DNA of 25,725 nucleotides from a virus. The DNA is taken from IMG/VR virus record IMGVR_UViG_3300031857_001230, positions 1-25,725 of that record, one strand, 5' to 3'. The translations under genes were made by a program, and so were the position numbers. Positions 1-25,725 of this stretch are shown one piece after another. The notes under the pieces are model-generated. The model was not told the origin of the DNA and searched no databases. It worked only from the letters and a program-made list of their open reading frames with translations. The first letter of the stretch is position 1. The number at the start of each line of letters is the position of its first letter.

Positions 1-1132
1 TCTTTAACCAAACACTCTTGGTCTTTGGGTTTGTACGTAAAAACTTTTGATAATCGGTAAGGGACATAACTCCATCTTTACCATCATTTTTTAGTGCTGC
101 CTGAATATCTTCATCAAATACGCTAACTGCAGTATCTGGTAGTTCAAGCATTTGTCCCTTGTAATACGCAAACTGGTTTGCAATATCTGAAATCTTTACA
201 CCCTGGTCAATAAGTGGTGCCAACTTGCCATAGAATGCTTTAGACATTTCTCGAATAGAAGTTTTTTCTGCATCTAACTTACCAGTTGTAAGGGCTCCGC
301 CTGGCTTTAATCCACCAATAACGCGGTCAAGTGCCTGCTTGGTATCTAGTTTAACTCCATAGTCGGCAGCAAAAGCCTTTAGTTCTGCAACATCTTGTGC
401 AATCTTTCCATTACCCTTGGTAATATCCTCAATTGCTGTACCTTTAACTACAGGCGCTAGAACTGATGCACGAATACGATAGTAATCTGTAGCATCTAAT
501 TGCTCACCAGTAGAAACTTGCTTGCCACCTACAACTTTAACGGTACGAACAGCCTTCTTCTCTTCGGCATTTACCTTATTGTAGTAGTCAGTCTTTTCAG
601 CCTCTGTTGCTTTACGACCAAGATACTCTGTAAAGAACTCATCAATATCTTGATTGGTTTCCATACGAGTTGTAAGATTGATACCTGAATCTGGTTGACC
701 AGATGAACCAGCCATTGCAACGCGCTTGTTTAGCCATGAATCAAATGACTGGGTAAGCGGAGTAGCCATATCCGTATAGTTAGTTACAGCCTCAACGCTT
801 ACATTGCGAGCCGCATCAATAATTGCTCTATTGAATGCAGTAGCATCTTTAAGTTTAAACTCTGTTTCGTTCATATAGTTGGCTTTATACAACTTAGTCC
901 GAAGAGCATCTATACCAGCAGTACCACCAGCATTTGTAATATATGAGCGGCGAACTTGGTCAGCATTAAGAACTTGGTAATCACCCTTTGAATCAATATA
1001 AAGGAATCTTTCACCTGTTCCATCAGTTGAATTTAGAATCCAAGTGTTACCTGATTGTGTAACTACATATTTGGCATCTGCTCCACCAAAATCCTCAGCC
1101 ATGTCTTTGAGGGTCTGCGTGTTATCAGCCAT
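1..1132 (-). CDS. Phage virion structural protein, C-terminus beyond left edge
   Basis: I translated the minus strand from the ATG at 1132 and found it open for 377 codons to the window edge, so the gene is partial. The start MADNTQTLKD overlaps the stop of the upstream giant gene as TAATG, which implies translational coupling. The protein is soluble-looking, mixed alpha/beta at the N-terminus and then helical. Around residues 165-195 is a segment of the form FF-x2-YLGRKAT-x2-E-x4-YYNKVN. The last visible part has a D-x3-AALKNDGKDG-x3-LTDYQKFLR stretch. From memory, both motifs recur in large virion proteins of phages from aquatic actinobacteria and marine bacteria. Its place late in the structural operon supports a virion role (internal, tail or baseplate-associated). 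The specific function is unknown. Confidence 0.75.
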   Translation of the reverse strand, partial: MADNTQTLKDMAEDFGGADAKYVVTQSGNTWILNSTDGTGERFLYIDSKGDYQVLNADQVRRSYITNAGGTAGIDALRTKLYKANYMNETEFKLKDATAFNRAIIDAARNVSVEAVTNYTDMATPLTQSFDSWLNKRVAMAGSSGQPDSGINLTTRMETNQDIDEFFTEYLGRKATEAEKTDYYNKVNAEEKKAVRTVKVVGGKQVSTGEQLDATDYYRIRASVLAPVVKGTAIEDITKGNGKIAQDVAELKAFAADYGVKLDTKQALDRVIGGLKPGGALTTGKLDAEKTSIREMSKAFYGKLAPLIDQGVKISDIANQFAYYKGQMLELPDTAVSVFDEDIQAALKNDGKDGVMSLTDYQKFLRTNPKTKSVWLK

Positions 1133-4100
1133 TAGTTACCTCCGATTGAATATGTATCACGAGAATAGAATCCTAGAATTGATGAAAAGATAGCCCTGTT
1201 TGCTTCACGCACTGCTGGGTCTAATTGAATTAAAGGCTCCAAAGCCTTTTCAATAGCCTCACGCTTAGCGCGTTTAGCATCTGTAAAGTTCCAAATAAGT
1301 CTCATCTCTGGGTCAGTAGAGTATGAAATAAACTCGCGAACCATCTTTGTTGCCATAGCCATACGCTGTCTTGTGTCAGCAGAGATAGGTGCTTGCTTAT
1401 TAAGAAGCATCTCTTCTACTGAACTAAGTAGTTTCTCTTCAGTTGCTACCTCAAAGCCACCTGTTTCAAGTGACAAGCGTAGTAATGGGTTAGCATTTTT
1501 AATCTGCTGACGAGCATTGGTTGAACGCTTAATAATTGCACGACGCTCTGGAATACTTCCTACTGTAGAAAGTAGTTCACGTTCTTGACGTTCAATATCA
1601 AAGTATTGCTGTTTCGCTCTAGCAGTCTGCACGTTATCTAGATACTTTTCTAGCGTAGGGCTAGAGATTAACTCATTAGCCTCTAGCCAGTTATATGCAT
1701 CTGCTGTGTAATCGCCTACCTGTGGAGCAAAGATGTAGGCTACCTCACCATAGGTGGCAATTGTGTTCTTGTTAAACTGTGACCACTTCTTAACGGCATC
1801 TGTCTTATCAATAAGAACTTTAGTATTTTTATCGCTACGAGATACTGTGTAGATAATCTTATTAGGATTCTTGCCAACAAACATAGCAACTGCTAGTTCG
1901 TATGGGTCAAAGACTTCATCAGATTCAGTCTTTTCAATACCAGCAAGTATGTCAAAGAACTCAGCACGCATACTTGTAATGCCAGTAGCCTTAATATAAC
2001 TAGGAATACCCTTGCTCTCACGTAGTGTTGGAGAGATTGGTGAAATCATTCCAAGAACTGCACGCATAGCAATTACGTTATGGGCTGCAATCTTAACTGT
2101 TTTAATAAAGTCATGCTTCTGCTGGTCTGTAGCATTCTCTGGAAGTTGAATGCTTTCATCACCAAATGCTTGAATATATGCAATAGCCTGAAATGCAGCA
2201 GTTGTTTCCTGTCGTGACATTTCTTGGCGTGGAAGTATGTCACGTATATTCTGCAAGAATAGCGGTGTTATTGCACGCTGCACTGTAATGTTATCTCCAA
2301 GATAACCAAGTGCATAAGTATCTATTTCATCTGCCATATACTCGGCAGGACCATCTAGTGGTCCTGGAGCATAACCCATAAGAGACCTAAAGGCAATAAA
2401 AGATAGTGCAGAAACTGGACCGCTAAGTCCAGGCTGACCAGCCTCTGGTGAAAACGATGGGTTAATCAAACGCAGTTTAAGAGTAACATCATTAAATGCT
2501 GGAACCTTAAATGCACCACCAGTTAGTTTACGCATTACTGGTTCAACAGATGAATTAATAATCGTGTCTGTAGGCAATACTACGTATGGCTCACCCTCAT
2601 CATCATAGTAAATCTCACCACGAGCAGACAGTCCTTGATGCGCTAAGCGCATGCGATAAATAACCTGTAGTGGTTTATCACGCATAAGGCGATAATAACG
2701 TCGCCAGAAGTCTTCTGTTGCACGATAGAAACGTGCCACAGTTCTAGTAGATACTGCAAGATTAGAACGAATAGCAGGATTATCTACATACTTTAGAACA
2801 GAATCTACTGCCTCATTCATTGCAATTTCTGTATAACGCTTTGCAGCAAGGCTAGTAGCAATACTATCTGCTACCTCTTCGGACATGTTCTTGTTTTCTT
2901 CTAGCAATGTCCTCTTGGTCATGCGAGCAAACTCGTCTTGCAAACCAGTATAACCTTCACGAAGACGTGTATAGGTTGATATAACTGCTGGCTGACGGAA
3001 GATACCAGTAACTTGGCGGTCCATCTGTTCCATAAGGAAGTCACCATGTCTACCCCAAAGGCTTTGCAATTCTGCCTTTGGAATTAATTCAACAAATTCA
3101 ATGGCTGTATTTATCTCGCCCTGTAGTCTCATGCCTACTGTAGCCTTTTCAAACTCTTCAAAAGATACATTGCCGCTTGACTTAGACCATTTACCACCAA
3201 CGGTGGCTCCAGATTCCATTTCATATCTAACAAGTGCGTTATGCTTTGAAGCAACTAGGTTAAATAGTTCATCGTTAAAGGACTTTGGTCCACCATGAAA
3301 TGATGTACGCATATCAAGTAGCATTGTTTCTACGTGAATACGTGCGATATCAGCATCTGCAACACCACGCTGGCGGAAACCAGTGGTATCACCAAACTCA
3401 TTAAGAAACTTCTTTACATCATCTGCACGCTTAGGGTCAATAAAGAACTGCCTAATCTGATAGTCATACTTAACGCCAAGAATTTCTAGCATTTCTGTAC
3501 GAGCAATAGCAAAATCTTGTGAAGTCTTAAGACCATTGTTGCGGAAGAATGCAGTTACTGGATCAACAACTACACCAGGTGCAATTGTTCTAGAGTTAGC
3601 CACAAATCTACGGAAGAACTGGTCAAAGTGTGCAAGTGTTAAGTACTTATCATTTGTTCTACGGAGCAATTCAGCGTTTAGTGGGCGAAACTTACGCCCA
3701 GTTTTAACAGATACATCCGCTAATGCCTGAGATAGTGTACTTTGCGTAAAGACTGCATCAATAATTTCTTTATCAATACGTCCTGAAAGGGATGAACGGG
3801 CTGCAACAGATGAAGCCATAGAATTTAAAGCATCAGGATGGTAAATAAAGGCTTCTTTAATCCATTTAAAGTTACCAACTGCTTCATCTACACCATACAT
3901 TGCGAAGACTCGCGCAACAGATTCTTCACGAATCATCATGTTGGTAACTTCTTCTACTGGAATACCATTTCTTTCAGCAATTTCTTGTGGAATACGAATA
4001 CGTTCTTCAATAGAAAGACGCTCTTCTGCTCCACCTTTGCGAAATACTCTGTTAAGTCCACGCTTAATTGGACCAACTGCAGCCTTAGAACCAGTAAGGG

Positions 4101-6270
4101 CTGTAAGAACTGCTTGTTCTTTTCTAATTGATGGCCTAGCAAAACGCAAAAGGTCTTGTGCTGGTGCACTAAGTGCATACATAAATGTTTCATCAATAGC
4201 AGAACGAATACCTAGACGTGGAAAAAGAGTATAGATAGTCCAGAAGTTAACAAACTCGCTGATATATTTGTTACGTGTAGCACCATCAAATAGTGCTGGG
4301 ATAGAGTTCTTGCGACGGGTCATTGCAGCAACTTGAATGATTTGCTCGTATGGAAGAACTGCTACACCTTCAGCCAATTGGCTAGGTTGAATAGCACCAC
4401 GAGCCTGCAAGAATGGAATATCATTTTCAACACGAACAACATGCTCGCTAATATCGTCAATAAATTCAGTTGGAACTTCAGTGCGTGCTACTGCTGTCAT
4501 ACCAGACTGGTTGTTAAATGTTTTATTAAGAATCTCATCCATAAAGGTGCGACCTTCTGGTGTGCCATGTAGACCATATCTATGCATAATCGTTGCATAA
4601 AGATTACGCAAGATTACAACCTGTTCATTTGTAGATGCCTTAAGAAACTCAAAGGTTACATAGTCTGCAACATCGCGTGTAAACGCCTGACGTGCTACAA
4701 GACGGAATGTTTCTGCAGTTTTAATTGCATCTTCACCAAACAGGATTCTAGAACCACCAGGGCTACGAGACATCATGCGTCCAGTAACTTCTGCAATACG
4801 ACGAGCCCTTTTAACATCGGCATCAATATCAGTAAACCGCTGAATACCTGCTACGTTTACGCCTTTATCAATATCATCGCCAACTGTTTTAAGAATATCA
4901 GCAGCCTCTGCGCCTTTTGCCTGTAAAGAATCAATTCTATCTACAACAGACCTTGATGCAGCACTTGGATTAAAAAAAGCGTCTGCACTTACTGCTATAC
5001 CACCGCTAATTTGACGTTGGTTACGAGCAGTTGCAATACCATTACGAAGGAATGTAATACCATCTACGCGTCCACCCAATAGCATTTGAGCATTTACAAT
5101 TTTAGTAAAAAATGCTTCAGCACCATTTGCGTCAAAAGTTTCAAGATTTCTTGCAAGTATATTTACTGTTTCAAAATTGCTAAATCCTGGATATTTTTGA
5201 GCAATCTCGCGATAGGTAACAGATTGTACTGCACTGTCTTCCGCCTCTGAAAACCTTTTTATTAAAACTCCGAGTTCGCCATCCCATAATGCTTTTACAT
5301 CTGGTTTTGCAAAGATTTGCTTGACTGCTCCAATGTAGTTGCCATCCTTGGCTTCTCTTGTAACCAACTCTGCATACGCTGCACCCTTAGTAGCAGCCTT
5401 TGATGTACCACCAGTAATATAAGTAAGTGGGTCAACTACAAGTTGATATACAGCATCAATGCTGCCAGTGCTTTTCTTAGCAGCCTTTTGCCATTGCTTA
5501 GCAACCTTTGGGTCAGCAAGGTCTCCTATAAAAAACTTAAGTATAGGATTCATTTTATATGTTGGGTCGTGTTTTGCTTCTAGTCCTTTACGAGCAATGT
5601 CACGACCTGGTGATGTTTGTGCATACTTAACATCTTCAAGGATTAAATTAAACTTTGCTGAATTATCAAATGCGTCTGCGATAGCAGTCGTAATCTTAGC
5701 ATCAACTTTACCGTACTCTTCAATAACCTCACCAGGTGTTTTGCCAGCAAGAAGTCCTTTAGCAAGCAATACATATTCAGCACCATACTTTTCTTCAAGG
5801 CGAGAGATAGCGCCTTTATCGTATAGTTCTTTTCCAGCGTAGGCTGTTGACCACGTTTTCTTTGAAAACAAAGGAGCACCTTGGTTAACCTGGCGAGCAA
5901 CAGAATATGGTGTGTTAATTGCCTTACCATATACACCAGCAACCTGAAAAGTCATAACAATTGGTGAAGCAGCAGCCTTAGCAACTTCTGAAGTTATAGC
6001 CAAAGTTTTCTTTAGTAAAGATTGGTCTTCTTTTGCAAACTCGGCAGTAGGGTACATAGCACGAATAAGTTCTTGTGCATCTTCATCTAGCGCTTCAAAC
6101 TGTTGCTTAGCCTGCTTTGCATCCATATTACGCAGACGCTTAGCATTCTTTACAGTAAAAGAAAACTGCTCAATCATCTTAGCGCCAGCATCTGAAAGAC
6201 CTGCAGCCTGTGCAGCATTATAAATGTTAGGACTAAGTTCGCCTACAACTGGGTCAATTATGCGGGCCAT
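1132..6270 (-). CDS. Giant 1712-residue virion protein, putative internal/ejection protein
   Basis: An uninterrupted 1712-residue frame starts at ATG 6270, overlapping the upstream stop as TAATG, and ends at a TAA overlapping the next ATG in the same way. It has no signal peptide. The sequence is mostly alpha-helical, rich in Ala, Arg and Glu, with scattered amphipathic and hydrophobic stretches such as FVNFWTIYTLFPRLGI. Around residues 1180-1230 is a Trp/Tyr/Arg-rich segment (TEDFWRRYYRLMRDKPLQVI), followed by a short strand-rich patch. I recognise no enzyme motif. Size, composition and position downstream of the portal fit the large internal virion (DNA ejection) proteins of podovirus-like phages. 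That role is inference. A tape-measure protein is less likely so close to the portal and without clear coiled-coil repeats. Confidence 0.8.
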   Translation of the reverse strand: MARIIDPVVGELSPNIYNAAQAAGLSDAGAKMIEQFSFTVKNAKRLRNMDAKQAKQQFEALDEDAQELIRAMYPTAEFAKEDQSLLKKTLAITSEVAKAAASPIVMTFQVAGVYGKAINTPYSVARQVNQGAPLFSKKTWSTAYAGKELYDKGAISRLEEKYGAEYVLLAKGLLAGKTPGEVIEEYGKVDAKITTAIADAFDNSAKFNLILEDVKYAQTSPGRDIARKGLEAKHDPTYKMNPILKFFIGDLADPKVAKQWQKAAKKSTGSIDAVYQLVVDPLTYITGGTSKAATKGAAYAELVTREAKDGNYIGAVKQIFAKPDVKALWDGELGVLIKRFSEAEDSAVQSVTYREIAQKYPGFSNFETVNILARNLETFDANGAEAFFTKIVNAQMLLGGRVDGITFLRNGIATARNQRQISGGIAVSADAFFNPSAASRSVVDRIDSLQAKGAEAADILKTVGDDIDKGVNVAGIQRFTDIDADVKRARRIAEVTGRMMSRSPGGSRILFGEDAIKTAETFRLVARQAFTRDVADYVTFEFLKASTNEQVVILRNLYATIMHRYGLHGTPEGRTFMDEILNKTFNNQSGMTAVARTEVPTEFIDDISEHVVRVENDIPFLQARGAIQPSQLAEGVAVLPYEQIIQVAAMTRRKNSIPALFDGATRNKYISEFVNFWTIYTLFPRLGIRSAIDETFMYALSAPAQDLLRFARPSIRKEQAVLTALTGSKAAVGPIKRGLNRVFRKGGAEERLSIEERIRIPQEIAERNGIPVEEVTNMMIREESVARVFAMYGVDEAVGNFKWIKEAFIYHPDALNSMASSVAARSSLSGRIDKEIIDAVFTQSTLSQALADVSVKTGRKFRPLNAELLRRTNDKYLTLAHFDQFFRRFVANSRTIAPGVVVDPVTAFFRNNGLKTSQDFAIARTEMLEILGVKYDYQIRQFFIDPKRADDVKKFLNEFGDTTGFRQRGVADADIARIHVETMLLDMRTSFHGGPKSFNDELFNLVASKHNALVRYEMESGATVGGKWSKSSGNVSFEEFEKATVGMRLQGEINTAIEFVELIPKAELQSLWGRHGDFLMEQMDRQVTGIFRQPAVISTYTRLREGYTGLQDEFARMTKRTLLEENKNMSEEVADSIATSLAAKRYTEIAMNEAVDSVLKYVDNPAIRSNLAVSTRTVARFYRATEDFWRRYYRLMRDKPLQVIYRMRLAHQGLSARGEIYYDDEGEPYVVLPTDTIINSSVEPVMRKLTGGAFKVPAFNDVTLKLRLINPSFSPEAGQPGLSGPVSALSFIAFRSLMGYAPGPLDGPAEYMADEIDTYALGYLGDNITVQRAITPLFLQNIRDILPRQEMSRQETTAAFQAIAYIQAFGDESIQLPENATDQQKHDFIKTVKIAAHNVIAMRAVLGMISPISPTLRESKGIPSYIKATGITSMRAEFFDILAGIEKTESDEVFDPYELAVAMFVGKNPNKIIYTVSRSDKNTKVLIDKTDAVKKWSQFNKNTIATYGEVAYIFAPQVGDYTADAYNWLEANELISSPTLEKYLDNVQTARAKQQYFDIERQERELLSTVGSIPERRAIIKRSTNARQQIKNANPLLRLSLETGGFEVATEEKLLSSVEEMLLNKQAPISADTRQRMAMATKMVREFISYSTDPEMRLIWNFTDAKRAKREAIEKALEPLIQLDPAVREANRAIFSSILGFYSRDTYSIGGN

Positions 6271-6701
6271 TAGTACCCATATTCAGAAATAATAGCATAA
6301 AGCATTTCTGCTTCACCGCTATTGTCAAACTGTGCAATTCTTTTAATGGTAGCAGCAAGTGTTGGTTCTGAATCTGGAATGTTAAGTGCTTCACTTCCAG
6401 GACCAGCGCCAATATCAATACCAGAAGTAATTGGGTCATTTGGTCGTTCGGTAGGAGCCATTAATGGTGTTGGCATAGGAGCAACTCTTGGAGTTGGTGG
6501 TACTGGTGCACCACCTGACATTGGAGCAGCAGTTTGCTGGTCCATTGTGTTCTGACCATATGGCATACCAGACATGTACTTAGCGCCTTGCGCTGGACCA
6601 CCATCTGTACGTTGCGAGAGTGCGCCAGGACCTGATGCAGGTGCTGGGTTTTCTGGCTTGCGGTAGCCGCCTTGCTGACCAGTTGGTTGCATCATTGACA
6701 T
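6270..6701 (-). CDS. Pro/Gly-rich small virion-associated protein
   Basis: The 143-residue product has a low-complexity N-terminal two thirds rich in Pro, Gly, Ala and Met, containing KPENPAPASGPGALSQRTDG at residues 15-34. A short predicted-helical C-terminus (TLAATIKRIAQFDNSGEAEM) follows. It starts at ATG 6701, overlapping the previous stop as TAATG, and ends in TAATG with the giant gene, so it sits in a coupled series. From memory, a KPxNPAPxSGPGxLSxRTDGGP-type motif recurs in small proteins encoded near the portal in actinobacteriophages. A disordered N-terminus with a helical tail could suit a scaffold, linker or head-completion role, but no function can be assigned from the sequence. 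Confidence 0.75.
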   Translation of the reverse strand: MSMMQPTGQQGGYRKPENPAPASGPGALSQRTDGGPAQGAKYMSGMPYGQNTMDQQTAAPMSGGAPVPPTPRVAPMPTPLMAPTERPNDPITSGIDIGAGPGSEALNIPDSEPTLAATIKRIAQFDNSGEAEMLYAIISEYGY

Positions 6702-6952
6702 TAGTCGTCATCCTCATCATCATCGTCTACATATTTAAGTGGATTCATTTTGTTTGGAATATCTGGAAGTATCCAATCAGGATATGAATCTTTGTCCTGT
6801 ATCATTGTTATGCAAATATCAACTGGAAAACCAGCAACACGCAAAGCCTTATAGTATTCGTTTAGGCTAATGCAGTACTTTTCAAGTATGGAGTAATCAT
6901 CACTAAGAACTGTTTTAACTTTAGTTTTAGTAGGCTTTTTGCGCGGTGCCAT
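6701..6952 (-). CDS. Conserved-looking small protein downstream of portal
   Basis: This 83-residue protein has a basic N-terminus (MAPRKKPTKTKVK), a central helical segment (ILEKYCISLNEYYKALRVAG) and a very acidic C-terminal tail (DDDDEDDD). The charge split suggests a binding or adaptor protein. It starts at ATG 6952 with GGGGGT six bases upstream, just after the portal stop at 6963. It ends in a TAATG overlap with the next gene. Small proteins with an EYYKALRxAGF-like helix next to the portal are familiar to me from actinophages, but no function is known to me. Confidence 0.7.
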   Translation of the reverse strand: MAPRKKPTKTKVKTVLSDDYSILEKYCISLNEYYKALRVAGFPVDICITMIQDKDSYPDWILPDIPNKMNPLKYVDDDDEDDD

Positions 6953-6962
6953 GATTTACCCC

Positions 6963-8711
6963 CTATATAACTCGTTGTTGTCTTACTTGCGCTGAACCAG
7001 ATGCCTCTCCACTTGATGTCAAACGGCTTAGTAACATCTGCAAATCTGGTGGTCCTGCCTGTGCAGAAGCGCCTCCTACTGGAGCGCCAGGAGCAGAGGG
7101 GACGGTTTGCTCAACTGGAGTTCCAGCAGGAGGATTCTCTGGAGTAAACACATCCTCAATAACATCTTCAATCGCCTTACCAGCCTTACGTCCCTTGATT
7201 GCAGCAGCAATCTTCTGAATGATTGGTAGAGGGTCCTGTCCCTGAGATGCTAATTGTGGGATGGTTTGTGTATATGCTTGCAGTGAACCAATGAGAGCCT
7301 TACGAAGTTTTTCAACTTCAATCTTCTCTTGTTCTTGTGTCACGTTAATTCCGAATGGCATTTCTCGCTGTGCCAAGTCTACGGAAATTAAATCGCCGCC
7401 CAACGCCTGAAGCATAAAAATAAGGCCCTGTGCTGGATTAAGTCCAGCCAGCATGCCATAGCGAACATCTGCAGAATAGTCATTCTTAATGTCCTTTGAT
7501 GGAAGATATTCAAGTGCATATGGTGCACCTGAATCTACTCCACGAATTGTCTTCTTATAATCAAATACTAGTTCGTCAACCATAAAGCATGTTGTAATAA
7601 CATCTTTAAATGTTGAAGCAAAGATGGCTTGTGCAGATTTAATCTGTGTATCGAAGCCACCCATAAGGGCTTGAACGCCCTGTCCCGTAATAATTGAAGC
7701 ATCAACGTTACCAGTTCTTGACTCTGGATAACGTGTACCAGTACGAAGTTCTTGCTGAAGTGTTTGCTGCTGGCTAAATGCACCTGCAGGAACAGGAAGT
7801 TCTACGCGGCGTACACCAGCAGGGTTGTTGGTACGGATAACTCCGTCGCCACCAAACTCAAACTCTTGTACATCGCTAGGCAAGACAATAGGTGACTGTA
7901 CTGACTTCTCTGCTGCTTCCATTGCAAGTAATGCAAAACGATTGCGAAGCAACTGAATACCAAGTACATCATCAAACTGTCCACGCATTTGTCCATCAAC
8001 AGATGGACGACGTGCAATGTGGACTAGCATCTTCTTAACTGGGTTTTCCGCCACAGACACAGCAAGGTTATTGCGGTCTGGGATATAAATAACAGACTGG
8101 TCTTTATCGTAATAACGAATGATTGTCAGTTCTGAATTCATATTCTGGTCATAACCATCGCGACCTAAAATCGCTTCTTCATGCTCAGGGAACTGAGCAA
8201 TAATTTCGGCTATTGACATGCGGTATTTCTTAGCAAAGGCAATGCAACGCCCATAGCGGTCAAACTCTGGGTAAGCCCCCACTGGGTTTTCTATGCGAAT
8301 ACGTGGCAGCCCTGCTTCTTCGTCAAATTCAACAATGAACGGGACGAAACCAAATGTGATGTACCAGTCTGCGCCTGTATACATCTGTACTTGTAAATCT
8401 GAATTAATAAAATAGTTCGCAGCAATCTGAGTACGACGGTCTGCAAACTTACGTGGCTTATCTTCTGCTTGGTTAATTGCAGAGCAGTTGATGGCAGGAA
8501 GTGGTGCCATAACCTCAGATAGGTCACGGGCTACAATATCAATAAAGTTAGCAACAACGTTGGCATCAATACCATCTGGAAAAAAGTCTGGGTATAGCCC
8601 AGCAATGTTACCCTGACGCACAGCAAGAACGCTTTCGTGACGGCTATCGCGCTCACGCGACCTATCCTTTAGCGATTCTACTCGCGCAGCAATCTGCTTA
8701 ATTGTTAACAA
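6963..8711 (-). CDS. Phage portal protein
   Basis: The portal forms the dodecameric ring at the capsid vertex through which DNA is packaged by terminase and later ejected. The protein has the fold order expected of the SPP1 gp6/HK97-type portal superfamily. An N-terminal helical part is followed by a wing with strand-rich sequence (WYITFGFVPFIVEFDEEAG), a stem/crown helical region (QLLRNRFALLAMEAAEKSVQ) and a long Pro/Ala/Gly-rich C-terminal tail. The gene directly follows terminase, the usual order. I place the start at TTG 8711, which has AGGA six bases upstream. The longer alternative, GTG at 8741, overlaps terminase by 22 bases, has only a weak, too-close ribosome site, and adds a hydrophobic extension (AGYVWIGIA) made of terminase-overlapping bases. 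The family call is firm; the exact start is not. Confidence 0.88.
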   Translation of the reverse strand: MLTIKQIAARVESLKDRSRERDSRHESVLAVRQGNIAGLYPDFFPDGIDANVVANFIDIVARDLSEVMAPLPAINCSAINQAEDKPRKFADRRTQIAANYFINSDLQVQMYTGADWYITFGFVPFIVEFDEEAGLPRIRIENPVGAYPEFDRYGRCIAFAKKYRMSIAEIIAQFPEHEEAILGRDGYDQNMNSELTIIRYYDKDQSVIYIPDRNNLAVSVAENPVKKMLVHIARRPSVDGQMRGQFDDVLGIQLLRNRFALLAMEAAEKSVQSPIVLPSDVQEFEFGGDGVIRTNNPAGVRRVELPVPAGAFSQQQTLQQELRTGTRYPESRTGNVDASIITGQGVQALMGGFDTQIKSAQAIFASTFKDVITTCFMVDELVFDYKKTIRGVDSGAPYALEYLPSKDIKNDYSADVRYGMLAGLNPAQGLIFMLQALGGDLISVDLAQREMPFGINVTQEQEKIEVEKLRKALIGSLQAYTQTIPQLASQGQDPLPIIQKIAAAIKGRKAGKAIEDVIEDVFTPENPPAGTPVEQTVPSAPGAPVGGASAQAGPPDLQMLLSRLTSSGEASGSAQVRQQRVI

Positions 8712-8719
8712 GGCTATTC

Positions 8720-10606
8720 CTATCCATACATATCCTGCCACTGCTCTTGATAGGCAGCGTCTAGGTTAACTGATTGTCTCTTTGACAGTTGAGCCTTGGT
8801 AGCCCAACGGTTTTCTTTATATCGGTTTGTAAATGATGCAGCCTGCATAAGTTCTTGCACACGCAAGACTGCAAACCACAAAGCCATAACACAGTCAGTC
8901 TTACCCTTAGTGTTTGGTCTCCACGTCATTAACTGTTGGAGCAAGGCTTTCATACCTTCTGAACCATCGGTTGAAGGAAATTCAATTGAGTTGTTGTTTT
9001 GGAACTTACCTTCACGGAGTGTGCCAAAGAAGTTTGACATAGAGGCAACACCTAGGTTGATATCCCATTTGTTCTTACCAGTAAAATGTGGCTTTAAGTC
9101 ACAACCATACTGGGCAAGCCAGTTACGCAAATCATCATCTAGGGCATAACCCTTCTGGTGTGCGTTAATTTCTACACGCAATTCATTAGGTCGGTATCTT
9201 TCAACCAACTCTTCAATGGTATTGCGAATCTTTTGCGGGGTAGGTTCGCCCATGTTGATGCAGTCAAGAACATATATACGACCATCGAGGGCGTTGTAGT
9301 TAATAACCACAAAAGCAGAGTGGCCTGCCATAGCAGGGTCAAAGCCAATGATGGTATAACCACGCACTTGGGCAGGATGTCCTGGCTTATCTGGGTCAAG
9401 TGGTCCGCGCTTACGCATTCCATTTACACAACCTTGTACCAGAGGAGCAGCAAAAATAGAATCTTCTGCTATGTCTTCCTGCTGGTAGACCAGCGCCCAG
9501 GTAGAGGCGGTAACTTCACCGCGTCGTTTGTGAAGGGCTGGCCCGTCCCATTTAGGATATAAACCTTCTTCATCTGGAGTATCATCGTCTCCATCCCAAG
9601 GGATGTCAGACTTAGGCCAGAGTGTAACCCAATCTTCTTTCTTTTCTTTATACTCTAAAACCGCAGGCATTCCCATATAGGTAAATGGGCTCTTTCCGTT
9701 TGACCAATACTTCGGGTCACGCAGTTCTTTATAAAAGTCAGTAGGTGCAATACGGGTTCCTACGATAAGGAGTTTACCGTTCTTGCCCAGACGGGTAATA
9801 ACTTCCTTCTGCAGCCAGTTGATTTGCTTCTCATACTCATGGGCGTTGGAAGTGGTAATGCAGTCGTCTAGGATAATCAGGTCAGCACGAGCACCGTAAA
9901 TCTGACCGCCCATACCAAGGGCTTGAATGGTTGGGTCTTTCTCACTTGAATCACGCGCATCGCCACCAAGGTAGACGGTATCTACACGCCAGGTATCTGA
10001 GTCTGCTTTCCAACCCCCTTCAGGACCAAAGGTGTTTTGCATCTTTTGGTAACGGGGGTGAGACAATCTCTGCTTAACAGAGTATACGAACTCGCGTGCT
10101 TTGTTCAACGTCTTAGAAACCACAATGATGCGGACGTTCGAGTTGATGGCGATACGATAGGTTGAATAGTTCACTGTAACCACAGTGGACTTGGCATGCT
10201 CTGGAGGTACATTGACCAGCATACGGGTGGCATCCCCTGGGTCATAGGTCATAGAGGGGTGGAGCCAAGAAGGTTCATCGCCTTCTATCAAATCAATCCA
10301 GTCCTGATGATGGGGAAATACTTTAGAACCTAAGTATAGTTCCGAGAACTGAGCAAAGGTAATCTCATCCTTGGGGATACCAAGGGCCATTAGGGAATTG
10401 GACTTAGAGTCTATCTTAGCCTGTTCTAAACGGCGAGCAAAGTCGGCATCTCGAAGAATCCATACTCGCGCCGTATCGGGCTTCTTGCCCACCTTAGCCA
10501 TAGCATTTGCCAAGGACATTCCCTCAGATACCAGGTCAAGCACCTGCTGCTTATCGGCAGCCGACTTCTGGGTCTTGGCGTTATCAGGCCCCTTTATAAA
10601 CGTCAT
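8720..10606 (-). CDS. Terminase large subunit (packaging ATPase and nuclease)
   Basis: TerL powers DNA translocation into the prohead and cuts the concatemer. The 628-residue product begins with a helix-turn-helix-like segment (residues 20-55), which may stand in for small-subunit DNA recognition; no separate terS is visible here. The ATPase part has a variant Walker A, PPEHAKS (134-140), Walker B LIILDD (243-248) and a coupling motif LLIVGTR (279-285). The RNase H-like nuclease part shows Asp423 (IIGFDPA), Glu479 (RVEI) and Asp571 (TDCVMA), a plausible metal-binding triad. ATG 10606 has AGGGG five bases upstream. It is the first gene of the minus-strand late block, and its upstream region is the large noncoding region shared with the divergent early operon. 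Confidence 0.95.
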   Translation of the reverse strand: MTFIKGPDNAKTQKSAADKQQVLDLVSEGMSLANAMAKVGKKPDTARVWILRDADFARRLEQAKIDSKSNSLMALGIPKDEITFAQFSELYLGSKVFPHHQDWIDLIEGDEPSWLHPSMTYDPGDATRMLVNVPPEHAKSTVVTVNYSTYRIAINSNVRIIVVSKTLNKAREFVYSVKQRLSHPRYQKMQNTFGPEGGWKADSDTWRVDTVYLGGDARDSSEKDPTIQALGMGGQIYGARADLIILDDCITTSNAHEYEKQINWLQKEVITRLGKNGKLLIVGTRIAPTDFYKELRDPKYWSNGKSPFTYMGMPAVLEYKEKKEDWVTLWPKSDIPWDGDDDTPDEEGLYPKWDGPALHKRRGEVTASTWALVYQQEDIAEDSIFAAPLVQGCVNGMRKRGPLDPDKPGHPAQVRGYTIIGFDPAMAGHSAFVVINYNALDGRIYVLDCINMGEPTPQKIRNTIEELVERYRPNELRVEINAHQKGYALDDDLRNWLAQYGCDLKPHFTGKNKWDINLGVASMSNFFGTLREGKFQNNNSIEFPSTDGSEGMKALLQQLMTWRPNTKGKTDCVMALWFAVLRVQELMQAASFTNRYKENRWATKAQLSKRQSVNLDAAYQEQWQDMYG

Positions 10607-10640
10607 TTCATCCCCTAGTTTTGGACAGAGTACACCTGCC

Positions 10641-10672
10641 TTGTAACAGATTATTACAGACTATTGTAACAG
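10641..10672. promoter_or_regulatory. Repeat and palindrome upstream of terminase, candidate operator
   Basis: TTGTAACAG occurs twice, at 10641-10649 and 10664-10672. Between and partly within these lies the inverted repeat TTACA-N6-TGTAA (10654-10669). It sits 35-65 bases upstream of the terminase ATG, where a regulator controlling the late block would bind. No convincing -35/-10 pair is visible for the late direction, so late transcription may need a phage-encoded factor. The operator role is inferred from position and symmetry only. Confidence 0.35.
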
Positions 10673-10737
10673 GATGAGTAAGGCTATAAAAAGACTTACG
10701 AATCTATTTTACTGTCTACTATATATTAATCCGTTCA

Positions 10738-10785
10738 AACAGGTCAAACGAACATTTAGGATAGAAATATATTAAAAGACCTGTT
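10738..10785. repeat. 8-bp inverted repeat AACAGGTC/GACCTGTT
   Basis: AACAGGTC at 10738-10745 is the exact reverse complement of GACCTGTT at 10778-10785, with 32 AT-rich bases between. It could be a split operator (looping) or the base of an AT-rich stem-loop near the start of the structured region. It lies between the terminase-side operator candidate and the dense hairpin region, that is, in the likely divergent promoter zone. No function is proven. Confidence 0.4.
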
Positions 10786-11081
10786 CAGAAGGGGGGTACT
10801 ATTGTACAGAAATATTTTTGGTAGAGATACTCTACTATAGTCAGAAACAAATTAAACAATCTGGGGTCTAATCGACCCACAGATAGTTCAATACTGCCGT
10901 GCAGTAGTACTATAGTCTGGATTGCTGAGCAGACAGCAGTCTAGGCCGCAGTAAAACAATATGTCTGCGTCCCAGTTTAAATGCATATATAGACTGCGAC
11001 TGCATAACTGACAGGCTACCCCAATACAATTGGGAAGTATCCCAAACCCTCAGCCTGCCGATGGCTAATGACTTAAATTTT

Positions 11082-11141
11082 CCGCTTAGCAAAAGATGTT
11101 AGCCAGCAGTGCAAGGCACTGACTGCCTAACTGCTAAGCGG
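11082..11141 (+). other. 60-base hairpin within the structured noncoding region
   Basis: The outer stem CCGCTTAGCA/TGCTAAGCGG is 10 perfect pairs (11082-11091 with 11132-11141). After a six-base bulge (AAAGAT) come GTTAG/CTAAC, a C-C mismatch, CAG/CTG, a bulged A, and CAGTGC/GCACTG closing an AAG loop. That makes 24 Watson-Crick pairs, far more than chance pairing in noncoding DNA. It lacks a following T-run, so it is not a simple terminator. Confidence 0.7.
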
Positions 11142-11146
11142 GTTGT

Positions 11147-11182
11147 GTAATCTGGTGCGTCTGAAGCCGCACAGCAGATTAC
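11147..11182 (+). other. 36-base hairpin within the structured noncoding region
   Basis: GTAATCTG (11147-11154) pairs with CAGATTAC (11175-11182), and GTGCG (11155-11159) with CGCAC (11168-11172). There is a two-base AG bulge and an eight-base loop. It directly follows the 60-base hairpin with a five-base spacer, as expected for neighbouring arms of one RNA. Confidence 0.65.
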
Positions 11183-11204
11183 CTACCACCACACACAGTC
11201 TTCT

Positions 11205-11265
11205 AGTTGCGCTATTGGCAGAATTGCCAGCCTATTGCTGGACTAATTCTACCAATGCAGCAACT
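11205..11265 (+). other. 61-base hairpin within the structured noncoding region
   Basis: AGTTGC/GCAACT forms the base, then a three-base internal loop, ATTGG/CCAAT, one C-A mismatch, AGAATT/AATTCT, a small internal loop, and CCAGC/GCTGG closing a CTATT loop. This gives 22 Watson-Crick pairs, with G-U pairs possible in the plus-strand transcript inside two of the internal loops. Confidence 0.7.
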
Positions 11266-11298
11266 GACCGTATCACACTCAGTCAAACTGGCTAGACA

Positions 11299-11396
11299 GG
11301 GGCATACCCTGCCAATCGATTCCCGCATTACCATGCTTGGCCGCGTCTAAAGACCGCGCCCGAATCTTCATAAGCGGCAGGGCTTATCTATGCCCC
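11299..11396 (+). other. Long-range 15-bp helix domain of the structured region
   Basis: GGGGCATA (11299-11306) pairs with TATGCCCC (11389-11396), and the adjoining CCCTGCC (11307-11313) pairs with GGCAGGG (11376-11382), with one six-base bulge CTTATC. Inside are GATTC/GAATC (11318-11322 with 11362-11366), a GCAT/ATGC hairpin (11325-11336) and a bulged GC-rich hairpin (11339-11360). Two smaller hairpins use the same bases (11297-11311 and 11370-11387), so the domain could have alternative folds. Confidence 0.6.
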
Positions 11397-11525
11397 AAAC
11401 TACGTCTATCCAGTTCTGCGCCCAGCATTTCATGCGGGGGCTTGCTCGGCCCTCGCCGAGTGACAGGTGTGATTCGGACGCGAAGACTCCGTGTGGGGTT
11501 GATATTACTACGAAAGGATATACAG

Positions 11526-11927
11526 ATGAAAGAAGTACAGTACACAGAAGCAGATTCACTCACAGTAACTAACACCTGCCCTGAATGTATCGCACAAGAA
11601 CAACTATGTACCGAATGCGTAGATACAGCCGATGCCCGACTTACCGACAAGGCATACGGCTTAGTAGATGAAGGCAACCTTCAATACAAGTACCAATGGC
11701 TACTCGTTACAGAACCAAGTGGTCATGACTGGACAGACCGAGATAGCGAATTCAAGGAGCCAATCGTACTACTACAGGACGGTGGAGTGTATGAGGAACT
11801 ATGGGAGTTGGACGATATGCGCCAGCGTTCACGAGAGACTGAGTGCCAATGGTGCCATATGATGACAGTCAAGATATACAACGACTGCCAATCCTGCGAC
11901 AAACCACTAGAAACAAACGTAAGATAA
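11526..11927 (+). CDS. Cys-rich small protein, probable zinc binder; first early gene
   Basis: The 133-residue protein carries two paired Cys motifs near the N-terminus (CPEC and CTEC, about residues 18-32) and two near the C-terminus (CQWC and CQSC, about residues 106-126). This suggests one or two zinc-binding ribbons around an acidic middle. I chose ATG 11526, which has AAGGA seven to eight bases upstream. A longer in-frame extension back to 11337 would run through the hairpin region, has no ribosome site and has unnatural Arg/Ser-rich sequence. It is the first protein gene of the plus-strand block after the structured region and is followed by a strong hairpin. Function is unknown; small zinc proteins at the start of early operons often act on host transcription or DNA, but that is inference. 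Confidence 0.75.
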   Translation: MKEVQYTEADSLTVTNTCPECIAQEQLCTECVDTADARLTDKAYGLVDEGNLQYKYQWLLVTEPSGHDWTDRDSEFKEPIVLLQDGGVYEELWELDDMRQRSRETECQWCHMMTVKIYNDCQSCDKPLETNVR

Positions 11928-11935
11928 AGAAGGCA

Positions 11936-11970
11936 GATAGTCCCCCTGCGCCTTGCGACAGGGGGCTATC
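11936..11970 (+). terminator. Very stable hairpin without T-run, attenuator or processing site
   Basis: GATAG and CCCCCTG (11936-11948, one unpaired T) pair with CAGGGGG and CTATC (11959-11970). An inner CGC/GCG closes a CTT loop, giving 15 pairs in total. No T-run follows, so it may be a weak or factor-dependent terminator, an RNA-stability element or a partial read-through point between the first early gene and the next at 12012. Confidence 0.5.
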
Positions 11971-12011
11971 AGCCCAAAGCACGTAATCAACTAACTAACA
12001 AGGAGAAGGTA

Positions 12012-12359
12012 ATGAAGAACGAAATCACAGTAACAGGTACAATCAAGAACATCAAGACATACACCAATGACCGCGGAACAATGCTCACAGGTTGGTTCGA
12101 CCAGCGTGACATATCCCGTACATCAGATGGAACAGCAGACCGCACAGTATATGTAGTCGGTATGAATATCGTAGCCCTTGACGACTCAACAGTTGGAGAC
12201 ATCATCGGTGCAAGCAAAGCAGGAACAGAAGTAACACTACCAATCACAGTAACTGGACGAATGGTGACTCGCTTTGACCGCCGTCCAGGAATCGCTCAGA
12301 AAGACCAGCGACCACCAGTACTACAGTTAGAAGTACATTCGGTAGAAGTTCACGCATAA
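12012..12359 (+). CDS. Putative single-stranded-DNA-binding protein, OB-fold-like
   Basis: This is a 115-residue, strand-rich protein. The opening ITVTGTIKNIKTYTNDRGTM followed by alternating strands (DRTVYVVGMNIVAL, VTLPITVTGRMVTRF, LQLEVHSVEV) is the pattern of an OB fold as in SSB proteins: a first strand with a Gly turn, aromatic residues and a final strand ending near the C-terminus. It lacks the acidic C-terminal tail of cellular SSB. If correct, it coats ssDNA during phage replication together with the helicase and primase further down. ATG 12012 has AAGGAGAAGG just upstream. It is followed at once by a strong intrinsic terminator, so it may be transcribed as a short, highly expressed unit. 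The OB-fold call is inference from the strand pattern. Confidence 0.55.
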   Translation: MKNEITVTGTIKNIKTYTNDRGTMLTGWFDQRDISRTSDGTADRTVYVVGMNIVALDDSTVGDIIGASKAGTEVTLPITVTGRMVTRFDRRPGIAQKDQRPPVLQLEVHSVEVHA

Positions 12360-12364
12360 AAGAC

Positions 12365-12409
12365 GGGAAGGTGGGTGGCTCAGGCAGTCACTCACCTTCC
12401 CCTTTTTTT
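12365..12409 (+). terminator. Intrinsic terminator after the SSB-like gene
   Basis: GGGAAGGTGGGTG (12365-12377) pairs with CACTCACCTTCCC (12389-12401): 13 pairs including one G-T, with an 11-base loop, followed by seven T residues at 12403-12409. It is a textbook Rho-independent terminator. It splits the early block, so the genes after it need read-through or their own promoter. Confidence 0.88.
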
Positions 12410-12434
12410 GTGCGCGGGGAAACCCGTATACGTA

Positions 12435-12463
12435 CAGACTAATGTGAGTCCATCAATTATAAT
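12435..12463 (+). promoter_or_regulatory. Candidate sigma-70/SigA-type promoter
   Basis: A perfect TATAAT box lies at 12458-12463, with CAGACT (3 of 6 matches to TTGACA) 17 bases upstream at 12435-12440. It sits just after the terminator at 12365-12409 and before the next gene at 12483, where a restart promoter is expected. Initiation about seven bases downstream would give a leader of only about a dozen bases that starts within the Shine-Dalgarno. A palindrome CGTATACG (12425-12432) overlaps the region just upstream and might be an operator. Confidence 0.45.
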
Positions 12464-12482
12464 ATTACAAGGAGAGTATATT

Positions 12483-12662
12483 ATGTATCTATCTATTGCT
12501 GAAGCAATCTTCCTAATGGTATGTGCATCCATCATGGGAGTCATGCTGCTACTGCTATTTGTAGCCAACCATTTACTACTTAAAAAGAACAGACAGTTCT
12601 TGCAAACAATTAGAAACAAAAACAAATACTGCAGAGACAACCATGTGGAGGTACCTTTCTAA
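12483..12662 (+). CDS. Small single-pass membrane protein
   Basis: The 59-residue protein has an N-terminal hydrophobic helix (about residues 4-28, including FLMVCASIMGVMLLLLFVAN), then a basic tail (KKNRQFLQTIRNKNK). This predicts one membrane segment with the charged tail in the cytoplasm. ATG 12483 has AAGGAGAG upstream. Its stop overlaps the next ATG as TAATG. The role is unknown; early phage membrane peptides can act in superinfection exclusion or host takeover, but nothing here shows that. Confidence 0.65.
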   Translation: MYLSIAEAIFLMVCASIMGVMLLLLFVANHLLLKKNRQFLQTIRNKNKYCRDNHVEVPF

Positions 12663-12943
12663 TGGGAAGCCAACTAGCACAAGAGATATCAGAATTTGAT
12701 ATGCCATTACGCAATCAAATAGAAATACATTTAGTCAGTAACTTCTATCCACCAATACCAAGATTCATGGCGCAGACATGTGTAGATGCGCTCAATGCAT
12801 ACTGGGAAGAAGAGACAGACCGCATGATTGATATGCCAAAAGGAGTATCATATAAAGGCTCGACTTCTGCACCAGCGTGGGCAATCGTCGAGCAGCACAG
12901 ACTATGGCCTTGGCTACAAGAAGAAGAGGACTATTATGAATAA
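12662..12943 (+). CDS. Conserved-looking hypothetical phage protein
   Basis: This is a 93-residue acidic protein. The core reads FYPPIPRFMAQTCVDALNAY, then a D-R-x-I-D-x-P-x-G-V-x-Y-x-G segment and APAWAIVEQH. From memory, a similar P-x-G-V-x-(Y/W)-x-G-(x3)-APxWAIVExH pattern recurs in small proteins of actinobacteriophages and actinobacterial prophages, without known function. The start overlaps the previous stop (TAATG), and its end overlaps the next gene by eight bases. Confidence 0.7.
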   Translation: MGSQLAQEISEFDMPLRNQIEIHLVSNFYPPIPRFMAQTCVDALNAYWEEETDRMIDMPKGVSYKGSTSAPAWAIVEQHRLWPWLQEEEDYYE

Positions 12944-13139
12944 GTATTATTCAACTGACCTTACTATCCCTATTATAGAGATAGTTGCTGAGACTAAAGA
13001 ACAAGCCGAAGCAATTGTTCAAACATTCATAGATGAAATCTCATCAGTTATGGAATTAAAAATCCATTGGGAAGAATGTGACTGGGAAATCAAAGAGAAT
13101 ATACTTGATGAAAAAGAAGGGATATGGGTTGAACAATGA
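12936..13139 (+). CDS. Small acidic hypothetical protein
   Basis: The 67-residue protein begins MNKYYSTDLTIPIIEIVAET, then has an acidic helical segment with AEAIVQTFIDEISSVMELKI. A strand-helix-strand layout resembles a small ferredoxin-like alpha/beta fold, but I recognise no family. The chosen ATG overlaps the end of the upstream gene by eight bases. A longer in-frame start at 12828 would lie wholly inside the neighbour and is rejected. The gene ends in an ATGA overlap with the next one. Confidence 0.6.
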   Translation: MNKYYSTDLTIPIIEIVAETKEQAEAIVQTFIDEISSVMELKIHWEECDWEIKENILDEKEGIWVEQ

Positions 13140-13273
13140 GTGAACCAAGATGGCTAGAAGGAGATGATGTAGCACTTAAAGACGAGTGTGAGTTCTGCGG
13201 CAACTTTATATTCGCATGTGAATGTAATGAACCAGACCCAGACTATGCTCATGATACACGCTTTGATGATTAG
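13136..13273 (+). CDS. Very small Cys-containing protein, possible zinc knuckle
   Basis: This 45-residue acidic protein has a CEFCGN motif and a CECN motif about seven residues apart, giving four Cys that could hold one metal ion. Flanking residues are mostly Asp and Glu. It starts in an ATGA overlap with the upstream gene and ends at the TAG at 13271-13273, which runs into the ribosome site (TAGGAGA) of the transglycosylase-like gene. The close coupling supports it as real. Function is unknown. Confidence 0.6.
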   Translation: MSEPRWLEGDDVALKDECEFCGNFIFACECNEPDPDYAHDTRFDD

Positions 13274-13281
13274 GAGAATAC

Positions 13282-13728
13282 ATGAATCCGCAGATAAGAA
13301 AGTATCAAGCAATGATAATGACAGCATTGCTTACATTTGCAAGCATGATTGGTATACCACTTAAAGGATATATCAAGCAAGTACATGAAGAAATAAAAGC
13401 AAACCCAACTTATATCCAAGTCAAGACTCCCATCTATTGGACTGCACGTATGTCCAAGACATATGCCCGTGGCTTTATGGCTATGGAATATCCATCATGG
13501 GGTAGGGCTGAATGGAAAGCGCTATCCAAACTATGGGGTAAAGAGTCAGCCTGGAATCACCTAGCAGACAATCCTGATTCCAGTGCTTATGGCATAGCAC
13601 AAGTTCTAAAAACTAAACCTGGAACCCCAGCCCCTCTCCAGATTGAGAAGGGGCTGGAGTATATAGCCCACCGATATGAACGGCCATCGGTTGCATGGTC
13701 ACATTGGAGAAAGCATGGATGGTATTAG
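13282..13728 (+). CDS. Lytic transglycosylase-like (SLT) protein, membrane/signal anchored
   Basis: The 148-residue protein has a basic N-terminus and one hydrophobic segment (about residues 9-27) that could be a signal or membrane anchor. A lysozyme-like domain begins at WGKESAWN, with Glu88 as the likely catalytic acid. NPDSSAYGIAQVL (97-109), the Gly-Ile-Ala-Gln motif of Slt-type transglycosylases, follows, and the protein ends GLEYIAHRYERPSVAWSHWR near the C-terminus, as in actinobacterial and phage SLT domains. It would cleave peptidoglycan glycan strands. It sits in the early plus-strand block, apart from the endolysin/holin cassette, so a role other than final lysis is possible, for example local wall remodelling or interference with host wall growth. 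Confidence 0.78.
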   Translation: MNPQIRKYQAMIMTALLTFASMIGIPLKGYIKQVHEEIKANPTYIQVKTPIYWTARMSKTYARGFMAMEYPSWGRAEWKALSKLWGKESAWNHLADNPDSSAYGIAQVLKTKPGTPAPLQIEKGLEYIAHRYERPSVAWSHWRKHGWY

Positions 13729-13729
13729 T

Positions 13730-13906
13730 ATGAAATCATTTTATATTATACAATGTGAGATAGAAGTCGAAGCATCAGATGATGATATGGCTTTGTCACT
13801 ACTGCAAGACACAATAGGTTTCAGCGGATTCAAAATGGTCGGCTGGATAAACACAACACTATCAGAAAGAGAGAGCACAAATGACACTAACAATGACAAT
13901 CAATGA
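13730..13906 (+). CDS. Small hypothetical protein
   Basis: This 58-residue protein (MKSFYIIQCEIEVEASDDDM at the start) begins with a strand-like segment, then an acidic helix and a hydrophilic C-terminus rich in Asn, Thr and Asp. ATG 13730 comes just after the upstream TAG. The C-terminal codons overlap the start of the next gene by 26 bases, so the tail is probably not constrained by its own function. No family is recognised. Confidence 0.55.
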   Translation: MKSFYIIQCEIEVEASDDDMALSLLQDTIGFSGFKMVGWINTTLSERESTNDTNNDNQ

Positions 13907-14378
13907 CCACCTAGTAGAACTAGGTACACTAGTAGGCAATGAAGACAGAGCAGCACAACGAGTAGGCGCACGTCTAGTTGAAGAGTTCTTTGCATCAGAA
14001 TCTGATAAGCAAAGCGATGAAGTTGTAGTCAATGTATTATATTATCTAACAGATATACAGGTACGTGACTATGCATTGGGATTGCTTAACCCAGCAGACC
14101 CAGTTCCATTTGTAACTGCACTTAACTGGCTAATTGAGAAAGCACCTACAGATACAGAGTATATGAACGCACCTGCTGCATTACTAGCAGTTATGCAGTA
14201 TGAACTAAACGATACAGAATCAGCACTTATAACACTAAGCAATACAGAAGATAACTATTCGTTATCTTTACTATTGCATCGTGTGTTTGGAGCAGGTTGG
14301 CCAAAGGAATCATTTGCTCAGATGCGTAGTGAACTACACCCTAAAGTAGTAGCAGGTATCTTCGGAGAGGAAGAGTAA
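13881..14378 (+). CDS. DUF4192-like protein (C-terminal part of the family)
   Basis: The 165-residue protein matches, from memory, the C-terminal half of the actinobacterial DUF4192 family. Landmarks are DIQVRDYALGLL (about residues 58-69), APAALLAVMQYELNDTESAL (about 98-117), and a repeat-like segment NYSLSLLLHRVFGAGWP. In cellular DUF4192 proteins this follows a larger N-terminal region, missing here. The biochemical role is unknown; the family is largely restricted to actinobacteria and their phages, so it supports the host call. The start overlaps the previous gene by 26 bases, and the stop overlaps the next ATG as TAATG. Confidence 0.65.
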   Translation: MTLTMTINDHLVELGTLVGNEDRAAQRVGARLVEEFFASESDKQSDEVVVNVLYYLTDIQVRDYALGLLNPADPVPFVTALNWLIEKAPTDTEYMNAPAALLAVMQYELNDTESALITLSNTEDNYSLSLLLHRVFGAGWPKESFAQMRSELHPKVVAGIFGEEE

Positions 14379-15406
14379 TGCAAGAAGTCAGCGAAGAATA
14401 TAATAACAAAGCAATCAATCGCCTAAACAAAATGGCGTGGGTACAGGCAGGTACCGCAGTTAATGCAGGCTCTGCATCAGAGGCTGCACGACAGGCTGGT
14501 CTTGACTGGACAGTTGAACTATCGGATATGTTTGTCGAACGTAAGACAATCGTATCTCCATACGATACTATAACTGATAAGTTAGAAGTACCTAATCGTC
14601 AAGCAGTTATCAAGCGCACCGAAGAAGGTGAATCCGTTATCGGTGTAGTTGGTAATAAGTATAAGATTGTGCAGAACATGGAAGTATTCTCTGCCCTTGA
14701 TAGCCTGGTAGATTCAGGTGATGCAAGATATACAGCAGCAGGTGAGTACAATAATGGTGCAAATATCTGGATGATTATGGAATTACCTATTGGTGTAAAC
14801 GTAGCCAATGACCCACATGCTGCATTCTTACTTATCCAATCATCACATGATGGTTCATGCTCAGTACGTATTCGCCCAATCATTGAGCGTTTATTCTGCG
14901 CCAATCAAATCAACCGATTGATTACTGGTAAGAAAACAAATGACTATACCTATGTCATGAAGCACACAACCAATGCAACGTTGTCACCTTCTGAAATTGG
15001 TAATATCATTAAGTTATCTTATGATTCAATCGAGCAATACGAACAGGTATCAGCAACGCTGCTTAGTCGTGAGGCTTCTCATGCCAGAGCACGTGACTTC
15101 TTCAAGCGTGTATGGGCGCTGCCATCTACAGTAGAAGGCAAGCCTTATCACATGCTCACACAAGGTGAACGTAGACAACAAACCATTGCAGTCACAGCCC
15201 GTGATAAAGCATTTGAAATCTATAGCGAATCACCTACCCAAGAAAACATTCGTGGCACAGCCTTCGGTATGTGGCAAGCAGTAGTAGAATACGCTGACCA
15301 TCATGCTTCGGGTGGCTCCGAACGCCTTGCGGTATCCACCCTCAGTGGACGCAATGATAAAGTAAAGGATAAAGCATTAGGTCTTATCTTAGAAAACTCA
15401 TACTAA
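14378..15406 (+). CDS. DUF932 / phage-plasmid-like protein
   Basis: The 342-residue protein fits the DUF932 (TIGR03299-like) family found in phages and plasmids. A start region with AARQAGLDWTVEL is followed by the hallmark IGVVGNKYKIVQNMEVFSAL (residues 88-107), then AGEYNNGANIWMIMELP, a Cys/Arg segment (CSVRIRPIIERLFCANQINR) and a helical C-terminal half containing GERRQQTIAVTARDKAFEIY. Function is not established; it is usually encoded with replication or recombination genes, as here. It is coupled to DUF4192 by TAATG and followed by a gene with its own AAGGAGAG ribosome site. Confidence 0.85.
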   Translation: MQEVSEEYNNKAINRLNKMAWVQAGTAVNAGSASEAARQAGLDWTVELSDMFVERKTIVSPYDTITDKLEVPNRQAVIKRTEEGESVIGVVGNKYKIVQNMEVFSALDSLVDSGDARYTAAGEYNNGANIWMIMELPIGVNVANDPHAAFLLIQSSHDGSCSVRIRPIIERLFCANQINRLITGKKTNDYTYVMKHTTNATLSPSEIGNIIKLSYDSIEQYEQVSATLLSREASHARARDFFKRVWALPSTVEGKPYHMLTQGERRQQTIAVTARDKAFEIYSESPTQENIRGTAFGMWQAVVEYADHHASGGSERLAVSTLSGRNDKVKDKALGLILENSY

Positions 15407-15423
15407 AAAGGAGAGAAAGAAAT

Positions 15424-15837
15424 ATGAATACAATCCAAGTTAAGTTAGACACAGGCGCTACAATCAACTACACAGAGGCAGAAATCATTCGAGCCTTTGA
15501 CCAAGTAGAAAGTTACAAGACTCAATATGGTAACGAAATCACCATCAGTGCAAAGATTCGTAATCAAGTACGTGACTTCTTCAGTGAGCGTGAATGGTCA
15601 GACCGTGAGGCAACAGTCACTCTTGATGAAGTCAATGAGTTACTCAACAACATCGGCAGCCATGCAATCCAAAGCACCTACTCAGGCAGCATTACAATCT
15701 CAGTTAGTTTCTGCGACCTAGATGCAGATGATGCAGACAGTGCAGTCGCTATGATTGAAGATGAAATCCAGGTAGAATTATATGGAGTTTCAACCTCAAT
15801 TGATTCCGTAAACGTAGATGATATTGAAGAAGAATAA
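15424..15837 (+). CDS. Hypothetical acidic protein
   Basis: This is a 137-residue, acidic protein with an alternating strand/helix pattern: MNTIQVKLDTGATINYTEAE, then RNQVRDFFSEREWSDREATV and a C-terminal Asp/Glu-rich segment ending DDIEEE. ATG 15424 has an AAGGAGAG site upstream and the stop overlaps the next ATG (TAATG). I recognise no family. The highly acidic character could suit a DNA-mimic or inhibitor, but there is no specific evidence for that. Confidence 0.6.
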   Translation: MNTIQVKLDTGATINYTEAEIIRAFDQVESYKTQYGNEITISAKIRNQVRDFFSEREWSDREATVTLDEVNELLNNIGSHAIQSTYSGSITISVSFCDLDADDADSAVAMIEDEIQVELYGVSTSIDSVNVDDIEEE

Positions 15838-16211
15838 TGAGTCAAGCCTACGTACCATATAACGGTACTGCTGGCTGGTCAGGTACAGATACATCCCAAC
15901 AGAGAGCGTTGGATAATTTGTATTCTGGTCGGGAATTAAACAACCAGCAAATAGCGTTAGCATATTTAAAAAGTAGAGGCACTGATGGTGCTACTTGGAA
16001 AGAGTTAGCGACAGAAACTGGATGGCATCACGGCACATCAAGTGGCGTGTTGTCAGTACTGCACCAGTCAGGTGCAATAGTACGTACAATTAAAACAAGA
16101 AATAGATGCAAGATATACGTGCATCAGAATTTCAAAGACCAAGTTATGTATGAAGAATACAAACGAAAAGAAAAACTTTGTCCCAACTGCGGACATGACA
16201 TCAATGCATAA
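15837..16211 (+). CDS. Winged-helix DNA-binding protein with C-terminal Cys pair
   Basis: The 124-residue protein opens with YNGTAGWSGTDTSQQRA, a leader I recall from small actinophage HTH proteins. A winged helix-turn-helix follows at about residues 36-92: QQIALAYLKSRGTDGATWKE, ATETGWHHGTSSGVLSVLHQ as recognition helix, and a wing RTIKTRNRCKIYV. A C-terminal CPNCG motif could be half of a zinc site or part of a dimer. It probably regulates transcription or binds phage DNA. It is translationally coupled to the upstream gene and is the last gene before a hairpin-containing gap. Confidence 0.72.
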   Translation: MSQAYVPYNGTAGWSGTDTSQQRALDNLYSGRELNNQQIALAYLKSRGTDGATWKELATETGWHHGTSSGVLSVLHQSGAIVRTIKTRNRCKIYVHQNFKDQVMYEEYKRKEKLCPNCGHDINA

Positions 16212-16238
16212 GCCGCTCCTTATGCTATGATGGGACAA

Positions 16239-16285
16239 CTAGTGTGCGGTAGGTTTTGGCTCTCTCCTTGTCCTACCGCCACTAG
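16239..16285 (+). other. 14-bp hairpin in the leader of the nuclease gene
   Basis: CTAGTG and GCGGTAGG (16239-16253, one bulged T) pair with CCTACCGC and CACTAG (16272-16285) around an 18-base pyrimidine-rich loop. It lies in the 91-base gap before ATG 16303 and has no T-run, so it is more likely a leader element (stability or translation control) than a terminator. The AAGGAG ribosome site lies just outside it. Confidence 0.55.
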
Positions 16286-16302
16286 CCAATCTAAGGAGAA
16301 GT

Positions 16303-17076
16303 ATGGCAGAAGTAGAAGTACCTAGAGATAGGTACGGCAGACCAATGATTGTTCCACCCAAAGGTGGAAAGCCAATAGCGTATACAAGAACAACAACAGT
16401 TGCAGGTTCATTAGATGATGGCACTGCTCTTGTTGCATGGAAGTTACGCATGGCAGCAACTGGTTTAACATTACGACCAGACCTTTTACTTGCTGCATCA
16501 GCAGCACGTGAAGACAAATTAGAGATGGATAAATTAGTAGAAGATTCAATGGAAGCAGCAGGCGCTACTCGTCAGGCTACTATTGGTACTGCAATCCATG
16601 CTCTAACAGAAAAGTTAGATAGAGGTCAAGACCTTGGTCCAATTCCAGACGACTATGTAGCAGACATACAGGCGTATGCTAGTGCTACTAGTAAATTTAC
16701 CAACGTTCACATCGAACAGTTCTGCGTCTTAGATAAGTATAAGATTGCAGGAACACCAGATAGAATTGTTGAATATAAAGGTGAGAAGTTTATCTCTGAC
16801 CTTAAAACAGGTAGCATTAGTTACCCTAATAAGATTGCCATGCAGTTAGCAGTTTATGCACACGGCTTGCCGTATGACCCTGCTACCGCAAGCCGTGGTA
16901 GTTGGGGCGACATCAACACAGAGAAGGGAATCATCGTGCATCTACCAGCAGGTAGTGGACAATGTACTCTACACTTTGTAGACTTAGTTCATGGTTGGAA
17001 AGGTATTGAACTAGCCATGAAAGTAAGAAAGCACCGCGACAAAAAGAACATATCAACACCAATACAAGGAGAATAA
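16303..17076 (+). CDS. PD-(D/E)XK exonuclease, Cas4/RecB-like
   Basis: The 257-residue nuclease has the ordered motifs of the RecB/Cas4-type PD-(D/E)XK superfamily: His99 in ATIGTAIHAL, Asp153 in IAGTPDRIV, the catalytic DLK (Asp166, Lys168 in FISDLKTGS) and Gln181 in AMQLAVYAHG. It lacks the Cys cluster of Fe-S Cas4 proteins. Phage enzymes of this type process DNA ends for recombination or replication restart, and may degrade host DNA. It lies directly upstream of a zinc-ribbon protein, the helicase and the resolvase, in the replication/recombination cluster. ATG 16303 has AAGGAGAAG upstream; the stop overlaps the next ATG as TAATG. Confidence 0.85.
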   Translation: MAEVEVPRDRYGRPMIVPPKGGKPIAYTRTTTVAGSLDDGTALVAWKLRMAATGLTLRPDLLLAASAAREDKLEMDKLVEDSMEAAGATRQATIGTAIHALTEKLDRGQDLGPIPDDYVADIQAYASATSKFTNVHIEQFCVLDKYKIAGTPDRIVEYKGEKFISDLKTGSISYPNKIAMQLAVYAHGLPYDPATASRGSWGDINTEKGIIVHLPAGSGQCTLHFVDLVHGWKGIELAMKVRKHRDKKNISTPIQGE

Positions 17077-17540
17077 TGTCTCACACAGAAGCACCAATTA
17101 GCATCACAGTTAAGTCAGCAGCAGGTTCATTGGTTACAGTTCGTGCATCTAATGCAGATGAACTCGACCAGACTATTGCAATGACACTTGCATCTCTTGC
17201 ATCAGCAACAGAAGAACTCGAAAAAGCAGTGCGTGGCACTGGTTTTAGTGCACCTAGTGTAACTCCAATTGCACCAGCAGTTGGTTATGCAGCGCAAGCA
17301 TTGGGTGGTACAGTCATTACTGAGTCGTTCAGCCCATCACCTGCACCTGCAGGAGGCGGACAACGTATGTGTCCACATGGAACTATGACTCGTATTCATG
17401 GTCTAACAGGTAAGTTTGGTCCATACAAAGGACACTTCTGCCCTGCTAAACAAGGCGACCCAACCAAGTGTACAACTCAGTATGTCAAGGCTAACTCACC
17501 AGAGTTTGCAACATTCGTAGCCGACCAAACAAAGCAGTAA
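17076..17540 (+). CDS. Zinc-ribbon protein of the recombination/replication cluster
   Basis: The 154-residue product has an N-terminal strand-helix part (SITVKSAAGSLVTVRASNAD), an Ala/Pro/Ser-rich linker (about residues 60-95), and a C-terminal zinc ribbon. The ribbon has CPHGTM, then KFGPYKGHFCPAKQGDPTKC, giving a C-x-H ... C ... C ligand set, then an aromatic-rich tail. From memory, this CPHG/GxFCP module is common at the C-terminus of actinophage recombination or ssDNA-binding proteins. It is coupled upstream to the exonuclease (TAATG) and lies two bases before the helicase gene, suggesting a shared role on DNA. The precise function is unknown. Confidence 0.7.
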   Translation: MSHTEAPISITVKSAAGSLVTVRASNADELDQTIAMTLASLASATEELEKAVRGTGFSAPSVTPIAPAVGYAAQALGGTVITESFSPSPAPAGGGQRMCPHGTMTRIHGLTGKFGPYKGHFCPAKQGDPTKCTTQYVKANSPEFATFVADQTKQ

Positions 17541-17541
17541 T

Positions 17542-18357
17542 ATGAAAACACTACGCCGTAGCGTAGGTAAGGCAGAGGTGGGAGGAGAACCATTACTCCC
17601 ACCTTTCCAAGCCTTTGCTAGAGAAGGAATTATCCTACGGCGTGCAGAAGTAACAGTAATTGCTGGCACTCCTGGTGCTGGTAAGTCAAGTATTGCATTG
17701 CATATTGCTGCAAGATTAAAACAACCAACATTATACTTCTCAGCAGATACCAATGCACATACAATGGCTATGCGATTACTCGCACTTCGAGCACGCATAC
17801 CACAACAACAAGCAGAACTAATGCTAAAGACTCAACCAGATACAGCAGAATCAATCTTACGTGAGTATGGAAATATGTATTGGTCATTCGAACCAAGTCC
17901 TACTCTTCGTGATTTAGATGAAGAAGTATCTGCATTCGAAACTATATGGGGTAGAAGTCCTACCCTTATAGTTGTAGATAACCTTATGGACATTGCTATT
18001 GATGGACATGAAGAGTTCGCAGGTATGCGACAGGTTATGAAAGAGTTAAAGTATCTAGCACGTGATACTAATGCAGCAGTGTTAGTCTTACACCATACGC
18101 AGGAAGGTGCACCTGGTTATCCGTGTCAGCCACGCTCAGCGTTGCAAGGCAAAGTTGCCCAGATTCCTGCTATGGTTCTAACAGTAGGACAGATGATGCA
18201 GGGCATGGATATGTACTTGTGTGTGGCTCCAGTTAAGAATCGCTATGGCAAAGCAGATGCAACTGGTAACACATACATATCGCTATCATTTGACCCAGCA
18301 TCAATGCACTTAGAAGATATAGTTAGAGACTACAGACAGGTAGAAATGACAGTATGA
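17542..18357 (+). CDS. DnaB-like/RecA-fold replicative helicase ATPase
   Basis: The 271-residue protein is a RecA-fold P-loop ATPase of the DnaB/RepA type. It has Walker A GTPGAGKS (42-49), Walker B LIVVDN (142-147), the H motif LVLHHTQ (181-187), and KNRYG (232-236), which matches the DnaB arginine-finger region. It lacks the DnaB N-terminal helical domain, so it is a compact helicase core, or a helicase/loader variant. It should unwind the fork with the downstream split primase. ATG 17542 comes two bases after the upstream stop, and the end overlaps the resolvase start by four bases. Confidence 0.85.
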   Translation: MKTLRRSVGKAEVGGEPLLPPFQAFAREGIILRRAEVTVIAGTPGAGKSSIALHIAARLKQPTLYFSADTNAHTMAMRLLALRARIPQQQAELMLKTQPDTAESILREYGNMYWSFEPSPTLRDLDEEVSAFETIWGRSPTLIVVDNLMDIAIDGHEEFAGMRQVMKELKYLARDTNAAVLVLHHTQEGAPGYPCQPRSALQGKVAQIPAMVLTVGQMMQGMDMYLCVAPVKNRYGKADATGNTYISLSFDPASMHLEDIVRDYRQVEMTV

Positions 18358-18707
18358 GTAAAGCAGCCAAGGCTAAAGGCGCAGGAGCAGAGCGTGATGT
18401 TCGTGACTATCTCAAAGAGAATGGTTTTCCCTACGCTGATAGGCGTTTGGCTGGTGCAACTCTAGACAAAGGTGACATCTCAGGTATACCTGGAGTTACA
18501 ATTGAAATTAAAAACCATAGCAAGATGGACCTTGCTGGATGGACAGAAGAATTACTCACCGAAATGAGTAATGACGGGGCATGGACAGGTGTAGTGTGGC
18601 ACAAACGCAAGGGTAGGGGAAGTCCTGGCGAATGGTATTGCACTACACCTGCTCATGTTTGGCTTGACTTACTAAAGAGAGCAATCAATGGAGAAACCAA
18701 GCATTGA
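18354..18707 (+). CDS. Holliday-junction-resolvase-like PD-(D/E)XK nuclease
   Basis: The 117-residue protein has Glu13 (GAGAERDVRDYL), Asp41 (DKGDISG) and Glu51-x-Lys53 (VTIEIKNH). This is the E-D-ExK arrangement of Hjc/archaeal-type and related phage resolvases. The size and the basic KAKGAGAER start also fit. It would resolve branched DNA before packaging. It overlaps the helicase stop (ATGA), and its own end overlaps the primase zinc-finger gene by 20 bases. A generic endonuclease of the same superfamily is the alternative. Confidence 0.8.
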   Translation: MSKAAKAKGAGAERDVRDYLKENGFPYADRRLAGATLDKGDISGIPGVTIEIKNHSKMDLAGWTEELLTEMSNDGAWTGVVWHKRKGRGSPGEWYCTTPAHVWLDLLKRAINGETKH

Positions 18708-19065
18708 AGAATACCTTAATTACATAGGTGCAGATATACCGTCAGTCGGTAGTGGCTGGCGCAAAATGAAATGCTGCTTTCATATAGATACACATGCAAG
18801 TGCAGCAGTAAACTTTGATAAGAACGCCTTTGTCTGCCACGGTTGTGGTGTCAAAGGCGATACTTATTCCCTAATTATGCACAAGGAAGGAATTGATTTT
18901 AGTGAGGCTAAACAATTCGCAGAGAAGTTTTCTGCTACAGGCAACACAGAGATACGCAGCCAAGATAGAAAACGTGGCAGAGTATCTATCAAGCCGTCAA
19001 CTCTCGGTAGAAGAGGCAAGCATCTTTCATCTGGGTCTGGTAGAAGACCCGCTGCCAGGGCATGA
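18688..19065 (+). CDS. DNA primase, N-terminal zinc-binding part (split primase)
   Basis: The first about 85 residues form a CHC2-type primase zinc finger: CCFHIDTHASAA with Cys29/30 and His32, then FVCHGCGVKGD with Cys50 and Cys53, then GIDFSEAKQFAEKF. After about residue 82 the reading frame turns into basic, low-complexity sequence (RKRGRVSIKPSTLGRRGKH) and stops at 19065. The catalytic TOPRIM part continues in the +1 frame (18902-19537). So the product is either a stand-alone zinc subunit, or the N-terminus of a frameshifted full primase. A candidate slip site TTT-T lies at 18928-18931. A sequencing error is the third option. Confidence 0.8.
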   Translation: MEKPSIEEYLNYIGADIPSVGSGWRKMKCCFHIDTHASAAVNFDKNAFVCHGCGVKGDTYSLIMHKEGIDFSEAKQFAEKFSATGNTEIRSQDRKRGRVSIKPSTLGRRGKHLSSGSGRRPAARA

Positions 19066-19537
19066 GCCGTATACTGGCAGACTAGCCATCCCATATATCA
19101 CGCCATCAGGCGTGGTAGATATTAGATTCCGTGACTTAACAGGTACACATGATGCTAAGTATATGGGATTAGTTGGTTCTGAAACTACCATGTTTAATAC
19201 TCAGGCAGTCTTTGCTGCCGATGATTACATATGTGTGACCGAAGGTGAGTTCGATTGTATTATGATGAGCGTTAAAACGCAGCATCCAACAGTCGGTATT
19301 CCTGGAGCAAATAACTGGAAGAAACATTACTCAAAGATTCTAGATGATTTCGAAACAGTTGTAGTACTAGCCGATGGCGACAAGCCAGGGCTAGAGTTTG
19401 GCAAGAAGATTAGCCGTGAACTTGGTAATGTTAATATCATTAGCATGCCAGACGGTGAAGACGTAAACAGCATGATAATCAAACAAGGGAGTGAGTGGAT
19501 TGACGAACGAATCAGAGAATGCATTGCCGCTGGATGA
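18902..19537 (+). CDS. DNA primase, catalytic TOPRIM part (split primase)
   Basis: This frame, +1 relative to the zinc-finger gene, encodes the primase core. It starts with a VAEYLSSRQLSVEEASIFHL helix pair, then RLAIPYITPSGVVDIRFRDL, the TOPRIM Glu in VTEGEFDC (about 112-119), and the DxD motif VVLADGDKPG (about 154-163). The C-terminus is PDGEDVNSMI, typical of DnaG-type TOPRIM folds. It synthesises RNA primers with the helicase at 17542. The start is uncertain. GTG 18902 is 11 bases after AAGGAAGG; TTG 18893 lies too close to it; a +1 shift near 18928 would fuse it to the zinc finger with no start at all. Confidence 0.82.
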   Translation: MRLNNSQRSFLLQATQRYAAKIENVAEYLSSRQLSVEEASIFHLGLVEDPLPGHEPYTGRLAIPYITPSGVVDIRFRDLTGTHDAKYMGLVGSETTMFNTQAVFAADDYICVTEGEFDCIMMSVKTQHPTVGIPGANNWKKHYSKILDDFETVVVLADGDKPGLEFGKKISRELGNVNIISMPDGEDVNSMIIKQGSEWIDERIRECIAAG

Positions 19538-19814
19538 TAGTTTCTGGGAGCATACTAAGCACCTAGATTTTAAAGTAACCGTACAACTAGACGGAGATAA
19601 GTATCTCAATATTCTTCATGCTCTAGAAAGCATCTATGAACTAATCAAAGAAGACAAGATAGAAGATGCCAAGTTCTTTATTACAGGACTGGCTGCAACT
19701 ATGTTGGCTGCTAAGTATGGCAAGAGCCAAGATGTTCTAAATGAGATGATAGTTAAAGTCTTAAATGAGAGTATGGATGATGAACTAAAGGAGTTGCTTG
19801 ATGAAAAACCATGA
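19500..19814 (+). CDS. Hypothetical helical protein
   Basis: The 104-residue, acidic, mostly helical protein contains KVTVQLDGDKYLNILHALES and then two further amphipathic helices (AKFFITGLAATMLAAKYGKS and VLNEMIVKVLNESMDDELKE). I place the start at TTG 19500 because AAGGGAG lies eight bases upstream; GTG 19491 would abut that site. It overlaps the primase end by 38 bases. No family is recognised. Its place between primase and the NMAD1-like gene suggests a replication accessory, which is only context. Confidence 0.6.
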   Translation: MTNESENALPLDDSFWEHTKHLDFKVTVQLDGDKYLNILHALESIYELIKEDKIEDAKFFITGLAATMLAAKYGKSQDVLNEMIVKVLNESMDDELKELLDEKP

Positions 19815-20181
19815 TGATATGCAGGCAATTCTGCATGAACTCAGTAGCACAATGCTTAAAAAGCATGCAGACTATGGACCAATGAATATATCTGGAGCCC
19901 CAGGTGGACCAATGAATGGGCTACGAGTACGCATGTATGACAAGTTGGCTAGACTTAACAACCTAGTAGATACAGGCGACACGCCGAACTACGAATCAAT
20001 CGAAGATACCTTACTTGACCTTGCAAACTATGCCATAATTGGGTTACTAGTCCAGCGTGGACAATGGGAAGGTGTACCCGATTTATATGACAAAACAAAA
20101 GCGAGTCGTAATTCTGAGCGACCTACAGATACCGTATCAGAACAACGCAATAGTACAAGCAGCACTGGATTTCATATCTGA
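19801..20181 (+). CDS. DUF1599 / nucleotide-modification-associated domain 1 (NMAD1) protein
   Basis: The 126-residue protein matches the DUF1599/NMAD1 pattern: KKHADYGPMNI near residues 19-29, a Gly-rich turn (GAPGGPMNGLRVRMYDKLAR), then the hallmark ESIEDTLLDLANYAIIGLL. The family is small and helical (possibly MazG-like), and has been linked by genomic context to modified-nucleotide metabolism and DNA base modification in phages. The biochemistry is not settled. ATG 19801 has AAGGAG upstream. The last about 30 residues overlap the phosphoesterase start and look like overprinted, unconstrained sequence. Confidence 0.72.
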   Translation: MKNHDDMQAILHELSSTMLKKHADYGPMNISGAPGGPMNGLRVRMYDKLARLNNLVDTGDTPNYESIEDTLLDLANYAIIGLLVQRGQWEGVPDLYDKTKASRNSERPTDTVSEQRNSTSSTGFHI

Positions 20182-20833
20182 TTATAAACCAGATGAACTA
20201 TGGTGTGTAGGTGATGAACTAGATGCACCAGAGCCTAGCCGTTGGAACAAGGGCATGGCTGGTGAGTACGCAGGTACTCTACAACAAGGCATTGACGAGA
20301 CAAAGCAAATTATAGGTGAGTTTAGAAAAGCATTAGGAAAGAAACCATTTTATATTCAGCGGTCTAATCATACAGACCGCATTGACACTTACATTCGTAA
20401 GTATGCCCCAGCGTTCAGCAGTCTCAAATCATTAGAGATTGAAGAACTACTGGGGTATAACTCTTTAGGCGTAACTTACTTACATAAGATGCACGAATTA
20501 CTACCTGGATGGGTAATGGCACACGGAGATGAAGGCAAGTTATCCCAATCTCCAGGGGCCACAGCCTTGTCATTAGCAAAGCGCTTAGGCAAGTCAGTAG
20601 TCTGCGGACACACGCATCGCGTGGGGCTGCAGCATGAAACAGTTGGCATGTATGGCAAGACCAACACCTTGTTCGGACTCGAAGTCGGACACATGATGGA
20701 TATGAAACAGGCTGACTACCTATCTGCAGGTACAGCCAACTGGCAGCATGGTATTGGAATCCTAGTCCAATCAGGCAATAAGGTAACTCCATATGCAGTA
20801 CCTATTGTCAATGGGGAGATTAATCTTCCGTGA
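20087..20833 (+). CDS. Calcineurin-like metallophosphoesterase
   Basis: The 248-residue enzyme carries the metallophosphoesterase motifs in order: VVILSDLQIP (Asp), CVGDELD (Gly-Asp), RSNHTDR (Asn-His), AHGDEG, and the closing VCGHTHRVG. The two-metal site could hydrolyse phosphodiesters or phosphomonoesters; in phages the substrate is generally unknown. I chose ATG 20087 because the conserved KRVVILSDLQ follows at once; GTG 20057 or 20072 are alternatives and GGAAGG precedes both the latter and ATG. It overlaps the NMAD1-like gene by 95 bases, and its stop overlaps the next GTG. Confidence 0.85.
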   Translation: MTKQKRVVILSDLQIPYQNNAIVQAALDFISDYKPDELWCVGDELDAPEPSRWNKGMAGEYAGTLQQGIDETKQIIGEFRKALGKKPFYIQRSNHTDRIDTYIRKYAPAFSSLKSLEIEELLGYNSLGVTYLHKMHELLPGWVMAHGDEGKLSQSPGATALSLAKRLGKSVVCGHTHRVGLQHETVGMYGKTNTLFGLEVGHMMDMKQADYLSAGTANWQHGIGILVQSGNKVTPYAVPIVNGEINLP

Positions 20834-21468
20834 ATTATCTAGAAGAATACAGTGAGATGGTTCAACAACTATCTGCTGAGTATCACAAACGTTATGGCAT
20901 GCTAGAACGTGATGATATTAGGCAAGAGTTATGGCTATGGTTCGTTGCTCATCCCCGTAAGTTCCAAGAGTGGGATAAGTTAGAACAAAAAGATAAAGAT
21001 AAGTTAATTGCTAAATCATTGCGTAATGCTGCCCTTAAATATTGCGAGAAAGAGAAAGCCCGTAAGTCTGGTTACGATTCATCCGACCTTTATTACTATG
21101 ATGCCACAGTTGTTGAAGCATTCCTACCTTCAATTATTGCAGGTACATATTCAATTCCAGTTAGCATTCAAGACCTAAACGCTAAGTTTGGAACAGGTAA
21201 CGATGCAGAAGGTAACAACTGGTTGGCTTTACGCAGCGATATATCCCATGCATTTGAAAAACTAAGCGAAGCCAAGCAGAATGTTCTTCGCTTACGCTTT
21301 AGCATAGACTCACCTGACTGGGCATTACTAGCCAAAGATATGGATAGTACCCCAGATGGTGCACGCATGAAGGTACAGCGTGCGATAAGTTCTTTAATTA
21401 AGAATCTAGGTGGATGGCGACCATACCACGAAGATGATGTAGTGAAAGAAGAAGAACATGCAGTCTAA
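20830..21468 (+). CDS. Sigma-factor-like regulator
   Basis: The 212-residue protein has a first half resembling sigma region 2 (MLERDDIRQELWLWFVAHPR at residues 24-43, then AAKSLRNAALKYCEKEKARK-like basic helices). Its C-terminal third has a region-4-like helix-turn-helix (FEKLSEAKQNVLRLRF, then LLAKDMDSTPDGARMKVQRA). It is probably a divergent phage sigma factor or anti-host transcription regulator that could direct late transcription. The region 2.3/2.4 residues are not clearly present. The start is GTG 20830, which overlaps the upstream TGA. From memory, sigma-like proteins of this kind sit next to phosphoesterase genes in other actinophages. Confidence 0.6.
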   Translation: MNYLEEYSEMVQQLSAEYHKRYGMLERDDIRQELWLWFVAHPRKFQEWDKLEQKDKDKLIAKSLRNAALKYCEKEKARKSGYDSSDLYYYDATVVEAFLPSIIAGTYSIPVSIQDLNAKFGTGNDAEGNNWLALRSDISHAFEKLSEAKQNVLRLRFSIDSPDWALLAKDMDSTPDGARMKVQRAISSLIKNLGGWRPYHEDDVVKEEEHAV

Positions 21469-21643
21469 AGTAGACCTCAGAGGTGAGCCTACATTCGCCT
21501 GTATATGTGGCTGTATGATGTTTAGAATTACAGTTATGTGGGATGAAGATACTAGAGCAGTCGGTTGGTACGACCTAGCACAAGAGTGCATAGAGTGTGG
21601 AACAATTACAACTGCACCGACAGAAATAGATGGGTGTGAATAA
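21458..21643 (+). CDS. Small Cys-rich (zinc ribbon-like) protein
   Basis: This 61-residue protein has CICGC at residues 15-19 and CIECG at about 44-48, with a strand-rich middle (FRITVMWDEDTRAVGWYDLA). This fits a compact zinc ribbon. It overlaps the sigma-like gene by 11 bases and its stop overlaps the next ATG (TAATG), so it belongs to the same operon. Function is unknown. Confidence 0.65.
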   Translation: MQSKVDLRGEPTFACICGCMMFRITVMWDEDTRAVGWYDLAQECIECGTITTAPTEIDGCE

Positions 21644-21804
21644 TGCCATTATATGATTTTAAATGTATGACTTGTAGTGAGGTAATAGAAACAAATGAAA
21701 ACATACCACCAATTTGTTCTACGTGTAGTGGAACTATGCAGCGCCTCTGGTCTGCTCCAGCAATTAAGTTTAATGCACCAGGCTTTTACTCCACAGGAGG
21801 ATAA
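21643..21804 (+). CDS. FmdB-like zinc ribbon protein
   Basis: The 53-residue protein reads MPLYDFKCMTCSEVIE at the start and CSTCSGTMQRLWSAPA further on. That is the FmdB/CxxC-CxxC family layout, with P-x-Y-D-F/Y-x-C-x2-C and a second Cys pair, followed by IKF. This family is annotated as regulatory in other bacteria and recurs in actinophages; a role in nucleic-acid binding is a guess. It was missed by size, but both ends are TAATG overlaps with its neighbours, supporting it as a coding gene. Confidence 0.78.
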   Translation: MPLYDFKCMTCSEVIETNENIPPICSTCSGTMQRLWSAPAIKFNAPGFYSTGG

Positions 21805-21899
21805 TGTCAGGCCACGAAAGCAAACTAGAAGAAAAAAATGATATTGACTACTGGATTGACTTTTGGAATGATTGGGCAGATAACTTTATAGGAGGTTAG
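21804..21899 (+). CDS. Tiny acidic peptide
   Basis: This 31-codon frame, MSGHESKLEEKNDIDYWIDF and 11 more residues, is rich in Trp, Asp and Glu. It begins in a TAATG overlap with the FmdB-like gene, and its end contains the GGAGGT ribosome site of the WhiB gene. It is thus either a translated leader peptide for WhiB or a real small protein. I recognise no family. Confidence 0.45.
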   Translation: MSGHESKLEEKNDIDYWIDFWNDWADNFIGG

Positions 21900-21900
21900 A

Positions 21901-22173
21901 GTGGATGAAATAAAGTGGATGGACCAAGCCAACTGTGCAAGCACAGATACAGAGCAGTTCTTCACTGTAGGTGAATCAACTATGTACGACAACCTTCCCA
22001 TGATAAAAAGAATTTGCTCAGCATGTCCAGTCATATCAGAGTGTAAAGAATATTCCTTGCGCTACTACGTGCTAGGATGGTGGGCAAATACATCCGAGAA
22101 GATTCGGAGAGAAGAAAGAAAAAGACTAGGTATCACAGCGATACCGCTTGTGTCAGATAGGATATATGAATGA
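21901..22173 (+). CDS. WhiB-like iron-sulfur transcription regulator
   Basis: The 90-residue protein has the four-Cys WhiB arrangement: Cys12 (MDQANCAS), then CSACPVISEC (Cys39, Cys42, Cys48), which should ligate a [4Fe-4S] cluster. A basic C-terminus (SEKIRREERKRLG) suits DNA contact. The usual GVWGG turn is replaced by GWWANTS, a notable deviation. WhiB proteins act with the primary sigma factor in actinobacteria; phage versions, such as that of mycobacteriophage TM4, can block host WhiB function and superinfection. Start GTG 21901 follows AGGAGG. The gene overlaps the next by ATGA. It is the best host marker in the window. Confidence 0.9.
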   Translation: MDEIKWMDQANCASTDTEQFFTVGESTMYDNLPMIKRICSACPVISECKEYSLRYYVLGWWANTSEKIRREERKRLGITAIPLVSDRIYE

Positions 22174-22430
22174 TTGATTTTACAATTGTATTTAGTATTG
22201 TTGTTGCTATTGCAATCTATAAAGTACTAGAAATCTTTAGCGATTATCTAGCACTAAAGATTCATAGTTATAGATTTAAGAAGCGTCTATCAAAACTAGA
22301 ATATAAGTACGAATCCTGGCTAGGGGCAGACTGGGATGACTGTGATGACTACTGTGATATCTGTGATGAAATGGATGAACCAGTTAAGAAGCCAGCCAAG
22401 AAGACTGCAGCCAAAAAGAAGACTCGCTAA
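22170..22430 (+). CDS. Small membrane protein with acidic-Cys patch and Lys-rich tail
   Basis: The 86-residue protein has an N-terminal hydrophobic helix (about residues 3-22: DFTIVFSIVVAIAIYKVLEI), a basic stretch (YRFKKRLSKLEYKY), a cluster CDDYCDICDEMD with three Cys and many Asp, and a Lys/Ala-rich tail (KKPAKKTAAKKKTR). It would be membrane anchored with a charged cytoplasmic part. It is the last gene of the plus-strand block, overlaps WhiB by ATGA, and ends just before the bidirectional terminator. Function is unknown. Confidence 0.6.
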   Translation: MIDFTIVFSIVVAIAIYKVLEIFSDYLALKIHSYRFKKRLSKLEYKYESWLGADWDDCDDYCDICDEMDEPVKKPAKKTAAKKKTR

Positions 22431-22433
22431 ATA

Positions 22434-22485
22434 GAAAAAAGACCCCCGTCAGGTAGGTTAAGATACCTGAACGGGGGCTTTTTAG
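22434..22485. terminator. Bidirectional terminator between early and lysis operons
   Basis: CCCCCGT-CAGGTA (22443-22455) pairs with TACCTG-ACGGGGG (22464-22477), 13 pairs with a bulged A. A run of T (22479-22483) follows, and an A-rich run precedes it, so it can stop transcription from both sides. It lies where the plus-strand early block and the minus-strand lysis block converge. A second small GGGGC/GCCCC hairpin follows at 22493-22508. Confidence 0.85.
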
Positions 22486-22521
22486 TCTCTACGGGGCTGC
22501 TAGGCCCCTAAAATGAGGTGT

Positions 22522-22716
22522 TTACTTCTTGCTTCCAATGCCGAACTCCTTGGCTTTAGGGTCTAAAGCCTTCCAGAGTGGGGCAATAAAGGCTGAGGCA
22601 AATGCATATGCCAAAGTCTTAGGGTCTGTAACTCCTGCTGCATATAGGGCTACTACTGATGGAACAGCAGCACGAGCGTATGTGGTTGCAATTGCAACTA
22701 ACTTCTTTGTATCCAT
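22522..22716 (-). CDS. Holin-like small membrane protein, downstream of endolysin
   Basis: This 64-residue protein has a hydrophobic, Ala-rich central region (SVVALYAAGVTDPKTLAYAF and onward to IAPLW) that could form one or two membrane helices. The N-terminus is basic and the C-terminus ends in charged residues (KAKEFGIGSKK). Small, Ala-rich proteins with this layout beside an endolysin are often annotated as holins. It has AAGGAG upstream of ATG 22716 and lies ten bases after the endolysin stop. With the other candidate at 23237, either could be the pore-former and the other an accessory or antiholin; sequence does not decide. Confidence 0.6.
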   Translation of the reverse strand: MDTKKLVAIATTYARAAVPSVVALYAAGVTDPKTLAYAFASAFIAPLWKALDPKAKEFGIGSKK

Positions 22717-22725
22717 TGTTACTCC

Positions 22726-23235
22726 TTATGACTTGAAGACAGGCTTGCCAAAGCCTACGATATAAATTGGCAGTGACTTCTTTAGTGCAGGTCCGTTCTT
22801 AACTTTGTAAGCACGAATCTTCTTGCAGACTTGACCACCATTACGCTGGTCGCCTTTCTTATCAGGGCTTGTGTTGCCCTCAATGCAGGTTATAGTTCCG
22901 TCTCCGTTATCTTTAACCACGATTCCAACATGACTAATGCGGTCCACACCATCGTTGGGAAAATCAAAGAAAACAATATCCCCAGGTAGTGGAGTTGCTT
23001 CACTTACTTTTTCCCACTGATTCTTTTTAATGAACGCTTCAGCGCCTTTAACTGTGCTGACCACATTAGGAATCTTAAGTCCCACTTCATTTGCACACCA
23101 ATTCACGAATGAGCCACACCAAGGCAGGAAGTTAGCCTTAGTAAAAGCACCATACTTTGTCTCGTTATCTTTAGGTCCCTCAATTACTCCGAGTTCTCCT
23201 CTTGCTACTTCAATAAAGTCATTACGTTGACCCAT
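22726..23235 (-). CDS. Endolysin, CHAP-domain amidase/peptidase
   Basis: The 169-residue protein is a CHAP-type enzyme. The catalytic Cys40 sits in LPWCGSFVNWC, the His102 in ISHVGIVV, and the third polar residue in CIEGNTS (Glu119/Asn121). PLPGDIVFFDF (82-92) is typical. It would cleave peptide or amide bonds in peptidoglycan at the end of infection. It has no signal peptide, so it depends on a holin. I chose ATG 23235, not the in-frame TTG at 23268, which adds a basic extension overlapping the upstream gene. A separate wall-binding domain is not visible; the basic C-terminus might serve. Confidence 0.88.
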   Translation of the reverse strand: MGQRNDFIEVARGELGVIEGPKDNETKYGAFTKANFLPWCGSFVNWCANEVGLKIPNVVSTVKGAEAFIKKNQWEKVSEATPLPGDIVFFDFPNDGVDRISHVGIVVKDNGDGTITCIEGNTSPDKKGDQRNGGQVCKKIRAYKVKNGPALKKSLPIYIVGFGKPVFKS

Positions 23236-23236
23236 A

Positions 23237-23479
23237 TTATTCACTCGCCTTCTTATCAACCTTTGCAAAGGCTGCGTTAATTTCTTCTGATGTCAGACTT
23301 CCATCTGCTAGATAGAAGCGTGCAAGCGCTTCAAGAACTCTTGCTGCACCTAATGCACCTGCAAGTGTTGCTGCCTGCCATACTTCAATACCAACAAGAG
23401 AGCCAGCACCGATAACTCCAAGAGACTCTGCTGCAATTACAGCAAAAATTCTCATCATTACATTCTTAAATGTATCCAT
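23237..23479 (-). CDS. Putative r1t-type holin
   Basis: The 80-residue protein has two predicted membrane helices (about residues 8-30 and 33-52), rich in Ala, Gly and Val, with GIEVWQAATLAGALGAARVL, then a hydrophilic C-terminus with LTSEEINAAFAKV. This is close to the small r1t-type phage holins, including the W-x-x-A motif between helices. It would form membrane pores that release the endolysin encoded next (start two bases after this stop). The other small membrane genes in the cassette could be accessory factors. Confidence 0.72.
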   Translation of the reverse strand: MDTFKNVMMRIFAVIAAESLGVIGAGSLVGIEVWQAATLAGALGAARVLEALARFYLADGSLTSEEINAAFAKVDKKASE

Positions 23480-23481
23480 AA

Positions 23482-23649
23482 TTATTCCTTTGGGTTACGT
23501 AGTCTAAATGTCACAACATGTGCGACAAAGGTAATTACTATAAAGTAACCAACAACTGATTTGGCTGACCCGTCTAGTACTACCCATGCAATGAACATTC
23601 CTAAGAATGTCCATAATTGGTTTGCTAAATCTGACAGGAAGTTCTTCAT
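23482..23649 (-). CDS. Small two-helix membrane protein of the lysis cassette
   Basis: This 55-residue protein (MKNFLSDLANQLWTFLGMFI at the start) has two hydrophobic segments, about residues 12-27 and 33-48, and ends RLRNPKE. The ATG overlaps the previous stop as ATGA, and its stop comes two bases before the next ATG, so it is embedded in the cassette. It may be an accessory holin, an antiholin or unrelated. Confidence 0.62.
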   Translation of the reverse strand: MKNFLSDLANQLWTFLGMFIAWVVLDGSAKSVVGYFIVITFVAHVVTFRLRNPKE

Positions 23650-24953
23650 GGTTTTCTCCTATATGCGGCGGCTCCAGCGGCTGATGCCGCTGCTTGTGTT
23701 GCTATGCCCCCTGCGATAATGGCAGATACCACTACCTTTTCAGACTCTTCTCTTTCTTCTGGTGTCATGTCTGCACCAACTGACCCTAACGCAGCCAAGG
23801 CTGCGGCTGGGTCTGTAAATAATTCTGCTAATAATTCTGTAGGATTAGATAGCAACACGACTGCTTCTGCTTCCTCTTCTGTCAACACTACTCCGTTATC
23901 TAGTGTTACCATTGGCTCACTAACGATTGGAGCCACTGGTGAAACTTCAGGTACAACGATTGGTTGCGGTTCTTGAACAGGCTGAGGTTGAGACACAGGT
24001 GACTCTTCGCTCGGTTCCTGAACAATTTCCTCAACTGGAATCTCATCTATTTCTTCTTCTTCTGGACGTTCAGAAGGTTGCTCGTCAGGCAAAGGCTCTT
24101 CAGGCACTGGTAGAGTCTCTTCCAAAGGCTCCTCAATCACCTCTTCCTCGACGATATCGGGCTCAGGCTCAGGCTCTGGTTGAGGCTGAGGCTCAGGTTG
24201 AGGTTCTGGAGCCACAGGTTCAGGAGTTGGTTCAGGCTCCACTGCCACAGGAGGAGTGGGTAGGCTGGGTACAGGTTGAGGCAAAGGAGTAACTTCTGGT
24301 GTTGGAATTGATTCTACTGTTTGGGTATCTACCGTTGATGTTTCTGTTGGTAGCACAGGTGTTACAGATTCAACATTTGAAGTCGGAGTATCGAGCGTCG
24401 CAGAAGGTGTCTCAACTGTGGAAGTCTGAGTATCAGAAGTTGCAGGTACAGACTCGGAAGCAGTCACGCTTTCAGAAGTTGAAGGAGTCGCAGTCTCATT
24501 TTCCACAGGAGCAGTCACCGTCTCAGAAGAAGTTGCGGTCTCCGAAGGGACGGTCACAGTTTCCGAAGCCGTTTGACTCTCGGTAGCAGTTGATGTTTCT
24601 GGCTGTGGTGTAACTACAGGCGTAGGAACTACGCCATTGTAGTAACCAGTAGAACTATCAGAAAGATTATCACTAACGTAAATATTGAATCCTGGTGGTG
24701 CAAATCCGCCCTCACAAAATAATCTAGGGATGTATCCTCTGTTTGCAAAGAACTGGTTACTATAATCCCATCCAATTTGATATGTCTGTTGTGTGCCATC
24801 TTGCTTGGCACAAGTTACATCAGCGTAAGCAGTTCCTGCATGTGCTTGGGGATGTAAAAGAAACGTACTTCCTATTAGTGTAAGTAATATTAATAACTTA
24901 CTTGATTTCTCTCTCGCAAAGTAAGAGGTAAATCTGGTCAACGCGTTGTTCAA
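23646..24953 (-). CDS. Secreted, Pro/Glu-rich stalk protein with C-terminal hydrophobic anchor
   Basis: The 435-residue protein has a signal peptide-like start (basic region, then LLILLTLIGSTFLL, cleavage near HAHA-like AHA-GTA at residue 39/40). A short compact domain (about 40-105) contains two Cys (48 and 80), perhaps a disulfide. Residues 117-210 are Ser/Thr-rich and 211-340 are Pro/Glu-rich with PEPQPQPEPEPEP-type repeats, a rod-like stalk. A C-terminal helical part (about 350-406) with LTEEEAEAVVLLSNPTELLA ends in a small-residue hydrophobic segment (407-430) and YRRKP, typical of a membrane stop. It is probably exported and tethered across the wall. Start TTG 24953 is uncertain; TTG 24941 is an alternative. 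It overlaps the gene before it by 56 bases. Confidence 0.7.
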   Translation of the reverse strand: MNNALTRFTSYFAREKSSKLLILLTLIGSTFLLHPQAHAGTAYADVTCAKQDGTQQTYQIGWDYSNQFFANRGYIPRLFCEGGFAPPGFNIYVSDNLSDSSTGYYNGVVPTPVVTPQPETSTATESQTASETVTVPSETATSSETVTAPVENETATPSTSESVTASESVPATSDTQTSTVETPSATLDTPTSNVESVTPVLPTETSTVDTQTVESIPTPEVTPLPQPVPSLPTPPVAVEPEPTPEPVAPEPQPEPQPQPEPEPEPDIVEEEVIEEPLEETLPVPEEPLPDEQPSERPEEEEIDEIPVEEIVQEPSEESPVSQPQPVQEPQPIVVPEVSPVAPIVSEPMVTLDNGVVLTEEEAEAVVLLSNPTELLAELFTDPAAALAALGSVGADMTPEEREESEKVVVSAIIAGGIATQAAASAAGAAAYRRKP

Positions 24954-25122
24954 CTCGGTCCAATCGTTCGGTGTTGATATTAACTGCGTCCCTCATACTG
25001 CTACCTGAATTAGGTTTTAGTTCACTTAGGTAATGATGTACTAGCCATCTAATTGCTGCTGTAAAACCAGCAACTAGAGTCATAATTGCTACTGCAAATC
25101 CAGCCCATTCTGTTGCGTTCAT
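24898..25122 (-). CDS. Small membrane protein with coiled coil (DUF2746-like)
   Basis: The 74-residue protein has one N-terminal membrane helix (about residues 6-27: WAGFAVAIMTLVAGFTAAIR), a short linker, and a C-terminal amphipathic helix with heptad-like spacing (NTERLDRVEQRVDQIYLLLC). TM-plus-coiled-coil proteins of about this size occur in actinophage lysis regions (DUF2746-type). It starts at ATG 25122, overlapping the tail-gene stop as TAATG. A role in lysis control or membrane attachment is plausible, not shown. Confidence 0.65.
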   Translation of the reverse strand: MNATEWAGFAVAIMTLVAGFTAAIRWLVHHYLSELKPNSGSSMRDAVNINTERLDRVEQRVDQIYLLLCEREIK

Positions 25123-25725
25123 TAGACCGTCCTTACAGTAATCTCAATGATTCCACCATATCCAGAAAATGCTGCGCTAGGTGGAGTCATGCGAGTAAAG
25201 AATGTTTTTTCAATTTGTACTTGGCGTAGTTCAGATGTATTTAAATCTTGCCATAATACAATATCACCAGATTGTTCTAGTTCTTCTAATTGAATCATGC
25301 GTTCAAATGCTCTGCCTTTGTATCCAATAACAACACCATTGCGGTCTGCTTCGGTATCAAAGTTATATACAGGATATGTAATTAAACGCTGGCGTGGGGT
25401 AGCAATAGTAGCCTTAACCTGATAGCCCTTAAATACTGGACCACGTGAAGTGGTCGTACTATCACGATTAAATACAAACTTATAGGCTACATACTCACGG
25501 GCTGCATTTGGCTGGTTAGTTCCAACCTCAATAGAAGATACTGTAGAGTCATATGAAATATGCTCATACTCAGCACCGTTCATGTCAACAGTTTCAAGAA
25601 CAAATGTGCCATATGTAAACTCACCGCGTCCAACAAGACGCTTAAAGTTCTTTGGCTCTAGTGTTCCAAAACGAATATTGCCAGTTGTTAAATATCCAGT
25701 TGTTATTAAGTTTGACTCTGCCTCA
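25122..25725 (-). CDS. Phage tail-type structural protein, N-terminus beyond right edge
   Basis: The reading frame is open from the right window edge through the internal ATG at 25583 to the stop, so this is the C-terminal part (about 200 residues) of a longer protein. The sequence is beta-rich: an IRFGTLEP-x-NFKRLVGRGEF segment, then REYVAYKFVFNRDST, PVFKGYQVKATIATPRQRLI, YNFDTEADRNGVVIGYKGRA, and a closing GGIIEITVRTV. This resembles a minor tail or baseplate/distal tail protein, and its position just upstream of the lysis cassette is the usual place for tail genes. The family cannot be pinned down from this fragment. Confidence 0.75.
   Translation of the reverse strand, partial: EAESNLITTGYLTTGNIRFGTLEPKNFKRLVGRGEFTYGTFVLETVDMNGAEYEHISYDSTVSSIEVGTNQPNAAREYVAYKFVFNRDSTTTSRGPVFKGYQVKATIATPRQRLITYPVYNFDTEADRNGVVIGYKGRAFERMIQLEELEQSGDIVLWQDLNTSELRQVQIEKTFFTRMTPPSAAFSGYGGIIEITVRTV

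Follow-up and report, generated by a model that had tools for sequence, protein, structure and literature searches.

The gene-free region between the terminase gene and the early operon of this phage is probably a genome-end (packaging) locus, in which a direct terminal repeat (DTR) lies between two terminase cuts and the hairpins act as DNA. The window, the 25,725 nt stretch of viral DNA that we analysed, had been suggested in a preliminary description to carry a large non-coding RNA reminiscent of GOLLD and ROOL at this place; we favour DNA hairpins at a genome-end or packaging locus over such an RNA. The structure is large and really conserved, it corresponds to no known RNA, and its first third is probably not an RNA. 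What is of a known kind is the DTR-type genome end; what is new is the covarying hairpin array. The features of the region are collected in Table 1.

Table 1. Features of the terminase–orfA region (positions are those of the window)
Feature	Position	Strand	Basis or remark
Terminase large subunit gene	8720..10606	-	PHROG 38, E 1e-66; start of leftward structural operon
Conserved terminase-side spacer with inverted repeat	10607..10802	.	Alignment of relatives; 71-88% identity to close relatives
Fixed-length element TGTAC...GATAC...TTAAACAATCTGGGGTC	10803..10868	+	Predicted terminase recognition/cleavage element
Predicted direct terminal repeat, ~107 bp	10831..10936	.	Contig ends; right limit 10934-10939
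Hairpin P1, inside predicted DTR	10851..10892	.	RNAalifold with covariation; self-versus-cross complementarity
Hairpin P2 region, across predicted second cut	10910..10948	.	Fold and alignment of relatives
Hairpin P3, just outside predicted DTR	10944..10972	.	Self-versus-cross complementarity 35 vs 12
Hairpin module CAGGC...GCCTG with pyrimidine-rich internal loop	11012..11057	.	Read from folds
Helix A (CCGCTTAG/CTAAGCGG) enclosing hairpin	11082..11142	.	Alignment with L117, L150, L354, L244
Hairpin B, GTAATCTG[GTGCG]TCTGAAGC[CGCAC]AGCAGATTAC	11148..11182	.	Conserved loop TCTRAAGC, covarying stem
Multibranch domain with long-range closing helix C (ACCACACACAGTCTTC/GAAGACTCCGTGTGG)	11187..11497	.	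Shared with L117
orfA, first gene of rightward (early) operon	11526..11927	+	ATG at 11526; weak zinc-ribbon similarity

A conserved, predicted genome-end site upstream of the terminase gene

The 919 bases from the terminase start to the orfA ATG (10607-11525) contained no credible gene, as the preliminary description had stated, and its guess of a phage from freshwater was right: the nearest named relatives found were the cultured Planktophila phages E7 and F5 (terminase identity 59.5%; PMC10202952), followed by 29 Streptomyces phages (~42%). The window phage groups with phages of freshwater actinobacteria. Using the terminase as query we collected 80 viral contigs, in which the complete regions were syntenic, with terminase, a gene-free spacer, and then orfA or another gene. 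The spacer mostly measured 570-1260 nt, with one of ~2.2 kb. Homologs of orfA, whose score for Pfam Zn_ribbon_6 was below the cut-off, were present in most relatives whose region was complete, and the adjoining early/replication operon encodes a helicase and a primase.

The terminase-side spacer (10607-10802) is probably divergent-promoter/operator DNA. It holds an inverted repeat that is kept in relatives, GTTC AAACAGGTCAAAC GAAC at 10733-10753; this conserved repeat upstream of the terminase (GTTCAAACAGGTCAAACGAAC) is a possible operator. Elsewhere in the locus, three relatives (L025, L020 and L027) carried extra small genes between the element and orfA, a place that also accepts cargo, and in L025 a DUF4326-like reading frame was noticed there by eye. 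The window also encodes a Sigma-K-like factor (20830-21468, PHROG 354), followed by a WhiB-like gene recognized by eye (21901-22173); both have been reported for related cultured phages too.

From 10803, all relatives share the pattern TGTAC...AA...T...G.TAC...TT(A/T)A..A..TCTGGGGTC. TGTAC and GGGTC were spaced by exactly 61 nt in 42 of 43 distinct sequences, with most of the letters between them varying. A scan of all viral contigs with the corresponding IUPAC pattern returned at least 119 stretches in more than 100 contigs. Among the matches listed, nearly all elements preceded the same terminase by 195-310 nt, a few loci had no terminase in view and one element was at 409, behind a tRNA gene. 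The homology search likewise placed the terminase beside the element in nearly all relatives. The same pattern matched four times in 84,980 bacterial and archaeal genomes, and these matches were dismissed as chance occurrences in unrelated sequence. We also considered TGTAC-N18-GNTAC as a promoter and rejected it, as the window held no second copy of the full element and promoter-like matches occurred at chance level.

Five Streptomyces phage genomes of the Beephvirinae (Immanuel3, FlowerPower, Manuel, WRightOn and Abafar), whose terminase is ~42% identical, are deposited as linear molecules with exact DTRs, which measure 275, 253, 276, 264 and 396 bp across the group. When their ends are joined, terminase and early genes are again separated by this spacer. 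GGGGACT^CACTCC marks the start of the DTR in four of the five, with the motif GTTAACAACCC.GGGGTC 22-24 nt inside; Abafar has the same sequence, with an offset deposited boundary. The counterpart in the window is GGTAGAGATAC^TCTAC, 21 nt ahead of TTAAACA, and the spacing from motif to boundary matches that of the four Beephvirinae DTRs. The first terminase cut is predicted from this sequence correspondence at about 10830/10831. Phages E7 and F5 are 96.5% identical up to the matching cut site and 94.6% identical on the far side; between the matching sites, ~190 nt cannot be aligned except for the motif, which in E7 sits in a different hairpin. Between these two phages of one host, it looks as though the whole repeat had been swapped in one piece.

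Metagenome contig ends fell at consistent positions (numbered so that the element's first base, the T of TGTAC, is 1). About 15 independent terminase-side contigs ended at 132-136 (L046, L060, L061, L063, L075, L077, L081, L092, L174, L183, L339, L340, L346, L365 and L366), and ~30 other ends were scattered over the other 450 nt. Six of these contigs (L060, L061, L063, L092, L174 and L346), namely three of the same species from three samples and three others, carried tails composed only of C and T after the true sequence, and the tails were absent from relatives. The Adaptase step of a library kit used at JGI adds such tails to real DNA ends (PMC6511391), and the libraries of the tailed contigs were presumably made with this kit. 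Contigs with C/T-only tails mark physical DNA ends, and could be mined for the termini of many uncultured phages. On the early-gene side, four contigs only (L329, L336, L429 and L406) started at 23-26; L422 was dropped from this set, its element lying at 1307 of its contig.

Taken together, the terminase-side ends at 132-136 and the early-side starts at 23-26 imply that both molecule ends include positions ~28 to 134. Just ahead of the second cut stand GGGCTAC, GGTAGTC, GAGGAC and similar sequences, which by eye resemble those preceding the first (GGTAGATAC). The locus shows the hallmarks of a DTR-type terminus: a conserved site beside the terminase that is homologous to a known terminus, and two overlapping end positions, with the early side thinly populated. 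The cut sites and the repeat are well supported, and we infer that the terminase actually cuts there. The stretch from 10803 to ~10940 is probably a DNA packaging/terminal-repeat site and not part of an RNA.

Covarying hairpins in and beyond the predicted repeat

The region folds far better than expected from its composition. The plus strand of 10800-11525 gave -284 kcal/mol (shuffled mean -207, z -9.4) and the minus strand -309 (shuffled -232, z -10.0), and the distal 519 nt alone reached z ~ -17 against 12 shuffles. Because both strands fold equally well, the energy gives no pointer to a transcript from one strand. The structured, syntenic region was found in dozens of relatives; most of those with a complete region also folded better than shuffles, and 95 deduplicated sequences had a mean z of ~ -3 on both strands, with neither preferred.

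Within the predicted repeat, RIBOSUM-scored RNAalifold of 22 relatives returned 18 pairs for hairpin P1, with strong covariation that was equal on both strands. We also used an alignment-free comparison of complementarity, in which windows of one sequence were set against the same windows of other sequences (self versus cross). P1 scored 38 vs 19 in this test, self exceeded cross at several further places from 200 to 330, and no window pair showed the reverse. A sequence-only alignment of all cores was abandoned, being too divergent to give a consensus structure.

Beyond the repeat, 10940-11515 forms a nested hairpin array whose architecture is common to a distant phage despite sequence turnover. 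The window (11061-11525) and contig L117 are 63.6% identical over 489 columns and independently fold alike, into helix A, hairpin B and helix C closing the multibranch domain. The internal distance of helix C is 301 nt in the window and 300 nt in L117, with almost unrelated interior sequences, and twenty pairs have changed on both sides. Five other contigs (L084, L150, L169, L244 and L352) keep the same outer frame around other interiors. In one subdomain compared across eight homologs, 98.6% of cells were paired and six pairs had changed on both sides, giving 14 double-change cells (0 of 500 shuffles); on the plus strand, six slid controls were devoid of double-side changes. The hairpin within helix A changes its stems on both sides between phages, and in place of the CAGGC...GCCTG module relatives have other hairpins of the same shape. 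The domain is not universal, as many relatives carry genes or other hairpins there. When a profile of the distal domain was iterated, it drifted into orfA; matches confined to its last positions were ignored.

The loop of hairpin B recurs widely. Flanking stems of at least four pairs were present at 51 of 295 TCTRAAGC occurrences, and the hairpin was found with covarying stems in ~25 lineages, lying between the genome-end element and the first gene, on the same strand, wherever both were in view. One contig, L238, has two TCTRAAGC hairpins with different stems in a single leader region.

The helices are thus preserved by compensatory changes, in agreement with the real structure that the preliminary description had claimed. 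The multi-branch junction it reported was recovered as a domain closed by a helix at ~11187-11203/11482-11497, also seen in the distant homolog. Its two long-range helices fared differently: 11299-11313/11376-11396 is largely contained in the minimum-energy fold, whereas 10939-10947/11290-11297 is complementary on paper but absent from the best fold and from the distant homolog.

Base-pair substitutions and the case for an RNA

Structural RNA tolerates G-U pairs, but not A-C. Structures were predicted without G-U, homologs were compared pairwise and interior pairs were counted. Over all helices, the three zones gave 33, 24 and 37 G-T against 42, 34 and 48 A-C. Helices with at least one double change (419 double changes) gave 59 against 70, and the covarying helices of zone 260-620 gave 16 against 25. 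The same test applied to RNase P from 27 genomes yielded 279 against 48, a G-T excess of 5.8:1; the RNase P ratio reversed on the antisense strand in the initial version of the test. Covarying helices that lack a G-T excess indicate that pairing is conserved, but without the mark of a single RNA strand. Compensatory changes were found with no G-U excess over A-C on either strand; the missing excess makes an RNA less likely, and the pattern fits DNA hairpins, or arms kept equal by copying. A simple mismatch count around inverted repeats was discarded because it showed no signal in the rRNA control.

A rightward transcript forming a large structured RNA, either GOLLD/ROOL-like or the early operon's 5' leader, running from near the DTR to before orfA, would account for several observations. 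The shared architecture of the window and L117 with its double changes, and the constant position of the TCTRAAGC hairpin on the coding strand between element and orfA, are both consistent with a transcript, as are the ribosome-binding site and orfA ATG within ~30 nt downstream of the multibranch domain. The distal half lies outside the predicted DTR and contains sequence-conserved single-stranded blocks (GGGTTGTGT and ACCACACACAGTC); this half is sense to the early operon, as a leader would be. A first, simple core count of one-mismatch hairpins (G-U 26 vs A-C 11) suggested the plus strand, but was superseded by the pairwise test with its RNase P control, in which zone 260-620 showed nothing like the RNase P excess. 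The equal fold energies of the two strands in 95 sequences, and the absence of the domain from some relatives, also weigh against an RNA.

Nor was the region assignable to GOLLD, ROOL or another known class. Rfam covariance models, including GOLLD, ROOL and pRNA, had no match at the gathering score in the window; a less stringent search of 10600-11640, with filters relaxed up to E 10, gave only chance-level scores far below the cut-offs, and eight related loci had no match. We regard a large rightward RNA of either kind as unlikely. The window contains no tRNA genes; a tRNA-Trp between terminase and genome-end element in one relative (L035:4846-4917) was the only tRNA in 47 related loci scanned. 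More generally, strong folding and compensatory changes are insufficient to call a large phage RNA, and RNA folds are told apart from DNA folds by comparing G-U with A-C alongside a known-RNA control.

Proposed mechanism, alternatives and known systems

As a genome-end locus, the region would represent a concatemer junction. Terminase would process the replicating concatemer with two cuts, one at about 10830/10831 and a second, which makes the other molecule end, near 10934-10939. With these cuts ~107 bp apart, each packaged molecule would carry the intervening segment twice, once at either end, as its DTR. The hairpins would form on single-stranded or cruciform DNA during repeat duplication and terminase positioning, much as has been proposed for a hairpin at the T7 concatemer junction, and we infer that hairpin DNA is the acting form. 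The nested hairpins of 10940-11515 could belong to the same end-processing/replication-start zone, or to a leader in which arm-to-arm copying maintains the pairing; the distal array may accordingly serve in replication start, in end processing or as an early leader. In an uncircularised genome the early genes have only the sequence right of 10831 upstream, so their promoter should lie here too; a consensus scan for an early-gene promoter gave no match above chance. We speculate, tentatively, that across a whole family of abundant freshwater phages the repeat is duplicated and the terminase positioned by a large piece of folded-DNA machinery, a modular hairpin array several hundred bases long that strand-symmetric compensatory evolution keeps in shape.

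A replication origin with single-strand initiation hairpins beside the packaging site is a rather doubtful alternative. The strand symmetry of the covarying hairpins and the adjoining replication operon, with its helicase and primase genes, would suit an origin. However, neither an initiator gene nor an iteron array was noticed beside the region, and an origin alone leaves the contig ends at fixed positions unexplained.

It is improbable that the inverted repeats were simply kept matching by template switching during replication, as a fold with no selected function. Adjacent double-change blocks with no G-U or A-C preference are the expected trace of arm-to-arm copying, but architecture, loop sequences and spacings have been kept over long divergence, beyond what copying alone would achieve. 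A packaging RNA of the phi29 pRNA type, with its gene at the genome end next to the terminase, would agree with the predicted end beside the terminase gene and with a conserved shape of divergent sequence, but is very improbable given the lack of a match to pRNA or any Rfam family, helices without an RNA signature, and a region much larger than the 174 nt of pRNA.

The genome-end reading allows physical ends and packaging mode to be predicted from metagenome contigs alone. The phages concerned are a dominant, almost uncultured family infecting Nanopelagicales, and the question of repeat duplication becomes approachable through over 150 distinct end regions that covary, together with the cultured phages E7 and F5.

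Of the known systems, phi29 pRNA is likewise a structured non-coding element at a genome end, but the window region has neither its Rfam match nor an RNA signature. GOLLD and ROOL resemble the region in that they are similarly large and densely structured, occur in phages and lakes, and have variable and conserved halves; in contrast to them, the window region has no covariance-model match and no G-U signature, overlaps a predicted packaging site and is not beside a tRNA island, the neighbourhood characteristic of GOLLD. In phage T7, a hairpin has been reported in DNA containing the terminal repeat, and the mechanism of duplication is said to be unsettled, with competing models (PMC4281155). 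T7 and T3 share with the window phage a short non-coding DTR that needs duplication and hairpin DNA at the repeat (PMC4281155), but have no sequence relation to it, and the window array is far larger and covarying.

The closest parallels are found among phages of actinobacteria. E7 and F5 have the same host order, motif and synteny, and the block that varies between them starts where the cut is expected by correspondence with the window, although the terminase is 59.5% identical and the hairpins around the motif differ; genome ends are not reported in the part of PMC10202952 consulted. The Beephvirinae DTRs are longer (253-396 bp, against ~107 bp predicted in the window) and have a different flank at the cut site (GGGGACT^CACTCC, against GGTAGAGATAC^TCTAC), but they lie at the same place upstream of a homologous terminase and share the core motif and its distance from the boundary.
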